Source: an uncultured Flavobacteriaceae bacterium
Lineage (GTDB): Bacteria; Bacteroidota; Bacteroidia; Flavobacteriales; Flavobacteriaceae
Direction of reading: 5' to 3'
Assembly: GCA_943787365.1 (NCBI GenBank)
Contig: CALSMD010000001.1
Location: forward strand, 124,001-188,000
Length of the DNA stretch: 64,000 nucleotides
Shown here: positions 1 to 64,000 of the stretch, piece after piece
Layout of the letters: every line of letters begins with the position of its first letter
Numbering within the stretch: the first letter of the stretch is position 1
Position numbers and translations under genes: made by a program
Notes under the pieces: model-generated
What the model saw: the letters and a program-made list of their open reading frames with translations, nothing else
Databases searched by the model: none
Told to the model about the DNA's origin: nothing

Positions 1-542
1 ACCAAAAAACGATCGGCCATACCGCTTGTGATCCAGGCTATGCCATTTAAGACCGCATGTAAAGCGGTAGAGCAGGCTATTGAATGGCTAATCGTTGGCC
101 CATTTGATTGTAAATCGTGACCTACCCAAGAGGATATGTTTCCTAAGGTGGTTGTCGGAGAACTTAAGGTTGAAACATTTGCATTTTTACTATGTATAAA
201 CTCCGAGTGGTATTTTTCAAATAGGGTAGTAGCGCCCCTCGAAGATCCAATATTAATTCCAAAAGATTTATTGTTCCAAGACACTTTTGCTATTGCTTTT
301 CTAGAAACGTCTATAGCCAGTAAAACAGAGGGATCTAAATCTTTATAATGTGCAGATTCTTTTAGTAAATTGACAACTTTCCAGTCGTTATCGGATAGCG
401 CACTCACCAAGGATTCAAATCCGTCGAAGGCTTTATTTATAAAGTTATGTTTTTCAGTGAGGTATTGCTCCCAAATTTGCTGGTCATTACTTCCAAGTGC
501 AGATATAGAGGCCATACTCATTATTGAAATTTTTTCTTTCAT
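1..542 (-). CDS. Beta-ketoacyl-ACP synthase-like protein, C-terminus outside window
   Basis: Partial: the reading frame stays open to the left edge, giving 180 N-terminal residues. The segment IACSTALHAVLNGIAWITSG near residues 155-174 has the nucleophile-elbow pattern of condensing enzymes (FabB/FabF thiolase fold), with Cys157 as probable active-site cysteine. The catalytic histidines would lie beyond the edge. The ATG follows the bioA stop codon directly with no gap, so it is the last visible gene of the bioF-bioD-bioA operon and probably translationally coupled. I infer a role in making or priming the pimeloyl chain of biotin; an unrelated fatty-acid role is possible. Family call is fairly sure, the pathway role is inference. 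Confidence 0.8.
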   Translation of the reverse strand, partial: MKEKISIMSMASISALGSNDQQIWEQYLTEKHNFINKAFDGFESLVSALSDNDWKVVNLLKESAHYKDLDPSVLLAIDVSRKAIAKVSWNNKSFGINIGSSRGATTLFEKYHSEFIHSKNANVSTLSSPTTTLGNISSWVGHDLQSNGPTISHSIACSTALHAVLNGIAWITSGMADRFL

Positions 543-1808
543 TTAAACTAGTTCTAATGCATTTTCAATGACTTCATAGATTCTTTCTAATTCTTTATTT
601 GTAATTACAAATGGAGGTAGTATGTAGATCGTATTTCCTAAGGGTCTTAAAAACACACCTTCCTCCATAAAATAATTAAATAATGTGTCTCGTAAGGATC
701 CATATCTGTCCATTTTTACTTTTAAGTCTAATGCAAAAATCACGCCTAAACACCGAGTAGCATTTACGTTTTTATGATTTTTAATACGAGTTTCAAAATC
801 CAAGTGTCGCGTACTGATTTCTAAAATTCTGTCTTGAATTTCTTTAGATACTAATAAATCAATTCCGGCAATTGCCGCCGTGCATGCTAAGGGGTTGGCG
901 GAATAGGTATGTCCGTGAAAAAAACCTTTTGTAATATCGTCATCACAAAATGCTTCGTAAATTTTTTGAGTACAACTTGTCAATGCCATTGGCGCGATGC
1001 CAGCAGTAAGCGATTTAGACATGCAAATAATATCGGGTTGATGAAGCATGTATTCAGACGCAAAATTCTTAGCTGTTTTCCCAAAACCCGTCATTACCTC
1101 ATCAGCTATGGCGATGACATTATTTTCTTTGGCTATGGCTAACAGTTCGTCTAATAAATCAGCATCATACATCCGCATTGAATTCGCTCCTTGAACCAAC
1201 GGTTCATAGATAATAGCTGCAATTTCACCTGTGTCAACCAAATTTTTAAAATTGGTTATAACAGTTTTTAAATTGTCTTTTGTGGGAACTTTAATTCTGT
1301 CAATCGTTAGTAAAAATGACTCAAACGGCCCATTGTAAACAGATAAGCCTGAAACGGACATTGCTCCAAAAGTATCGCCATGAAATGCATCTTCTAGTGC
1401 TATAATCCGCGTTCGTTTTTCTTTTTTATTAAAAAAATATTGAAGCGCCATTTTTATAGCTACATCGACCGCGGTAGAACCATTGTCAGAAAAAAATAGT
1501 TTGTTCTGGTTTGAAGGGAGGATAGCCATCAATTTTTCTGATAATTCTATCGCTGGTTTATGCGTAAAGCCACTAAAAACAACTTGATCTAATACGTCCA
1601 GTTGCACTTTAATCTTTGAAATAATAGAGTCATTACAGTGGCCATACATACAAGTGTACCAAGACGCAATGCCATCTATATATTCTTTGCCTTGATTATC
1701 ATAGAGCGAGGAGCCTTTTGCTTTTACAATTGGCAAATGGTTTGGCTTTAATTTATGTTGTGTTAAGGGATGCCATAAATGGGCTTTATCTCTTTCAGTT
1801 AAATTCAT
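543..1808 (-). CDS. bioA: Adenosylmethionine-8-amino-7-oxononanoate aminotransferase
   Basis: Converts 8-amino-7-oxononanoate to 7,8-diaminononanoate with S-adenosylmethionine as amino donor, the third step of the biotin ring pathway, in the cytosol with PLP. The 421-aa protein has the class-III aminotransferase layout: an N-terminal substrate region (HLWHPLTQ near residue 10, typical of BioA), the IADEVMTGFGKT segment with the PLP-ring Asp, and the probable Schiff-base Lys in MSKSLTAG. Length fits the family. Its ATG overlaps the bioD stop by one base (TAATG), and its stop abuts the ketosynthase start, so it is inside one operon. Confidence 0.95.
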   Translation of the reverse strand: MNLTERDKAHLWHPLTQHKLKPNHLPIVKAKGSSLYDNQGKEYIDGIASWYTCMYGHCNDSIISKIKVQLDVLDQVVFSGFTHKPAIELSEKLMAILPSNQNKLFFSDNGSTAVDVAIKMALQYFFNKKEKRTRIIALEDAFHGDTFGAMSVSGLSVYNGPFESFLLTIDRIKVPTKDNLKTVITNFKNLVDTGEIAAIIYEPLVQGANSMRMYDADLLDELLAIAKENNVIAIADEVMTGFGKTAKNFASEYMLHQPDIICMSKSLTAGIAPMALTSCTQKIYEAFCDDDITKGFFHGHTYSANPLACTAAIAGIDLLVSKEIQDRILEISTRHLDFETRIKNHKNVNATRCLGVIFALDLKVKMDRYGSLRDTLFNYFMEEGVFLRPLGNTIYILPPFVITNKELERIYEVIENALELV

Positions 1809-2428
1809 TATAGGGTTTCTAATAAGGGTTTCAGTAGGGTTGCGTATCTTTTGACGACCGCTTTATTAATTATTTTTTCGTCATTAATTCTTCCTATTAT
1901 TGGAATACTGGTCATTTTTTTAATAATACTTTCTGAGGTTTTAAGCTCATTACCGTTAAATATAATTCCAGCAATAGCGATGCCTCTATTTTTTAATAAT
2001 TCTATCGTTAAAAGTGTATGATTAATACTTCCTAGATAATGTTTGGACACCACAATAACTTTATAGTCACTTTTAATAAGGTCTAAAATAGTTTCAGAAT
2101 CATTTATAGGCACTAATAGCCCGCCAGCACCTTCGATAACTAAATTGTTTGTTGTAGTTGGCTTTGCTATTTTTTTGGAGTCAATACGAATGTCGTCTAT
2201 CTCAGCTGCTGCATGTGGACTCATCGGAGTTTTCAATGCGTAACTGTTCTCAAATATTTTTGAGTGCGGATTGCTAATTAATGCTTTAATTTTATGAGAG
2301 TCCGAGTGTGATAATTGGCCGGCCTGAATAGGTTTCCAATAATCGGCGTTTAATGCTTCAGTGACAATAGCAGATACCACTGTTTTTCCAACATCAGTTC
2401 CAATTCCGGTGATAAATAGGCTTTTCAT
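1808..2428 (-). CDS. bioD: Dethiobiotin synthetase
   Basis: ATP-dependent carboxylation and ring closure of 7,8-diaminononanoate to dethiobiotin. The 206-aa protein opens with the P-loop GIGTDVGKT (residues 7-15) and has EGAGGLLVPI around residue 98, both hallmarks of BioD. Normal length for the family. It sits between bioF (28-bp gap upstream) and bioA (1-base overlap downstream), consistent with one transcript starting at bioF. Confidence 0.95.
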   Translation of the reverse strand: MKSLFITGIGTDVGKTVVSAIVTEALNADYWKPIQAGQLSHSDSHKIKALISNPHSKIFENSYALKTPMSPHAAAEIDDIRIDSKKIAKPTTTNNLVIEGAGGLLVPINDSETILDLIKSDYKVIVVSKHYLGSINHTLLTIELLKNRGIAIAGIIFNGNELKTSESIIKKMTSIPIIGRINDEKIINKAVVKRYATLLKPLLETL

Positions 2429-2456
2429 GTGGGGTATATATGGGGTTTATTTATTT

Positions 2457-3590
2457 TTAAATAAGGTTACTAAATATATGAAGAATGCCTTCAATTTCAG
2501 AGGTGGAATTATAGCTATGAATACAGAACCGAATTCGTTCTGTTCCTAAAGCTACTGTTGGAAATAAAATTGCTTTTACATCGTAATTCTCTTTTCGGAT
2601 TTTAGAAGCAATATCTTTTGCTTTTAAGGGGTCGCCAATAATACAACTTTGAATAGCACTTTCACTTTCAATAAATTTGTTTTGTAAATTATGAATTTTA
2701 ATGCCATTCATAAACGTCCTAATATTTCTTTTAAGCTTTGTTAGCTGATCTGTGATTTCAAGTTCATTAAGTGCAAATTTGATTGTTAAAGCGGCATGAA
2801 TGGGCATAGCGGTCGTATATATAAATGGCCTCGAAAAGTTTATTAGATAATTTCGCAACTCATTTGAACCTAAAATAACAGCCCCATGACACCCCAATGC
2901 TTTTCCAAATGTGATGACCCTCGCAAAAATAAAATCTCCTAAACAAAGTTCGTCAATCAATCCTTTGCCTTGAGTTCCAAAAACGCCTGTAGCATGTGCC
3001 TCATCAACAATTAAGTAACACGAATGTTTTGCACAAAACTCAGAGATGTCTTTTAAAGGTGCTCTATCTCCATCCATAGAGTAAATTGATTCTACAACGA
3101 TATAAATTGTTGCTGATACCGTTTTGGTATTTAAATATTTCTTTTTTAAATCCGAAATAGAATTGTGCTTAAAACTATAGGATGTGGCATTTGACAATCG
3201 AATACCGTCTCTAATTGAGGCATGACAGAGTTCATCAAACAAAACAATGTCGCCTCGTTGAGGTACGCTAGAAAGCAGACCTAAATTTGCATCATAACCC
3301 GAATTAAAAAGCAGTGCACTAGGGGTTTTAAAAAACCCTGCGAGTTTATTTTCGACTTCGATGTGTATTGCATGATTTCCAGAAAGGAGTCTAGATCCTG
3401 TACTCCCATTTACAAACATAGTTTTTTTTGAGGCGCTTTCAACAGCTTTAGTAATAGTTTTTAGACGTGAAAAACCCAAATAGTCATTGGATGAAAAATC
3501 AATTCGTTCATGAGAAGTCGTCAACGTTCTGAACGAATTGTTGTTTTTTCTTGAGGTTATTTTTGAAATCAGGGGGTTTGGGAATTTCAT
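2457..3590 (-). CDS. bioF: 8-amino-7-oxononanoate synthase
   Basis: PLP-dependent decarboxylating condensation of L-alanine with the pimeloyl thioester, first step of biotin ring assembly. The 377-aa alpha-oxoamine synthase shows IDFSSNDYLGFSR near the N-terminus, NGSTGSRLLSGNH, VDEAHATGVFG and the PLP-Lys region VITFGKALG. It is the first gene of the bioF-bioD-bioA-ketosynthase operon. The 71 bases upstream contain no convincing TAnnTTTG box. bioB and bioC/bioH equivalents are not in the window. Confidence 0.93.
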   Translation of the reverse strand: MKFPNPLISKITSRKNNNSFRTLTTSHERIDFSSNDYLGFSRLKTITKAVESASKKTMFVNGSTGSRLLSGNHAIHIEVENKLAGFFKTPSALLFNSGYDANLGLLSSVPQRGDIVLFDELCHASIRDGIRLSNATSYSFKHNSISDLKKKYLNTKTVSATIYIVVESIYSMDGDRAPLKDISEFCAKHSCYLIVDEAHATGVFGTQGKGLIDELCLGDFIFARVITFGKALGCHGAVILGSNELRNYLINFSRPFIYTTAMPIHAALTIKFALNELEITDQLTKLKRNIRTFMNGIKIHNLQNKFIESESAIQSCIIGDPLKAKDIASKIRKENYDVKAILFPTVALGTERIRFCIHSYNSTSEIEGILHIFSNLI

Positions 3591-3661
3591 AGTGCTAACT
3601 TAGAAAAAAAAACAAACAATTGGAAGATTATAAGACTAGAATTCTATATACAGAATGCACG

Positions 3662-4003
3662 TTAAAGAATGTCCAGAATCCGCTCGTTAGGACGTCCAAT
3701 AACGCCTTTGTTTTTATGGATCACAATGGGACGTTCTATGAGTTTTGGATGGGTTGCCATGGCTTTAATTATACTTTGATCTGATAATTCCTTGCCTTTG
3801 AACTCCGATTTCCATATTGCTTCATTCTTACGCACAAGATCGATGGGTGCGATGTCTAAAACTGTAATAATTTCTTTCAGTTCAGTTGCATCCAAAGGAT
3901 TGGAAATATAATCAATAACTTCATAGGGCTGTTCAGACGCTTGAACGGTTTGAAGCCCTTCACGCGATTTCCGACAACGGTTGTTGTGGTAAATTTTTAT
4001 CAT
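3662..4003 (-). CDS. ArsC-family (glutaredoxin-type arsenate reductase-like) protein
   Basis: A 113-aa thioredoxin-fold protein of the ArsC/Spx/YfgD family. [13 protein letters not shown] at residues 5-17 carries the single family cysteine (Cys10), and [15 protein letters not shown] near the C-terminus matches the arginine-containing anion-binding end of ArsC. Its ATG overlaps the prfB stop by four bases (ATGA), so it is cotranscribed with prfB and has no ars-operon context. True arsenate reduction is uncertain; a general thiol role is equally likely. Confidence 0.85.
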
Positions 4004-5107
4004 AACGTATCTGGTTTTTCTTTTTGTCCCATCAGCATCAGATATGCTTTTAAGAAGGGGGTGATGTCACCATTCATCACATTGTCCACATTCCCCGTTT
4101 CTTTAGCGGTTCGCACATCTTTGACGAGTTTATAGGGATGCATGACGTAATTTCGGATTTGACTTCCCCATTCAATTTTCATTTTCCCTGCTTCAATATC
4201 TTCGCGCTGTGCCAATTGTTTTTTGAGTTCAATTTCATACAATTGCGATTTCAGCATTTGCATCGCTCTGGAACGGTTGTCGTGTTGTGAGCGTGTTTCA
4301 GAACAAGAAATTTGAATTCCCGAAGGCTTGTGGGTTAACTGTACTTTCGTTTCCACTTTATTCACGTTTTGTCCACCAGCACCACTGGAACGCGCGGTGG
4401 TGATGTCAATATCCGCAGGGTTGATATCGATTTCGATTGTATCATCCACAAGAGGATACACATAGACCGAGGCAAAACTGGTATGGCGTTTGGCATTGCT
4501 ATCAAAAGGAGAAATACGCACCAAACGATGCACGCCGTTTTCACCTTTCAACCATCCAAAAGCAAAGTCCCCTTCAATTTGAAGCGTCACGGTTTTGATT
4601 CCAGCAACATCCCCATTTTGGAGGTTGAGCTCTTTAATTTTGAAATTATTTTTTTCTGCATACATCACATACATACGCATGAGCATATACGCCCAATCAC
4701 AACTTTCGGTACCACCAGCACCTGCTGTAATTTGTAGCACGGCACTGAGACCATCCCCTTCTTCCGAAAGCATGTTTCGGAATTCAATATCTTCTAAATA
4801 AGTAGAGGCAAGCTCAAATTGTTTTTCAACTTCTTCAGCAGTCGTTTCTCCTTCTTTAAAAAAATCAAATAAGATTTCGAGGTCTTCTGTGTAGGTTTGC
4901 ACTTTTTCAAAATCGCTCACCCATTTTTTGTTGACTCGTAAAGATTTCATGAGCAGCTCGGCTGCTTTCGAATCGTTCCAAAAATCAGGAGAAAAGGTTT
5001 TTTCTTCTTCATTTTGAATTTCGATGCGTTTGGCATCTAAGTCAAAGATACCTCCTCAACGCTCCAAGGCGCTCAAAAAGATCTTTTATGTGATCGTGTG
5101 TTATCAT
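4000..5107 (-). CDS. prfB: Peptide chain release factor 2, +1 programmed frameshift
   Basis: Terminates translation at UGA/UAA. The protein is made from two frames: 21 codons from the ATG at 5107-5105 to CTT at 5047-5045, then an in-frame TGA (5044-5042), then the +1 frame from GAC at 5043 to the stop at 4000, giving 368 residues, the normal RF2 length. The stop-codon-recognition tripeptide SPF (in VRISPFD) and the catalytic GGQ ([11 protein letters not shown]) are both present. A start at 4950 would remove about 52 conserved N-terminal residues. Downstream arsC-like gene overlaps by four bases. The frame break is regulation, not damage. Confidence 0.96.
5041..5056 (-). promoter_or_regulatory. 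prfB autoregulatory frameshift site
   Basis: Reading the minus strand: AGGAGG (5056-5051), TAT, then CTT TGA C (5047-5041). This is the classical RF2 slippery site: a Shine-Dalgarno-like hexamer three bases before the CTT codon, then an in-frame UGA. When RF2 is scarce the ribosome slips +1 on CUU and makes more RF2. The SD-like hexamer is notable because genes here otherwise rarely carry Shine-Dalgarno sequences. Confidence 0.95.
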
Positions 5108-5187
5108 AATTTTATTTCGAAATACAAAAATAGAATTTATAGTATAGAATGAAAATAATATGTAGTTTTATATCCAAAATAAAATTC

Positions 5188-6207
5188 ATGCAAATAGATT
5201 TAAGAAGCGATACCGTTACAAGACCCTCCAAAGGGATGTTGGACGCAATGAGGACTGCCAAATTAGGCGACGATGTCTATGCAGAAGATCCAACGGTAAA
5301 TGCCTTAGAAGCTCGAGTAGCCGCTCTTTTTGGAAAACCAAAAGCCTTGTTTTTCCCTTCTGGAACGATGGCCAATCAAACGGCTATCAAACTCCATACT
5401 CAACCCGGAGAGCAATTGATATGCGATAAATATGCACATGTCTATAATTATGAAGGCGGTGGTGTTTCTTTTAATAGCGGAGTGTCGTGTCAACTTGTGG
5501 ACGGACATCGGGGTATGATGACGGCGGCTCAAGTAGAAGCAGCGATCAATCCTCCTGATTTTTACCACAGTCCATTGACCTCTTTGGTGACCTTAGAAAA
5601 TACGACCAATAAAGGCGGTGGCGCTTGTTGGGATTTTAATGAGATTTCAAAAATTCGTACGGTTTGTGATGCCCATGAATTAGGACTCCATTTGGATGGC
5701 GCCCGTTTATGGAATGCACTCGTTGCTAAACCAGAAAGTGCACTTCAGTACGGTCAAGTTTTTGACACCATTTCGGTCTGTTTTAGTAAAGGTTTAGGCG
5801 CTCCCGTGGGCTCTATGTTGGTTGGTGACGAAGATCTGCTGAACAAAGCCTTGCGCGTTCGAAAAATGTTGGGTGGTGGCATGCGTCAAATAGGATCGCT
5901 GGCAGCAGCAGCATCTTACGCGTTGGACCACCAATACGATCGCCTTAAAGACGACCATCAAAAAGCAAAAGACATTGCAGAAGTGTTGCAACAGTTGGAA
6001 GCTGTTTCAAGTGTTGAACCTGTGGAAACTAACATTGTCATATTCAAACTAAACCCAAACATCCCTGAAGCGCTGTTTTTAGACAATTTAAAAGCACACG
6101 ATATTCTTGTAAGCGATATGGGAAGTGGCAAGTTGAGAATGGTCACACATTTAGATTATACCGATGCCATGCATGCCAATCTTTTAGAAATTTTGCGCAA
6201 ACCCTAA
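5188..6207 (+). CDS. ltaE: Low-specificity L-threonine aldolase
   Basis: PLP-dependent cleavage of L-threonine/allo-threonine to glycine and acetaldehyde. Start chosen at the ATG giving MQIDLRSDTVTRPS, the canonical N-terminus; an upstream in-frame ATG at 5149 would add 13 poorly conserved residues. The protein (339 aa) shows KLGDDVYAEDPTVNALE, the LDGARLWNA substrate/PLP segment and the PLP-Lys in VCFSKGLGAPVGS. Divergent from prfB; monocistronic by appearance. Confidence 0.93.
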   Translation: MQIDLRSDTVTRPSKGMLDAMRTAKLGDDVYAEDPTVNALEARVAALFGKPKALFFPSGTMANQTAIKLHTQPGEQLICDKYAHVYNYEGGGVSFNSGVSCQLVDGHRGMMTAAQVEAAINPPDFYHSPLTSLVTLENTTNKGGGACWDFNEISKIRTVCDAHELGLHLDGARLWNALVAKPESALQYGQVFDTISVCFSKGLGAPVGSMLVGDEDLLNKALRVRKMLGGGMRQIGSLAAAASYALDHQYDRLKDDHQKAKDIAEVLQQLEAVSSVEPVETNIVIFKLNPNIPEALFLDNLKAHDILVSDMGSGKLRMVTHLDYTDAMHANLLEILRKP

Positions 6208-6254
6208 TTATTTTTTGTAAGTTTATGGATTGAAAAAACTTAATCTAAACGCTT

Positions 6255-8387
6255 ATGAAACTCAAAATCTTTTCTCTAATTTTAATAAGTTCACTTTTTT
6301 CTTGTGATACTAAGACTCAGAAATCAATGTCAGAATTACCAAATGCTCCAATAGCAAAACAAATTCCTAAAAATTTAACAATGCACGACGATGTGCGTGT
6401 TGATGAATTTTATTGGTTAAACGATAGAGAAAATCCAGAAGTGATTGACTATCTCAATAAAGAAAACGACTATTATAACGCCCATACGGGGCATACCAAA
6501 AAATTTCAAACAGATTTGTTTGATGAAATGAAGTCTAGAATTAAGGAAGATGACAGTTCAGTCCCTTATAAATACAACGGCTATTGGTACATTACTAAAT
6601 ATGAAAAAGGGAAAGATTATCCTATTTACACACGAAAAAAAGAAACTTTAGAGGCGGCAGAAGAATTGCTGTTTGATTGTAACGACATGGCCAAAGATCA
6701 TTCGTATTTTAGATTGGTTGGGTTGAATATAAATTCTAATAACGATTTAATTTCTTACGGGATTGATACCACAGGCAGACGTCAATATACATTACACATC
6801 AAAGATCTTAAAACCAATGAAGTTTTTAAGGATGAAATTTCTAATACAACGGGTGGCAGTACTTGGGCAAATGACAACAAAACCTTGTTTTATACGCTGA
6901 AAGACGAAACAACGTTGCGTTCCGAAGCGATCTATAAACACCGATTGAATACAGATCCAAAATCAGATGAATTGATTTATGAAGAAACAGACGACACTTT
7001 TGGAGTCAGTGTTTATAAAACCAAATCTGACAAATATTTGGTCATTGCGAGTTACAGTACCTTAACATCGGAATATCAGATTTTAAATGCTAATACTCCT
7101 GATGGCGATTTCAAAATATTTCAAGCGAGAACTCGAGGTTTAGAATATGGTATTTCTCATTTTGAAGACTCCTTTTATGTCGTCTCAAATGCCGATGGCG
7201 CTCAAAACTTTAAGCTATCAAAAACATCGGAAACACAAACTGAAAAAAAATATTGGAAAGATGTGATTCCGCATCGAGAAGCGGTATTGTTGGAAGACAT
7301 CGAAATATTTAAAGACTTTTTAGTGGTTTCAGAGCGTGAAAACGGATTGAATCACATCCACATCAAACGTTGGGACGGAACTGATAGTTACTACCTTCCT
7401 TTTGAAAGTGAAACCTATACAGCTTACACCACTACGAATATTGACTTTGATACCACTGTTTTACGATACGGCTATCAGTCCTTGACCACACCTTCTTCAG
7501 TTATTGATTTCGATATGGTTACGAAAACCAAAACCGTTCAAAAAGAACAAGAAGTATTGGGAGGAAAGTTTAAAAAAGAAAATTATACGTCTGAACGTTT
7601 GTGGGCGACCGCTGTGGATGGGACTCAAATCCCAATCTCTTTAATACGCCGTGTGGATACTAAAAAATCATCTGACACTCCTTTGTTATTATATGCTTAT
7701 GGATCTTATGGAAGCACAATTGACCCGTATTTCTCCACGGTTCGAATGAGTCTTTTAGACCGTGGGTTTATTTTTGCAATTGCACACATTAGAGGGGGAC
7801 AGTATTTAGGTCGTCAATGGTATGAAGATGGAAAACTATTTAAAAAGAAAAATACCTTTTCAGATTTTGTGGACTGTTCAAAATATTTAATTGAAAACAA
7901 TTATACCTCTGCTAAGCATCATTATGCGATGGGTGGGAGTGCTGGTGGATTGTTGATGGGAGCGATTATCAATTTAGCTCCTGAATTATACAATGGCGTC
8001 GTAGCGCAGGTGCCTTTTGTAGATGTCGTCACCACCATGTTAGACGATAGTATTCCGTTGACCACAGGAGAGTATGACGAGTGGGGGAATCCTAACGAAA
8101 AAGACTACTACGAGTATATGAAATCGTATTCACCTTATGACAATGTGACCAATAAATCGTACCCTAATATGTTAGTGACCACGGGACTGCACGATTCACA
8201 AGTTCAGTATTGGGAGCCGGCTAAATGGGTGGCGCGCTTGAGAGCACAGAATAAAAACACGTCTCAACTGTATCTTCAAACCAATATGGAGGCAGGACAT
8301 GGAGGTGCTTCTGGACGTTTTGAAGCTCTGAAAGAAGTGGCAGCAGAGTATGCGTTTTTATTAGATCTTGAATCGATTTCAAAATAG
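6255..8387 (+). CDS. S9A-type prolyl oligopeptidase / oligopeptidase B, lipoprotein
   Basis: A 710-aa serine oligopeptidase. The N-terminus MKLKIFSLILISSLFSCDTK is an SPII signal with lipobox Cys, so it is probably membrane-anchored in the periplasm. A beta-propeller occupies the N-terminal two thirds. The C-terminal alpha/beta-hydrolase has the nucleophile in MGGSAGGLLMG (Ser562), Asp in TTGLHDSQVQYWEP and His in EAGHGGASGR. HDDVRVDEFYWLNDRENPEV near residue 45 is typical of oligopeptidase B-like enzymes. Role is probably peptide nutrition. Preferred cleavage site (Pro versus basic) cannot be decided here. Confidence 0.9.
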   Translation: MKLKIFSLILISSLFSCDTKTQKSMSELPNAPIAKQIPKNLTMHDDVRVDEFYWLNDRENPEVIDYLNKENDYYNAHTGHTKKFQTDLFDEMKSRIKEDDSSVPYKYNGYWYITKYEKGKDYPIYTRKKETLEAAEELLFDCNDMAKDHSYFRLVGLNINSNNDLISYGIDTTGRRQYTLHIKDLKTNEVFKDEISNTTGGSTWANDNKTLFYTLKDETTLRSEAIYKHRLNTDPKSDELIYEETDDTFGVSVYKTKSDKYLVIASYSTLTSEYQILNANTPDGDFKIFQARTRGLEYGISHFEDSFYVVSNADGAQNFKLSKTSETQTEKKYWKDVIPHREAVLLEDIEIFKDFLVVSERENGLNHIHIKRWDGTDSYYLPFESETYTAYTTTNIDFDTTVLRYGYQSLTTPSSVIDFDMVTKTKTVQKEQEVLGGKFKKENYTSERLWATAVDGTQIPISLIRRVDTKKSSDTPLLLYAYGSYGSTIDPYFSTVRMSLLDRGFIFAIAHIRGGQYLGRQWYEDGKLFKKKNTFSDFVDCSKYLIENNYTSAKHHYAMGGSAGGLLMGAIINLAPELYNGVVAQVPFVDVVTTMLDDSIPLTTGEYDEWGNPNEKDYYEYMKSYSPYDNVTNKSYPNMLVTTGLHDSQVQYWEPAKWVARLRAQNKNTSQLYLQTNMEAGHGGASGRFEALKEVAAEYAFLLDLESISK

Positions 8388-8404
8388 ATTTGAAAAAATT
8401 ATTG

Positions 8405-8412
8405 TAATTTTG
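8405..8412 (+). promoter_or_regulatory. Putative Bacteroidota -7 box (TAATTTTG)
   Basis: TAATTTTG matches the Bacteroidota consensus TAnnTTTG and lies 22 bases before the TTG start of the cysteine-synthase-like gene. No -33 TTTG at standard spacing is visible, so support is moderate. Confidence 0.4.
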
Positions 8413-8434
8413 TAGCTTACTTAAATACACAAAC

Positions 8435-9478
8435 TTGGTAAATAAAGATAAATTGATATTTGATAATGTACTAGAGCTGGTTGGAAACACGCCTCTTGTG
8501 AAGTTGAATACTATTTTGTCGGGTTCTCCAGGTACCTTTATTGCTAAATTGGAATGTTTCAATCCGGGACATTCTTCTAAAGACCGTATTGCACTTCATA
8601 TTATTGAAGATGCTGAAAAAAAAGGGATTCTTAAACCAGGCGATACCATTATTGAAACAACTTCTGGAAACACAGGTTTTAGTATTGCGATGGTCAGTAT
8701 TATCAAAGGGTATAAATGTGTATTAGCCGTCAGTTCAAAATCGTCTTTAGATAAAATTGACATGCTCAAGAGTATGGGAGCGAAGGTCTATGTGTGCCCA
8801 GCACACGTAAGTGCCGACGATCCACGTTCGTATTACGAAGTAGCAAAACGTTTGCACAAAGAACTTGAAGGATCGGTCTATATCAACCAATATTTTAATA
8901 GTTTAAATACAGAGGCGCATTACCAATCTACGGGGCCAGAATTATGGCAGCAAACCCAAGGTAAAATCACGCATTTAGTAGCGTGTAGTGGCACAGGTGG
9001 TACCATTTCAGGGGCTGCAAACTATTTAAAAGAACAAAATCCAGACATTAAAATTATAGGGGTGGATGCTTATGGTTCGGTGTTGAAAAAATACCATGAA
9101 ACCAAAGAGTTTGATTCCAATGAAATATATCCCTATCGCATTGAAGGGCTTGGTAAAAACTTGGTTCCTACAGCTACCGACTTTGATTCGATTGACGAGT
9201 TTGTTAAAGTCACGGATGAAGACAGTGCGCATACTGCAAGAGAGTTGGCACAAACGGAAGGCTTGTTTGCAGGCTATACGTCAGGAGCCGTTGTTCAGGC
9301 CGTCAAACAACTCAATCAAAAAGATACTTTTAAATCTACAGACGTTGTTGTTTTAATTTTTCCAGATCACGGATCCAGATACATGAGTAAAGTGTTTAAT
9401 GACCAATGGATGGAAGATCAAGGCTTTTTTGATGCTAAAAATGAGGTGGTTGCTCAAAGTATTGAGTTTATTGAGTAG
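8435..9478 (+). CDS. PLP-dependent cysteine synthase-family enzyme (candidate cysteate synthase)
   Basis: A fold-type-II PLP enzyme of 347 aa without CBS domains. Seen: [10 protein letters not shown] (residues 16-25), PLP-Lys in [23 protein letters not shown] phosphate/substrate loop and [12 protein letters not shown] is the only sensible start; no in-frame ATG precedes the conserved region. It could be ordinary O-acetylserine sulfhydrylase. The proximity of an alpha-oxoamine-synthase-like gene (11045) and a GNAT-type gene (12312) raises the alternative of an L-cysteate synthase feeding sulfonolipid synthesis. Family certain, substrate inferred. Confidence 0.88.
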
Positions 9479-9509
9479 TTATCAGTAATTTGTAATACCC
9501 CTAAAACAA

Positions 9510-10904
9510 ATGAAAAAATCTATTCTTTTTTTATTTCTTACAATCAGTTATTCTTTTTTTTCTCAGGAAAACAAAACTGAATTGCTGAGTTATAAGTTTA
9601 CCGTTGATTCTCTATATTCTACGCATATTCAAGATTACAGAACCGTAAAAATATTTTTACCAAACGAATATTCCAAAGATGTAAAATATCCAGTGATTTA
9701 CACTTTAGATGCACAATGGATGTTTGAACCTACTGTTGCAGAATCAAAAATTTTAATGGATTTCGATGTGATCCCTCAGTCAATTATTGTGGGAATTTTT
9801 CATAAAAACCGAAACGACGATTTAGGAATTGACTGGACTACAGGAGCGTTTAACCAAAATAGCTTGAAATTTTATAATTTTTTGACTCAAGAACTCTTGC
9901 CTAAAATCAATTCAACATATTCAACATCAGGATTTAATACATTAGTTGGGCATTCAGATTCTGCAACTTTTTGTGAAAATGTTATAACACAGGAAGAACA
10001 CTATTTTAATGGGTTTGTAGCATTGAGTCAAAATCTTTTTGGGAAGCAATTACAGGAATATATAAAACTTACAAACCAATCCCAGAGCAAACCAATTTTC
10101 TACTTTGTTGCTTCTGGAAAAAGAGATGCTACATCTCGTTTGGAATCAGGACTGAAACTAGACAGCTTATTTAAGATCAATAAAAACTCAAATATAAAAT
10201 CCAAACACATTCTTTACGATGCTGACCACGATGGAATTGTTGCGAAAGGACTTAACAATGGAATTTCACATATTTTCTCAGAGTATAAACATTACAATGA
10301 TTGGGATGAGAAGCGAATAGATTCTTTATTGGCTAAAAACATAAGTTCATTGGATTTTATAAATCAGCATTATGAAAGAATGAAAGAGATTTATGGTGTT
10401 GATTTTAAGGTAAATTACAATGATATAAGTTTAATGCAAGTAATTGCAAGAAATGACACTGATATTGAATCTGTTATGAATTATGAGATTGAACATATTG
10501 GAAAATCTAATGATTTCTATTCAGGGTATGCTCAAGAGTTTGAATTTTTAAAAAGTTATGAGAAAGCGTTAGAATACTGGGAGATCAACCTCAAAGAAAA
10601 TAATAAAAAAATTAAAAACTTCTTTTATTATAGAAGACCAATAGAACTGATTAGCATAAAAATGGGTCAGCCTAAAAGAGCAATTGAATTTGCCGAAAAA
10701 TGGAAGGCAAAAGCCCCTAGGTTTTCTTCTAATTTCAATTTGCAAATTGCAAAAATAGCTTTGGAAAATAATATAAAAACAAAAACTGGTTTAGAATGCA
10801 TCCGTGAATATATAGAGAATTACAAAGAAGGTTTATCAACTGATTTGGAAACAGCGAAAGAAATTGAACAGAAGTTAGAAGAACATCGCAATAGTAAAAA
10901 CTAA
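9510..10904 (+). CDS. Secreted esterase-type alpha/beta hydrolase
   Basis: 464 aa with an N-terminal signal peptide (MKKSILFLFLTISYSFFSQE). Residues about 25-260 resemble the putative esterase (esterase D) family: YPVIYTLDAQWMF, a nucleophile elbow reading VGHSDSA (Ser in GHSDS) and DADHDGIVAKG with the probable catalytic His. The remaining 200 residues are helical and Lys/Glu-rich, possibly TPR-like, without a recognised domain. More AT-rich than its neighbours; it separates two PLP-enzyme genes. Substrate unknown. Confidence 0.75.
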   Translation: MKKSILFLFLTISYSFFSQENKTELLSYKFTVDSLYSTHIQDYRTVKIFLPNEYSKDVKYPVIYTLDAQWMFEPTVAESKILMDFDVIPQSIIVGIFHKNRNDDLGIDWTTGAFNQNSLKFYNFLTQELLPKINSTYSTSGFNTLVGHSDSATFCENVITQEEHYFNGFVALSQNLFGKQLQEYIKLTNQSQSKPIFYFVASGKRDATSRLESGLKLDSLFKINKNSNIKSKHILYDADHDGIVAKGLNNGISHIFSEYKHYNDWDEKRIDSLLAKNISSLDFINQHYERMKEIYGVDFKVNYNDISLMQVIARNDTDIESVMNYEIEHIGKSNDFYSGYAQEFEFLKSYEKALEYWEINLKENNKKIKNFFYYRRPIELISIKMGQPKRAIEFAEKWKAKAPRFSSNFNLQIAKIALENNIKTKTGLECIREYIENYKEGLSTDLETAKEIEQKLEEHRNSKN

Positions 10905-11014
10905 ATTCAAGGTATATAAACCAATTAGCCTCCACTTTCTTAATTCAAATCATTCACACAGGGTTCATATCTCTTTAATTGCTTAAATTATTATGTATTC
11001 ATAATATTATTGTA

Positions 11015-11022
11015 TAATTTTG
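11015..11022 (+). promoter_or_regulatory. Putative -7 box (TAATTTTG)
   Basis: TAATTTTG fits TAnnTTTG, 22 bases upstream of the ATG at 11045. Same sequence and spacing as the box before the cysteine-synthase-like gene at 8405, which could mean parallel expression. Confidence 0.45.
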
Positions 11023-11044
11023 TGGAGCAAACTAACTAGGAATC

Positions 11045-12307
11045 ATGATGAGAGATTTATTCGAAAAGATATATAAAGACAAAGGTCCTTTAGGTAAATG
11101 GGCAAGCTATGCAGAAGGCTATTTTGTGTTTCCAAAATTGGAAGGTCAGATTTCCAACCGTATGAAATTTCAGGGGAAAGATGTCATCACTTGGAGTATA
11201 AATGATTATTTAGGACTTGCAAACCATCCTGAAGTTAGAAAAGTGGATGCTGAAGCTGCCAAAGATTATGGGTCTGCCTATCCGATGGGCGCTCGAATGA
11301 TGTCTGGTCACACTTCGCTTCATGAACAACTACAAAATGAATTAGCAGAATTTGTAAGTAAAGAAGCGACCTACCTCTTAAATTTTGGATACCAAGGAAT
11401 CATGTCCACAATTGATGCATTGGTTGGGAAGGATGATATTATCGTGTATGATGTGGACTCACATGCTTGTATTATTGACGGCGTTCGTTTGCACATGGGA
11501 AAACGATTTACGTATAAGCACAACGATATTGAAAGTTTAGAAAAAAACTTGGAGCGTGCCACCAAAATGGCTGAACATACAGGCGGTGGAATTTTAGTAA
11601 TTTCCGAAGGTGTTTTTGGAATGCGCGGCGAACAAGGGAAGCTAAAAGAAATTGCAGCGTTGAAAAATAAATTCAACTTTAGATTTTTAGTAGACGATGC
11701 ACACGGCTTTGGAACATTGGGAAAAACAGGCGCAGGCGCAGGAGAAGAACAAGGAGTTCAAGATGAGATTGATGTGTATTTTGCAACCTTTGCCAAATCC
11801 ATGGCAAGTACAGGCGCTTTTATTGCCGCTGATAAAGAAATTATTGATTATTTAAAATACAATTTACGTTCACAAATGTTTGCAAAATCCTTGCAAATGC
11901 AATTGGTGAAAGGCGCTCTCAAACGTTTGGACATGCTTCGAACCATGCCCGAACTTAAAGAAAACCTTTGGATGATTGTAAATGCATTGCAATCGGGCTT
12001 ACGCGAAAGAGGATTCGATTTAGGAACCACTCAAAGTTGTGTGACACCCGTATATCTAAAAGGAAGTATTCCTGAAGCGATGGCCTTGGTAAAAGACCTG
12101 CGTGAAAATCATGGAATTTTCTGTTCCATCGTGGTATATCCAGTGATTCCTAAAGGACTCATATTGCTGAGGTTGATTCCAACGTCTATGCATACCTTAG
12201 CAGATGTAGATGAAACTTTAAAGGCATTTTCTGTAATTAGAGAACGCTTAGAAAAAGGAGTTTATAAGCGTCTTTCTGCTTCTGTTGCAGCAGCCATGGG
12301 GGAGTAG
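11045..12307 (+). CDS. Alpha-oxoamine synthase family acyltransferase (serine palmitoyltransferase / cysteate acyltransferase type)
   Basis: PLP enzyme of 420 aa in the family of KBL, BioF and serine palmitoyltransferase: decarboxylative condensation of an amino acid with a fatty acyl thioester. Seen: WSINDYLGLANHPEV, MGARMMSGHTSLHEQL, VDSHACIIDGVRL, VDDAHGFGTLGKTGAG and the PLP-Lys in TFAKSMASTGAF. It is not the biotin enzyme, since a real bioF lies at 2457-3590. The longer N-terminus (LFEKIYKDKGPLGKWASYAEG) is typical of sphingolipid/sulfonolipid enzymes. Flavobacteria are known to make capnine with a cysteate-fatty acyltransferase of this family, so that is the favoured inference. Converges on the GNAT-type gene with four bases between stops. 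Confidence 0.85.
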   Translation: MMRDLFEKIYKDKGPLGKWASYAEGYFVFPKLEGQISNRMKFQGKDVITWSINDYLGLANHPEVRKVDAEAAKDYGSAYPMGARMMSGHTSLHEQLQNELAEFVSKEATYLLNFGYQGIMSTIDALVGKDDIIVYDVDSHACIIDGVRLHMGKRFTYKHNDIESLEKNLERATKMAEHTGGGILVISEGVFGMRGEQGKLKEIAALKNKFNFRFLVDDAHGFGTLGKTGAGAGEEQGVQDEIDVYFATFAKSMASTGAFIAADKEIIDYLKYNLRSQMFAKSLQMQLVKGALKRLDMLRTMPELKENLWMIVNALQSGLRERGFDLGTTQSCVTPVYLKGSIPEAMALVKDLRENHGIFCSIVVYPVIPKGLILLRLIPTSMHTLADVDETLKAFSVIRERLEKGVYKRLSASVAAAMGE

Positions 12308-12311
12308 TTAG

Positions 12312-13427
12312 TTACAACTCTTTTCTAAACGTACATCGTTTTTTAATCAACACGGGATTAAAATCGCGCCATAATTTTTGAATCGCCAAATTGTCCGCTA
12401 ATTCTGGCGTTCTTCGACATTCTAAAATACCTTTCTCTTGAAAGGTTCTATGAAATGCGCTAAAAATAATGGAATGTACGCCCTTCTTTTGGTATTCAGG
12501 ATGGACGCCAATTAAATAGAAATTCACTTTTTTTGACTGCTTTGCTTTCAGAATATGAAAAATTCCAAACGGAAATAATTTACCGTTTATTTTTTGTAGT
12601 GCTTCTGCAAAAGAAGGCATTACAACTCCAAACGCAACCAATTCATCTGCCTCATTCACCACAAATTTAATGTATTCCGGATTGATGAAATTTAAAAATT
12701 TCTTCTTTAAAAATGCTTTTTGAATGTCTGTAATCTCTACAAACGAGGACAAGGATGCATAGCTTTGATTAAATAAATCAAACATCTTATCTGCATACGG
12801 CATTAGGTCTTTTGTTTTATTAAAATCCAAAGCCTTTAAGTTGTAACGATCTTTAATGACTGCTTCGAGTCGGTTTGAATCCGCGATTAAAATGTCACTA
12901 AACTGATGCTTATGTTCTACATATTCTTTTTCAACTTTAAAGTTCAACAAATTTAAGTGTTCCACATAATAGGAGTGATTATACCAAGAAACCATGGTGC
13001 TAATTTCATCATAGCCATAAGTGAGAACCCCCACTTTGTCTAAGTTAGAAAAACCAATAGGCCCTTCCATATAGCTTAAGTTTTGCGCTTTTCCAATGGT
13101 TTCTACTTTGGCTAACAATGCTTTTGTAACTTCAAGATCGTCAACCATATCCATCCATCCAAACCTAATTTTATGGCTATCTTTATTCCCGACTTCCAGC
13201 CAATTAATGATGGCCGCCACACGCCCTACAATTTCCCCATCTTTATAAGCTAGAAACAACTGCGCATCCGCATTTTGGAGCACAGGGTTTGTGTTTTTGT
13301 CAAACACTTTAATTTCTTCGCTTATGATTGGAGGAACCCAATACTTAGAATCTTTGTAGAGTGAAAATGGGAACGTTACAAATTGTTTTATCTCCTTCTT
13401 AGAAACCGCTTCTTTAATGGTTATCAT
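12312..13427 (-). CDS. GNAT-fold acyltransferase-like protein
   Basis: 371 aa, soluble. A conserved N-terminal block (FVTFPFSLYKDSKYWVPP, then FLAYKDGEIVGRVAAII) and a C-terminal GNAT-like acyl-CoA-binding stretch (YLIGVHPEYQKKGVHSIIF near residue 310) are visible. It is a large two-lobed GNAT, not a small amino-acid acetylase. It follows the outer-membrane protein gene by six bases (probable operon) and converges on the acyltransferase-type PLP gene. Bacterial ceramide synthases are also large GNAT-type proteins, so N-acylation of a sphinganine/capnine amine is a reasonable but unproven idea. Confidence 0.7.
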   Translation of the reverse strand: MITIKEAVSKKEIKQFVTFPFSLYKDSKYWVPPIISEEIKVFDKNTNPVLQNADAQLFLAYKDGEIVGRVAAIINWLEVGNKDSHKIRFGWMDMVDDLEVTKALLAKVETIGKAQNLSYMEGPIGFSNLDKVGVLTYGYDEISTMVSWYNHSYYVEHLNLLNFKVEKEYVEHKHQFSDILIADSNRLEAVIKDRYNLKALDFNKTKDLMPYADKMFDLFNQSYASLSSFVEITDIQKAFLKKKFLNFINPEYIKFVVNEADELVAFGVVMPSFAEALQKINGKLFPFGIFHILKAKQSKKVNFYLIGVHPEYQKKGVHSIIFSAFHRTFQEKGILECRRTPELADNLAIQKLWRDFNPVLIKKRCTFRKEL

Positions 13428-13433
13428 ACTGCT

Positions 13434-14420
13434 TTAGTCCTCATCAAAATTAGTATTCTTTTTCTTCTTTTTTCTTTTATCAGCATTTTGGGAACGGGAT
13501 TTTCGTTCGCCTTGTTCTTCTGCAGACGTGCCATTATCAGGTTTGTTTTTATCCTTGTGGCGATCCAATCGATAGGAGGCTCCAAAATTCAGACTCATGA
13601 CAGCAGGTGTGTTTTTAGTATTGAATGTGAGGGCCGTGTCTAGTTGTAAATTCTTATTCAACAAATAACCACCTCCAAATCGAAACAAATTATCTGCATA
13701 AAATTCACTTTTTATACCTTGTGTTTCTCCAAAAATTACCCATTTTGGATCGAAGGAATGTGTAAGCGTCAAAATGTATTGAAAATCCGTTTGCTCACTT
13801 CCAATGCGATCTAGCATAAAATTTGTGATAAATACCCATCCTCCAGAAAAATTATTCTGCGTAATGACAACCCCTCGATAGCTGAGCCCTTCTACTGTCG
13901 GTGCTGTGTATGGACTGTCTTTGATATCATAATTTACACCTGCGGCCACAGAAACGGCAGGTAGTAAACTGCTCCATTTGAATCCATTATTGGCGTGGTA
14001 ACTGTATAAATTTGGTTTGTCTTCTTTGTTTTTATGGGGGTCATACACCAGATATTTGGCTCCAATGTTGAGGTTTTTAAAATTTGCACGTTCAATTTCT
14101 ACATCCTCAAGCGATGTATAAGTTTGGGTGTCCTTCTGAAAAGTTCCTTGAATATTAAATTCTAGAGCTTCTTTCCAAAAACCATAATGGGCTGCAAAAT
14201 CAACCCCATATCCAGAGACTTCATACTTTGGATAGAGACCTCGTTTTTCCTTAATCATATATGGACCAACTTCAAACTGCAAAACTTTGGTGCCTACAGA
14301 AAATGCACTCTGGGAAGCGCCCGGTCGGTTTGAGTTTATAACATCGGTATATTGTGCGTGCACAGTGCTACACATACACAGAAGTATTGTAAAAGTAATG
14401 AGGTTGGATAGAATTTTCAT
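13434..14420 (-). CDS. Outer-membrane beta-barrel transporter-like protein
   Basis: 328 aa with a Sec signal peptide (cleavage probably after STVHA, residue 22). The mature part alternates short beta strands ending in aromatic residues and contains INSNRPGASQSAFSVG near its start, typical of the MetA-pathway/transporter-like OM proteins of Bacteroidota. The last 40 residues are very basic and low complexity (RKSRSQNADKRKKKKKN), which is unusual for a barrel C-terminus. First gene of a two-gene operon with the GNAT-type protein; a link to lipid export is speculative. Confidence 0.7.
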   Translation of the reverse strand: MKILSNLITFTILLCMCSTVHAQYTDVINSNRPGASQSAFSVGTKVLQFEVGPYMIKEKRGLYPKYEVSGYGVDFAAHYGFWKEALEFNIQGTFQKDTQTYTSLEDVEIERANFKNLNIGAKYLVYDPHKNKEDKPNLYSYHANNGFKWSSLLPAVSVAAGVNYDIKDSPYTAPTVEGLSYRGVVITQNNFSGGWVFITNFMLDRIGSEQTDFQYILTLTHSFDPKWVIFGETQGIKSEFYADNLFRFGGGYLLNKNLQLDTALTFNTKNTPAVMSLNFGASYRLDRHKDKNKPDNGTSAEEQGERKSRSQNADKRKKKKKNTNFDED

Positions 14421-14589
14421 TTAAAAAGACTTTTACCAAACCTACATATTTTTTTTATATTTTTAATTGATAAGACATAATTTCTTAATGGAAGGGCCTC
14501 TTTTTTCTTGTGGGTGCAATCATTTATATAATAATTTATGAAACGAGTAGGCTAAAATTATTATCAACTAAGGAATGATTAATAGCGAA

Positions 14590-14608
14590 CCTGCCTGTGG
14601 CAGGCAGG
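14590..14608. repeat. Short palindrome CCTGCCTG-TGG-CAGGCAGG
   Basis: Perfect 8-bp inverted repeat with a 3-base loop, followed by more CAGG copies to 14615. The GGCAGG/CCTGCC core recurs inside the repeats at 26805-26816 and 41741-41747, so this looks like one member of a dispersed palindromic family. The rest of the 14421-14694 gap shows only a candidate promoter. Confidence 0.6.
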
Positions 14609-14670
14609 CAGGCAGCATGTGTCCTTAAAAAAACAATAGATATAGACACATGAAATAAAAATAAGAATTG

Positions 14671-14678
14671 TATTTTTG
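14671..14678 (+). promoter_or_regulatory. Putative -7 box (TATTTTTG)
   Basis: TATTTTTG fits TAnnTTTG, 16 bases before the ATG of the DUF4834 gene, implying a very short leader. No good -33 element. Confidence 0.4.
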
Positions 14679-14694
14679 AAAAAATAATCTACCG

Positions 14695-14961
14695 ATGTTA
14701 CAAACTGCGTCTTTTATTGGATTGCTAAAAACGCTCCTAATTTTTGTTTTGGTCTATACCATTTTCAAGTATTTGATGCGCTTATTTGCGCCCTTTATAA
14801 TGAAGTCTATTGCCAAAAAAGCAGAAGCCCATTTTAGAAATCAATCCGCTCCAAAACCCCCTACCCAAAAAGAAGGGGAGATTAGTATTGATAAAATGCC
14901 CAATTCTAAATCATCAAATAATAATGTTGGGGAATATGTCGATTATGAAGAAGTTGAATAA
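14695..14961 (+). CDS. DUF4834 family small membrane protein
   Basis: 88 aa. One transmembrane helix at about residues 9-30 (GLLKTLLIFVLVYTIFKYLM), then a basic segment (MKSIAKKAEAHFRNQ) and an acidic tail. This matches the short DUF4834 family, which in Bacteroidota commonly precedes a YfhO gene, as here (12-bp gap). Function unknown; probably cotranscribed with the YfhO and glycosyltransferase genes. Confidence 0.8.
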   Translation: MLQTASFIGLLKTLLIFVLVYTIFKYLMRLFAPFIMKSIAKKAEAHFRNQSAPKPPTQKEGEISIDKMPNSKSSNNNVGEYVDYEEVE

Positions 14962-14973
14962 ATAACTGAGACT

Positions 14974-17382
14974 ATGAACCCTAGCTTAAAACAATTTGGC
15001 ACCCATTTTTTAGTGATTTTAGGGTTTGTTCTTGTGGCTGTTTTATATTTCAATCCCGTTCTAAAAGGAAAAAAAATCTATCAAAGTGATATTGTCCAAT
15101 ATACTGGGATGGCCAAACAGCAAATCGATTTTCGAAAAGCTTACGATGCCGAATCCTATTGGACCAACAGTGCTTTTGGTGGCATGCCAACCTATCAACT
15201 CGGTGCTAAATACCCTCATAATTACATTAAACAACTGGATTTAGCACTTCGTTTTTTACCCCGTCCAGCGGATTATCTATTTTTATATCTATTAGGATTT
15301 TACATCCTGTTATTGGTTTTAAAAGTTGACTACAAAGTTGCTGCTTTAGGAGCGTTCGCCTTTGGGTTTTCCACCTATTTAATTATTATTTTAGGGGTAG
15401 GACATAACTCCAAGGCCCATGCCATTGCCTATATGCCATTGGTATTGTCAGGAATTATTTTAACCTTTCAAAAGCGCTATTATTTAGGGTTTATATTGAC
15501 CGCCGTAGCGTCCGGTTTAGAGCTTGCGACCAACCACCCTCAAATGACGTACTACTTAGGGTTTTTAATTATAATTTTAGGATTCTCGTATTTGATTCAA
15601 GCCATCAAAATAAAAGAACTTCCATCATTTTTTAAAGCGTCCGCCATTCTTTTAGTCGCTGCTGTTTTAGCCTTTGGAATGAATGCCACTAATTTGATGG
15701 CCACTAGTGAATATGCCAAAGAAAGCACCCGCGGACAAAGTGAATTGACCATCAATTCGGATGGCAGTGCCAAAGAACAAACAACAGGTTTGGAGAGAGC
15801 CTATATTACGCAATTCAGTTACGGAATTTTAGAAACGTTTAACCTGTTCATCCCTCGATTTATGGGTGGTGGAAATAGAGAGAACCTTGGCAAAGATTCG
15901 GAAACCTATAAAGCCTACCGTGCATTGGGAGCAACTCCCTTACAAGCACTTCAGGAATCGAAACAAGCCCCCATGTATTGGGGCAATCAACCTATTGTGG
16001 AGGCGCCTGCCTATATTGGAGCCGTTGTGATTTTTCTTTTTGTATTGGCGTTGTTTCTATACCAAGGTCGTTTCAAATGGTGGCTGATTGCAGGGGTATT
16101 GATGTCTTTGTTTTTGTCTTACGGAAAAAATCTATCGTTTCTCACCGACTTATTTATTGATTATGTTCCACTTTACAACAAATTTAGAGCAGTAAGTTCC
16201 ATTCAAGTGATTTTAGAATTGTGTATTCCATTGTTAGCGGTCTTAGGATTGTCACAATTATTTCAAAAAGACGTCAGCTCAGAAACGAAGCTGTATGCCT
16301 TAAAAAAATCGTTGGGCATTGTAGCCGGATTGACAGTCTTGTTTTTGATTTTTAAGAATAGCTTGTTTGATTTTGTTGGGATGAGTGATGGACAATTTAA
16401 GGAGTATTATGGAGCTTCTTTTGTAGAAGCGTTGCGAATGGATCGTAGCACTATTTTTACAGAGGATGCATTGCGAACTTTGTTATTGGTCTTAGCTGTT
16501 GGAGGTTTGATTTTTGCCTATCTCAAACAAAAAATCGCTCAAAACACCACGATCGTTATTTTGGGTGTTATTCTTATTTTTGACCTTGTAGGGGTGGACC
16601 TTCGCTATGTGAATAATGATAATTTTGTTTCTGCAATTAAAGTAGATCGCCCGTATCAAGCAAGTAAAATTGATAAAGAAATATTAAAAGACACCACAAA
16701 TTTTAGAGTCTTTGATATGTCCGACAATTCTACGAAAGCTTCTTATTTTCATAACTCAATAGGAGGGTATCATGCCGCTAAATTGAAACGTTTTAAAGCC
16801 TTGCAAGAATTTCATATTGATAAAAATAACTTTGAAGTTCTTAATATGCTCAATACAAAGTATATCATTTATCAAAACAAAGAAGGAGAAGTGCTGTATT
16901 TTGAAAATGAAAAAGCAAATGGAAATGCTTGGTTTGTAGATGCAATTGAAACCTTTGAAACCGCAGATGAAGAAATTTTATCCTTCGATAAAATAAACAC
17001 AAAAACAACTGCTACCGCCAATACTTCAGAATTGAAGTCGCAACGTTTTGCAAAAGATTCTACCGCTTCGATTCAATTGGTGAATTACAAACTCAATCAT
17101 TTGGTGTATGCAACCCAAAACCTTGAAGATGGATTTGCAGTATTTTCAGAGGCCTATTATAAAAATGGGTGGAACGTTACTATAGATGGTGTCGAAGTAG
17201 AACATTACAATGTGGACTACGTACTTCGTGGCTTGGAAATCCCAAAGGGAGAACATACAGTGGTATTTTCGTTTAATCCAGCCGTTGTAGCTACAGGTTC
17301 AAATATCTCCTTGGGGAGTACCATTTTGTTGGTGCTGCTAATTCTAGGTCAAGGACTTCTAATTTATAGAAAACCATCGTGA
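14974..17382 (+). CDS. YfhO-family multi-spanning membrane protein
   Basis: 802 aa, with about a dozen hydrophobic segments through residue 560 and again at the C-terminus, and a soluble C-terminal domain between. The YfhO family (GT-C-like fold) is linked to transfer of sugars to cell-envelope polymers in Gram-positives; in Bacteroidota the substrate is unknown. Seen: YQSDIVQYTGMAKQQIDFRK and the FGGMPTYQLG motif near residue 68, typical of the family. Overlaps the next glycosyltransferase gene by four bases (GTGA), implying coupled work in envelope glycosylation. Confidence 0.88.
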   Translation: MNPSLKQFGTHFLVILGFVLVAVLYFNPVLKGKKIYQSDIVQYTGMAKQQIDFRKAYDAESYWTNSAFGGMPTYQLGAKYPHNYIKQLDLALRFLPRPADYLFLYLLGFYILLLVLKVDYKVAALGAFAFGFSTYLIIILGVGHNSKAHAIAYMPLVLSGIILTFQKRYYLGFILTAVASGLELATNHPQMTYYLGFLIIILGFSYLIQAIKIKELPSFFKASAILLVAAVLAFGMNATNLMATSEYAKESTRGQSELTINSDGSAKEQTTGLERAYITQFSYGILETFNLFIPRFMGGGNRENLGKDSETYKAYRALGATPLQALQESKQAPMYWGNQPIVEAPAYIGAVVIFLFVLALFLYQGRFKWWLIAGVLMSLFLSYGKNLSFLTDLFIDYVPLYNKFRAVSSIQVILELCIPLLAVLGLSQLFQKDVSSETKLYALKKSLGIVAGLTVLFLIFKNSLFDFVGMSDGQFKEYYGASFVEALRMDRSTIFTEDALRTLLLVLAVGGLIFAYLKQKIAQNTTIVILGVILIFDLVGVDLRYVNNDNFVSAIKVDRPYQASKIDKEILKDTTNFRVFDMSDNSTKASYFHNSIGGYHAAKLKRFKALQEFHIDKNNFEVLNMLNTKYIIYQNKEGEVLYFENEKANGNAWFVDAIETFETADEEILSFDKINTKTTATANTSELKSQRFAKDSTASIQLVNYKLNHLVYATQNLEDGFAVFSEAYYKNGWNVTIDGVEVEHYNVDYVLRGLEIPKGEHTVVFSFNPAVVATGSNISLGSTILLVLLILGQGLLIYRKPS

Positions 17383-18659
17383 AAAAGGTACTCCTCATTA
17401 CATACTATTGGCCACCTGCTGGTGGACCGGGCGTTCAACGTTGGTTGAAGTTCGTGAAGTATCTGCCTGATTTTGGTATAGAACCCATTGTTTATTGTCC
17501 AGACAATCCCAATTACCCCATTACAGATGCTTCGTTAGTAGCAGATGTAAGTTCCGATTTAACGGTTTTAAAAACACCCATTCGCGAACCCTATAAATGG
17601 GCACAATTATTTTCTAAGTCCAAAACAGCAAACCTATCTAAAGGGCTTATTTCAAATCAAAAAAAACAATCAATCCTCGAAAAACTACTCCTTTTTGTAA
17701 GAGGGAATTTTTTCATTCCCGATGCGCGAGTCTCTTGGATTCGTCCTTCTGTTTTGTTTTTATCGGACTATATTACGACTCATCAAATTGATACGATTGT
17801 CACCACGGGTCCACCTCACAGTTTACATTTGATTGGGTTGCAATTAAAACAAAATCATGCGATCAAATGGGTGGCAGATTTTAGAGATCCTTGGACGCAA
17901 ATAGGGTATCATAAAAAATTAATGCTAAGCTCGTTTGCTCAAAAAAAACATAAAAAATTAGAAACTGTGGTGCTTCAAACCGCAGATGAAATAGTGGTAA
18001 CTAGCTTCAAAACTAAAACAATATTTTCAGAATTAACCACCACACCAATAACGGTTCTTACCAATGGTTTTGATTTTGAAATCACCAACGATAGCACATT
18101 AGATTCAAAGTTTACACTATCACATATTGGATCTTTACTAGCGGGACGCAATCCCTATATGTTATGGACCGTTTTATCGGATTTGATAAATGAATCCGAT
18201 GAATTTGCTTCGGCGTTTCAACTCAATCTTATTGGATCGGTCAGTACAGAAGTGATGGATGCCATTCGGATTTATGGATTGGAAAACTATATTAGTAATA
18301 TTGGATATATTCCCCACAACGAAGTTTTAGAGTATCAGAAAAAGACTCAATTATTGCTACTTATTGAAGAAAATTCAAAGGAAACGGAATACATAATTCC
18401 AGGAAAATTATTTGAATATATGGCGTCTAAACGCCCCATAATAGCCATTGGACCTGAGGTTTCTGATATAGAAAAAATCTTAAACCAAACCGGATCGGGT
18501 ACTTATTTTAGATATGACGAAGCCGCAGCACTCCGCACACTTTTGTTAGAGCATTTTGATGCCTATCAAACACAGCAATTAAACGTGGACTCAAAAGGAT
18601 TAGAAGCTTACAGCCGTAAATCATTGACCCAACAATTGGCTCAAAAACTTCTGGATTAA
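17379..18659 (+). CDS. Glycosyltransferase, GT4-like
   Basis: 426 aa, GT-B fold. The N-terminal YYWPPAGGPGVQRWLKF (residues 8-24) is the donor/acceptor-loop pattern of this glycosyltransferase group. The C-terminal half carries the nucleotide-sugar part, with IPGKLFEYMASKRPIIAIG near residue 345 holding the conserved Glu. GTG start overlapping the YfhO stop. A strong terminator follows. Acceptor unknown. Confidence 0.85.
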   Translation: MKKVLLITYYWPPAGGPGVQRWLKFVKYLPDFGIEPIVYCPDNPNYPITDASLVADVSSDLTVLKTPIREPYKWAQLFSKSKTANLSKGLISNQKKQSILEKLLLFVRGNFFIPDARVSWIRPSVLFLSDYITTHQIDTIVTTGPPHSLHLIGLQLKQNHAIKWVADFRDPWTQIGYHKKLMLSSFAQKKHKKLETVVLQTADEIVVTSFKTKTIFSELTTTPITVLTNGFDFEITNDSTLDSKFTLSHIGSLLAGRNPYMLWTVLSDLINESDEFASAFQLNLIGSVSTEVMDAIRIYGLENYISNIGYIPHNEVLEYQKKTQLLLLIEENSKETEYIIPGKLFEYMASKRPIIAIGPEVSDIEKILNQTGSGTYFRYDEAAALRTLLLEHFDAYQTQQLNVDSKGLEAYSRKSLTQQLAQKLLD

Positions 18660-18664
18660 ACATA

Positions 18665-18705
18665 AAAACTCCGTAGTGATGTGGGATATTCATCTACGGA
18701 GTTTT
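18665..18705. terminator. Bidirectional intrinsic terminator
   Basis: Perfect 12-bp inverted repeat AAAACTCCGTAG (18665-18676) / CTACGGAGTTTT (18694-18705), A-rich on one side and T-rich on the other, between the convergent glycosyltransferase gene and the Arg/Asn-rich protein gene. It can serve both. Confidence 0.9.
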
Positions 18706-18720
18706 CAACTAACTAACTAA

Positions 18721-19632
18721 TTATTTTCTTCGTCTTACGGGCGTTCTTTTTGAGTTTACTCTCGGCGTTCTTTGGGCAACTGTTCTTGAATTTCTTGTGA
18801 CCGGTTTGCTACGGTTCACTTGATTCGATGTATTCGTTCGTACCCTCCGATTGGAAGTTACAACGCTGTTATTGGATCGATTTGTTGATGGACGCGTTGT
18901 TGCTCGTGTTGTTTGACGGTTCTCAGAGTGCGTTGTGTTGTTCGTCGTTCGTCTGGTACGTCGGTTGGTTCTATAGCGATCACTTTGATTCGATCGGTTG
19001 TTTGCGACTCTATTGTGACCCCGTTGATTTCTATATACATTCGGACGACGATTGTTTCTGTACGGTCTTTGGTACTGATATCTGACAGGCGTATAATGTC
19101 TTCTATAAGGTGTCTTGAAAATCACACAATACTGAACATTTGGTACGCTGTAATACGAATACCACGCGCTAGGGGTGTAGTATCGGTGTTGACGGTTCAC
19201 ATAGCCATTACAGTGTGAATTGTTGTAGCGATCGTAGTTTATACGCATGTTGCCAATCCAAGACACCCGACCTCTGTAGTCATAATTCACATGTACATTT
19301 CCGGCTTGGCTGATACGTCCATAATAATCATAATATATAGGGGTATTTTCAATTTGAATGACGGCCCCATAACTATCATATTGAACATAAGCACTGTAAT
19401 CGTAGCCTGTATTGAAACTGATGTTTATTCCATTATGATTTGAAAATTGAATAGAATTTTGACGCTGTCTGAGCACATTAAAATCAAATTGTCCATCGTT
19501 AAAAATAGCAAATTCAATCCCTTGTTCATTAAATACAAAAGAATTACTAGTTCTCGATTGCTTAGAAACTGTGCTTGCAGAAACGGTTCCGAATAAGGTT
19601 AAAGTGACGAGGGCTAAAAATAATTTTCTCAT
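18721..19632 (-). CDS. Secreted Arg/Asn-rich protein of unknown function
   Basis: 303 aa. Signal peptide MRKLFLALVTLTLFGTVSAS. Residues about 75-150 hold repeated Tyr/Asp/Gly motifs resembling short repeat strands (YDYYGRISQAGNVHVNYDYRG, then GRVSWIGNMRINYD). From residue 170 the chain is Arg/Asn/Thr-rich and low complexity, with no recognised domain. Such strongly basic exported tails may bind polyanions such as polysaccharide or DNA, which is inference. Flavobacterial homologues of this type are generally labelled hypothetical. Confidence 0.75.
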   Translation of the reverse strand: MRKLFLALVTLTLFGTVSASTVSKQSRTSNSFVFNEQGIEFAIFNDGQFDFNVLRQRQNSIQFSNHNGINISFNTGYDYSAYVQYDSYGAVIQIENTPIYYDYYGRISQAGNVHVNYDYRGRVSWIGNMRINYDRYNNSHCNGYVNRQHRYYTPSAWYSYYSVPNVQYCVIFKTPYRRHYTPVRYQYQRPYRNNRRPNVYRNQRGHNRVANNRSNQSDRYRTNRRTRRTTNNTTHSENRQTTRATTRPSTNRSNNSVVTSNRRVRTNTSNQVNRSKPVTRNSRTVAQRTPRVNSKRTPVRRRK

Positions 19633-19742
19633 AATACAAAGTTTTAAAAGTTAAACACAACTCTGTATTACCAAACAGCATGCCAAGAATCGCAGCTCTA
19701 TTTTAGTTGACTGACGGTCAAATAAATAAATTTAAAACAAAC

Positions 19743-22532
19743 TCAATTTAATTTACTTTTTAGAAAATCAGCTGTTGAAGATTTCTTTGATTTGGTTATA
19801 AATTCTGGCGTGCCTTCAGCCAATACATAGCCGCCATTGGCACCGCCTTCAGGACCTAAATCGATCACATGATCGGCACATTTAATCAGTTCTAAATTGT
19901 GCTCAACGACCAATACCGAGTGCCCTTTGTCAATCAAGGCATTGAAGGATTTGAGTAGTTTTTTAATGTCATGAAAATGAAGTCCCGTCGTAGGCTCATC
20001 AAAAATAAACAAACCCGTGTCTGCTTTGGAACCTTTTCCTAAAAAGGAGGCAAGTTTGATACGTTGTGCTTCACCGCCAGAGAGGGTCGAAGAACTTTGT
20101 CCAAGGGTCACATACCCCAGCCCCACATCTTGAAGTGGCTGTAATTTTGTTTTTATTTTAGTCACGTTATGCATTTCAAAAAAGGCAACGGCATCATCAA
20201 TCGTCATGTTTAAAATATCATCAATTGTTTTGTCATGGAACTTAATTTCCAACACTTGTTTCTTAAAGCGTTTTCCATCACAGTCGTCACAAAGCAATTG
20301 GACGTCAGCCATAAACTGCATTTCAATGGTGACAGCACCTTCGCCTTTACAGGTATCGCAACGGCCTCCATCGACATTGAATGAAAAATGCTTGGGTTGG
20401 TAATTTCTTAAAACACTTAATTTTTGCTTCGCGAATAGCGCCCGAATATCATCATAGGCTTTGATATACGTCACAGGGTTGGAACGTGAAGAACGCCCTA
20501 TGGGGTTTTGATCGACAAACTCGATAAACTTAACGGTGCTAAAGTTCCCTTCAATACTCGTGAATTCGCCCGCCTTTTCGCCATAGCCTCCAATGGATTT
20601 TAGCAGTGCAGGATACACAATTTGTTTGACAAGCGTACTTTTTCCACTTCCAGAAACACCCGTCACAACCGTGAGCATGTTTAGTGGAAGGGTCACATCA
20701 ATATTTTTTAAATTATGTTCTCGAGCGCCTTTGATGGTTACACTGTATTTTGACGTCCGACGTTTTTTAGGAACTTCAATTTCCAGAGTCCCATTGAGGT
20801 ACTGCGCTGTTAAAGTATTACTTTTTAAGAGAGATTTGTAAGTCCCACTCGCCATCACTTCACCTCCAAAAGTACCTGCTTCGGGTCCAATATCAATGAC
20901 GTAATCTGCGGCTGCCATGATGGCTTCGTCATGTTCCACCACAATCACTGTGTTTCCTAAATCCCGCAAGGCATTCAGTACATTGATCAGGCGTTCGGTA
21001 TCTTTAGAATGGAGTCCAATACTCGGTTCGTCCAAAATATACATAGATCCCACAAGACTGCTCCCAAGGGAAGTTGCCAAGTTGATCCGTTGGCTTTCGC
21101 CCCCCGATAAGGTGTTTGATTTTCTGTTTAAGGTCAGGTAATCCAGCCCCACATTGGATAAAAATTCCAAGCGGTTATTAATCTCTTTGAGCAATCGTTT
21201 TGCAATTTCTCGTTCTTTTGCGTCTAGCTTGATGGTCTTAAAAAATGCAATGATATCTTTAAGCGATAATTCCACCAAATCGGTAATGGAGGCACCTCCA
21301 ACTTTTACAAAATTGGCTTCTGGTCGTAAGCGTTTTCCGTGGCAACTTCCACATTTTGTTTTTCCGCGGTAGCGAGATAACATCACTCGGTTTTGAACTT
21401 TATAAGCTTTGGATTCTAATTCGGCAAAAAAGTCGTTTAAACCTGTAAAATGAGAGTTCCCTTTCCATAACAATTTTTGGTGTTTGGCTTCTAATTCAAA
21501 GTAAGGCTTGTGAATTGGGAAGTCAAATTTATGGCTGTTATTAACCAGTTGATCCCTGTAATATTTCATGCTTTCCCCACGCCATGGAAACACCGCATTT
21601 TCATAAACCGAAAGAGAGGTATTTGGAATCACAAGGCTTTCATCAATACCAATGACATCTCCATAGCCTTCACATTTTGGGCAGGCGCCATAAGGGTTGT
21701 TAAAGCTGAATAAATGCGTGTTGGGTTCTAAGAATTTTTGACCATCGAGTTCAAATGAATTGCTAAATTCACGGGACTCCGAAGTCTCTATTTTTTCAAT
21801 TTGACAACGTCCTTTTCCTTCAAAAAATGCCATTTCAATCGCATCTGCCAAACGGTTGTAAAAATCTTCTTCGCCTTTCACAATAATCCGATCGACGACC
21901 AAACTGATTGTTTTTGGTAGTTTTTTAAAATCTTCAATCTGCTCAATACGCTCTACGGTATCACTCACTTTGATTCTTGCAAATCCCTGGTGTTGCAGAG
22001 CCTGTAGTTTATTTTCTAGTGTTCGCCCTTCTTCCAGATGGATGGGAGCAAGGAGCAGCAGTTTATCGCCTATTTCAAGCGTTTTGATATAATTGATGAC
22101 ATCGCTGGTTGTATCTTTTTTCACTACATTGTTAGAAGTAGGGGAATAGGTTTTCCCGATACGCGCGAATACTAATTTTAAATAATCATAAATTTCGGTG
22201 GTAGTTCCAACGGTGGAACGCGGATTGGTAGAATTTACTTTCTGTTCAATCGCAATCGCGGGTGCAATGCCTTTGATATAATCGACATTTGGTTTGTTGA
22301 GCCGCCCCAAAAACTGCCGTGCATAACTCGATAAACTCTCCACATAGCGTCGTTGGCCTTCGGCATAGAGGGTGTCAAATGCCAAGCTTGATTTCCCCGA
22401 TCCAGAGAGTCCAGTGATGACTACCAATTTGTGTCGTGGAATCGCAACGTCTATATTCTTTAGGTTGTGCAATTTTGCACCCTTAATTAGAATGTGCTCT
22501 TTTGGACTTAGTTTTGAAAGGTCTAGTGGCAT
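19743..22532 (-). CDS. uvrA: Excinuclease ABC subunit A
   Basis: Damage-sensing ATPase of nucleotide excision repair. 929 aa with two ABC modules: Walker A GLSGSGKSS near residue 39 and GVSGSGKST near 630, signature LSGGESQRI and LSGGEAQRI, and CxxC zinc fingers (CPKCEGYGD, CGSCHGK, CDTCKGEGA with LLCDDCDGK). Full length. Alone on the minus strand with its own probable promoter at 22555. Confidence 0.97.
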   Translation of the reverse strand: MPLDLSKLSPKEHILIKGAKLHNLKNIDVAIPRHKLVVITGLSGSGKSSLAFDTLYAEGQRRYVESLSSYARQFLGRLNKPNVDYIKGIAPAIAIEQKVNSTNPRSTVGTTTEIYDYLKLVFARIGKTYSPTSNNVVKKDTTSDVINYIKTLEIGDKLLLLAPIHLEEGRTLENKLQALQHQGFARIKVSDTVERIEQIEDFKKLPKTISLVVDRIIVKGEEDFYNRLADAIEMAFFEGKGRCQIEKIETSESREFSNSFELDGQKFLEPNTHLFSFNNPYGACPKCEGYGDVIGIDESLVIPNTSLSVYENAVFPWRGESMKYYRDQLVNNSHKFDFPIHKPYFELEAKHQKLLWKGNSHFTGLNDFFAELESKAYKVQNRVMLSRYRGKTKCGSCHGKRLRPEANFVKVGGASITDLVELSLKDIIAFFKTIKLDAKEREIAKRLLKEINNRLEFLSNVGLDYLTLNRKSNTLSGGESQRINLATSLGSSLVGSMYILDEPSIGLHSKDTERLINVLNALRDLGNTVIVVEHDEAIMAAADYVIDIGPEAGTFGGEVMASGTYKSLLKSNTLTAQYLNGTLEIEVPKKRRTSKYSVTIKGAREHNLKNIDVTLPLNMLTVVTGVSGSGKSTLVKQIVYPALLKSIGGYGEKAGEFTSIEGNFSTVKFIEFVDQNPIGRSSRSNPVTYIKAYDDIRALFAKQKLSVLRNYQPKHFSFNVDGGRCDTCKGEGAVTIEMQFMADVQLLCDDCDGKRFKKQVLEIKFHDKTIDDILNMTIDDAVAFFEMHNVTKIKTKLQPLQDVGLGYVTLGQSSSTLSGGEAQRIKLASFLGKGSKADTGLFIFDEPTTGLHFHDIKKLLKSFNALIDKGHSVLVVEHNLELIKCADHVIDLGPEGGANGGYVLAEGTPEFITKSKKSSTADFLKSKLN

Positions 22533-22554
22533 TTATTGAGTTAAATTTTGGTTG

Positions 22555-22562
22555 CAAAGATA
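22555..22562 (-). promoter_or_regulatory. Putative uvrA -7 box (TATCTTTG)
   Basis: On the minus strand TATCTTTG fits TAnnTTTG and lies 22 bases before the uvrA ATG. No clear -33 TTTG. Confidence 0.45.
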
Positions 22563-22624
22563 CCATTAATATAAAAAATATTAAAGCCGTCTTTGCTCTA
22601 CTTACGATTAAAAACTAAAATAAA

Positions 22625-22657
22625 TTTGTGTAATTAAATAGATTGTTCTTATATTTG
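22625..22657 (+). promoter_or_regulatory. Promoter of the ECF sigma gene (TTTG-N21-TATATTTG)
   Basis: TTTG at 22625-22628 and TATATTTG at 22650-22657 match the Bacteroidota -33/-7 consensus with 21-base spacing. The predicted start near 22664 gives a leader of about 90 bases that includes the inverted repeat at 22688-22754. Confidence 0.6.
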
Positions 22658-22687
22658 ATAAAATAACTCTTAATAAACGCTTATAGA

Positions 22688-22754
22688 ATAACATTACTTT
22701 TCAATTTTTATTAAACCCAGTACACCTACGGTGTGCTATTAAAAGTAATGTTAT
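22688..22754 (+). promoter_or_regulatory. Perfect 14-bp inverted repeat covering the sigma-gene start codon
   Basis: ATAACATTACTTTT (22688-22701) is exactly complementary to AAAAGTAATGTTAT (22741-22754); the right arm includes the first two bases of the ATG at 22753. A second hairpin (AGTACACC-TAC-GGTGTGCT, 22719-22737) sits in the loop. In RNA this would hide the start codon. A protein-binding site is the alternative. Confidence 0.6.
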
Positions 22755-23337
22755 GAAATCTAAATCTATTAGCGATGCCACTCTCGTAAGTCAATACATT
22801 CAAGGTGATGAACCGTCCTTATCGGTGCTCATCAAACGCCACCAACAACGGTTGTACAGTTTTATCTATTCGAAGGTTTACGACCGCGATGTGACTGAGG
22901 ATGTTTTTCAGGATACCTTTATAAAAGTGATTCGTACCCTCAAACGGGGTAATTATAATGAAGAAGGTAAGTTTTTACCTTGGGTGATGCGTATTGCACA
23001 CAATCTCGTGATCGATCATTTCAGAAAAAACAACCGCATGCCGAAGTTTAACAACAGCGGCGATTTTGATATTTTCTCTGTGTTGAGTGATGGGGCTCTA
23101 AATGCCGAAGGTGAATTGGTAAAATCTCAAATTGTTGAAGACATCAGAGCCTTGGTAGAGGAGTTGCCAGAAGAACAAAAAACGGTTCTCGTGATGCGTA
23201 TGTATAACGATATGAGTTTCAAGGAAATCTCCGAAAACACGGGTGTGAGTATCAATACGGCTTTGGGACGGATGCGTTATGCCTTGATCAATCTTCGTAA
23301 ATTAATTGAAAAACACAATATTGTTTTGACAAATTAA
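22753..23337 (+). CDS. ECF-type RNA polymerase sigma factor
   Basis: 194 aa. Region 2 (SVLIKRHQQRLYSFIYSKVYDRDVTEDVFQDTFIKV, residues 24-60, with FLPWVMRIAHNLVIDHFRK) and region 4 helix-turn-helix (FKEISENTGVSINTALGRMRYAL, about 156-178) are clear. No anti-sigma gene adjoins it; a 47-aa conserved-looking gene follows by 65 bases. The leader holds an unusual inverted repeat over the start codon, so translational control is possible. Confidence 0.92.
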   Translation: MKSKSISDATLVSQYIQGDEPSLSVLIKRHQQRLYSFIYSKVYDRDVTEDVFQDTFIKVIRTLKRGNYNEEGKFLPWVMRIAHNLVIDHFRKNNRMPKFNNSGDFDIFSVLSDGALNAEGELVKSQIVEDIRALVEELPEEQKTVLVMRMYNDMSFKEISENTGVSINTALGRMRYALINLRKLIEKHNIVLTN

Positions 23338-23402
23338 TTACCTGATAAAATAAAGTATATATTCTGTCGTTGTAGTATTAACTAACTAACAATGACAGGC
23401 TC

Positions 23403-23546
23403 ATGGCAAAACTTTACACTGAAAAATTCTCTAATTCTAACACATTTAAACCCAAGACAGAAACCATAAATTTCCTTTTGAATTATTCAAAAGCCTTGAA
23501 AGTTTCTGTTTATAAAGGACTCAAATTTGAATCTGTAATTAATTAG
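23403..23546 (+). CDS. Small conserved-looking protein downstream of sigma factor (47 aa)
   Basis: ATG at 23403, stop TAG at 23544-23546, 47 residues beginning MAKLYTEKFSNSNTFKPK and ending FESVIN, basic and soluble. The segment PKTETINFLLNYSKAL resembles short hypothetical proteins I associate with this position in flavobacterial genomes. It ends 14 bases before an intrinsic terminator, which supports it as the last gene of a sigma-sORF transcript. Function unknown. Confidence 0.65.
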   Translation: MAKLYTEKFSNSNTFKPKTETINFLLNYSKALKVSVYKGLKFESVIN

Positions 23547-23560
23547 AATACGATCTTATA

Positions 23561-23588
23561 AATCCTGACAGTTGTTGGGATTTTTTTT
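23561..23588 (+). terminator. Intrinsic terminator of the sigma-sORF unit
   Basis: AATCCTGACA (23561-23570) pairs with TGTTGGGATT (two G-U pairs), followed by eight T. Placed right after the 47-aa gene. Confidence 0.8.
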
Positions 23589-23639
23589 GTTCCGCTAAGT
23601 TAGGAAATTGATTTATGTTGTAAGGAATGTAAGTCTGAG

Positions 23640-23666
23640 TTAGTGGGTTGATAAAAACACTTTCAT
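23640..23666 (-). pseudogene. Truncated toxin remnant (8 codons)
   Basis: The antitoxin stop overlaps an ATG (TAATG at 23668-23664) that opens MKVFLSTH and then a stop at 23640. A coupled start at exactly the toxin position followed by an early stop looks like a decayed RelE/ParE-type toxin gene. Too short for homology proof. Confidence 0.4.
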
Positions 23667-23884
23667 TAAGAAATCTTTTTCAAAAAGTCGTTGAATTCAA
23701 CTCTTTTTCCACTGTTTAACTCTTGAATCCCTTTTTCAATTTCTTTTTGCTCGGATACACTTAATTCATTCCAAAAATCAACTTTTTCTTTTTGAATAAA
23801 TTCTGTGATTTTTTTAATGAATTTGTCATTCTCAATGTTGAGAATCATTTTCACTAGCTCTATTTTAGAAGTTTGAATATTCAT
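23666..23884 (-). CDS. Antitoxin-like protein (addiction-module component type), orphan
   Basis: 72 aa: KIELVKMILNIENDKFIKKITEFI, then VDFWNELSVSEQKEIEKGIQ and KRVEFNDFLKKIS. This matches the small helical antitoxin family that normally precedes a RelE/ParE toxin in Bacteroidota. Here the overlapping toxin frame ends after eight codons, so the antitoxin is alone. It lies at the border of an AT-rich accessory stretch. Confidence 0.7.
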   Translation of the reverse strand: MNIQTSKIELVKMILNIENDKFIKKITEFIQKEKVDFWNELSVSEQKEIEKGIQELNSGKRVEFNDFLKKIS

Positions 23885-24053
23885 AATGTGTTATTTCTTA
23901 AATTCAAATTTACAAAAAAATCGGCTTATAGTTTGAAACTATTTTTTTTAGGGTTTATGAAGTCCAACGCCCTACTGCTGGTGTCACGCTTTTGGCGTGA
24001 TGCCGTTAACAATTTCAAATAATTCAGTAAATCATTTATTTCTCTTTTACGTC

Positions 24054-24092
24054 TTCTTTTGCATACTGGGCACGAGCAAAAGATGCTCGCGC
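24054..24092. repeat. Dispersed repeat B, copy 1 (39 bp)
   Basis: From TTCTTTTGCATACTGGGCAC onward this 39-bp segment is identical to 63609-63647. It includes the small hairpin GAGCA-AAAGA-TGCTC. An imperfect hairpin (GGTGTCACGC / GCGTGATGCC) lies just upstream at about 23980-24004. Non-coding, between two minus-strand accessory genes. Confidence 0.8.
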
Positions 24093-24144
24093 GAGCTGGG
24101 GATTAACTTCGTTGAATCTTAGATTTTGTGCGGTAGCGGGTTTT

Positions 24145-24507
24145 TTATTCAAATAATTTGTCAATTATATTTTCAAAAGTAAAAGCTCCATTTAAACCAG
24201 TTGGTTTTGAGCTCGGTTTTCTGAAAACGTAAACATATTTTGAAAAACTATTAGCACCATTTTTAGAAGGAAGATTTATTGTTCCTTTTTTACTAAAATA
24301 AGATTCAATTTCATTTGCATTTTCCATTGTTTCCGCATCAAATGTTTTCCAATATTTTAGTCCTAAAACATTCACTCTGTGTTCTCCTTTTCTTCTTTTA
24401 GTATCATTTGTAATTCCTACATACCAAGAATCTAATCTCGGTTTTTCGGAATTCATTGATTTTGAAAAGTGTTTCGTTATTTCTGATTTTATAGATACTT
24501 TATTCAT
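24145..24507 (-). CDS. GIY-YIG-like small protein
   Basis: 120 aa. SWYVGITNDTKRRKGEHR (residues 27-44) resembles the second half of the GIY-YIG nuclease motif (YVG followed by a basic helix with Arg38/Arg39 and His43). Further on are Glu68 (NEIESYF) and SFSKYVYVFRK. The first GIY strand is not recognisable, so catalysis is uncertain. It starts three bases after the stop of the RuvC-I-like mini-gene, so the two are almost certainly cotranslated. AT-rich, flanked by repeats. Confidence 0.6.
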   Translation of the reverse strand: MNKVSIKSEITKHFSKSMNSEKPRLDSWYVGITNDTKRRKGEHRVNVLGLKYWKTFDAETMENANEIESYFSKKGTINLPSKNGANSFSKYVYVFRKPSSKPTGLNGAFTFENIIDKLFE

Positions 24508-24510
24508 AAT

Positions 24511-24816
24511 TTATTTACTTTTCTTGTTTTGAAGTGTTAAAATTGAAATTGTTCCACCAATTCCAAGATTTAGAAATAATTGCCAAAATTCAATTAAGAT
24601 TATACTCAAAATAAACATAGTTATTGTAATAAATAATAATGATAAAAACTGAAAATTTTCCTTTATTAGTTTTTTAAACTTTCTAACATTTTTCTCTTTT
24701 TTAATAATATTTTTATGACTAAAAATACGACTTCCAAAATCTGTAATTTCATTATTTTCAACTATTGCCCAACCAATTGAGTTTGTTCCTAAATCAAGTC
24801 CTAAAATTTTCTTCAT
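24511..24816 (-). CDS. Mini-protein with Cas9-like RuvC-I motif and membrane segments
   Basis: 101 aa. Residues 1-31 (KILGLDLGTNSIGWAIVENN then ITDFGSRIF) match the RuvC-I strand and following turn of Cas9, including the catalytic-position Asp8. After a Lys-rich stretch (38-53) comes strong hydrophobicity: one TM helix at about 55-77 and a second hydrophobic segment at 78-95, then KKSK. RuvC-II, HNH, RuvC-III and any CRISPR array are absent, so it cannot be a Cas9 nuclease by itself. A GIY-YIG-like gene follows by three bases. It could be a decayed cas9 fusion or a small family of its own. Confidence 0.6.
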   Translation of the reverse strand: MKKILGLDLGTNSIGWAIVENNEITDFGSRIFSHKNIIKKEKNVRKFKKLIKENFQFLSLLFITITMFILSIILIEFWQLFLNLGIGGTISILTLQNKKSK

Positions 24817-24866
24817 TATTCTGGTTTTTAATTTGCTACAACGGGAGACTTCGCCGCTACCGCACG

Positions 24867-24925
24867 AATCCTATCGTGTGGTTTACAAAATTTATTTGGA
24901 ACGCGAATGGATTCGCGCACCAGCG
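24867..24925. repeat. Dispersed repeat A, copy 1 (about 59 bp)
   Basis: AATCCTATCGTgTGGTTT through GGATTCGCGCACCAGCG, highly similar to 62904-62961 in the same orientation. It lies just upstream of the RuvC-I-like gene. Downstream, to 25044, further imperfect inverted segments (GCGCTTAGTGG / CCACTAAG) are visible. Confidence 0.75.
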
Positions 24926-25044
24926 TGCGCTTAGTGGTCATAAACTAGCTGAAAACAACTTTTACATGACCCCAACAGACCTGCCAATCTTTGACACCAC
25001 TAAGTACAACTTAGCGGGAGCGCAAACTAGCGACATCAGAGGAT

Positions 25045-25191
25045 TTAATCTATCTGCTTATTTTGGTTTTCGGTTTCTTTGACTCTTTTTATATATCCTG
25101 ATTTTTTCCCAATAGAAAATCCTAACAGGAATATTCCAATTGGAACTATTAAAACTAAAATTAATTGGATTGCTCCGATTGCTAAATACAT
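25045..25191 (-). CDS. Small membrane protein (48 aa)
   Basis: ATG at 25191-25189, stop TAA at 25047-25045. MYLAIGAIQLILVLIVPIG begins a single TM helix (about 5-27), followed by a basic cytoplasmic tail GKKSGYIKRVKETENQ. This composition (helix, then GKKSGY/KR) resembles tiny membrane proteins scattered through flavobacterial genomes. Neither longer overlapping frame here has any protein-like pattern. Part of the accessory island; function unknown. Confidence 0.6.
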   Translation of the reverse strand: MYLAIGAIQLILVLIVPIGIFLLGFSIGKKSGYIKRVKETENQNKQID

Positions 25192-25562
25192 ATTTTTTCT
25201 GTTTGTTTTTTTTAATCAGTTTGAAGTAACTCCATACATCCCAAACAGGCGTGTATTGAACCACTCTAGTTCCCCAACTGTTCTATAATTCTAGCAAAAT
25301 AATATCTAAACTTCGGTCAAGCTACTTACTAAGATTTAGATTCGGGATCTTCATCACTCAAACCTATGACATATTTTTAAAACTTCCAAAAAATACGTTA
25401 TAAATTTCAACTTAAGTAACTGACAGTAAATTACTTGCATTTTAAAATAAATAAATAATAGGTAAGTAAAATAAATGAAATAGAGGGTGTTTCACCCTTT
25501 CTAAAGTGTGTTTTAAATAGTAGAAACTTTAAAATTTATTCCACCAACGAGAATTTTTGGAG
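25192..25562. other. 371-bp gap with one hairpin
   Basis: AT-rich, no credible gene. AGGGTG-TTT-CACCCT at 25484-25498 could weakly terminate nth transcripts, though it lacks a clean T-tract on that strand. Nothing else recognised; no tRNA fold found. Confidence 0.5.
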
Positions 25563-26210
25563 TTATTTATAATAGGCATCAATCACAGACTTCCGACCAA
25601 TGGTTTTGGTAATGACATCCGCGTCTAAATTCCACCCACGGGCAGGGGAGTACTCACGGCCATACCAAATGATTTGCAAGTGCAAATCGTTCCACAATGC
25701 TTCAGGAAACAAGCGTTTGGCATCTTTTTCCGTTTGCACTACATTTTTACCATTGGTCAGGTTCCAACGGTACATGAGGCGATGAATGTGTGTGTCCACA
25801 GGAAATGCAGGCACGCCAAACGCCTGTGCCATCACCACACTCGCCGTTTTATGACCCACGGCAGGCAAGGCCTCCAAAGCACTAAAACTCTGTGGGACTT
25901 CTCCGTTATGGGATTCTATAATGATTTTTGACAAGCCATAAATCCCTTTACTTTTCATGGGGGACAATCCACAAGGCCGTATAATAGCTTTGATCTCTTC
26001 CACCGTTAGTTTCACCATGTCATAGGGGTTGTCGGCTTTGGCAAATAGAAGGGGCGTAATCTTATTCACACGCACATCTGTACATTGTGCCGATAGCAAT
26101 ACTGCAATCAAAAGGGTGTAGGGATCTTTATGGTCTAAGGGAATCGGGATTTCAGGATAAAAATCTTTTAAGGTTTTTATAACAAAATTTACCTTCTCAG
26201 TTTTTGTCAT
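25563..26210 (-). CDS. nth: Endonuclease III, lacking the iron-sulfur cluster cysteines
   Basis: DNA glycosylase/AP lyase for oxidised pyrimidines. Start taken at the ATG giving MTKTEKVNFV (215 aa); the longer frame would run through the bcp promoter and start codon. HhH-GPD hallmarks: LPAVGHKTASVV with catalytic Lys121 and VDTHIHR with Asp139. The C-terminus (WYGREYSPARGWNLDADVI) has no Cys, so the four-Cys [4Fe-4S] loop of E. coli Nth is absent. Shares interlocked divergent promoters with bcp. Confidence 0.92.
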   Translation of the reverse strand: MTKTEKVNFVIKTLKDFYPEIPIPLDHKDPYTLLIAVLLSAQCTDVRVNKITPLLFAKADNPYDMVKLTVEEIKAIIRPCGLSPMKSKGIYGLSKIIIESHNGEVPQSFSALEALPAVGHKTASVVMAQAFGVPAFPVDTHIHRLMYRWNLTNGKNVVQTEKDAKRLFPEALWNDLHLQIIWYGREYSPARGWNLDADVITKTIGRKSVIDAYYK

Positions 26211-26215
26211 TCGTT

Positions 26216-26241
26216 TATCTTTGTTGTGATAACCAAAGATA
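26216..26241. promoter_or_regulatory. Interlocked divergent promoters of nth and bcp
   Basis: TATCTTTG on the plus strand (26216-26223) points to bcp, and its reverse complement CAAAGATA (26234-26241) gives TATCTTTG pointing to nth; the boxes face each other across ten bases. For nth a -33 TTTG (minus strand, 26263-26260) lies 18 bases away. Each box is 23-24 bases before its ATG. Confidence 0.6.
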
Positions 26242-26247
26242 CTAATT

Positions 26248-26700
26248 ATGACAACATTACAAATAGGCGATGCCGCTCCAAATTTTAAATCCTTAGACGA
26301 GGCGGGAAACACCATTTCTTTAGCAGATTACAAAGGAAAAAAACTCGTGTTGTTTTTCTACCCGAAAGCCAGCACTCCTGGATGCACTGTTGAAGCTTGT
26401 AATTTAAGTGACAATTACAGTCGTTTTACAGCCCAAGGTTATGATGTTCTCGGTGTGAGTGCCGACAGCGCCAAACGCCAGTCCAACTTCAAAGAGAAAT
26501 ATGGATTTCCCTATCCTTTGTTAGCGGATGAAGACAAAACAGTCATCAACGCCTTTGGTGTTTGGGGTCCTAAAAAATTCATGGGCAAAGAATACGACGG
26601 CATTCACCGAACTACTTTTGTCATTGACGAAGCAGGTGTGATTGAAGACATCATTCTCAAAGTTAAAACCAAAGAACATACAGGGCAGATTTTAAAATAA
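26248..26700 (+). CDS. bcp: Thioredoxin-dependent thiol peroxidase (BCP/PrxQ)
   Basis: Reduces hydroperoxides. 150 aa, peroxiredoxin fold: FFYPKASTPGCTVEACNL holds the peroxidatic Cys46 and resolving Cys51, the PrxQ spacing. GVSADSAKRQSNFKEKYGFPYPLLADE and the C-terminal HTGQILK are typical. Divergent from nth with only 37 bases between starts, suggesting joint expression under oxidative damage. Confidence 0.95.
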   Translation: MTTLQIGDAAPNFKSLDEAGNTISLADYKGKKLVLFFYPKASTPGCTVEACNLSDNYSRFTAQGYDVLGVSADSAKRQSNFKEKYGFPYPLLADEDKTVINAFGVWGPKKFMGKEYDGIHRTTFVIDEAGVIEDIILKVKTKEHTGQILK

Positions 26701-26727
26701 GAACTTGCTTTCTTGAAAGTCCTTTTC

Positions 26728-26832
26728 TTGTCAAGCTGAACTCGTTTCAGCTTCTCATAAATTATTGAAACCAGCAATTTGAGATTCTGAAATAAACCTA
26801 CCTACCGGCAGGCAGGTTCAGAATGACAAATT
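26728..26832. repeat. Imperfect palindromic repeat, family C copy 1
   Basis: TTGTCAAGCTGAACTCGTTTC on the left and GATTCTGAAATAAACC / GGTTCAGAATGACAA on the right form inverted arms. The segment GGCAGGTTCAGAATGACAA is shared in reverse with 41720-41750, and GAACTCGTTTCAG with 42095-42107. Sits after bcp and may act as a terminator for both converging genes. Confidence 0.7.
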
Positions 26833-26876
26833 TGTCTTTTTTTCTGATTCCTCCTTTATGAATTCAGAGAGCACTT

Positions 26877-28313
26877 CTAAGCTTCGTACCCAAATAATTT
26901 TTGTTCTTTGATGATATCAGAAACCCCTTCTGGGAGCATTGCTTCCCAACCCGGTTCAGCATTCGAAATCATTTTCAAGACTTTTCTGGAGAAAATATTC
27001 AGAATTTCAGGATCGTAATTTTTAATATCCACCAGTTTTCCATTGAATTTGAAATACTTATAAAGTTCTTTCATACGCGGATGTACTTTCAGATCTTCAC
27101 TGGTGGTCATGGTGTTGTTTTCATTTAACATGGGATACAAATAGATTTTAAGATCCTTGTTAAAGAGTTTTCCAAACGCCTCCAAAATACCACCACTTAA
27201 ATGGCGGTAATATTTCTCATCAAAAATATCAATTAAGTTATTGATCCCCATCGATAAGCCCATACGGTTTTTGGTATAGAGATTGAAATATTCTACAAGT
27301 TTGTAATACTCTTGAAAGTTAGAAATCAGTACCGTTTGTCCCAGAGAACCCAACAGTCGCGCGCGGTCCATAAAGTCTTGTTCGTCAATTTCACCCCCAG
27401 AAGCCCTGAGGTTGGATAAGGTGATTTCAAAAACCACGCGCGTATTTTCTTTTTGGACTTTATTCTCGTTTAAAAACATTTGATATGATTTCTCATACAT
27501 ATCCATGTTAACCTTTGTAACAGGTCTGAAACTTCCTCTAAAGGCTAAGATGTTTTTCTTATACAACACCCGTGCTGGCAGTACATTATTGCCATCAGGA
27601 GCAAACATGACGGCATCCGTCATTCCATTTTTTAAGAGCTGTAAACTCATCAGTCGGTTATCGACCTCTTTAAAGTCAGGTCCAGAAAAATTAATTGTAT
27701 CAATTTCTAACTGGTCTTTATCAATGTGATCGTATAAATATCTTAATAATTTTTTTGGTTGATTGTATTTATAAAACGCACCATATATCAGGTTGGTTCC
27801 TAGTTTTCCAAGCGTTTCTTGTTGGAGTCGTGCATCGGTTTCTTTAAAACGGACGTGCAGTGTGATTTCGTTGTATTCTTCTTGTTGGGCATCAATTTGA
27901 TAGCGGATTCCAACCCATCCATGTCCTTTAAAACGTTTTGCAAAATCAATCGTTGCGACGGTATTTGCATAACTAAAAAACATTTTATTAGGATATTCAT
28001 CACGAGAAAGACGATCTTCAATCAACATCACTTCATGAGACAGCATTTTTTTCAAGCGATCTTCGGTTACATACCGATTCTCCTTTTCAGTTCCATAAAT
28101 AGCATCACTAAAGGATTTGTCGTAAGCAGACATGGCTTTTGCAATGGTTCCTGAAGCACCTCCAGCTCTGAAAAAATGCCTTACCGTTTCTTGTCCGGCA
28201 CCAATTTCCGCAAAAGTTCCGTAGATATTTTCATTCAAATTTATTCTTAAAGCTTTGTCTTTTAATGAAGGAATGCTTTCAATGATAGCATCTCCTTTAA
28301 GCGTTATTTCCAT
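26877..28313 (-). CDS. Conserved protein of unknown function (478 aa)
   Basis: Soluble 478-aa protein, no signal peptide or TM. Conserved-looking blocks: ESIPSLKDKALRINLNENIYGTFAEIGAGQETVRHFFRAGGASG (residues 12-55) and LGSLGQTVLISNFQEYYKLVEYF (about 330). Relatives occur in many bacteria and, as I recall, are often mislabelled TonB-dependent receptor or nucleotide adenylyltransferase; it has neither a barrel nor a HxGH motif. A two-box promoter at 28339-28368 supports solo transcription. Function not known. Confidence 0.75.
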   Translation of the reverse strand: MEITLKGDAIIESIPSLKDKALRINLNENIYGTFAEIGAGQETVRHFFRAGGASGTIAKAMSAYDKSFSDAIYGTEKENRYVTEDRLKKMLSHEVMLIEDRLSRDEYPNKMFFSYANTVATIDFAKRFKGHGWVGIRYQIDAQQEEYNEITLHVRFKETDARLQQETLGKLGTNLIYGAFYKYNQPKKLLRYLYDHIDKDQLEIDTINFSGPDFKEVDNRLMSLQLLKNGMTDAVMFAPDGNNVLPARVLYKKNILAFRGSFRPVTKVNMDMYEKSYQMFLNENKVQKENTRVVFEITLSNLRASGGEIDEQDFMDRARLLGSLGQTVLISNFQEYYKLVEYFNLYTKNRMGLSMGINNLIDIFDEKYYRHLSGGILEAFGKLFNKDLKIYLYPMLNENNTMTTSEDLKVHPRMKELYKYFKFNGKLVDIKNYDPEILNIFSRKVLKMISNAEPGWEAMLPEGVSDIIKEQKLFGYEA

Positions 28314-28338
28314 CTTTAAAATTAACGGGGTTACCTCA

Positions 28339-28368
28339 CAAAGGTATCACTTTAGAATAGCTTACAAA
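28339..28368 (-). promoter_or_regulatory. Promoter of the 478-aa gene (TTTG-N18-TACCTTTG)
   Basis: Minus strand: TTTG at 28368-28365 and TACCTTTG at 28346-28339, 18 bases apart, ending 25 bases before the ATG. Confidence 0.55.
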
Positions 28369-28378
28369 AAAAATAGTC

Positions 28379-28386
28379 TATTTTTG
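28379..28386 (+). promoter_or_regulatory. Putative -7 box of the MBL gene (TATTTTTG)
   Basis: TATTTTTG fits TAnnTTTG and lies 17 bases before the TTG start at 28404, giving a leader of roughly ten bases. Confidence 0.45.
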
Positions 28387-28403
28387 TTGAAATTAATCAT
28401 TCA

Positions 28404-29165
28404 TTGAAAATTACATTTTTAGGCACGGGAACTTCACAAGGGATTCCAATTATTGGAAGCACGCATCCCGTATGTTTGAGTGAAGACTCTAAGGATAAAC
28501 GTCTTAGGGTGTCGGCACTCGTTCAGTGGGACGGTTTTTCGGTCTTAATTGATTGTGGTCCAGACTTTAGACAACAGCTCTTACGTACCGATTGCACCCA
28601 AATAGATGCCGTTCTGTTCACGCATGAACACAGCGATCATACCGCAGGTTTGGACGATTTACGGCCTTTTTTTTACAGACAAGGCGCCCTCGATGTGTAT
28701 GCACACGAACGGGTTTTGAAATCGCTTTACAAACGTTTTGATTATATTTTTGTCACTGAAAATAAATACCCTGGTGTGCTGACTTTAAATGCACATCCAA
28801 TTACGGATGTTCCTTTTTCTGTGGGCAGAAAAAAAATACAGCCCATCAAGGTGCTTCACAATTCACTGCCCATTTTTGGCTTTCGAATGGATGCGTTTGC
28901 CTATATAACCGATGCAAAAACAATTTCAGATTTGGAGGTTGAAAAGCTTCAAGACTTGGACGTTTTGGTTATTAATGCCTTGCGGATTGAGCCGCATGTC
29001 TCTCATTTCAATCTCGAAGAAGCCTTGGCGTTTATCAAACTGGTCAATCCAAAAAGAGCTTTTTTGACGCACCTGAGTCATCATTTAGGCTTTCATGAAG
29101 CCGTGCAAAAAAACCTACCACCAAACGTTTATCTCGCTTACGATCAACTACAAATATCTCTCTAA
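28404..29165 (+). CDS. PhnP-like MBL-fold phosphodiesterase/hydrolase
   Basis: 253 aa beta-lactamase-fold metallohydrolase. TTG start gives the standard MKITFLGTGTSQGIP opening of the PhnP/RNase Z-like group. Metal ligands in THEHSDHTAGLDD (His74, His76, Asp78, His79), with later YITDAK and LTHLSHHLG. Likely a cyclic phosphodiesterase; exact substrate unclear. No phn genes nearby. Followed after two bases by a small membrane protein gene. Confidence 0.85.
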   Translation: MKITFLGTGTSQGIPIIGSTHPVCLSEDSKDKRLRVSALVQWDGFSVLIDCGPDFRQQLLRTDCTQIDAVLFTHEHSDHTAGLDDLRPFFYRQGALDVYAHERVLKSLYKRFDYIFVTENKYPGVLTLNAHPITDVPFSVGRKKIQPIKVLHNSLPIFGFRMDAFAYITDAKTISDLEVEKLQDLDVLVINALRIEPHVSHFNLEEALAFIKLVNPKRAFLTHLSHHLGFHEAVQKNLPPNVYLAYDQLQISL

Positions 29166-29166
29166 A

Positions 29167-29376
29167 ATGAAAGGAAAAATATACCTTTATTTATTCATGT
29201 TTTCTCTATTAGTCAATGTGTTCCAGTACGTGAACTCCAAAGCCATTATTGATAAATATGAAAAAGACATCAAAAAATTTAAATCTAAAATTGAAGTTTT
29301 AGAAACATCAGAAGCCACTCTTTTAGAAGCTAAAAAAGCAGCAGCAGAAGTATCTACTGTAGAACCTTCGTTATAG
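29167..29376 (+). CDS. Small membrane/coiled-coil protein
   Basis: 69 aa from the ATG at 29167; a longer in-frame start at 29095 overlaps the MBL gene and is unlikely. One N-terminal hydrophobic helix (KIYLYLFMFSLLVNVFQYV), then a heptad-like charged stretch (IIDKYEKDIKKFKSKIEVLET) predicted to be a coiled coil, and an Ala-rich tail. No family recognised. Probably cotranscribed with the MBL gene. Confidence 0.6.
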   Translation: MKGKIYLYLFMFSLLVNVFQYVNSKAIIDKYEKDIKKFKSKIEVLETSEATLLEAKKAAAEVSTVEPSL

Positions 29377-29381
29377 TTGTT

Positions 29382-30035
29382 CTAAATTTTAGTTGAAATC
29401 CAATCTCTTAATTCATAGAAATTTTGAGGAGCAACACCATGTCCCACAGGGAATTCGCTATAGGAATGTTGGATGTTTAAAGACTTCAAAAACACAGGCG
29501 TTTGTCGTGCCCAATCGATGGGGATCACTTGATCGACAGTTCCATGAGAACAGTAGAAATTCAGGTTTGAATAATCCATTTCCTTTAAATTATTAGGTAA
29601 AATATCATGGTTCACATACCCACTCAAGCCAATGATGTTTTTAATTTTTGTGGGGTGATTCAAAGCTGTTGCCATTCCTAAAATGGTGCCTTGACTAAAG
29701 CCCAATAGCGTCACATTATTTTGATCTACGGGATACTGTTTACAAGCGTCGTCAATACAATCGACCAAAATTTTCATAGAAGATTTCGCCTGATCGTTAT
29801 CGTTCCATTTATTTTGTTCTGCATCAAAATTAATCGCATACCAAGCATTTCCACTCGGTTGGAGTGCGTAAGGAGCTCTTATGGAGATAATGAACAACTC
29901 TTCTGGAAGTTCAGAGGCAAACGAAAATAAATCATTTTCATCGCTGCCATAGCCATGAAGCATCACTAATAAGGGTGCATTTTCTTTGAGTGTGGACGGT
30001 CTGGAAATATGAACTAAAGGGAGTTTTACACTCAT
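29382..30035 (-). CDS. Phospholipase/carboxylesterase-family alpha/beta hydrolase
   Basis: 217 aa, cytosolic. PLLVMLHGYGSDENDLFSFA (oxyanion hole, about 23-42), nucleophile in LGFSQGTILG, Asp in GTVDQVIPIDWARQ and His in FPVGHGVAPQNF. Typical length for the YtpA/Est family acting on short acyl esters. Last gene of the long minus-strand run; it starts directly after the preceding gene ends. Confidence 0.88.
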   Translation of the reverse strand: MSVKLPLVHISRPSTLKENAPLLVMLHGYGSDENDLFSFASELPEELFIISIRAPYALQPSGNAWYAINFDAEQNKWNDNDQAKSSMKILVDCIDDACKQYPVDQNNVTLLGFSQGTILGMATALNHPTKIKNIIGLSGYVNHDILPNNLKEMDYSNLNFYCSHGTVDQVIPIDWARQTPVFLKSLNIQHSYSEFPVGHGVAPQNFYELRDWISTKI

Positions 30036-30368
30036 TTATTTAATATTTTTAAAAGCGTTTTGATAGAATTTTCCAACCAAAGGGATTGGGATCATTTTTC
30101 CTGATAAGGCTGTCGAAAATCCATAAATAAATAGAATTCCAAACGCCATCCAAAATGAAATGGTAATTTGCAAATTATCAAAGTGTCCTACAGTGTAGCC
30201 CAACGCCATTAACGTCAGCCATAAACCCAAAGACTGGCGGATGTGGAAATAGGCGAATTGGCTTTTTGTATCCGCATTTGAATTGTAGGCGATAATCACT
30301 CCTATCAACCAAAAATAACTTATAAGCGCACTGGTTTTTCCAGACTTAACATCTTGATTTTCTATCAT
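30036..30368 (-). CDS. Small membrane protein, DUF4870/Tic20-like
   Basis: 110 aa, three hydrophobic segments (SALISYFWLIGVIIAYN, LGLWLTLMALGYTV, FWMAFGILFIYGF) with the HIRQSLGL motif between the first two, a feature of this small family. Its ATG overlaps the dihydroorotase-like stop by one base. Role unknown. Confidence 0.75.
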   Translation of the reverse strand: MIENQDVKSGKTSALISYFWLIGVIIAYNSNADTKSQFAYFHIRQSLGLWLTLMALGYTVGHFDNLQITISFWMAFGILFIYGFSTALSGKMIPIPLVGKFYQNAFKNIK

Positions 30369-31624
30369 TAAAGAGCTATTGAAGTGGTGTTGTTCGCAAT
30401 GATGCCATAAACTTTTCCTTTTAGTTTTGAACCTATAAAAAGCGAGTTTTTTGATTTTGAACCGATGTGTTTTTCTTCAAAAACATAGGTTTCTGAAGGA
30501 TTGAACAAAGTCAGTTGTGCGCTGCTTCCAATGTGAATAGCATCTGTTTTTAAACCAAAACGTTGCTTTCCTTTCGTCAGTAATTGCACCGCTTTTTTGG
30601 TTGTAAATAAGGCATTCAAAACGCCAAAAGCACTTTCCAATCCGACCGTGCCATTTTTGGCATAATCAAATTCTATTTTTTTGTACTCAATATCAATCGG
30701 GTTATGATCCGATGTGACCATATCTATAGTACCGTCTTTGACTCCCGCAATAAGTGCTTCTATATCCGATTGTGTTCGTAAGGGAGGATTCACTTTAAAG
30801 TTGGTGTCAAAGTCGTTTAAACTTTCATCTGTAAACAGTAAGTTGTGGATGGCGACACTACAACTGACGTCTAGTTTTTTAGCTTTGGCTTCCCGAATTA
30901 AATCCACTGATTTTGCAGTAGATATTGTCGGTATGTGTAGTTTTCCGTCGGTATATTCTAGGAGAAATAAATCACGTGCAATTTGCAATTCTTCTGCCAA
31001 TGCTGGCAATCCTTTCAATCCGAGTCGTGTGCTCGTTATATTTTCATTCATCACTCCTTTTGTGGCCACTCTTGATTCGTGTGGAAAAGAGTGTACCAAG
31101 CCGTCAAAACTAGATGCATATTGCAAGGCTATTTTGAGGAGGTTCGGATTTTCAATCGGTTTTTTATAATCTCCAAAAGCGATGCTTCCAGCGGATTTCA
31201 TGTCAAATAATTCAGCAAGATCAACCCCTTCGCTTCCTTTGGTGAGCGCTCCAATAGGGTGGAGGTTGGTCGCAGAATTTGCAGCTTTAGACTTCACAAA
31301 CGCAATGTCTGAATGCGAGTCAATCACCGGATTTGTATTCGCATTGAGAGCGATGTCTGTAAACCCAGAGGCCGCCGCTACTTGTAATCCATTTGCAATT
31401 GTTTCACGTTCTTCATACCCTGGCTCTCCAAACGATACACTGCTGTCAAACCATCCACTAGATACATGGAGGTTTTCTAATGCGATTACAGGATATTTTT
31501 TTGGGTTTTTGAGAGATTTAGCAATTTGAGTAATGAAACCGTTTTCAACTAAAATGTCTTGAGTTTGATTGTGGAAATCACTTTTGTCGTCAAGAATGGT
31601 AGCTGATTTTATAAGTACGTTCAT
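30368..31624 (-). CDS. Dihydroorotase-family protein lacking metal ligands (probable pseudoenzyme)
   Basis: 418 aa amidohydrolase fold, aligning through its length with class-I dihydroorotases (TSTRLGLKGLPALAEE, FKVNPPLRTQSDIEALIAG, TVGLESAFGVLNAL). The catalytic positions are changed: the metal-binding DxHxHFREPG is DSSVSFGEPG (His to Ser62 and Ser64), the later HxHxST is HIPTIST, and TDHAPH is SDHNPI. It therefore probably does not hydrolyse dihydroorotate. Pseudomonas PyrC' is a precedent for an inactive DHOase that supports aspartate transcarbamoylase. Overlaps batA-like gene by four bases. Usually annotated pyrC. Confidence 0.85.
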   Translation of the reverse strand: MNVLIKSATILDDKSDFHNQTQDILVENGFITQIAKSLKNPKKYPVIALENLHVSSGWFDSSVSFGEPGYEERETIANGLQVAAASGFTDIALNANTNPVIDSHSDIAFVKSKAANSATNLHPIGALTKGSEGVDLAELFDMKSAGSIAFGDYKKPIENPNLLKIALQYASSFDGLVHSFPHESRVATKGVMNENITSTRLGLKGLPALAEELQIARDLFLLEYTDGKLHIPTISTAKSVDLIREAKAKKLDVSCSVAIHNLLFTDESLNDFDTNFKVNPPLRTQSDIEALIAGVKDGTIDMVTSDHNPIDIEYKKIEFDYAKNGTVGLESAFGVLNALFTTKKAVQLLTKGKQRFGLKTDAIHIGSSAQLTLFNPSETYVFEEKHIGSKSKNSLFIGSKLKGKVYGIIANNTTSIAL

Positions 31625-33546
31625 TTAAAATATTTTAAGATGAGCATTTCAAAAGCTAATAATATTAGTGCAAAAATAACAAACCATTTCCATAACCAAG
31701 TCACATTCGCCTCAATTTTTATATTTTTAAGTGTCGCTTCCAAAGAATTCTCAATCAAAACCCCTTGTATTTTTGAGAGATCGGAATAGCGTAATTGGCT
31801 TTCAGTCCGAGTATAGTTATAACTCACATGGGTCAGGGTGTCCGTATCTTTTAAGATGGAAAAGTGTCCAGGCTCACTAGGATCGTTTGTTGTGGTGATG
31901 CTGACTTTGGTGTTGAAATTTGTTTGTAAAGGAATGAATTGAGCGTCTTTGTTTGCTAATTTTAAAATCCGGTCTTTCTGTAAATTCACTTTAAGATCAA
32001 ACGTATTTTCTGCGCCAATCCAATAGTAAAGCGGTTGTGTTTTTAAACTTGATCTTCCGATGTTATAGAGCGTAGGCACGATTAATGGAGAATTCACAAA
32101 GTTAGAAGCCTCCGTTTCTACGGGGGCTGTAAAGACAAACAACGCTTTAAATTGAATTAAAAAAGCCTGTTGATCTTCAAAGGATAATACACTGTTAGCA
32201 GAACTACTAATTGGATAATAATATTGAACCGTTGGGTATTGAAAATTAGTGACTTGTTCTTCAAAAACGTCTTTTAAAACGGGATGGTTAAACGCGATGT
32301 TGGTGATGCGTTTTTCTTGAGTTGTAAGCGGTTCGAGCCTGTGGTTTGTCTGCGTTGCTAAGAGCTGGTTATAGGATTGTAAATCCCCATCTTTAGAGGG
32401 AATCATGACGACCACGCCTCCAGCATCCATAAACGCCTTGAGACTGTTTTGTAAGGCGATTGAAATCTGGTTTAATCCATTTAAGACAATTAGATTTTGG
32501 GTTTTTAGTTGACTAAAATCGAGGGTCTTGTAATTTTGACTTTGAAATATAAATTCATCATCCGCATAGAGTTTCTTTAAAAAGGTAGAATTTGAATTTT
32601 CGTGAATGGCCAAAACTGCTATTTTTTCGGCTTTTGGGATGTTAAAATAAAACGTATCATCATACGGCATTTGAGTATCTTCGATGGAAAGTTTGCCGTT
32701 AAACTCTACTGTATTCGGAAGCACAAAAGTAGTTTTGTAATTCTTAGATTTTTCTAAAATTGATTTCCCAACCACTTTTTGGTCTTGGTATAAAGTCACA
32801 GGGATGGGGGCGTTCGTCTCACTCGAAGATTTACCGCTCACATTCAAGGTGTAATTAGCGTTGAGAGCGGGTTCTAAAGACACCTTATCAATATAACTAT
32901 TGTTGGTGTTGATTGGTTTTAAGGGCACTAAAACGATGTGTATTGTGGAGTCTATTTTTGGGGAAATAGCGTCATCGTGTTGTTGAAAATCAGAGACGAG
33001 CACAAGTGTCTTTGAACTTGTTTTGGAATCTGAGAACAGTGCTTTCCCTTTTAGAATTAAGGTGTTTAAATCCAACTGATCTTGACTGTATTCTAGTGAC
33101 AGTAAGTCTGTTTTTAACTCTTTTATAGAGGTCGATTTGTAACTTTGGTCGTTGGTGAACACTCCAATTTTTTCAGTTTCATCGAAGCCCGTCATCACAT
33201 CTTGAACCGCTCTATTTAAGAGAGATCCTTTGGGGCCAATCGCTTGCATACTGAAGGAATTGTCTAAATAAACAACGGTTTCAGAACTGTTTTTTTCTGC
33301 TGTTTGATTGGATAGATACGGTTGGCTAAACGCTATAATGATACAGGCAATGGCTAGAAGTCTGATCAATAAAATGAGCCATTTTTTTAGTTGCGAACTC
33401 TTTCGGGTTTGAAAGCGTATTTTTTGTAATAAGGCAACATTTGTAAACGCTTGAATTTTAAAACGTCTCAGTTGAAATAAATGAATAAAAACAGGGATGA
33501 GCAGTGCTGGAAGTGCGTAAAAAAATTCTGGGTGTAAAAACTGCAT
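31621..33546 (-). CDS. BatA-domain membrane protein (aerotolerance-type)
   Basis: 641 aa. The N-terminal BatA domain (MQFLHPEFFYALPALLIPVFIHLFQLRRFK, then KKWLILLIRLLAIACIII) supplies two TM helices. A von Willebrand A-like region follows (VVYLDNSFSMQAIG near residue 92, MIDAS-like DxSxS), then a GATase-like periplasmic part and a C-terminal TM (WKWFVIFALILLAFEMLIL). Full Bat operon is not nearby. Overlaps the dihydroorotase-like gene by four bases. Confidence 0.85.
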   Translation of the reverse strand: MQFLHPEFFYALPALLIPVFIHLFQLRRFKIQAFTNVALLQKIRFQTRKSSQLKKWLILLIRLLAIACIIIAFSQPYLSNQTAEKNSSETVVYLDNSFSMQAIGPKGSLLNRAVQDVMTGFDETEKIGVFTNDQSYKSTSIKELKTDLLSLEYSQDQLDLNTLILKGKALFSDSKTSSKTLVLVSDFQQHDDAISPKIDSTIHIVLVPLKPINTNNSYIDKVSLEPALNANYTLNVSGKSSSETNAPIPVTLYQDQKVVGKSILEKSKNYKTTFVLPNTVEFNGKLSIEDTQMPYDDTFYFNIPKAEKIAVLAIHENSNSTFLKKLYADDEFIFQSQNYKTLDFSQLKTQNLIVLNGLNQISIALQNSLKAFMDAGGVVVMIPSKDGDLQSYNQLLATQTNHRLEPLTTQEKRITNIAFNHPVLKDVFEEQVTNFQYPTVQYYYPISSSANSVLSFEDQQAFLIQFKALFVFTAPVETEASNFVNSPLIVPTLYNIGRSSLKTQPLYYWIGAENTFDLKVNLQKDRILKLANKDAQFIPLQTNFNTKVSITTTNDPSEPGHFSILKDTDTLTHVSYNYTRTESQLRYSDLSKIQGVLIENSLEATLKNIKIEANVTWLWKWFVIFALILLAFEMLILKYFK

Positions 33547-33591
33547 CTGATGGATTGAATTGTCAAATATAAAAACTAAAATTTGATTTGG

Positions 33592-34599
33592 TTAACAGAA
33601 GAAGAAATAATCGTTCATAGCGGTCATTTTGTGGGATTGGAAATACTGTTCGATTTCCAATTGAGCCTCGTGATTTGCAACGGTAATAATGCTTTGGTAA
33701 TTTTCGATTGTACTCAGGTATTCGAAGGATTTTAAGGTTTGATTGTAAATATCTTTTCCTATTTTTTTAGGATTGTCACACACCCATTCAAAGGGGTTGT
33801 TTTTTTCAATAAGTAATTGCGCTACTTTTTTCCCTTTGGCACCGGCTCCCCAGATTATTATGGTTTTTTCTTTGTCGTGCGACAGCTCAAAAAAGTAGTT
33901 GATCTTTAATTCTAAGAATGAATTTTCAGCATAATGCGCATCAACTCTCGAGGTTCTTACGGCATAATCACGCCAATGGTGGAGTATTTCATTGGAAGGA
34001 ATACATTTCAATCCCTGTTTATAAAATCGAAACGCTAAATCGTAATCTTCTGGATAAGTGTTGGGAGTGAACCCTCCACAGCGGTCAAAGTCTGTTTTAT
34101 ATACCATCCAACAGGGAGATGGAATCACACATTCCTTATAAATTTCGTTAAAGTTAGTGCCTTTTGAAGTAAGGTTATTGAGCCACATTTCATAGCGTTT
34201 GTAGCCATTCCCAATTCCATTTTCTGAAAAGTATCGAACGGTTCCCAAAGCCAAGTGCCCTTCGCCATGCGTGACAAGCGACTGTTGCATCTGATCAAGT
34301 TTGTTTAACGCCATTACGTCGTCACTGTCCATACGCGTCACAAGCGTACCTTTCGCTTGTTTGTAGCCGGTTCTAAGCGCCTCAATTATACCACTTCCGT
34401 CATTGCGAAGCAAGTGGATTCGAGCATCGCTATTAGCGTAGTTTTGTACAATTTGATAACTCGTATCGGTGGATCCATCGTCCACAATAAGAAGTTCCCA
34501 GTTTGTATAGGTTTGTTGTAGGATAGAATCTAGACATTCCACCAAATAGGATTCCGTGTTTTTAAAGGGAACCAGAATACTTATAAGCGGTGTTTGCAT
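33592..34599 (-). CDS. Family 2 glycosyltransferase
   Basis: 335 aa. GT-A fold at residues 1-230: ISILVPFKNTESYLVECLDSIL, IVDDGSTDTS, TRMDSDDVM (DxD) and TYPEDYDLAFR. The C-terminal 80 residues (IIIWGAGAKGKKVAQLLIEK) add a Rossmann-like nucleotide-binding segment sometimes found on such enzymes. Start overlaps the S10 peptidase stop by one base. Acceptor unknown. Confidence 0.9.
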   Translation of the reverse strand: MQTPLISILVPFKNTESYLVECLDSILQQTYTNWELLIVDDGSTDTSYQIVQNYANSDARIHLLRNDGSGIIEALRTGYKQAKGTLVTRMDSDDVMALNKLDQMQQSLVTHGEGHLALGTVRYFSENGIGNGYKRYEMWLNNLTSKGTNFNEIYKECVIPSPCWMVYKTDFDRCGGFTPNTYPEDYDLAFRFYKQGLKCIPSNEILHHWRDYAVRTSRVDAHYAENSFLELKINYFFELSHDKEKTIIIWGAGAKGKKVAQLLIEKNNPFEWVCDNPKKIGKDIYNQTLKSFEYLSTIENYQSIITVANHEAQLEIEQYFQSHKMTAMNDYFFFC

Positions 34600-36086
34600 T
34601 AGTATTTCGCTGCCTTTCCATTGGCAGACGATTCTTTAAGAAAGGTTCTTAAGTCTTCATTTGCCTGAATTAAATCTTCATCACGCAAATACATCATGTG
34701 TCCACTGCGGTAGCCTTTAAACGTAAAACGATCTTTCATTTTCCCGCTAGGATCCACTTGCGATAAGGTGTATTTTGCATTAAAATAAGTGGTTGCACCA
34801 TCGTAATATCCAGATTGGTTCAACACTTTTAGATAGGGGTTTTGTGCCATTGCCAAACGCAGATTGTCACGGGTGTTGTCATCATCGTTATTCCAAGGTT
34901 GCACAGAGCCAAACATATTGTATTTTAAATCGGTTGTAAACTTTAATTCACTTTTGATATAATGGTTGATGGCAGGCGTAAACGAATGCAGCCAAGAGGT
35001 GAGCTCTGCACTGTAATCGGGACGATCGCCCGATTCTTTTTCGTCAATTCCTAGGTAGCGAGAGTCCAGTCGTCCGATGGTTTGACCGGTATCATCTCGA
35101 AGTAATTCTTTCCAAAAAAACGAATTCGGAACCTCTAAATTATGTTGTAAAATCACCTTTTGACTCAAGCCCGAATAATAAGCCATTTTTTCACTGACTG
35201 CCATTTTTTCTTCGGCATCAATAAAGCCACCCTTTGCCAATGCAGGAATAAGTGAATTGAGCGCATAGGCTTCTGATTCTGGAAGAATGTCTAATAAATC
35301 TTTGGATTGAAGTGCCTCTGGTAATTTGTTGTGATACCATGCGGTTGCTGTATAATAGGGAAGGTTCAATGCGGAGGAAACGGGCCCTCCAACACGTAAG
35401 ACTTTATAATCTGCGGGAGATACTAAGATGACGCCATTTAAGTACATCCATTGATTTTGTTGGAGTTCTAAAGACAGGCCCATCACACGGGTGCCTCCAT
35501 AACTTTCGCCAATAATATATTTAGGAGATTCCCATCTGTTTTTTCGACTTACAAATGTATTGATCCATCCCGCTAAATATTTGATATCTTCATTGATTCC
35601 AAAAAATTGTTCTCGATCGGGCATTTCACCTTCTTTATTGGGAAGCATTCTGGAATATCCCGTATTTACAGGGTTGACAAAAACAATGTCCGCGTCGTCT
35701 AAAATGGAATTTGGATTGTTTTTAAACCCATAGGGTTGGACAGGATAGCCTTCGGAATCGACATTTAAAATGCGAGGACCTGTATAGGCAACATGCATCC
35801 AAACGGACGCCGATCCTGGGCCTCCATTAAAGGAAATGATTAAGGGACGCATCGCACTATTTTTCACGTTATTTCGGGTGTAATAGGTATAATACAAACT
35901 AGCGATTGGCATGCCCTCATTATCCCAAACGGGTTGCATACCTGTTTCGGCAGTATAATCGAATTTCACCCCTTTTACGGTTGTGGAGTGGGTAGTGGTC
36001 ACAATCGTGTCCACAGGGATTTCAATAGATTGACTGGAGCCAATAAAAAGAGAGACTAAACTGATATAAAATAGACGATTCTTCAT
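34599..36086 (-). CDS. S10 serine carboxypeptidase
   Basis: 495 aa, signal peptide MKNRLFYISLVSLFIGSSQS. Carboxypeptidase Y-type: SFNGGPGSASVWMH (oxyanion hole), VNPVNTGYSR, nucleophile in IIGESYGGTRV, YDGATTYFNAKYTLSQ (Asp) and YRSGHMMYL (His). Exported C-terminal exopeptidase for peptide nutrition. S10 peptidases are uncommon in bacteria overall but regular in this phylum. Confidence 0.92.
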   Translation of the reverse strand: MKNRLFYISLVSLFIGSSQSIEIPVDTIVTTTHSTTVKGVKFDYTAETGMQPVWDNEGMPIASLYYTYYTRNNVKNSAMRPLIISFNGGPGSASVWMHVAYTGPRILNVDSEGYPVQPYGFKNNPNSILDDADIVFVNPVNTGYSRMLPNKEGEMPDREQFFGINEDIKYLAGWINTFVSRKNRWESPKYIIGESYGGTRVMGLSLELQQNQWMYLNGVILVSPADYKVLRVGGPVSSALNLPYYTATAWYHNKLPEALQSKDLLDILPESEAYALNSLIPALAKGGFIDAEEKMAVSEKMAYYSGLSQKVILQHNLEVPNSFFWKELLRDDTGQTIGRLDSRYLGIDEKESGDRPDYSAELTSWLHSFTPAINHYIKSELKFTTDLKYNMFGSVQPWNNDDDNTRDNLRLAMAQNPYLKVLNQSGYYDGATTYFNAKYTLSQVDPSGKMKDRFTFKGYRSGHMMYLRDEDLIQANEDLRTFLKESSANGKAAKY

Positions 36087-36149
36087 TTTATGAAATGTTT
36101 GTTAGGATTGACTAAAATACAATCTTTAGCACAAAATAGAAATATTAAT

Positions 36150-36377
36150 TTAAAAATCTGCCAATGTGGTGGCAACGATGGCTTCTGCTTTACTCTTTTC
36201 ACTCGAGTGTACGTACAGTTCTTGAAATCCGTAAGTAGGCGTTCCAAAACCTGCCAAACGAGCGGATTCTGTTTCATCTTTTATAATAGGGCTGATGCCC
36301 ATTTTTTCTAAGTTTTGAGTGATGAGTTGAACCACAATAAAGCTTCCGGCATACAGTTTTGAATAATTAGATTCCAT
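36150..36377 (-). CDS. DUF2007 domain protein
   Basis: 75 aa ferredoxin-like small domain: LYAGSFIVVQLITQNLEKMGISPIIKDE, then ELYVHSSEKSKAEAIV. The family is called putative signal-transducing protein, with no established role. Upstream of the S10 gene by 63 bases. Confidence 0.8.
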   Translation of the reverse strand: MESNYSKLYAGSFIVVQLITQNLEKMGISPIIKDETESARLAGFGTPTYGFQELYVHSSEKSKAEAIVATTLADF

Positions 36378-36624
36378 AGGTTTTGATTTTTAAGGACTAT
36401 AATTCTGTCAAAGAAAAATTCAATGACCATTTTATAGAAGATTCGAGATTTTAATGGAAGTCCCAGTAGAGAGCTTTGCATTGAATTCTTTCAAGCAATT
36501 TACGAATAAATTTGACCACCCCGACATATTTTCGCTACAATAGTAAACGGTGAATTAACACGACATTCATGTGTATTATTTATTTTTTTGTAATTTCACC
36601 AAAATAACCCCTAAACCTACGATC

Positions 36625-37005
36625 ATGAAAAAATGTATTTTCATCCTATTTTTTCTTTCAATTTCAAACACATTTGCACAAACTGTATCCGAAGATATTC
36701 TTGGACAGTGGCAATTGCAAACACTGCAAGTTGACAATGATAAAATAACAGCTAAAGAAGCATTTGAGACCAATAATGTATTCCAAATATATTCTGAAAA
36801 CAATCAATTTGAAGGGATTGTTGGCGAAAAAAACAACAAGGGTACTTGGGAACTTTCTGACAACCAAAAATCTGTATATATCAAATTAGACATACAGAAA
36901 GAAGGTCAAGAATTTACAATTACTAAATTGTCTGCGACGGAGCTTGTGTTAGATATTATTGATAATGATCAAGTAATCACCTTCTCTTATGTAAAGAAAA
37001 TGTGA
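36625..37005 (+). CDS. Secreted lipocalin-like protein
   Basis: 126 aa from the ATG at 36625, which begins a clean signal peptide (KKCIFILFFLSISNTFAQ); an upstream frame from 36571 would bury it. The mature part ILGQWQLQTLQVDND and NKGTWELSDNQKSVYIKL suggests the lipocalin-like beta-barrel found in small Bacteroidota exported proteins. Ligand unknown. Confidence 0.7.
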   Translation: MKKCIFILFFLSISNTFAQTVSEDILGQWQLQTLQVDNDKITAKEAFETNNVFQIYSENNQFEGIVGEKNNKGTWELSDNQKSVYIKLDIQKEGQEFTITKLSATELVLDIIDNDQVITFSYVKKM

Positions 37006-37078
37006 TTACTTTAGGGTAATTAAAATGACTAAAAGACTCCTTTAATTATTAGTGTCGATGTCGCCTCCAGAAGATGAT

Positions 37079-37777
37079 TTAACTATCATTTTTCACAGCT
37101 GTTTCGTGATTTTCAATGTGCGCACCGCTAGAGGCATTCGCATTAAATTCTTCCAAGCATTTTACAGATAAATTGGACCCGCTGGATGCTTTTGTTTCAC
37201 AAAATTCAGCCGTTAATTTTGAAGCATCTATTTGACTTCCGCTTGAAGAATTTCCAACAAACCCTTTGGTGTTTCCTTCTAAGATTAAATCACTGCCACT
37301 TGAACTGCTGCTATTTATATGCTTGGTTTCAACGGAGAGTTTCATTTCACTTCCGCTAGAAGTGCTCAAGTCAAGACTCGGAACTTTTAGTGTATTGGTG
37401 CTAAAAACGGCACTTCCACTCGAAGCTTTGATTTGTTGGATAGTCATAAAATTGACCACTACTTTTTTGGAGGTAACATGATGGGTGCTTTTATCCATGT
37501 AAATTTTAAGCGTTTCATTTTCAATGTGAGTGATGATTAATTCTTGAATATTTTCATCTGCTTGAACTGAAATACTAGGGCTGTCACTTTGTGTTAAAAA
37601 GAGATCGATACCTGCACTGACTTCGATACTGTTAAAGGATTCATTACTGTTTCGTTGTTCGGTGACTACAACGCCGTTGCCACGCACCCCTTTATTAAAT
37701 GGATAGGAGTTAAATTGGCAAGCGTTTAAGGCAAGGCTTACAATAGTGATGCTGATAAATTTGATAAGGGTGATCAT
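37079..37777 (-). CDS. GIN-domain (DUF2807) lipoprotein
   Basis: 232 aa. SPII signal ending ALNACQFNS. Mature chain is a right-handed beta-helix-like repeat rich in SSGS: KASSGSAVFSTNT, STSSGSEMKLS, SSSSGSDLILE, NSSSGSQIDAS, KASSGSNLSV, NASSGAHIEN, about one rung per 22 residues. Head GIN domains of this kind accompany PspC proteins in Bacteroidota, as here (18-bp gap). Confidence 0.88.
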   Translation of the reverse strand: MITLIKFISITIVSLALNACQFNSYPFNKGVRGNGVVVTEQRNSNESFNSIEVSAGIDLFLTQSDSPSISVQADENIQELIITHIENETLKIYMDKSTHHVTSKKVVVNFMTIQQIKASSGSAVFSTNTLKVPSLDLSTSSGSEMKLSVETKHINSSSSSGSDLILEGNTKGFVGNSSSGSQIDASKLTAEFCETKASSGSNLSVKCLEEFNANASSGAHIENHETAVKNDS

Positions 37778-37795
37778 GATAGTTTAGGTTTTAAG

Positions 37796-39397
37796 TTAGT
37801 TGTTTTTATTTAGGTTTGGACAATCCAAGCATCGCATGGATTTATGTTCTATTTTTAGATAATGATCTTCATTTCCATTGTCTAAAATGTCATTATGTAT
37901 TGAATAGTTACGGTGGTAAGAATAGGTGTTTTCATCTGGAAACAACACGCTGCCAATGGGCAGTTGTATAATGACTTCAATGTTTTGTCCTCTATATTTT
38001 TGTTCTATATCTGTAAGGAAAAAACCATCTAAAGACAAGGTATTGTTTTTGAATTCAAATTGATAATCCAACGCCATCGCTCGATCTTTAGCGATCAAAT
38101 AATCGACTCCAGACGCTTTCTTTTCGACTGAAATACTCCCAATAGAATCTTTTGTGGACTGTACGATGAGCCTTATATCCGAACCATAAATTCGTTTTGT
38201 ATCCTGTTCGTCATAGATAATCTCTAAGTTACTATTGCGATGTAAAAATTTCGAGTATAAGGGATTGCCTTTCATTTCTAGATACAACGTATCCATTTTT
38301 GTAATGGGCAACTCTACTTGCTCCGTGACACTCGCATCCAATCTATAATCGGCAGCTTGTTTAACACTAAATATGGTGAGTGTAATCAAGACAATGAGCC
38401 AAACTCCTAAGAGTGAAAATTTAGTATACTTGTTGAATAAAGGAATCCGTTTGGACACCATGCGCAAGCCTAAGAGCAATATAAAGACCATTGGAATTCC
38501 AGCAATTAACAGTGCTAAAATAGAAACCAACCATATTGGCAAGCCTGACGAGTTGACGAGCTCTGCAAAATCCATCCCTGGAAAATGGATGGCATCTGCG
38601 ATACCAACCGTTAGTAAGCCTATAAAAAATCCAATTAGTATCACGATACTGAAAACGATAAAGAACATTCCAATCGCTTTGAAAATTAATTTAAAGAAGA
38701 GCAAAATGAGATCCCCAATCGTTTCAAAAAAAGAGCGCGATGTTGACTGGATATTTTTACCCAAATCATTTAATCTTCCTGAGTTGACGCTGTCTTTAAC
38801 ACGCCCAAGGCTCTCCTTAACATTACCAAACTCTTCTTTTACTTTTTTTTCAATATTGGTAATGTTGATGGGCTTTCCCATCATGGATAGTTTTTCGGCT
38901 GTTGTATTCGCAGCAGGAATTAAAATCCATAAAATAATATATAATAAAGGTCCCATTCCGGCACCAAAAATTAAGATCACCCAAATCAGTCTTATGATGA
39001 GTGGGTCAATTCCAAAATAATACCCAAAACCAGACGATACGCCTCCTATGTATGAGTTATCTCGATCTCTAAACAAACGTCGTTTTTGACTGTCTGATTT
39101 TTCATTTTTAGGGGCTTCTTCAAAAATTTCTTCGTCTATTTTATAATCTTCAGGTTGTCCCATAATGATTACAATCTCATCCACTTCTTTATTAGAAATG
39201 ACTTGTTGACTTGTTTTTATGCGCTCTGAAAACAGTTCAGCAACACGCCCTTCGATATCTGAAATAATTTCAGATGCACCTTGGGTGTTTTGTAACGAGG
39301 CTTTGATGGCTTCAAAATAATTTTGAAGTTTTTGATAGGCATCTTCATCTATATTAAATAAGATCCCGGCTAGATTTATACTTACAGTTTTGTTCAT
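37796..39397 (-). CDS. PspC-domain membrane protein
   Basis: 533 aa from the ATG giving MNKTVSINLAG, which overlaps the padR stop by four bases; a longer upstream frame runs inside padR and is rejected. Order: N-terminal HMA-less region, PspC domain (RLFRDRDNSYIGGVSSGFGYYFGIDPLIIRLIWVI, about residues 105-140), further TM helices (LILLFFKLIFKAIGMFFIVF and two more) and a C-terminal beta-rich domain with CLDCPNL at the end. Envelope-stress function inferred from PspC. Confidence 0.88.
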   Translation of the reverse strand: MNKTVSINLAGILFNIDEDAYQKLQNYFEAIKASLQNTQGASEIISDIEGRVAELFSERIKTSQQVISNKEVDEIVIIMGQPEDYKIDEEIFEEAPKNEKSDSQKRRLFRDRDNSYIGGVSSGFGYYFGIDPLIIRLIWVILIFGAGMGPLLYIILWILIPAANTTAEKLSMMGKPINITNIEKKVKEEFGNVKESLGRVKDSVNSGRLNDLGKNIQSTSRSFFETIGDLILLFFKLIFKAIGMFFIVFSIVILIGFFIGLLTVGIADAIHFPGMDFAELVNSSGLPIWLVSILALLIAGIPMVFILLLGLRMVSKRIPLFNKYTKFSLLGVWLIVLITLTIFSVKQAADYRLDASVTEQVELPITKMDTLYLEMKGNPLYSKFLHRNSNLEIIYDEQDTKRIYGSDIRLIVQSTKDSIGSISVEKKASGVDYLIAKDRAMALDYQFEFKNNTLSLDGFFLTDIEQKYRGQNIEVIIQLPIGSVLFPDENTYSYHRNYSIHNDILDNGNEDHYLKIEHKSMRCLDCPNLNKNN

Positions 39398-39735
39398 TTT
39401 TTTGTGGTTTTTGGGAGGGTTACTAAAGTGACTGCGTTGTGGAGTTCGCTCCACGTGGTCGTTAATTCAACTAAAAACAATTCCCCAGTTTCAGTGAGTG
39501 TGTAATACTTTCTGGGAGGTCCGGTTGTGGATTCTTCCCAACGGTAATTGAGGAGTCCAGAATTTTTAAGCCGTGTGAGAAGGGGATAAATAGTACCTTC
39601 AACCACCAGCAGTTTTGCTTCTTTTAAGGTTTTTAGAATTTCGGCGACGTAGGCATCTTTATTTTTTAAGACGGACAATATGCAGAATTCTAAAACACCT
39701 TTTCGCATTTGCGCTTTTGTGTTTTCTATTTTCAT
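39394..39735 (-). CDS. PadR-family transcriptional regulator
   Basis: 113 aa winged helix: MRKGVLEFCILSVLKNKDAYVAEILKTL, EGTIYPLLTRLKNSGLLNYRWEES and PPRKYYTLTETGE are the PadR signature. First gene of padR-pspC-GIN operon and probably its autorepressor; an operator-like palindrome lies 38 bases upstream. Confidence 0.92.
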   Translation of the reverse strand: MKIENTKAQMRKGVLEFCILSVLKNKDAYVAEILKTLKEAKLLVVEGTIYPLLTRLKNSGLLNYRWEESTTGPPRKYYTLTETGELFLVELTTTWSELHNAVTLVTLPKTTKK

Positions 39736-39772
39736 TACTATTAATTTTCAACAAACCTAATACATAAAAAGG

Positions 39773-39791
39773 TATTATGCATAACATAGTA
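39773..39791. promoter_or_regulatory. Candidate PadR operator
   Basis: TATTATG-CATAA-CATAGTA, an imperfect palindrome with TAnTATG half-sites, upstream of padR and between it and the divergent DUF4442 gene. PadR repressors typically bind ATGT/ACAT-rich palindromes in their own promoters. Confidence 0.5.
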
Positions 39792-39866
39792 TTATATTTT
39801 AACTTAACTTTAACAAATCAAGGTCTTTAAAAATTACTTATCTTAGCTAACAATCTAATCGCACAA

Positions 39867-40325
39867 ATGGACTTCACACCAAGAAAACTCAATTTATTTT
39901 TACTGTTCAAATTACCATCTGCTTATCTGACAGGCGTAAGGGCAAAATCGATTGATGCACAAACATGTGTGATCGTTGTGAAGCACCGTTGGATCAATCA
40001 GAATCCTTTTAAATCCATGTTTTGGGCCGTACAAGGGATGGCAGCAGAACTAGCAACAGGGGCTTTGATTATGATGAAAGTGGAAGCTTCTCATAAAAAC
40101 ATTTCCATGTTGGTCATTAAAAACAATGCCCGTTTCACCAAAAAAGCAAAAGGGGTTATTACGTTTACTTGCGACCAAGGTAACCTAGTAGACAAAGCCT
40201 TGCAAAAAGCAATAGAAACAGGCGAGGGGCAAACGGTGATTTTAACCGCCAATGGAATTGATTTGGCAGGCGATGAGGTCGCTTCTTTTGACTTCGAGTG
40301 GTCTCTGAAACTGAAACAAAAATAA
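39867..40325 (+). CDS. DUF4442 hot-dog-fold protein
   Basis: 152 aa. CVIVVKHRWINQNPFKSMFWAVQGMAAELATGALIMMKVE resembles the hot-dog helix and substrate channel of thioesterase-like DUF4442 proteins; IVKNNARFTKKAKGVITFTC is the following sheet. Possible acyl-CoA thioesterase; substrate unknown. A near-consensus box TATCTTAG lies at 39839-39846. Confidence 0.8.
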   Translation: MDFTPRKLNLFLLFKLPSAYLTGVRAKSIDAQTCVIVVKHRWINQNPFKSMFWAVQGMAAELATGALIMMKVEASHKNISMLVIKNNARFTKKAKGVITFTCDQGNLVDKALQKAIETGEGQTVILTANGIDLAGDEVASFDFEWSLKLKQK

Positions 40326-40407
40326 ATCAAAAGATACTGTTAAAGTTTGATGAGGGGTTCATTTTTTCATTACATTTATAAAATAATCATTAAATATTCG
40401 CCTATTC

Positions 40408-40422
40408 AATAACATTACTTTT
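40408..40422 (+). promoter_or_regulatory. 15-bp motif shared with the ECF sigma leader
   Basis: AATAACATTACTTTT is identical to 22687-22701 and lies 24 bases before the ATG of the 64-aa gene. Could be a promoter or operator element shared by the two genes. Confidence 0.45.
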
Positions 40423-40446
40423 TATTAATTTTAATCCATTCTAAAA

Positions 40447-40641
40447 ATGTCAAGAGCAATGTTTGAGTACACCAAAACGGTACTGAATAAGGTGAGTTTC
40501 GATACCAACCTTTTTTGTAAAGAAGTTCAAAAGGCACTTCAACGTTTATTACCATACGAAATAGAAGAATTAAAATTATTCATTCAAAACTTGATTACAT
40601 TCAATCCTGATTTGAAACAATGTATGGTTTATTTGAATTAG
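40447..40641 (+). CDS. Small conserved-looking protein (64 aa)
   Basis: Begins MSRAMFEYTKTVLNKVSFD; helical, acidic-to-neutral, with LFCKEVQKALQRLLPYEIEELKLFIQ. No named domain, but the sequence looks like a small family I associate with Flavobacteriaceae. A strong terminator follows and a motif shared with the sigma-gene leader precedes it, both supporting a real transcript. Confidence 0.75.
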   Translation: MSRAMFEYTKTVLNKVSFDTNLFCKEVQKALQRLLPYEIEELKLFIQNLITFNPDLKQCMVYLN

Positions 40642-40663
40642 TCTTTGTATAAAATTAAACTGT

Positions 40664-40688
40664 AAAGTGGCCGAGAGGCCACTTTTTT
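40664..40688 (+). terminator. Intrinsic terminator
   Basis: Perfect 9-bp stem AAAGTGGCC-GAGA-GGCCACTTT followed by T-tract, directly after the 64-aa gene. Confidence 0.92.
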
Positions 40689-41626
40689 TATTTTGGAACG
40701 GGACTTATAATTTGCACATTTTGAAAGGCAATCGCCCCCCGAATGATTCCAGAAATGATGTTGTGGAGTGCATCCGTTATTTGAATTTTCAATTCACTTT
40801 TATGATAGATCAAACTGACTTCCCTTGCAGGTGAAGGCTCACTAAAATAATGTAGATTCTCTTGTTCTTTTTCTTTTAAGTCTAAGGTGTGCAAATAGGG
40901 GAGCAGTGTCATTCCCATCCCTTCATTGGTTAATTTCACCAACATTTCAAAACTTCCGCTTTCCAACTGAAATTCGTCATGGTCTTTGGTTTTTTTGGCG
41001 TTACATAAATTAAGCACCCCATCTCTAAAACAATGCCCGTCTTCTAACAACAGCATGTCATTAATGTCCAAGTCCGAAACCTCTAATGTTTTTTTGGAGG
41101 TCAAACGATGGTTGTTGGGAATGTAGCCTACAAAGGGTTCGTAAAACAAAACACGTTCTTTGATGTGTTCGTTTTTCAAAGGCGTTGCGGCGATGGCAGC
41201 ATCTAAATGCCCGTCCCTGATCCGTTGGATGATTTCCTCGGTATTCAGTTCCTCGATTTTAAGCTTTATTTTTGGATAGCGTTTGATAAACGTTTTTAGA
41301 AACATTGGCAACAATGTTGGCATGACGGTTGGGATGATTCCTAATTTGAACTCTCCACCAATAAATCCTTTTTGTTGGTCCACAATATCCGTGATGCGTT
41401 CGGCTTCATTGACAATGTTTTTTGCTTGGTTGACAATTTTGCGTCCCACCTCAGTCAATTCAATTGGCTTTTTACTGCGGTCAAAAATCTGAACAGCCAA
41501 CTGGTCTTCCAGTTTTTGAATTTGCATGCTCAGTGTGGGTTGTGTGACAAAACACTTTTCCGCTGCTTTGGTGAAGTTTTGATGTTCAGCAACTGCTAAG
41601 ACATATTTGAGTTGTGTGATGGTCAT
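40688..41626 (-). CDS. oxyR: OxyR-type LysR hydrogen-peroxide sensor
   Basis: 312 aa. LysR helix-turn-helix at residues 18-45 (FTKAAEKCFVTQPTLSMQIQKLE) and a substrate-domain fold. LLLEDGHCFRDGVLNLC places Cys199 and Cys208 exactly at the E. coli OxyR redox positions, so it is a true peroxide sensor rather than a generic LysR. The C-terminal tail is about seven residues longer than usual. No target gene such as dps or katA adjoins it. Confidence 0.93.
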   Translation of the reverse strand: MTITQLKYVLAVAEHQNFTKAAEKCFVTQPTLSMQIQKLEDQLAVQIFDRSKKPIELTEVGRKIVNQAKNIVNEAERITDIVDQQKGFIGGEFKLGIIPTVMPTLLPMFLKTFIKRYPKIKLKIEELNTEEIIQRIRDGHLDAAIAATPLKNEHIKERVLFYEPFVGYIPNNHRLTSKKTLEVSDLDINDMLLLEDGHCFRDGVLNLCNAKKTKDHDEFQLESGSFEMLVKLTNEGMGMTLLPYLHTLDLKEKEQENLHYFSEPSPAREVSLIYHKSELKIQITDALHNIISGIIRGAIAFQNVQIISPVPK

Positions 41627-41646
41627 AAGCGTTCTTATTAAGACTG

Positions 41647-41654
41647 CAAAGCTA
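41647..41654 (-). promoter_or_regulatory. Putative oxyR -7 box (TAGCTTTG)
   Basis: Minus strand TAGCTTTG fits TAnnTTTG, 20 bases before the oxyR ATG. No clear -33. Confidence 0.4.
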
Positions 41655-41720
41655 TCAATAAAAACTATGAACCTAGCTTGTTTTGATAGTTTTTTACTGT
41701 TTTGAGTTAAAAAAATAAGT

Positions 41721-41760
41721 TGTCATTCTGAACCTGACGGTAGGCAGGTTTATTTCAGAA
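41721..41760. repeat. Palindromic repeat family C, copy 2
   Basis: TGTCATTCTGAACCTG, GGTAGGCAGG and TTTATTTCAGAA match, in reverse orientation, the right arm of the repeat at 26779-26832. Confidence 0.7.
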
Positions 41761-41876
41761 CAACTGCTACTGCAAAGTCTGCCGACTTTGAGTTCTCTAT
41801 TTTTATAATACGCTCTTTCATTATTCTTCATTTTTTTTTACTTTTTAATGTAATCTTGCCTTTTTTATGTTGCGCT

Positions 41877-41908
41877 AAGTCGGGAAATCGAAGATTCGAC
41901 GAAGTCAA
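41877..41908. repeat. 32-bp repeat identical to 62874-62905
   Basis: Begins AAGTCGGGAAATCGAAGATT. Part of it (GATTCGACGAAGTCAAACTTT) is repeated in tandem at once (41927-41946). A diverged relative (GCTAAGTTAGGAAATTGA) occurs at 23594-23611. The 41655-42217 gap otherwise holds only these repeats; no gene seen. Confidence 0.8.
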
Positions 41909-42059
41909 ACTTTGTGCAGCATGGGGATTCGACGAAGTCAAACTTTGCGCAGCAGGGGTACACATTGATTTTATGAAATATACAGCTTAAAATTAATTGA
42001 AATTTTATTTGTTTAAGTCATAGAATACGCAGCAGGGGTTTCACACTATTTAAATAAAA

Positions 42060-42194
42060 AAAGAGGGAGTCTGAAAAGCTTTGCTTTGTCAATCTGAACT
42101 CGTTTCAGATTCTAAAACAAATTGAATATCTGTGAATTGAGATTCTGAAACGAGTTCAGAATGACAGATTTTCTACTTTTTAGACTCCCTCTTT
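42060..42194. repeat. 135-bp long inverted repeat, family C copy 3
   Basis: Outer perfect 13-bp arms AAAGAGGGAGTCT / AGACTCCCTCTTT (42060-42072, 42182-42194), inner 27-bp arms (42087-42113, 42140-42166; 25 of 27 pair) with GAACTCGTTTCAG core. Located just after the M3 peptidase gene; likely forms a very stable hairpin that could terminate it. Confidence 0.85.
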
Positions 42195-42217
42195 ATCAAA
42201 TACTATATGTGATTCTT

Positions 42218-44357
42218 TTAGTTTACAGGAAAGCCACGGTCGCGCATCAAGGCCTCTTTTTCAGCATCACGGCCTCTAAACAATCTGTAAGCTTCTGCAG
42301 GATCCATAGAGTTTCGTAGGTTCAAATAAATACTTCACCAAACGTTGGGCGACCTCTTTGTCATAAAACCCGCCTGGGGCTTCTTGAAACGCTTCTGCAG
42401 CATCGGCAGTCAGTACATCTGCCCACATATAGCCATAGTAAGCAGTGGCATAACCTTCCCCAGAAAATACATGTCCAAAATGAGGCGTGCGGTGACGCAT
42501 TGGAAGTTCTGTCGGCATTTTGAGGTCTGCTAAGGTTTGTCTTTCAAACGCATCAATATCAATGTTTTCAGGGTCTGCAAGGTGAAGTTTCATGTCCATC
42601 AATGCAGAAGCTAAATATTCAGTCGTTCCAAACCCTTGGTTAAACGTCGCTGCTTTTTTGATTTTTGCCACCAATTCTTGTGGAATCACAGCACCCGTTT
42701 TATAATGCACTAAAAACTGATTGATCACTTCGTCCGTGGACAACCAACGTTCTAACAATTGAGATTGAAACTCTGTATAATCTCTGACACCGCCGTTTAA
42801 AGTGGGGTATTTTACATTGGATGAAAAGAAGTGCAAAGCATGTCCAAACTCATGAAAAAAGGTGGTCGCATCGTCCCAGGAGACTAACAAGGCTTCACCT
42901 TCTGCAGGTTTCACAAAGTTGGAGTTGTTAGAAGCCAACACTGTTTTTTTACCATCAAAGGTGGTATGACTTCGGTAGGTGGTTGCCCACGCTCCAGAAC
43001 GTTTCCCTTGACGTGCATAGGGGTCTAGATACCAAAGTCCAATATGGGCTCCAGAATCTTTGTCCGTCACTTCCCAAACCTTTACATCCTCTTGGAAAAC
43101 AGGGACACTGCCTTCTGGCACTGGCGTAAACTCATAATTAAACAAACGTCCTGCGACGTAAAACATCGCATCTCTCAATTTGTCGAGTTGAAGGTATTGC
43201 TTCACTTCATCACTGTTTAAATCGTATTTTGCCACCCGTACTTTTTCGGCATAGAAACGGTAATCCCAAGGTTCAATCGTAATTTTCACGCCACTCGCAT
43301 TTGCCACCGCTTGCATGTCCGCCACTTCTTCATGAACACGCGCGATGGATGCTGGCCAAACGGCTTCCATCAAAGCCAACGCATTTTCGGGCGTTTTTGC
43401 CATGCGATCTTGTAAACGCCATTCGGCATAATTTTTATGTCCTAATAATTCTACACGTTCTCGACGTAATTTCAGAATTTGTGCGATGATGCTATTGTTA
43501 TCGTATTCATCTCCATTGTCACCACGTGCATAATAATTGGTCCACACTTGTTTTCTTAAATCTCTGTTTGTAGAATAGGTGAGGAATGGATCCATTGACG
43601 AACGCGAATTTGTAATCGCATAACTGCCTTCTTTTCCTTTTTCAGTGGCGATGGCGGCGGCAGATTTAATAAATCCTTCTGAAAGTCCATCCAACTGATC
43701 GTCATTTAAAAAGGTCACATAATTTTCTTCATCGTGAAGTACATTGTCTGAGAAGGTGTTATAGAGGGTTGATAATTCTTTGTCGATCGCTGCATAACGG
43801 GCTTTCTTTTCTGCACCTAATTCTGCACCACGCATGGCAAAACCGTTATACGTAAGTTCAACAACACGTTGTTGGTCGGCATCCAAAGGCGTCACTAAAG
43901 ACGCATCATAGACCGTTTTAATGCGTTCAAAAAGCGCTTTATTCTGATTGATTTTAGAAGAAAACTCAGACAGTTTTGGCGCGAGTACGCCTTGTATTTC
44001 TCTGAATTCAGGCGACGACATATTGGCACTCATAATTCCATAATAGGAAAACACACGGTCCAATTCTGCTCCTGAGCGTTCCATCGCTGCGATGGTGTTT
44101 TCAAAGGTGGCTGGCTCTGTTGAATTTGCAATGGCTTCGATCTCTGCAAGATTGAGTTCCATGCCTGTTTCTACGGCTTCTTGAATGTCATTCACAGTCA
44201 TTTTATCAAAGGCTGGAACGCCGCCGTAGGGGCCATTCCACTCTTGTAATAATACATTTTCAGCTTGTGTTTTCATGTCTTTTTTACAACTTATAATCAG
44301 GGTTAGAAGACTCAAACAAAAAACTTTGAGGTAAGATTTTGGTACAGTAATTTTCAT
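42218..44357 (-). CDS. M3-family peptidyl-dipeptidase lipoprotein, C-terminal frameshift
   Basis: Dcp/oligopeptidase F-type metallopeptidase. SPII signal with lipobox LTLIISC, so surface- or periplasm-anchored. Zn site HEFGH at residues 502-506 in TTFFHEFGHALHFF. The uninterrupted frame is 693 aa and ends at 42276 with KLYGSCRSLQIV, which does not fit the family. From about 42313 the canonical tail (SMDPAEAYRLFRGRDAEKEA, MRDRGF) continues in another frame to a stop at 42218. So a small indel near 42311-42320 changed the last 26 or so residues, or it is a sequencing error. Catalytic core intact. Confidence 0.88.
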
Positions 44358-44432
44358 GGTTTATGATTTTGAATGTTAAAATAGATTTTCACAATTTACT
44401 CAAAATATATTATACCCCTTGTAGATTTAAAA

Positions 44433-45122
44433 TTAATTTAAAATTTCAATTTTTCGGATGAATACATTTTGAAGTGGCCAATCGGAGGCATCGGTGGGAA
44501 CGGCAGCAATTTTATCCACCACCTCCATACCGCGAATCACTTTTCCGAAAATAGTATAATCACCATCTAAATGATGGGCTCCGCCTTGCTGCTGCACAAT
44601 GAAAAACTCAAAAGGGGAGGCCTTTTTGTAGGGGTTTTCTATGTTTTTGCTCGGCATACTGAGTATGCCACGGTCGTGTTTAAACCCTTTGTTGTGATCA
44701 TTAGGAAGTAAGTATTTCCCAATCTTCCGTCGTTTTAGGGACGTTTCTCGGTCATCGCTATTGCCCCCTTGAATGACAAAATTTTGAATGACTCTGTAAA
44801 ATTGAGTCCCGTCGAAATACTGTTTTTTTATGAGGTATATAAAGTTAGAGCGGTGGAACTTAGTCGCCTCAAACAATTGGACATCAATGGTTCCAAAATC
44901 GGTGGTGATTCTTATTGTGTCTTCTTTATGCTTTTGGTCGTAGTCCAAGAAAAACTCCATGACATTCGCATCGCTTAGAAGAAAGTTTGGTTTTTTTTCT
45001 TGAGGATTTGGTTCTTTTGTGATGGAAGTAGAGTCGTTTTTTTGGGGCTTGATTGTTTTTGTTTTCTTACCTTCACAACTCAACAAAACACAACTTAAAA
45101 AGAAAAGTAAAACTAGTCGCAT
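44433..45122 (-). CDS. Cyclophilin-type peptidyl-prolyl isomerase, lipoprotein
   Basis: 229 aa. SPII signal (LFFLSCVLLSCEGK). Cyclophilin domain from about residue 70: IRITTDFGTIDVQLFEATKFH, FYRVIQNFVIQGGNSDD (active-site Arg and QGG), FFIVQQQGGAHHLDGDYTIFGKVIRGMEVVDKI. Helps fold exported proteins. Divergent from the Nudix gene by 30 bases. Confidence 0.9.
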   Translation of the reverse strand: MRLVLLFFLSCVLLSCEGKKTKTIKPQKNDSTSITKEPNPQEKKPNFLLSDANVMEFFLDYDQKHKEDTIRITTDFGTIDVQLFEATKFHRSNFIYLIKKQYFDGTQFYRVIQNFVIQGGNSDDRETSLKRRKIGKYLLPNDHNKGFKHDRGILSMPSKNIENPYKKASPFEFFIVQQQGGAHHLDGDYTIFGKVIRGMEVVDKIAAVPTDASDWPLQNVFIRKIEILN

Positions 45123-45152
45123 GAATCGTATTAATTTATTGAACTGTAATAT

Positions 45153-45800
45153 ATGAGATTTAAGGCATTTGAAAAAGCGATTTCAGAAATAAATAAACTT
45201 AGTTTACCTGGCATAGAGACGCAGTTAAAAATGGCTCCTTCATTTCGAAAGCAATTAATGGAACGTTATAAAGAAGAACAGAAATCCGCAAAATTGGCGG
45301 CTGTTTTGGCGTTATTTTACCCGAGTAAAGAAGGGGAGACGCTCTTGGTTTTAATATTACGTAAATCCTATAAAGGGGTACATTCTGCGCAAGTGGGATT
45401 CCCAGGAGGAAAACCAGAACCCGAGGATGATGGGATGGAAGCCACCGCTTTGCGAGAGACTTGGGAAGAGATTGGTGTTTCTTCTGAAAAAATTAAAGTC
45501 CTCCGCGAATTGACCTCTATTTATATACCGCCCAGTAATTTTTTGGTATCTCTTTTTTTAGGGATTGCACATGCGCCACTGACGTTCACACTTCAACCTT
45601 CCGAAGTAGATGCAGTTCTGGAAGTGTCTTTGACAGACTTTATGGATGACAAGTCTGAGGTAGTCTCTGAAATATTAGCTGCGGATGGTACTGCCTACGA
45701 GGTACCGGCTTTTAAACTCAACGGACGTATTGTTTGGGGAGCGACCGCCATGATGTTGATAGAAATTAAATCAATGTTAAATCAAATTTTAAAAAAATAG
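45153..45800 (+). CDS. CoA pyrophosphatase-type Nudix hydrolase
   Basis: 215 aa. Nudix box in GGKPEPEDDGMEATALRETWEEIGV (about 89-113) preceded by VGFPGG, and the NuCoA-like context SAQVGFPGGK. This fits the NudL/Nudt7 group that cleaves CoA to 3',5'-ADP and phosphopantetheine. Followed by an acyltransferase gene with its own box. Confidence 0.88.
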   Translation: MRFKAFEKAISEINKLSLPGIETQLKMAPSFRKQLMERYKEEQKSAKLAAVLALFYPSKEGETLLVLILRKSYKGVHSAQVGFPGGKPEPEDDGMEATALRETWEEIGVSSEKIKVLRELTSIYIPPSNFLVSLFLGIAHAPLTFTLQPSEVDAVLEVSLTDFMDDKSEVVSEILAADGTAYEVPAFKLNGRIVWGATAMMLIEIKSMLNQILKK

Positions 45801-45802
45801 CT

Positions 45803-45810
45803 TACGTTTG
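45803..45810 (+). promoter_or_regulatory. Putative -7 box (TACGTTTG)
   Basis: TACGTTTG fits TAnnTTTG, 25 bases before the acyltransferase ATG at 45836. Confidence 0.45.
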
Positions 45811-45835
45811 CAGAATAACTTTTTTTAAAATTTTA

Positions 45836-46633
45836 ATGGGTCTTTTCAAGAAAAATATATTCGGTCAATTTTTATTCTTTAAAAAATGGATCATTCGAAT
45901 TGCAGGGGTATTAAGTCACCGACGTTACAGAGGATTTAACGAACTTCAGATAGAAGGCTCCGAAATTTTACGAAATTTACCCCAAAATAATGTCTTGTTT
46001 ATTTCTAACCATCAAACGTATTTTGCGGATGTGATGGCGATGTTTCATGTGTTTAACGCAGCCCTCAGCGGACGCGATGACAATATTAAAAACGTAGGCT
46101 ACTTGTGGAATCCGAAATTGAATGTCTATTTTGTAGCGGCGAAAGAAACCATGAAATCTGGATTTCTCCCAAAAATGTTTGCTCTTGCGGGGTCTATCAG
46201 TATTGAAAGAACGTGGCGTGCTTCTGGCGAAAACGTGAACCGACAGGTTAAAATGAGCGATATTTCTAATATCAATAAAGCTCTAACCGATGGCTGGGTG
46301 ATTACATTTCCTCAGGGAACCACCACTCCTTTTAAGCCCATTCGTAAAGGAACGGCACATATTATCAAGCATTACCAACCCATTGTTGTGCCAATTGTAA
46401 TTGATGGTTTTCGACGGTCGTTTGATAAAAAAGGCATCCGTGTGAAGAAGAAAAATATTCTTCAGTCGATGGAAATTAAAGTCCCTTTAGAGATTGATTA
46501 TGAAAAGGAATCGATTGAACAAATCGTAGAAAAAATTGAGTATGCGATTGAACAACATCCCTCATTCATGAAAGTGATTTCTCAAGAAGAATTGTTGGAA
46601 AAAGAATCGCTGAACAAAAAACGTAAATGGTAA
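45836..46633 (+). CDS. PlsC-type 1-acylglycerol-3-phosphate acyltransferase-like protein
   Basis: 265 aa. Acyltransferase motif I NHQTYFAD (HxxxxD, about residues 58-65) and motif III FPQGTTTP, a variant of FPEGTR. VVPIVIDGFRRSFDKKG follows. N-terminal part has one hydrophobic stretch. Likely phospholipid or ornithine/glycine-lipid acylation; exact acceptor open. Converges on the membrane-protein gene downstream. Confidence 0.85.
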   Translation: MGLFKKNIFGQFLFFKKWIIRIAGVLSHRRYRGFNELQIEGSEILRNLPQNNVLFISNHQTYFADVMAMFHVFNAALSGRDDNIKNVGYLWNPKLNVYFVAAKETMKSGFLPKMFALAGSISIERTWRASGENVNRQVKMSDISNINKALTDGWVITFPQGTTTPFKPIRKGTAHIIKHYQPIVVPIVIDGFRRSFDKKGIRVKKKNILQSMEIKVPLEIDYEKESIEQIVEKIEYAIEQHPSFMKVISQEELLEKESLNKKRKW

Positions 46634-46637
46634 ACGA

Positions 46638-47288
46638 TTACTCTGTTATCAATTCTTTTAAATCTTTGTAATTCGATTTTAAACGCTTCAATAAAACCCC
46701 ATAAATCAAATAGTAGAATCCTAATAAAAACACAGTAATAAGGACCATTGCGACGAGACTCAATCCAACGACTATCAGATAAAATACAGTAACATTTCCT
46801 TCACCTTCTGAATCGATTCTAGAGAGTGTGGTTAGAACTTCCGGGTTGTTTGTCAACTCAATATACACACCAATAACAATACAAATACACATGAAAACAA
46901 GATTAAAAATCACATAGTGTTTTACAGTTTTGCGTGTTTTTAAAATGCGTTCCATCAACATTTTTGTATTCTCTGTCGCTGAAATACTTTTGTAGTTTTT
47001 ATAGAAAACATAGAAGAAATAAATCAACACACCATATCCTAGGATCATAAGAGGATAGAGGATGTATTCGACATTATAACTCTGCATTTTCTCTAAATCT
47101 TCACTGCTATTAAAGGCGAATGAGAGGAGAGTCCAAAACGCAAATTCTAGCAGACTGATGATGAAAATCCATTTTACAATCGATGAAGAACGCTTATAAA
47201 TTAATTTATAAAGCTCCTCTTTGTTTAACTCGGGATAGTTTTTAGAAGACGTCTCCCAATCTTTTTTTAATAGCTCTAATTCATCCAT
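46638..47288 (-). CDS. Four-TM membrane protein, partner of sigma factor
   Basis: 216 aa. Hydrophobic segments near residues 38-60, 75-95, 120-142 and 175-200; short soluble N-terminus (LELLKKDWETSSKNYPELNKEELYKLI). No named domain. It begins two bases after the sigma stop, so it is cotranscribed and is a reasonable candidate anti-sigma or sensor. No zinc-binding HxxxCxxC motif is seen. Confidence 0.7.
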   Translation of the reverse strand: MDELELLKKDWETSSKNYPELNKEELYKLIYKRSSSIVKWIFIISLLEFAFWTLLSFAFNSSEDLEKMQSYNVEYILYPLMILGYGVLIYFFYVFYKNYKSISATENTKMLMERILKTRKTVKHYVIFNLVFMCICIVIGVYIELTNNPEVLTTLSRIDSEGEGNVTVFYLIVVGLSLVAMVLITVFLLGFYYLIYGVLLKRLKSNYKDLKELITE

Positions 47289-47290
47289 AC

Positions 47291-47785
47291 CTAAGAATTT
47301 AACTGGGTTTTTAGTTTTGTTTTAATTCGGTTCATTCGCACGCGAGCATTGACTTCACTAATCCCTAGTGTTTCACTAATTTCTTTATAATTTTTGTTTT
47401 CTAAATACAAGAAAACAATTCCTTTTTCGATGTCGTTTAACTTATGCACGGCAGCATAAATTAGTTTCAATTGTTCATCCTTGGTGTCATCATACTCCTC
47501 ATAAGAAAGCTTATAGGCGACAGGTTCAATACTCTGACTTTCGACCCGTCGCAAGGATTTTCGGTAGAGAGTGATGGAGGTGTTTAGACCCACTCGGTAC
47601 ATCCAAGTGCTAAATTTTGAGTCCCCTCTAAACTTCGGATACGCCTTCCATAACTGAATGGTTATCTCTTGAAACAAATCCTTATGCGCATCAGAATCAT
47701 TGGTATAAAGACTGCAAATTTTGTGCACGATGTTCTGGTGCTTTTGCAAAAGTTCTACAAAATTATGTTCTGATGATAATTTCAA
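47291..47785 (-). CDS. ECF-type RNA polymerase sigma factor
   Basis: 164 aa. Region 2: DLFQEITIQLWKAYPKFRGDSKFSTWMYRVGLN; region 4: EKGIVFLYLENKNYKEISETLGISEVNARVRMNRI. TTG start used because no ATG precedes the conserved residues; the start is less certain than the domain call. Downstream membrane protein forms a two-gene unit. Confidence 0.9.
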   Translation of the reverse strand: MKLSSEHNFVELLQKHQNIVHKICSLYTNDSDAHKDLFQEITIQLWKAYPKFRGDSKFSTWMYRVGLNTSITLYRKSLRRVESQSIEPVAYKLSYEEYDDTKDEQLKLIYAAVHKLNDIEKGIVFLYLENKNYKEISETLGISEVNARVRMNRIKTKLKTQLNS

Positions 47786-47849
47786 ATGTATTGGTTCGTT
47801 GAAGTGTTAGTATCTAAATGTAATAAATTGTTACTCAAATTATAAAAAA

Positions 47850-48734
47850 TTAAAGAGCTTCTTCTAGAAGTTCTCCGGCTTTAACGCTAAAAGCGAGTTG
47901 ATTTTGTCGTGGTGGGAATAAACATGTTGTAAATTCCGAATAGGCGCAGGGAGGATTAAAAAGATAATTAAAATCCAAAGTAACGGTTCCATCTGTTTCT
48001 GGAAGGTCAATATACATATAGCGTCCGCCTCCATAGGTGGTTTCTCCGGAAGTTAAATCTCCAACCATCACAAATCCTTCACTTCCGATATCTAAGCTGT
48101 AAGGTTCGCCCTCATACATAAAACGCAGTTGTCCAATAAAATCGGTGACGTCTGGGATCCCTAGTTTTGATTCTACAGATTCTAAACGTGCCGTTTCAAA
48201 ATAGTTAAAGTTGGCTTCAAAAATATAGTCACTATTAATATCATAATTTTTAAATCCTTTGAAGGCTTGAATGCCAGGATTTTTCAAATCCCAAACTCTC
48301 AGATATAATGCGCCTGATCGGGTAATCACTTGCCATTTTAGCTGCTTGTGAAAAAGCTGAACTGAATTTCCATTGGCATCAATTTCTAGTGGTAAAGTTT
48401 CTATTTCTTCATCTTGGGCATTGGTAATTTTGATGTTTTTAGCGGCATTAAACGTCAGTGCTTCTTCTGATAAATCGATGCTTCCAATGGTTTCTGCTAA
48501 ATTTTCAATAGGTAAAACAAATTCATTTGAAACTGCTTTCCCAAATGTATTGCTGGTAGAATCTAGCTTAAATAAACCTGTCAACTCTAAATATTTGACT
48601 CGGTTTTCGGCACGAATTTCACGGTTTTGGTTCAAAGCATCCATATACGCAGCATCCATAAGGTTCTGTTTAGTTCCCTCTTTGCAATTGAAAAAGAGTG
48701 TTATAAAACAGCCGATTATAAAATAGGATTTCAT
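47850..48734 (-). CDS. DUF1684 lipoprotein
   Basis: 294 aa. SPII-like signal (FIIGCFITLFFNCKEG). DUF1684 core: WQVITRSGALYLRVWDLKNPGIQAFKGFKNYDIN, GRYMYIDLP and FNPPCAYSEFTTCLFPPRQNQLAFSVKAGE. Often exported, function unknown. Five bases precede it to the DUF1456 gene's... order: this gene is upstream of no other close gene on the strand; the DUF1456 gene lies just before it. Confidence 0.82.
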   Translation of the reverse strand: MKSYFIIGCFITLFFNCKEGTKQNLMDAAYMDALNQNREIRAENRVKYLELTGLFKLDSTSNTFGKAVSNEFVLPIENLAETIGSIDLSEEALTFNAAKNIKITNAQDEEIETLPLEIDANGNSVQLFHKQLKWQVITRSGALYLRVWDLKNPGIQAFKGFKNYDINSDYIFEANFNYFETARLESVESKLGIPDVTDFIGQLRFMYEGEPYSLDIGSEGFVMVGDLTSGETTYGGGRYMYIDLPETDGTVTLDFNYLFNPPCAYSEFTTCLFPPRQNQLAFSVKAGELLEEAL

Positions 48735-48739
48735 CTGAA

Positions 48740-49003
48740 TTATTTTTTAGTGTCAGGTGTGGACTTCGAAGCCTTAGGTGGCATAGGTCCTCTTAAGTGA
48801 ATGATGAGTCCGTCTAAGAAATTCCTTAAAAACTGATCTCCACACTCCATATATTTGGGGTGGGTCTCGTTTCTAAAAATCGCATTTAGTTCACTTTTTG
48901 TGATTTTAAAATCTTTTAGACTGCAAATTTTTACAATATCGTCATCTCTTAATTTATGAGCGACTCTAAGTTTTTTGAATATATCGTTGTTGTTTAATCC
49001 CAT
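48740..49003 (-). CDS. DUF1456 (YehS-like) protein, short form
   Basis: 87 aa. NNDIFKKLRVAHKLRDDDIVKICSL and ITKSELNAIFRNETHPKYMECGDQFLRNFLDGLI match one DUF1456 repeat; E. coli YehS has two, so this is a half-length form. Five-base gap to the DUF1684 gene implies cotranscription. Function unknown. Confidence 0.82.
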   Translation of the reverse strand: MGLNNNDIFKKLRVAHKLRDDDIVKICSLKDFKITKSELNAIFRNETHPKYMECGDQFLRNFLDGLIIHLRGPMPPKASKSTPDTKK

Positions 49004-49028
49004 GCCCCAAAGGTAGTATTTTTATGAG

Positions 49029-50186
49029 TTAATCTTTTATTCTGTTGTCATCAAAAGCAGAGGGTAATAATTTAGGGATAAATTTCACAAATAGCGGCAA
49101 TAATAAAGCACCACCAGGTAATAAGAAAATGGCTAAACTTGGAATCGATTTTAAGAGGTCCAACAACTGTTCTTGCATTTGTTTTTGTTCGGCATCATTC
49201 AGCTCTCTTTGGGTCGATTGCGATAACAACTTCACCAATTCCTTGCTTTCTTTTAATTCTTTAAACAGGCGTTTGCTATTTCTTGAAATCAACTTACGCA
49301 CCATCAAACTGGTATGGTCATAAAAACTTTGCACACTGTTTTTGGAGTTTAAAAGTGCTATTTTGTTTTTATGCGTTTTATAAAATATTTCTACCGAAGT
49401 TATAGATTGATCAATTAGAGTCTTTGAAATTCCAAGATCAGATCCTAATATATTTAAAAATTCTTGTTCTGCTGCTTCAAGTTTGAGATCACTCCAAGTG
49501 GACATGCACGCCAAATCTAAATAATATAAAGATTCTAATTCTGAGGGAGCAGCATCTATAACCGTTTTATAGTTATGGGAAGCGTTTTCTGTGAATCGAA
49601 ATGAAGACTCTAAAAGTTTAATCAAACTGTCATCATAAGATGTTTTCAGCGATTTAGAATTTAAAGCCGTTAACACCAATGTTCTAATGGAATTTTCAAA
49701 CTGATTTAAATAAAGGATGGCGTTTTTTTCTCCTTTTAAATATTCTTGGTACGCCATCACATCCATAAATAGGAGGGCATTCGTCACAAAAAAACTAAAA
49801 TTTTTAGTCAGAATATTATTGTCAATATGAATGCGTTTATGAAGAATAGATTCTAGATTGTTCCCTAGAATGGTACGTATAAAGGTTGATTTATATAAGG
49901 TGATTTCTTTATAAAACTTTAATAAACTTTTTTCAAAGGGTTCAGTCGATTTCGTATTAGAATGGACTGCGTACAAGGCAATCACTAAATTGATTTTACA
50001 ACGCTCTTCCTTAGTATAATCTGGATTGTCAGCGATATGGCTAAGTGTGGCCATATTACTCCCATATAAAAACCCCACATTTCTAAGTTTTGGATACAAC
50101 TGCTCCAAAGACTCAAATTCATGTTCTGAATGTGCTTTGAGTAGCTTTAAAAGTTTCGTAATCCAACCGCTTCCTGATGGGTTCAT
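49029..50186 (-). CDS. LETM1-like protein
   Basis: 385 aa, mainly helical. The C-terminal segment DLLKSIPSLAIFLLPGGALLLPLFVKFIPKLLPSAF is the LETM1 ribosome-binding-like/membrane motif also found in eukaryotic mitochondrial LETM1. The long N-terminal region is unannotated helices. Bacteroidota members are sometimes called LETM1-related biofilm-associated protein; function unproven. Confidence 0.78.
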   Translation of the reverse strand: MNPSGSGWITKLLKLLKAHSEHEFESLEQLYPKLRNVGFLYGSNMATLSHIADNPDYTKEERCKINLVIALYAVHSNTKSTEPFEKSLLKFYKEITLYKSTFIRTILGNNLESILHKRIHIDNNILTKNFSFFVTNALLFMDVMAYQEYLKGEKNAILYLNQFENSIRTLVLTALNSKSLKTSYDDSLIKLLESSFRFTENASHNYKTVIDAAPSELESLYYLDLACMSTWSDLKLEAAEQEFLNILGSDLGISKTLIDQSITSVEIFYKTHKNKIALLNSKNSVQSFYDHTSLMVRKLISRNSKRLFKELKESKELVKLLSQSTQRELNDAEQKQMQEQLLDLLKSIPSLAIFLLPGGALLLPLFVKFIPKLLPSAFDDNRIKD

Positions 50187-50211
50187 TCTGCAACGTATTT
50201 GATGTAAAATT

Positions 50212-50239
50212 AAAAAAGCTACTCATTACAAGTAGCTTT
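50212..50239 (-). terminator. Terminator downstream of sodC
   Basis: 9-bp stem AAAGCTACT / AGTAGCTTT with seven-base loop; on the minus strand it is followed by six T. Placed 22 bases past the sodC stop. Confidence 0.85.
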
Positions 50240-50261
50240 GTATCGTTTTTTTTAAATTAAA

Positions 50262-50855
50262 TTATTCGATAATTCCTCCACAACTCACACGGCTGCCAGC
50301 AGCTCCTGAGGGTTGAGATGCAAAATCGTCCATACCTTGGTGCACAATAACGCCTTTGCCTAGGATATCTTTTGTGTCATCTCCACAGCCAATACACCAT
50401 TCATCTGTACTAAACTCAACGGTTGTATCATCCGCTGCGTTTTTAACCATAAAATTCCCAATATCTCCTTTGTGGTAGCCCGTTTCAGCACCCCATTTCC
50501 CATGTGGTTGCGCCGTTGGATTCCAATGCCCTCCAGCCGATTTCCCATCTGTAGATGTACAATCACCTGTTTTATGAATATGTATCGCATGAGATCCTTC
50601 GGAAAGTCCTTTGATGACCGCAGTCATCTGAACCATGCCGTTGGTTTCTACAAATTTAGCCGTTCCAGTCACTGTACTGTTACTTTTTGGGCTGAGAGCG
50701 ATTGTTAAAGAGCGCATCTTTTGAACGGGTTCTTGTTTTTGCTCGGTATTAAGCATGTCTTTGTCAGACGTATTTGTTTTTTTGACTTCTTGTTTACAGG
50801 ATAATACACTGAAAATAAGAAGTAAAGCTAGAATCGAATTTTTCATTTTTTTCAT
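50262..50855 (-). CDS. sodC: Cu,Zn superoxide dismutase, lipoprotein
   Basis: 197 aa. SPII signal LIFSVLSCKQEV. Metal site: HAIHIHKTGDCTS, GGHWNPTAQPHG, HKGDIGN and VIVHQGMDDF; C-terminal GSRVSCGGIIE closes the disulfide. All expected His/Asp are visible. Detoxifies superoxide in the periplasm. Own terminator; single-gene unit. Confidence 0.95.
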   Translation of the reverse strand: MKKMKNSILALLLIFSVLSCKQEVKKTNTSDKDMLNTEQKQEPVQKMRSLTIALSPKSNSTVTGTAKFVETNGMVQMTAVIKGLSEGSHAIHIHKTGDCTSTDGKSAGGHWNPTAQPHGKWGAETGYHKGDIGNFMVKNAADDTTVEFSTDEWCIGCGDDTKDILGKGVIVHQGMDDFASQPSGAAGSRVSCGGIIE

Positions 50856-50912
50856 TTTAAATTTAGTTCCTCGAAAGTTAGTTAAAAAATCGCAACCGCA
50901 TAAGAATGGAGT

Positions 50913-53900
50913 TTAATTTTTTAGTTTAAATGTTTCTATCGTCTTAAATGGAGACAGATCCTTGGCTTCCATTTCAGTTTGAAATGTGAGCCATTCAGCT
51001 TCAAAAAAGCTGTTCGTGGTTTTTAAGGCACTATCAATAGCTGTTTTTGCTTGTTTCACAAGGCTGTGTTCCGTATCTGTGATTCCATGCTGACGTGTGC
51101 TGATATAATACGAAGCCGTCCCAATGCGCTCTGTCACAGAAACCACAGGGTCACTTGTAATCCCTTGACGTTTATCGTCTTTCCCAAAATAGAGGGCCAA
51201 AATAGTATCTAATTTTTTGGTGATTTCTTTGCAATTTTTTAGAGCCTCTTTATTTATTTTTTTGTCTTTTTTGTTCAGTTTATCTGAAAACTCAGAAACG
51301 ATGTTTTTACTTTCTACCAGTTGTTTGACGGCATTGCCCGTCATTTCTTGCTGATGTTCTAAAGCTTTCATCGTATTATATACATCTTGAGTTGCTTCTA
51401 CATCGTAGGGAATTCGAGGGTCGCTCTGAACTTCAATAACAGTTTCCGAAATTTGATCGCCATAACTGACCACCGCACGGTAGGAGCTAGGGAGAACTTG
51501 GACTCCAGAAGGTTCTCGTTTTGATTTACTTATTATTTTAGATGGCCATTCGACGCCTTTTTCGTCCATGTTCCATTTCCAAGTATGCATTCCACTTTCT
51601 TTAGGAGCTTTCTGTTTGAGGGTTCTAATAAGCCGTTCCCCATCAAATAGTTGAAGCTGTAAAGAATCCCATTTGACTTTTGTCGTCATTTCTTCTTCCT
51701 CTTCATTCTCATCATCATTTTCTTCCTCATCCGCTTTTGAATCTTTTTCTTGCACGGTTAAATAATATGAAAACTGTGCGCCACTGTCTCGGTTTTCACC
51801 ATTAAACAAGGCATCCCCGCCAAATCGACTTCCCGTGGGTTGTTGATACGCCGCTTGGTAGGCGGTAGGTGGATCAAACAAATGCACTGTTTTTTGAAGT
51901 ACATTTTGATCTTTCGCGATGGCTCTCAACGGGCGAATGTCGTCCAATACCCAAGCCGCTCGTCCAAAAGTTCCAATGACTAAGTCATGCTCACGGGGGT
52001 GAATTATTAAATCTTTTACCGAAACGGTTGGGAATCCTTCGGTCCATTTGGTCCATTTGGTGCCGTGGTCGATAGAAATATAAAGACCATCATCAGTTCC
52101 TAAAAACAATAGATTCGGTTCTTCCTCATCTTCTACAATGGATAATGCATAACTGGTTACATCTGTAGCATCGACAATGCGTTCCCAATTTTTTCCATAG
52201 TTTGTAGTGCGATAGACATAGGGCGTATAATTAAAGCGTCTGTAATCATTGGCAACTAAAAGTGCTTCGCCCTTATTTGTTTTAGATGCTTTGATTTGTG
52301 GAACCCAGCTCCCTTTTGGCAAGCCTTTAATGTTTTTAGTGACCTCAGTCCATTGGGTGCCTCCATCTTGTGTATAGTGCACACGACCATCATCGGTACT
52401 TACCCAAAGCATGTTTGCTTCCACTTCTGAAGGCTCGATGACTAAGATGGTACAATGATTTTCAGCACCTGTCGCATCCATGGTCAATCCGCCGCTTTCG
52501 TGTTGTTTTAATTTATCGGGATCATTGGTGGTTAAATCGGGAGAAATAATTTGCCATGTCTCACCCTTATCGGTTGATTTATGCACAAACTGACTTCCAA
52601 AGTATAAAGTATTATTTGAGTTGGGATCTATATTAATCGCTGCATTCCAATTGAACCGAAGGGTGACATCTGCATCTGGGTGTGTGGGTCGTACAATGTA
52701 ATTATTCCCTGTTTTCCAGTCGTAACGACTTACATAGCCTTCTTGACTCATGGTCCATCCAAATTGAGAATCGTCCTTATCGGGGATCACGTCAAATCCA
52801 TCCCCAAAACTTATTTCTTGCCAATACGAATTTCTGATGCCCTGCGCACGCCATACATAGGCGGGACCTCTCCAAGAACCGTTGTCTTGCATGCCTCCAT
52901 ACACATTGTAAGGAAATTCATTATCTATATTGATATGGTAAAATTGTGCGACGGGTAAATTTCCGATAAAACGCCAGCTGTCGCCACCATCTTTGGTGAT
53001 GTTCATACCGCCATCGTTTCCATCTATCATAAAATCGCCATTTGTGGGATGTATCCACCACGCATGATGATCGGGGTGAATGCCATTATCTACGCCATAA
53101 GCTGGCATGAGTTGTTTGAAACTTTTTCCGCCATCTTCACTTACATTGACGTAGGTGAAAATTGAAAACAACCGATTTTCATTTTGAGAATCGACATAAA
53201 TATCTGCATAATAAAAAGGGCGATTTCCGATTTCGTCCATGTTATCACTGACCATTTTCCAGTTGACACCACCATCGGTACTTTTGTATAAAGCATTCTT
53301 TTTGGCCTCGATCAGCGCATAAATAACATCGGGTTTGCTAGGAGCAATTGCGATGCCAATGCGTCCTAAATTCCCTTCGGGCAATCCATCTTCAGAACTT
53401 ATTTTTTTCCATGTGTCGCCACCATCGTAAGTGCTGTACAGTCCAGAGCCTTCGCCACCAGAATTAAAAAACCAAGGATCGCGTTTGTGTTCCCACATGG
53501 CTGCGATTAATTTATTAGGGTTTTGAGGGTCCATCACCAAATCCGCTGCACCACTTTTTTGATTTGTATATAATATTTTATTCCATGTTTTTCCGCCATC
53601 GGTGGTTTTATACACCCCTCGTTCTGGGTGCTCTCCCCAAGGCGATCCAATGGCTGCTGCATACACCGTATTCGGATTTGTAGGGTCAATAATAACACGA
53701 TGAATATGTCGGGTTTTTTCTAAGCCCATCAACATCCAATTTTTACCACCATCTAAGGATTTATAGATGCCATAACCGCCGTTCAAACTGTTACGGGGAT
53801 TGCCTTCGCCAGTTCCTACCCAAATGACACTTGGATTGGATTGTTGAACGGCAACAGCGCCAATAGAAGCAGTCGCTTCGTCTTCAAAAATGGGTGCCCA

Positions 53901-54122
53901 TTTAATACCTCCCGAAGTGGATTTCCACAAGCCACCAGAAGCGGTACCTGCATACATGATATCAGGATTGGAATGCACCACATCAATAGAAGTGACCCGT
54001 CCCGACATGCCGCCAGGCCCTATGTTTCGAGGGGTTTTGTTTTTAAGAAGTTCCATGGAAAATTCTTGTGCGAACCCATTAAAACTGAACATTAATAGTA
54101 AGATTGATAGTATAGTTCTCAT
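50913..54122 (-). CDS. Large VPS10/BNR-repeat exported protein
   Basis: 1069 aa. Signal peptide MRTILSILLLMFSFNGFAQ. Residues about 30-720 are beta-propeller with many Asp-box repeats (SxDGGxTW), for example STSGGIKWAP, SLDGGKNWML, TTDGGKTWNK, TYDGGDTWKK, STDGGVNWKM, TQDGGTQWTE. The final third is Glu/Lys-rich and helical. Sortilin (VPS10)/sialidase-type propellers bind peptides or glycans, but no sialidase catalytic set is evident. Twelve bases after the M1 peptidase, so they form an operon, perhaps for peptide handling. Confidence 0.85.
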   Translation of the reverse strand: MRTILSILLLMFSFNGFAQEFSMELLKNKTPRNIGPGGMSGRVTSIDVVHSNPDIMYAGTASGGLWKSTSGGIKWAPIFEDEATASIGAVAVQQSNPSVIWVGTGEGNPRNSLNGGYGIYKSLDGGKNWMLMGLEKTRHIHRVIIDPTNPNTVYAAAIGSPWGEHPERGVYKTTDGGKTWNKILYTNQKSGAADLVMDPQNPNKLIAAMWEHKRDPWFFNSGGEGSGLYSTYDGGDTWKKISSEDGLPEGNLGRIGIAIAPSKPDVIYALIEAKKNALYKSTDGGVNWKMVSDNMDEIGNRPFYYADIYVDSQNENRLFSIFTYVNVSEDGGKSFKQLMPAYGVDNGIHPDHHAWWIHPTNGDFMIDGNDGGMNITKDGGDSWRFIGNLPVAQFYHINIDNEFPYNVYGGMQDNGSWRGPAYVWRAQGIRNSYWQEISFGDGFDVIPDKDDSQFGWTMSQEGYVSRYDWKTGNNYIVRPTHPDADVTLRFNWNAAINIDPNSNNTLYFGSQFVHKSTDKGETWQIISPDLTTNDPDKLKQHESGGLTMDATGAENHCTILVIEPSEVEANMLWVSTDDGRVHYTQDGGTQWTEVTKNIKGLPKGSWVPQIKASKTNKGEALLVANDYRRFNYTPYVYRTTNYGKNWERIVDATDVTSYALSIVEDEEEPNLLFLGTDDGLYISIDHGTKWTKWTEGFPTVSVKDLIIHPREHDLVIGTFGRAAWVLDDIRPLRAIAKDQNVLQKTVHLFDPPTAYQAAYQQPTGSRFGGDALFNGENRDSGAQFSYYLTVQEKDSKADEEENDDENEEEEEMTTKVKWDSLQLQLFDGERLIRTLKQKAPKESGMHTWKWNMDEKGVEWPSKIISKSKREPSGVQVLPSSYRAVVSYGDQISETVIEVQSDPRIPYDVEATQDVYNTMKALEHQQEMTGNAVKQLVESKNIVSEFSDKLNKKDKKINKEALKNCKEITKKLDTILALYFGKDDKRQGITSDPVVSVTERIGTASYYISTRQHGITDTEHSLVKQAKTAIDSALKTTNSFFEAEWLTFQTEMEAKDLSPFKTIETFKLKN

Positions 54123-54134
54123 TAGAAAATGTTT

Positions 54135-55781
54135 TTAGTTTAGTTGTTTGTGATCGATATAAAAGTTTCTATCGATGTTGATTTTTGTAGAATTGATTTC
54201 CATTTTTTTCCAATCGGCAGTAGGGTAGAGCCATTGTTTTTCTTCATTGATTTCTACTTCAATAGGCATTTGAAACCCATCTACAATATTGATCCAGCGA
54301 TAGCTCAATTCATTATCTTTTATAGAATACTCTAAAGTCGGAACTCGAACATCCCGAAGGTATTGATTGAAAAAGGCGGTTAAATTTAAACCTGAAAATT
54401 CACTCATATAGGTTTCAATCTCTTGAGTGGTGACGGTTTGATGGTAGAATGTTTCGTTCAATCCTCTTAACAATTGTCGCCATTTTTCATCATCATTTAC
54501 GAGTTGGCGTAGTGTGTGGAGCAGATTGGAGCCTTTGTAATACATATCAGATGAGCCTTCAGAATTCACATCATAGGTCCCAATGATCGGTTTGTCATTT
54601 CGAATGTTCGCTCGGGTTCCAATCACATAGTCTGCAGAAGCTTCTGTTCCGTAATGATAATCTAAAAACAGATTTTCTGAATAGGCCGTAAACCCTTCGT
54701 GAACCCACATGTCCGCTGCATCTTTATACGTAATGTTATTTGCAAACCACTCATGCCCCGATTCGTGGATGATAATAAAATCAAATTTCAATCCCCAACC
54801 GGTTCCTGATAAATCCCTTCCCAAATAACCTTGTTTGAATTCATTTCCATAGGTGACAGAACTTTGGTGTTCCATTCCTAAATACGGCACTTCCACTAAT
54901 TTGAAACTGTCTTCATAAAAAGGGTAGGGTCCAAACCAATGTTCAAAGGCTTTCATCATTTTTGGAGCATCTTTGAATTGTTTTTTAGCTTTTTCTAGAT
55001 GGTCTCTTAAAACATAATAGTCCATGTCTAGAGGGCCTTTTTCGCCTTCATAAATTTCAGAGAAATGTACATAATCCCCAATATTGATGTTCACACCATA
55101 GTTGTTAATGGGGTTTGTTACGACCCAATTGTAGGTGGTGGTATTGTCGTCGTGTTCTTCAATTGATTCTAGCCGTCCATTAGAAACGTCCATCAAGTGT
55201 TTTGGAACATTCACACTAATTTTCATGCTGTCCACTTCATCGTACATATGGTCTTTATTAGGCCACCATACACTGGCGCCTAAGCCTTGACAGGAAGAGG
55301 CTATAAAATCATTACCGTTAGAATCTTTTTTCCATGAGATGCCACCATCCCAAGGCGCTCGGACGGCTACCCTTGGTTTACCTTCGTAAAAGACCTCAAT
55401 TTCTTCCTGAGATCCAATGGCAGTCTGTGGTTTTTTTAAGGAGATAAAATGAGCGTTGCCTTCCGTTACGACCACTAATTCTTCTCCATCTTGAACTGCT
55501 TTCGTCAGTTTCATAGGCGGCTGTAAATCAATTTGAAGTGTTTGATAGGGTTCAAGAATTGTGTACTGAATGGTATTTTTCCCTTCGATGGATTTCGTTT
55601 CAGGATGGACTGAAATATCTAAATGGTAATAATTCAAATCCCACCATACACGTTCTGGAGTAATGCTACCCCTTAGAGAGTCTTGACGTGTAAAGGTCTC
55701 TGAGTCTGATTTTAAACTTTGTCCATTAATCAACATGCTTAAAAGCAAAATTGGGATTAAAAATAGAGATTTGGTTTTCAT
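54135..55781 (-). CDS. M1-family aminopeptidase
   Basis: 548 aa, signal peptide MKTKSLFLIPILLLSMLING. Zinc site HESGH, then Glu 18 residues on (ADMWVHEGFTAYSENLF), the M1 HExxH-x18-E pattern. YLGMEHQSSVTYGN is the GxMEN-like exopeptidase loop, here GMEHQ. Exported; operon with the VPS10/BNR gene. Confidence 0.92.
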   Translation of the reverse strand: MKTKSLFLIPILLLSMLINGQSLKSDSETFTRQDSLRGSITPERVWWDLNYYHLDISVHPETKSIEGKNTIQYTILEPYQTLQIDLQPPMKLTKAVQDGEELVVVTEGNAHFISLKKPQTAIGSQEEIEVFYEGKPRVAVRAPWDGGISWKKDSNGNDFIASSCQGLGASVWWPNKDHMYDEVDSMKISVNVPKHLMDVSNGRLESIEEHDDNTTTYNWVVTNPINNYGVNINIGDYVHFSEIYEGEKGPLDMDYYVLRDHLEKAKKQFKDAPKMMKAFEHWFGPYPFYEDSFKLVEVPYLGMEHQSSVTYGNEFKQGYLGRDLSGTGWGLKFDFIIIHESGHEWFANNITYKDAADMWVHEGFTAYSENLFLDYHYGTEASADYVIGTRANIRNDKPIIGTYDVNSEGSSDMYYKGSNLLHTLRQLVNDDEKWRQLLRGLNETFYHQTVTTQEIETYMSEFSGLNLTAFFNQYLRDVRVPTLEYSIKDNELSYRWINIVDGFQMPIEVEINEEKQWLYPTADWKKMEINSTKINIDRNFYIDHKQLN

Positions 55782-55841
55782 ATTTTTTTTCTAAAGTTAA
55801 ACAATTTTTAAACTTAGCACTCTAAGACTGTACATTTTGAA

Positions 55842-55876
55842 TAAAAAAAAACGCCTCAAATCACTTTGAGACGTTT
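55842..55876 (-). terminator. Terminator of the beta-oxidation operon
   Basis: 12-bp stem AAACGCCTCAAA / TTTGAGACGTTT (one G-U), followed on the minus strand by a nine-T run. Lies 19 bases past the acyl-CoA dehydrogenase stop. Confidence 0.9.
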
Positions 55877-55894
55877 CTTCACTAGTTAAATTGG

Positions 55895-57703
55895 TTAAAA
55901 ACAATAGCCATTTTCTTCTTTGACTTTTTCTGCAATTTCAATACGTAAATCTACAATATCCGGATAGTTCGCATATTTTGTAAAACGCTTCAGTCCCATT
56001 AACATCATGCGTTGTTCGTCGCCTTCAGCAAAAGAGATAATACTTTCTTTTCCTTTTTCTTCAACGGTATCTACGGCATGGTATAAATATAATTTAGCCA
56101 TCGCTATTTGTGCCGATTGCTCTTTTTGACTTGTGCGCTTCACATTTTTCTCCGTTCGTAAAATTGAAGATTCTGCCATGTAGATTTCAATTAAGATATC
56201 AGCAGCAGCAATTAACAATTGTTGATGCTCTTCAAGTTGAGGTCCATATTTTTGAACCGCACCCCCAGCAACCATCAAGAACGTCTTTTTCAATTTCTTA
56301 ATCATTTCTTTTTCTTCTGAAAATAATTCAGAGTAATCGGGTGTTTCAAAAGAGGGAATGCCCATGAGTTCTTCTTGAACTTTCGATGCAGGGCCTAATA
56401 AATCAAGATGTCCTTTCATTGCTTTTTTAACGAGCATACCCACAGACAACATTCTGTTAATTTCGTTGGTACCTTCATAAATACGTGTAATTCTAGCATC
56501 TCTCCAAGCAGATTCCATAGGGGTTTCTTCAGAGAATCCCATACCACCAAAAATCTGAATTCCTTCATCGGCACAATTTTGTACATCTTCAGAAACCGCC
56601 ACTTTTAAGATGGAACATTCAATCGCATATTCTTCAACGCCTTTTAGTTCGGCTTCTTGATGGGTATTTCCAGCCGCTTCACGTATTGCGATTCGGTCTT
56701 CAATATCTTTTGCAGCTCTATAAGTTGCAGACTCACAAGCATAGGCATTCGATGCCATTTCAGCTAGTTTTACTTTAATGGCTCCAAAGTCTGCAATAGG
56801 GGTGTCGAATTGTTTACGTTCCTTAGCATAATTTACAGCGATGGATAAGATACGTCTTTGCGAGTCCAAACAAGCCGCAGCCAGTTTGATACGACCTACG
56901 TTCAGTGCATTCATTGCGATTTTAAAACCTTCACCACGTCCCGCTAACATGTTTTCAACAGGTACCACACAATCGTTAAAAAAGACTTGACGTGTAGAAG
57001 ACGCACGAATTCCTAATTTGTGTTCTTCTTCACCCAAAACGATACCGTTTGGTTTGTCACCATCATATTCAACAATGAAACCCGTAATATTTTTATCTCC
57101 TTCAATACGTGCAAATACAATCATCACACTACAGAAGCCTGCATTTGAGATCCACATTTTTTGACCATTGATTTTATAGGATTTTCCATCAGCAGATAAT
57201 TCAGCCGTTGTTTTTCCTGAATTGGCATCTGATCCCGCGCCCGGTTCTGTAAGGCAATAGGCTCCAAACCATTCTCCAGAAGCTAATTTTGGTACGTATT
57301 TTTGTTTTTGTTCATCAGTACCATATAAGGTAATTGGCATGGTTCCAATTCCTGTATGTGCACCAAAAGCAGTACTAAAAGACCCAGTTCCACTAGAGAT
57401 GTAATCACAAGTCAGGCAAGTCGAGACAAAACCCATTCCCATTCCGCCATAGGCTTCAGGAACAGCAACGCTTAAAAAGCCCATATCCCCAGCTTTTCGC
57501 ATCACCTCTTCTGTTAACGCAAAATCTTTAGCTTCAAAGCGTGCCTTATGAGGAATGATCTCTCGGTCGTTGAATTCCATCACCGCTTCCTTCATCATTG
57601 TTTGCTCTTCCGTAAAATCTTCAGGTGTGAATACGTCTTCACATTTTGTTTCTTTCACTAAGAATTGACCTCCTCTGAGTAGTTGTTTGTCGTTTGTTTC
57701 CAT
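55895..57703 (-). CDS. Acyl-CoA dehydrogenase
   Basis: 602 aa. First beta-oxidation step (FAD). AYCLTEPGAGSDANSG (acyl-CoA site) and ITRIYEGTNEINRML with the catalytic-position Glu. The C-terminal 150 residues extend beyond the core dehydrogenase, as in the long Bacteroidota type. Last gene of the operon MarR-fadB-fadA; separated from fadA by a four-helix-bundle gene. Confidence 0.93.
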   Translation of the reverse strand: METNDKQLLRGGQFLVKETKCEDVFTPEDFTEEQTMMKEAVMEFNDREIIPHKARFEAKDFALTEEVMRKAGDMGFLSVAVPEAYGGMGMGFVSTCLTCDYISSGTGSFSTAFGAHTGIGTMPITLYGTDEQKQKYVPKLASGEWFGAYCLTEPGAGSDANSGKTTAELSADGKSYKINGQKMWISNAGFCSVMIVFARIEGDKNITGFIVEYDGDKPNGIVLGEEEHKLGIRASSTRQVFFNDCVVPVENMLAGRGEGFKIAMNALNVGRIKLAAACLDSQRRILSIAVNYAKERKQFDTPIADFGAIKVKLAEMASNAYACESATYRAAKDIEDRIAIREAAGNTHQEAELKGVEEYAIECSILKVAVSEDVQNCADEGIQIFGGMGFSEETPMESAWRDARITRIYEGTNEINRMLSVGMLVKKAMKGHLDLLGPASKVQEELMGIPSFETPDYSELFSEEKEMIKKLKKTFLMVAGGAVQKYGPQLEEHQQLLIAAADILIEIYMAESSILRTEKNVKRTSQKEQSAQIAMAKLYLYHAVDTVEEKGKESIISFAEGDEQRMMLMGLKRFTKYANYPDIVDLRIEIAEKVKEENGYCF

Positions 57704-57746
57704 GTTCTTTTATAGATTAAAGAAGATAGAAAATAGAGAATAGACC

Positions 57747-58109
57747 CTAATTGAGACTATTTTGAAACCCCATTGTCATTCTTTGGAATTCTTCTATTTT
57801 TTCTTCTATTTTTTTTAAAGTTTCGTTATTTATATAATTTCTATGTTTTGCTTCTAATAATTGTGTTCCTAACTCGAACGATGATCCTAAAGAGATATCT
57901 AAAAAATGACTAAAAGATTTATCTGTTCTTGAAGACCCTTCTGCAATATTGCTAGGCATTGAAACAGAACATCTACTTATTTGTGTACTTAAACCATATC
58001 GTTCGTGCTTTGGGAAGTCCAATAAAATATCCGAAATATCATTAGTAATTTCCAAGCCGAGATTCCAAATTTTCAAATTTTTGTAGTTATGTCTTTGTTT
58101 AGCACACAT
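57747..58109 (-). CDS. Four-helix-bundle protein (23S rRNA intervening-sequence type), copy 2
   Basis: 120 aa. KNLKIWNLGLEITNDISDILLDFP, ERYGLSTQISRCSVSMPSNIAEGSSR and HFLDISLGSSFELGTQLL are the standard IVP/S23 family motifs. Usually found in rRNA introns or stand-alone. Here it is between fadA and acyl-CoA dehydrogenase, flanked by purine/pyrimidine-rich low-complexity DNA (57715-57745, 58115-58163). Not expected to work in beta-oxidation. Confidence 0.92.
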   Translation of the reverse strand: MCAKQRHNYKNLKIWNLGLEITNDISDILLDFPKHERYGLSTQISRCSVSMPSNIAEGSSRTDKSFSHFLDISLGSSFELGTQLLEAKHRNYINNETLKKIEEKIEEFQRMTMGFQNSLN

Positions 58110-58165
58110 TAGTCTTAATTTCTTTCCTCTTTCCTCTTTCCTCTTTTTTCTCTACTCTCTTGTTT

Positions 58166-59362
58166 CTAATTAAGGAATTCAAAAATCCCACACGCACCTT
58201 GTCCTGTTCCCACACACATGGTGACGGCTCCATACTTTCCATTCATTTTTTGCTTTCGCATTTCATCAAACAATTGAACCGATAGTTTTGCACCTGTACA
58301 ACCTAAGGGGTGTCCTAATGAAATTGCGCCTCCATTTGGATTGATGATATCAGGGTTGAGGTTTAATTCTCGGATCACTGCTAACGATTGAGAAGCAAAG
58401 GCTTCATTGAGTTCAATCAAAGACAAATCGTCTTGTTTTAATCCGGCTTGTTTCAATGCTTTTGGGATGGCTTTTACGGGACCAATCCCCATGATTCTTG
58501 GCTCGACACCTGCGGCTGCATAGTTGACCAATCGTGCAATCGGCTCTAAGTTTAATTCTTTTACCATGTCTTCACTCATGACCATGACAAAGGCGGCACC
58601 ATCACTCATTTGTGATGAATTCCCTGCGGTTACGCTTCCACCCGCAGCAAAGACAGCTCTTAGTTTTGCTAATGCTTCCTTACTCGTTCCGGCTCTTGGA
58701 CCTTCATCTTTAGTGACTGTATAGGATTTTGTTGCTTTCTTTCCATTGGCATCAATATATGTTTGTTCTACATCAATCGGTACAATTTGATCTTGAAAAC
58801 GATTTTCCGCTTGTGCGCGTAAGGCTTTCATGTGAGAGTTATAAGCAAACGCATCTTGATCTTCACGAGAAATTTTAAACTGATTGGCAACTGCTTCAGC
58901 CGTATTTCCCATGCCCCAATAATAATCTTCGTGACCTGCTTTTACGATGTCGTAATTGAGTTCGGGTTTATAACCCGTCATTGGAACGCTGCTCATACTT
59001 TCAGCACCGCCCGCAATGATGCAATCAGCCATTCCAGCTTGAATTTTTGCAGTTGCCATCCCAATCGTTTCGATTCCAGAGGAACAAAAACGGTTGACGG
59101 TGACCCCAGGAACATCTACAATATCCAATCCCATTAAAGAGATGAGTCGTGCCATATTTAATCCTTGTGACCCTTCGGGCATCGCGTTACCAACAATCAC
59201 ATCGTCGATACGCTTTGGATCTAAATCAGGCAATTCTTTCATCATGTATTTGATGGTTTCAGCTGCTAATTCATCGGTTCTTTTAAAACGGAATACACCT
59301 TTTGGTGCTTTCCCTACGGCGGTTCTGTAGGCTTTTACAATGTAAGCTTGTTTGCTATTCAT
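58166..59362 (-). CDS. fadA: Acetyl-CoA C-acyltransferase (3-ketoacyl-CoA thiolase)
   Basis: 398 aa thiolase. Nucleophile in VNRFCSSGIETIGMA, GHPLGCTGAKL (His) and CVGTGQGACGIFEFL (second Cys). Final step of beta-oxidation. In the operon after fadB-like gene; a four-helix-bundle gene sits on each side. Confidence 0.95.
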   Translation of the reverse strand: MNSKQAYIVKAYRTAVGKAPKGVFRFKRTDELAAETIKYMMKELPDLDPKRIDDVIVGNAMPEGSQGLNMARLISLMGLDIVDVPGVTVNRFCSSGIETIGMATAKIQAGMADCIIAGGAESMSSVPMTGYKPELNYDIVKAGHEDYYWGMGNTAEAVANQFKISREDQDAFAYNSHMKALRAQAENRFQDQIVPIDVEQTYIDANGKKATKSYTVTKDEGPRAGTSKEALAKLRAVFAAGGSVTAGNSSQMSDGAAFVMVMSEDMVKELNLEPIARLVNYAAAGVEPRIMGIGPVKAIPKALKQAGLKQDDLSLIELNEAFASQSLAVIRELNLNPDIINPNGGAISLGHPLGCTGAKLSVQLFDEMRKQKMNGKYGAVTMCVGTGQGACGIFEFLN

Positions 59363-59376
59363 GGTATTAAGATTTT

Positions 59377-59768
59377 TAGTATTAAGTATTAAGACTTCTT
59401 TGAAGTGAGAAATTCATTTTTGTGACTTCAAGAACTTCATTTATAATGGGTCTTACATTTTCTTCTTTTATTAAGTTTAACCTTGATGATAAATATAATT
59501 GTGTTAATAATTCATAAGAAGAACCATTTGCAATTCCTAAGAACTGCTTAAATTCTCCATTTGTATTCCTTCCTGCCTCTTCTGAAATATTAGAAGGAAT
59601 AGAAACCGCACTTCTTCGAAGTTGAGAGGTCAAACCATATCTTTCCTCTTTGGGGAAATTTTCTGATGCTTTGTAACATTTTTCAGTGATGTCCATTGCT
59701 TTTTGCCATATTTTTAAATCTTCAAATTTGTGCATGGGGATAAGTGTTAGTTAGTATTAAGTATTAAG
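59377..59768. repeat. 17-bp direct repeats bracketing a four-helix-bundle gene
   Basis: TAGTATTAAGTATTAAG occurs at 59377-59393 and again at 59752-59768 in the same orientation. The four-helix-bundle gene lies exactly between, and its stop codon is inside the left copy. Looks like a small insertion unit with terminal direct repeats. Confidence 0.7.
59382..59735 (-). CDS. Four-helix-bundle protein (23S rRNA intervening-sequence type), copy 1
   Basis: 117 aa. HKFEDLKIWQKAMDITEKCYKAS, ERYGLTSQLRRSAVSIPSNISEEAGR and FLGIANGSSYELLTQL. Same family as the copy at 57747 but diverged, so they are not a recent duplication. Bracketed by 17-bp direct repeats inside the fad operon. Confidence 0.92.
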   Translation of the reverse strand: MHKFEDLKIWQKAMDITEKCYKASENFPKEERYGLTSQLRRSAVSIPSNISEEAGRNTNGEFKQFLGIANGSSYELLTQLYLSSRLNLIKEENVRPIINEVLEVTKMNFSLQRSLNT

Positions 59769-59853
59769 TAGTTAGTATTAAGATTAAAAAAATTTCATTT
59801 AAATTATATTTTATTAGTTACCTGTCTTAGTACTTTGTACTCTATACTTTGTA

Positions 59854-62262
59854 CTAGTTACGAAGCGGTTTCCCCGTCGTCAACATATGCTGAATACGTT
59901 CCAATGTTTTTCGTTCTGTACAGAGACTCAAAAAAGCTTCTCTTTCAATGTCTAATAAATACTGTTCAGATACCAACGTTGGTTCTGATAAATCGCCACC
60001 CGCCATGACATACGCCAATTTGTTAGCGATTTTCATATCGTGTTCCGAAATGTAGTTGCTATCCTGCATAGAGTCTGTTCCTACTAAAAACATCCCTAAA
60101 GCTTGTTTGCCCAATACTTTTACATCCGTTCTCATGATAGGTTGTGTGTATCCACTTTCAGCCATTAATTTAGCATGTTGTTTTGCAACCGCTATCTGTC
60201 TGTGTTTATTGACGACTACTACATCTTTTCCTTTTTGCAAAAGGTTTAAGTCGAATGCTTCATAAGCAGAAGTTGATACTTTTGCCATCCCAATGGTTAA
60301 AAAATGTTCTTGTAATACATTCAATTGAACATCTCCTTTTTGGAAGGTATCGGAAGCTCTAAGAGCCATTTCTTTTGAACCCCCTCCGCCAGGGATTACC
60401 CCAACACCAAATTCTACAAGTCCCATATAGGTTTCTGCTGCAGCGACTATTTTATCGGCGTGTAAAGACAATTCACAACCGCCTCCTAAAGCCATACCGT
60501 GTGGTGCGGCTACCGTTGGAATGGAGGAATAACGCATGCGCATCATGGTGTCTTGAAAGTATTTAATTGCCATATTGAGCTCGTCATATTCTTGCTCTGC
60601 AGCCATCATAAAAATCATTCCAATATTAGCACCCACTGAAAAATTCGCCCCTTGATTTCCAACGACTAAACCAGCAAAATCTTTTTCAGCCAAATCAATC
60701 GCATTATTTAAGCCTGCCAATACATCCCCGCCTATGGTGTTCATTTTAGAACGGAATTCACAGTTGAGAATGCCATCGCCTAAATCTTCAATCACCACGC
60801 CCGAATTTTTAAAGACTTCGTTAGATTTTCGAATGTTATCTAGGATGATAAAACTATCCTGCCCAGGGATTTTTTCTTGTGTCTTTTTAGGAATATCATA
60901 AGCACAAGTCGCTCCATTTTTAACCGTATAAAAAGAAGTGTTTCCAGAAGCTAGCATGTCGTTCACCCAAGCAGCGGGTTCCAAACCTTCGGCTTTCATT
61001 AATTCAATTCCTTTTTCAACGCCAATCGCATCCCAAATTTGGAAGGGGCCATGCTCCCAGCCAAATCCTGCTTTCATGGCATCGTCAATCTTATAAAGTT
61101 CCTCTGTAATTTCAGGAATTCGATTAGAGACGTAAGCAAAGAGTGCGGTAAAACTTTTACGGTAAAATTCGCCCGCCTTGTCTTTTCCTGCAACTAAAAC
61201 TTTGAAACGATCAATGACGTTATCAATTGTTTTGGTTAATTCTAATGTGGCAAATTTTGCTTTTTGAGCCGAACGGTATTCAAGTGTGTTCAGGTCTAAA
61301 GTTAAAATTTCTTTTTTGCCTTCGGCAGATACATTTTTCTTATAAAATCCTTGACCCGTTTTGCTGCCCAACCATTTGTTTTCCACCATGGTGTTGATGA
61401 AATCTGGAAGTTGAAAGGATTCTAAGCGTTCATCGTCTTTACAGTTTTCTGCAATTCCGTTAGCGACATGTACCAAGGTGTCCAAACCAACAACGTCCAC
61501 CGTTCTAAAAGTGGCCGATTTTGGTCTGCCAATGACGGGACCTGTTAATTTATCAACAGCTTCAACAGTCATGTCCATGTCTTTAACTGCATGAAACAAA
61601 CTCATAATGCTAAAAATTCCAATACGGTTTCCTATAAATGCAGGGGTGTCTTTGGCAATGACAGCCGTTTTTCCTAAAAATTGCTCTCCATAGCTTCCTA
61701 AGAACTCAAGAACTTCGGGATCTGTTTTTGGCCCTGGGATAATTTCAAACAATTGTAAATAACGCGCAGGGTTAAAAAAGTGCGTTCCACAAAAGTGTTT
61801 TTGGAAATCGTCACTGCGTCCTTCACTCATGAATTTTATAGGAATTCCTGATGTGTTGGATGTAATTAAAGTGCCCGGCGTTCTGTGTTTTTCTAAGTTT
61901 TCAAACACCATTTTTTTGATGTCCAAACGTTCAACCACCACTTCCATGATCCAATCCACATCGGCTACTTTTGCGATGTCATCTTCCAAGTTACCGGTCG
62001 TAATTCGCTGGGCGAATTTTTGATGGTAAATAGGGGAGGGCTTTGATTTTAAAGAGGCAGTAAGGGCTTCGTTCACCAATCGGTTTCTGACAGCTTTGTC
62101 TTCTAAAGTTAAGCCTTTAGCTTTTTCTTTGGCGTTGAGTTCTCTGGGAACAATATCTAAAAGTAATACATCGACTCCAATATTGGCAAAATGGCAAGCA
62201 ATTCCGCTGCCCATGATTCCAGATCCAATAATGGCAATTTTTTTGATTCGTCTTGTTTTCAT
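59854..62262 (-). CDS. 3-hydroxyacyl-CoA dehydrogenase / enoyl-CoA hydratase fusion
   Basis: 802 aa. N-terminal NAD-binding HCDH (IAIIGSGIMGSGIACHFANIG, residues 9-29; THFFNPARYLQLFEII), with second HCDH domain, then C-terminal crotonase (HGMALGGGCELSLHADKI, GVGVIPGGGGSKEM). Order is reversed from E. coli FadB (crotonase first), as is usual in Bacteroidota. Middle beta-oxidation steps. First enzyme gene after marR (19-base gap). Confidence 0.94.
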   Translation of the reverse strand: MKTRRIKKIAIIGSGIMGSGIACHFANIGVDVLLLDIVPRELNAKEKAKGLTLEDKAVRNRLVNEALTASLKSKPSPIYHQKFAQRITTGNLEDDIAKVADVDWIMEVVVERLDIKKMVFENLEKHRTPGTLITSNTSGIPIKFMSEGRSDDFQKHFCGTHFFNPARYLQLFEIIPGPKTDPEVLEFLGSYGEQFLGKTAVIAKDTPAFIGNRIGIFSIMSLFHAVKDMDMTVEAVDKLTGPVIGRPKSATFRTVDVVGLDTLVHVANGIAENCKDDERLESFQLPDFINTMVENKWLGSKTGQGFYKKNVSAEGKKEILTLDLNTLEYRSAQKAKFATLELTKTIDNVIDRFKVLVAGKDKAGEFYRKSFTALFAYVSNRIPEITEELYKIDDAMKAGFGWEHGPFQIWDAIGVEKGIELMKAEGLEPAAWVNDMLASGNTSFYTVKNGATCAYDIPKKTQEKIPGQDSFIILDNIRKSNEVFKNSGVVIEDLGDGILNCEFRSKMNTIGGDVLAGLNNAIDLAEKDFAGLVVGNQGANFSVGANIGMIFMMAAEQEYDELNMAIKYFQDTMMRMRYSSIPTVAAPHGMALGGGCELSLHADKIVAAAETYMGLVEFGVGVIPGGGGSKEMALRASDTFQKGDVQLNVLQEHFLTIGMAKVSTSAYEAFDLNLLQKGKDVVVVNKHRQIAVAKQHAKLMAESGYTQPIMRTDVKVLGKQALGMFLVGTDSMQDSNYISEHDMKIANKLAYVMAGGDLSEPTLVSEQYLLDIEREAFLSLCTERKTLERIQHMLTTGKPLRN

Positions 62263-62281
62263 CTAAGTATATATAGTGTTG

Positions 62282-62713
62282 TTAGAATATTTTTTTATTT
62301 GATATGAGGTTCATAATAGAATCCGATACTTCATAAAAGTGGTTCAGCTTTTCTTCTGAAATTTCAGTTTTGATCACGTTGTTAAACTTTAAAACAATTT
62401 GTTTTACTTCCTCTCTGTTCTTAAGCCCTGATTCCGTTAGGTGTATCAGTACACCACGACCATCATTTGGATTGGGTAAGCGTTCAATTAAACTCAAGCC
62501 TTCCAAGGTTTTTAAAATTCTGGAAAGACTTGTAGCTTCCATTCCCATTTTTGGTCCCAATGATGTTGAAGGTGTCCCATTTTGCGGATCCACACTTAAT
62601 AGTGTGAAACCTGTTGCCATTGTGATTCCATTATCTGAAGCCTCTTCATTATACATTTTTTGAACCGCCAACCATGTGGTTCTCAAAACATAATCTATCG
62701 TTTTATCTTTCAT
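62282..62713 (-). CDS. MarR-family regulator of the fad operon
   Basis: 143 aa from the ATG giving MKDKTIDYVLRTTW. A longer TTG start at 62737 falls within the probable -7 box and is rejected. Winged helix: PKMGMEATSLSRILKTLEGLSLIERLPNPNDGRGVLIHLTESG. First gene of the beta-oxidation operon; two identical palindromes overlap its promoter. I infer an acyl-CoA- or fatty-acid-responsive repressor. Confidence 0.92.
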   Translation of the reverse strand: MKDKTIDYVLRTTWLAVQKMYNEEASDNGITMATGFTLLSVDPQNGTPSTSLGPKMGMEATSLSRILKTLEGLSLIERLPNPNDGRGVLIHLTESGLKNREEVKQIVLKFNNVIKTEISEEKLNHFYEVSDSIMNLISNKKIF

Positions 62714-62734
62714 GCGTATTTTAATATCTAAACT

Positions 62735-62742
62735 CAAAGATA
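62735..62742 (-). promoter_or_regulatory. -7 box of the marR-fad operon (TATCTTTG)
   Basis: Minus-strand TATCTTTG, 21 bases before the ATG at 62713. The -33 region would fall inside the first TATGCATGCATA palindrome. Confidence 0.6.
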
Positions 62743-62753
62743 GGTAAATATAT

Positions 62754-62794
62754 TATGCATGCATAGTAAAAAGCAAAAAAGTTATGCATGCATA
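62754..62794. promoter_or_regulatory. Twin MarR operators
   Basis: TATGCATGCATA at 62754-62765 and 62783-62794, each within an identical TTATGCATGCATAGTA (62753-62768 and 62782-62797), 29 bp apart (near three helical turns). The first overlaps the predicted -33 region of the marR promoter. Confidence 0.75.
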
Positions 62795-62873
62795 GTATTA
62801 TTTATTCATAGAAAGATATTTAAATCAGTAATGGGTACACAAATCCTAGAGAATTACTTAGTGGGATGACTTA

Positions 62874-62905
62874 AAGTCGGGAAATCGAAGATTCGACGAA
62901 GTCAA
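62874..62905. repeat. 32-bp repeat identical to 41877-41908
   Basis: Same orientation as the copy near oxyR; followed immediately by repeat A copy 2. Confidence 0.8.
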
Positions 62906-62961
62906 TCCTATCGTTTGGTTTTTGAAACTTATTCGGAACGCGAAGGATTCGCGCACCAGCG
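62904..62961. repeat. Dispersed repeat A, copy 2
   Basis: AATCCTATCGTtTGGTTT through GGATTCGCGCACCAGCG, highly similar to 24867-24925. Downstream flank of the lipoprotein gene at 62991. Confidence 0.75.
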
Positions 62962-62990
62962 GGAGTTTTATTTGCAGCTACGTAGATTTT

Positions 62991-63458
62991 TTATCCAGCC
63001 ATGAAATCTAATTTTAAATCAACTATTTTTAGATTTTTTATGCCAAATGAATAACTGTATGAGCTTTCTGGACACCAATCTAATTCTTCTTCATAAAACT
63101 CTTCGTAAACAAACAAAATAAATCTACTTTCAGATTGAGAATATGAAATTTTCATTTTGTCATAACATTCACATTTAAAGTCCTCAAATAACATTTTTTT
63201 TTCAAATTCTTTTCCGTTTCTTAATTCCGTCACGCTTATTCCATTTAGAAGACTTGTTAAATGCTTTCGGTTAAAATCAATTTCAAATTTTGATTTTAAC
63301 TCACTATACAGCGAATTAATTAAATTTTGGTCAAATATTTCTTTTTGTTGATTTAATTCAATTGTCTGATTTTGTTCAGCTATTTTAACTTTTTGATTTT
63401 CTTTTTGTTTACAAGAAAATATTAAAAATAAAATTACGATTAAAGTATGTGTTTTCAT
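62991..63458 (-). CDS. Small lipoprotein of unknown function
   Basis: 155 aa from the ATG at 63458, which begins the SPII signal HTLIVILFLIFSCKQKE. A longer frame from 63587 runs through repeat-like DNA and is rejected. After the lipobox comes a Lys/Glu-rich helical region and LELDWCPESSYSYSFGIKNLK-like beta part with CECYDKMK. No family recognised. AT-rich and flanked by repeats A and B, so probably accessory DNA. Confidence 0.65.
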   Translation of the reverse strand: MKTHTLIVILFLIFSCKQKENQKVKIAEQNQTIELNQQKEIFDQNLINSLYSELKSKFEIDFNRKHLTSLLNGISVTELRNGKEFEKKMLFEDFKCECYDKMKISYSQSESRFILFVYEEFYEEELDWCPESSYSYSFGIKNLKIVDLKLDFMAG

Positions 63459-63608
63459 ATGTTTCGTATCGCTATCGTTAGGCTTGCGATTTTTTTTTAC
63501 GTTTCCTTTCTCCTGCTGGCGCAAGCGTCTCGCTTGTGCTATAAACAAACGATAACAATTCAGTATTTTTTTATATTTTCGATTCATTTATTATTTCTCT
63601 TTCATTTT

Positions 63609-63647
63609 TTCTTTTGCATACTGGGCACGAGCAAAAGATGCTCGCGC
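63609..63647. repeat. Dispersed repeat B, copy 2 (39 bp)
   Basis: Identical to 24054-24092 over 39 bp. Upstream flank of the lipoprotein gene. Confidence 0.8.
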
Positions 63648-63686
63648 TAGCGGGGGGACTCAGAGTCAACGGAACTTAAACTAAAT

Positions 63687-64000
63687 TTAATCGTCTGTAT
63701 AAATTTTAGAAACCAAATCTTTGTAGAGGTCAAAAATAACACTGCGTTTCATTTTCATGGTAGGCGTGAGGTGCCCACCTTCAATACACCACACATCTGG
63801 AGTGAGCTCAAACCGTTTGATTTGTTCCCAATTCCCAAAGCCTTGGTTGGATTTGCTGACTTCTTTCTGGATGCGATCAATGATGATGTCAGACGCACAA
63901 ATTGCTTCTGGTGTGGGTTCAAGGTCGATGTTCTTTCTTACGATCCATTCTTTGATAAACTCAAAATTAAGCTGAATTAAGGCCGCTGGCATTTTTTTAT
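63687..64000 (-). CDS. Long-chain acyl-CoA synthetase (AMP-forming), C-terminus
   Basis: Partial: the frame is open to the right edge, so the visible 104 codons are the 3' end only. WEQIKRFELTPDVWCIEGGHLTPTMKMKRSVI matches the C-terminal catalytic Lys region of long-chain acyl-CoA synthetases (conserved Lys in TPTMKMKR). It fits as the fatty-acid activation step for the adjacent MarR-fad operon, though a repeat-flanked lipoprotein gene lies between. Confidence 0.88.
   Translation of the reverse strand, partial: KKMPAALIQLNFEFIKEWIVRKNIDLEPTPEAICASDIIIDRIQKEVSKSNQGFGNWEQIKRFELTPDVWCIEGGHLTPTMKMKRSVIFDLYKDLVSKIYTDD

Follow-up and report, generated by a model that had tools for sequence, protein, structure and literature searches.

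The window, by which we mean the whole 64,000-nucleotide stretch of flavobacterial DNA analysed here, encodes a 101-aa protein that opens like the N-terminus of Cas9 and ends in a membrane hairpin. It belongs to a family of 14 full-length members, the window gene and 13 relatives, which we call RuvC-TM. The fused gene is conserved, its genomic surroundings differ between loci but usually include defence-like genes, and it is found in genomes with or without Cas9. RuvC-TM is a conserved, spreading gene family that tends to lie near anti-virus defence genes. We consider it possible, at somewhat less than an even chance, that the N-terminus of Cas9 was exapted, probably once, into a free-standing mobile membrane module of immunity or counter-immunity, which would use its RuvC-I sheet at the inner membrane for sensing or docking rather than for cutting, and would be inserted beside many unrelated defence systems. 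We rate the architecture as categorically new. No description of a membrane-anchored Cas9 fragment was recognised in the literature, as judged from titles and the openings of abstracts, and neither the protein as a whole nor its membrane part had a convincing model in NCBIfam, PADLOC or PHROGs for the 14 members, or in Pfam for the window member.

The RuvC-TM gene of the window lies on the minus strand at 24511..24816, and its product can be divided into a Cas9 RuvC-I start, a basic linker and a membrane hairpin. Codons 1-33 (24718..24816, minus strand) encode the RuvC-I segment with Asp8, for which a three-stranded sheet is predicted; the protein begins MKKILGLDLGTNSIGWAIVENN, and its RuvC-I motif, containing Asp8, is LGLDLGTNSIGWA. 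The basic linker with a net charge of +7 follows (codons 34-58, 24643..24717, minus strand), then a strongly hydrophobic first membrane helix (codons 59-75, 24592..24642, minus strand, mean hydropathy 2.75) and a weaker second one (codons 79-95, 24532..24582, minus strand, hydropathy 1.46). A sequence-only reading of this DNA had seen a 101-aa frame that opens with a Cas9 RuvC-I motif and runs into one or two membrane helices, and both points hold. Indeed, residues 4-45 match the NCBIfam Cas9 model TIGR01865 with an E value of 7.9e-11, and the PADLOC Cas9 models match with E values down to 1.2e-11; the TIGR01865 score of 40.9 bits does not reach the curated cut-off of 100 bits. A chance resemblance to Cas9 RuvC-I is ruled out by the TIGR01865 E value. 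Pfam returned sub-threshold matches only, to RuvX (E 2e-4) and DUF485 (E 0.064).

All 14 carriers belong, by their listed kinship, to the bacterial family of the window, where the search effort for relatives was also greatest, and 11 of the 13 relatives fall in one genus, that of genome G246, which is probably Flavobacterium. A scan of genome contigs, in which the best 80 of at least 461 confirmed stretches were considered, found the fused form in Tamlana fucoidanivorans (L031), as a 114-aa protein that aligns over residues 1-98. Among 395 genomes searched across the order there was one further member, in G246 (L002); a profile search within the window's family (397 genomes) added G689 (L112) and recovered Tamlana once more, as G541; and a profile search of 299 genomes in the genus of G246 yielded ten additional members (L153-L162). 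No extra full-length member was found in 395 genomes of the phylum or in 197 genomes of another family of the same order, presumably Weeksellaceae; the genome samples of these searches overlap. The fused form therefore does occur in other genomes, no read-through into a full-length cas9 was seen in the 14 relatives, and the membrane-tethered RuvC-I, suggested earlier as a separate family, has turned out to be one.

The fetched Cas9 matches outside the family include full-length cas9; those in short frames are split or truncated cas9 genes or contig ends, except for fusions with LysS- and ATPase-like sequences, and matches that were not fetched were judged by frame length alone. One of these fusions, at L214:5569-7362(-) in G120, is a 598-codon ORF, named lysyl-tRNA-synthetase-like by eye, in which the start of a Cas9 RuvC-I, KKILGLDLGTNSIGYALIEDDKVVDMGARVFPDGI, lies in frame close to the C-terminus, with about 65 more residues behind it. 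The others, L215 and L216 (G323 and G389, one genus), are 494-codon ORFs in which a Cas9 N-terminus of about 170 aa runs in frame into a sequence that, by eye, looks like a P-type metal ATPase in its C-terminal half.

The 14 proteins are 93-121 aa long, counted from aligned starts, and share the invariant residues M1, L7, D8, G10, S13, I14, G15, W16, G28, L60, W78 and N83; the Arg after the conserved Gly28 is substituted in many of them. W78 and N83 make up a family motif (W-x-x-x-x-N) that covers the loop and the start of the second membrane helix. TIGR01865 is matched by all 14 members at E up to 0.01, and the PADLOC Cas9 models at E up to 0.001; no RuvC-TM gene in the 14 genomes exceeds the TIGR01865 cut-off, and the Cas9 model aligns to these genes solely within its first ~60 positions. 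Weaker matches were to a RuvC-like resolvase family of PHROGs (11 of 14 members, best E 3.5e-5) and to RuvC (three of 14, best E 4e-5). The dN/dS ratio is 0.21-0.59 over 15 pairs in the AbiEii-linked group; two further pairs give 0.52 and 0.20. Synonymous change is low in the first 33 codons (pS 0.084, versus 0.214 in the membrane part), so that constraint there may act on the DNA too. A special conservation of the DNA start was rejected, as the aligned 5' regions give shared coding sequence and A/T-rich leaders only.

The membrane part is also homologous across the members. A hairpin model made from the C-termini of ten of them (L153-L162) was tested on the other four C-termini among 2,223 ORFs of the fetched DNA, and the four held-out sequences matched with E values of 5e-8, 2e-7, 3e-7 and 6e-4; the best unrelated ORF (E 0.023) ranked below all four, and the top score in the test came from an extended copy of the training member L162 that had leaked into the ORF set. 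Across the family the second membrane helix is moderately hydrophobic (0.80-1.75). The net charge in the 14 members is +4 to +13 in the linker, -1 to +1 in the inter-helix loop and 0 to +3 in the tail, and because of this bias both ends of RuvC-TM are predicted to face the cytoplasm.

AlphaFold2, run on the 14-row alignment, predicted a three-stranded sheet upon a helical hairpin (strands 3-9, 13-20 and 23-31; helices 34-73 and 75-100) with a mean pLDDT of 86 and a pTM of 0.48. In a Foldseek search against the PDB, C. jejuni Cas9 came first, as a weak match (E 0.008, query TM 0.34). Many of the next matches were kinases, phosphatases and actin-like proteins of the ASKHA type, which have the same sheet; no PDB entry matched the model at E up to 0.001. 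Since the sheet is shared with Cas9 and with these proteins, the model is read as a RuvC-I sheet plus a helix predicted to run into the membrane.

The sequence matches show that the first ~33 residues of RuvC-TM, the RuvC-I strand with its Asp, descend from the Cas9 N-terminus. In the relative L002, the linker aligns with the Arg-rich part of Cas9 that we take to be its bridge helix; the basic linker of the window protein is shorter. RuvC-TM shares with the Cas9 of Bacteroidota the first ~33-45 residues, including the catalytic Asp; unlike Cas9, its 14 members of 93-121 aa are without the recognition (REC) lobes, HNH, RuvC-II, RuvC-III and the PAM-interacting parts, and possess a membrane hairpin. 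Because RuvC-II, RuvC-III and HNH are absent from the sequence, a Cas9-like nuclease activity can be excluded for the RuvC-TM protein alone.

All 14 genes stand outside any cas9 gene, and none was at a CRISPR locus in the stretches read. In the window's own genome (2.30 Mb, 88.8% complete), the RuvC-TM gene is the sole match to the Cas9 model, and the 20 direct-repeat families listed for the window include no CRISPR-like array, in agreement with what had been noted before. A full-length Cas9 above the curated cut-off is present in six of the 14 carrier genomes and absent from the other eight, which, by count alone, gives no apparent link between RuvC-TM and Cas9; the cas9 background count in the genus of G246 is an undercount, because the profile search did not list the Cas9 of G246 itself. 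In the four pairs compared, out of six carriers, the own-genome Cas9 is not the closest to the RuvC-TM segment. An N-terminal tree, weak as it spans at most 60 residues, places the 14 members inside a clade of 18 of the 166 sequences, where they are not strictly monophyletic.

In the window, a 120-aa, weakly GIY-YIG-like gene lies 3 nt downstream of the RuvC-TM gene (24145..24507, minus strand). The spacing of three bases is as described in the sequence-only reading, but the likeness is weak: Pfam GIY-YIG (PF01541) matches with E 0.038 and 14.7 bits, below its cut-off of 22.6, and PADLOC gave no match. The pair had been regarded as a unit, which is not supported, as this neighbour is present at one of the 14 RuvC-TM loci. 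Three relatives of the GIY-YIG-like gene were found among 288 other genomes of the family, none adjoining a RuvC-TM gene within ~1.5 kb on each side, and a search of plasmid and phage records (E up to 0.01) gave none. An obligate GIY-YIG partner of RuvC-TM is therefore ruled out by its occurrence at a single locus and by relatives standing apart from RuvC-TM. Y29, R39, H43 and E68 are invariant across the four GIY-YIG-like sequences, with no GIY strand visible; GIY-YIG nucleases have a catalytic Tyr, Arg and Glu. The predicted model of this protein (pLDDT 57) is too poor to use.

Both genes are bracketed by an inverted repeat, GTGCGGTAGCGG, with its left copy at 24128..24139 (plus strand) and its right copy at 24854..24865 (minus strand); 0.02 occurrences are expected in the window, which confirms the repeat flanks reported earlier. 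Nearby is a hairpin-forming repeat, CTGGGCACGAGCAAAAGATGCTCGCGC (24066..24092, plus strand), with another copy at 63621-63647 of the window. With up to 3 mismatches allowed, the own genome contains six copies, and the five on the plus strand adjoin small minus-strand accessory ORFs; this looks like cassette exchange or a cassette system. A 72-aa ORF (23666-23884, minus strand) adjoins the cassette and has sub-threshold Pfam and NCBIfam matches only. Elsewhere in the window, an identical 32-nt direct repeat occurs at 41877-41908 and 62874-62905, 21 kb apart. A sigma-factor-like gene (22753-23337) on one side and an Nth-like gene (25563-26315) on the other, both named by eye, flank the pair. The genes around the window locus are housekeeping genes only, and no AbiEi/AbiEii match was found among the window neighbours that were run. 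Across the family, most members have defence-like neighbours, and many lie on apparent integrative elements.

The partners of RuvC-TM vary, and include AbiEii-like, FRG, UPF0489-like, DUF6994 and DUF6904 genes; some copies are without a close partner. Six loci (L189, L190, L191, L193, L195 and L198) have a common tail, in which a 163-aa protein, a phosphoesterase-like protein, a 329-aa protein and an AbiEii-like protein of 254 aa are followed by RuvC-TM, starting 6 or 14 nt after the AbiEii-like gene. The 163-aa protein has a shorter reading in L191 and is absent from the ORFs listed for L195; the phosphoesterase-like gene matches PDC-S10 of PADLOC in its L190 copy; the 329-aa protein has no family match; and the AbiEii-like protein falls just below the Pfam cut-off (E 2.5e-4). 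As regards AbiE toxin-antitoxin systems, RuvC-TM at these six loci forms an apparent transcription unit with the AbiEii-like gene, whereas the RuvC-TM protein has no match of its own to AbiEi or AbiEii. Upstream of the tail lie type I restriction genes in L190 and L198, type IIG restriction in L195, type IIG restriction with a dCTPase-like protein in L189, a PDC-S02 nuclease with a helicase in L191, and, in L193, type IIG restriction together with a SIR2 protein that is related to ThsA models. In L195 (the same gene as L160), the AbiEii-like gene at 8419-9183(-) is broken into two ORFs (77 and 123-124 aa) beside an intact RuvC-TM gene; an assembly error is possible there.

At L192, PDC-M04A/B genes lie upstream of RuvC-TM and a UPF0489-like gene (sub-threshold) 8 nt downstream. 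The same pair with the same 8-nt gap recurs in L196, which is 90% identical to L192 from -164 to +1127; the DNA downstream of the two is related, and that upstream is not. No defence gene was recognised in L196 by inspection of its ORFs. RuvC-TM follows an AbiEi/AbiEii pair in L197. In L151 (Tamlana), some genes match the LmuB and PDC-M68 models, RuvC-TM is directly followed by an FRG gene, and a further AbiEii is present; in L150, DUF6994 lies downstream of RuvC-TM, with PDC-M45-like genes in the vicinity; in L194, DUF6904 lies upstream, and a protein farther away matches a pAgo model; and in L149 a Fic gene lies about 7.4 kb away. PADLOC-matching neighbours are present in the fetched stretch at 12 of the 14 loci, or 10 of 14 leaving out L149 and L194, a count that is not unbiased, since the 30 neighbour proteins (21 of which matched) were hand-picked. 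As a control, two of seven housekeeping proteins beside the window gene (UvrA and Nth) also matched; for both reasons a PADLOC match does not by itself establish defence. PADLOC matches were obtained for the FRG gene and for the AbiEii of L162, and none for the immediate AbiEii-like, UPF0489-like, DUF6994 and DUF6904 partners.

Judging from the genes around it, RuvC-TM is apparently often carried on integrative elements. There are at least two apparent kinds. One has topB and DUF4099/DUF3945 genes (L190 by family tests; L191, L193 and L195 by their ORFs), and the other a DUF6943 gene (L194 by family tests; L189, L192, L196 and L197 by their ORFs). A tyrosine recombinase is confirmed in L192; by eye, we also recognised a recombinase next to L112/L149 and, in L151, transfer genes. 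Downstream of RuvC-TM, a G+C-richer stretch of non-coding DNA is conserved between L194:6891-7980 and L190:8242-8430, on two apparent element types, with about 70% identity over ~200 nt. An Rfam search of five loci found no known RNA in it, the sole match being a tRNA elsewhere in L190.

We tentatively propose, short of calling it probable, that the exapted Cas9 fragment belongs to mobile defence cargo, in which it acts as a membrane sensor or as an accessory to an effector. In this mechanism, the cytoplasmic RuvC-I sheet would dock or sense nucleic acid, metal or a partner while seated on an oligomeric membrane hairpin, and the hairpin would perturb or mark the inner membrane during infection or element conflict. 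RuvC-TM may then be a self-contained defence accessory that is inserted next to many different systems. This reading is favoured for two reasons: First, most of the invariant residues lie at the cytoplasmic RuvC-I strand and at the Trp-Asn motif of the membrane hairpin. Second, RuvC-TM keeps its form beside unrelated partners. A small-membrane-protein route to immunity is exemplified by Csx28, which is reported to be a membrane pore aiding Cas13b (PMC12669027). The likeness goes by description and is no more than a functional analogy to the mechanism proposed here: Csx28 assists a CRISPR effector, whereas RuvC-TM stands away from CRISPR loci in the stretches read.

The main rival, itself unlikely, is that RuvC-TM is a Cas-derived anti-CRISPR on mobile elements. 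The RuvC-I mimic would bind folding intermediates of Cas9 or guide RNA, or compete with the native N-terminus, and the complex would be held at the membrane, so that the element survives in type II hosts. The Cas9-derived sequence, the many copies on apparent integrative elements and the frequency of Cas9 matches in the genus with most carriers are consistent with this. There is also a precedent in solitary Cas-derived inhibitors, namely AcrIB3, AcrIB4 and AcrVIA2, which are reported to come from Cas5, Cas8b and Cas3, AcrIB3 mimicking Cas5 (PMC13131331); RuvC-TM differs in joining a Cas9 N-terminus to a membrane anchor. Likewise, a RuvC-inactivated phage Cas9 has been proposed to be an anti-CRISPR (PMC12669027). 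However, the carriers show no obvious enrichment in Cas9 (6 of 14), the segment was not closest to the own-genome Cas9 in the four of six cases compared, and the neighbours look defence-like. Moreover, an external RuvC-I strand would have to compete with the intramolecular one. The fused form was also not found in phage records or among the inspected viral-contig matches: tblastn on plasmid and phage records gave no match covering 80% of the query, and two scans of viral contigs gave 9 and 5 loci, all five on contigs already among the nine, of which three carry long Cas9 frames and the other six are without the RuvC-I pattern.

It is rather doubtful that RuvC-TM is the antitoxin, immunity or localisation partner of the adjoining gene. 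The tight spacing, with gaps of 3 nt at the window locus, 6 or 14 nt at the six AbiEii-like loci and 8 nt at the two UPF0489-like loci, points that way, as does the UPF0489-like pair, which has remained 90% identical between L192 and L196 despite differing upstream flanks; however, the partner families differ, some copies are without a close partner, and RuvC-TM is intact where its AbiEii-like partner is split. We see slightly less chance still for a guard or bait, in which the Cas9-imitating RuvC-I segment would be bound by phage anti-Cas9 proteins and thereby trigger a membrane effector. The best conserved cytoplasmic part is indeed the Cas9-like segment, defence-like genes are often near, and no Cas9 would be needed in the cell, which fits the eight of 14 genomes without one above the cut-off. 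A bait, however, should retain the surface residues of Cas9, while the Arg after Gly28 is replaced in many members and the REC and HNH surfaces are absent. Finally, a decaying cas9 5' end joined by chance to a membrane ORF, an option in the sequence-only reading, recalls the chance-like Cas9 N-terminus joins in L214 and L215/L216, but was rejected as very improbable in view of 14 full-length members in which the fused form is conserved, the membrane part is homologous, residues are invariant and dN/dS stays below 1.

RuvC-TM genes would probably go unnamed in annotation pipelines, since their scores do not reach the curated Cas9 cut-off. They are small, directly testable in laboratory strains and in many cases close to defence-like genes. 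If our proposal of an exapted membrane module is true, a CRISPR effector has lost all but its first catalytic strand and become a membrane protein, which raises the question of what use a RuvC-I strand and its invariant Asp can be on their own, once the rest of the active site is gone.
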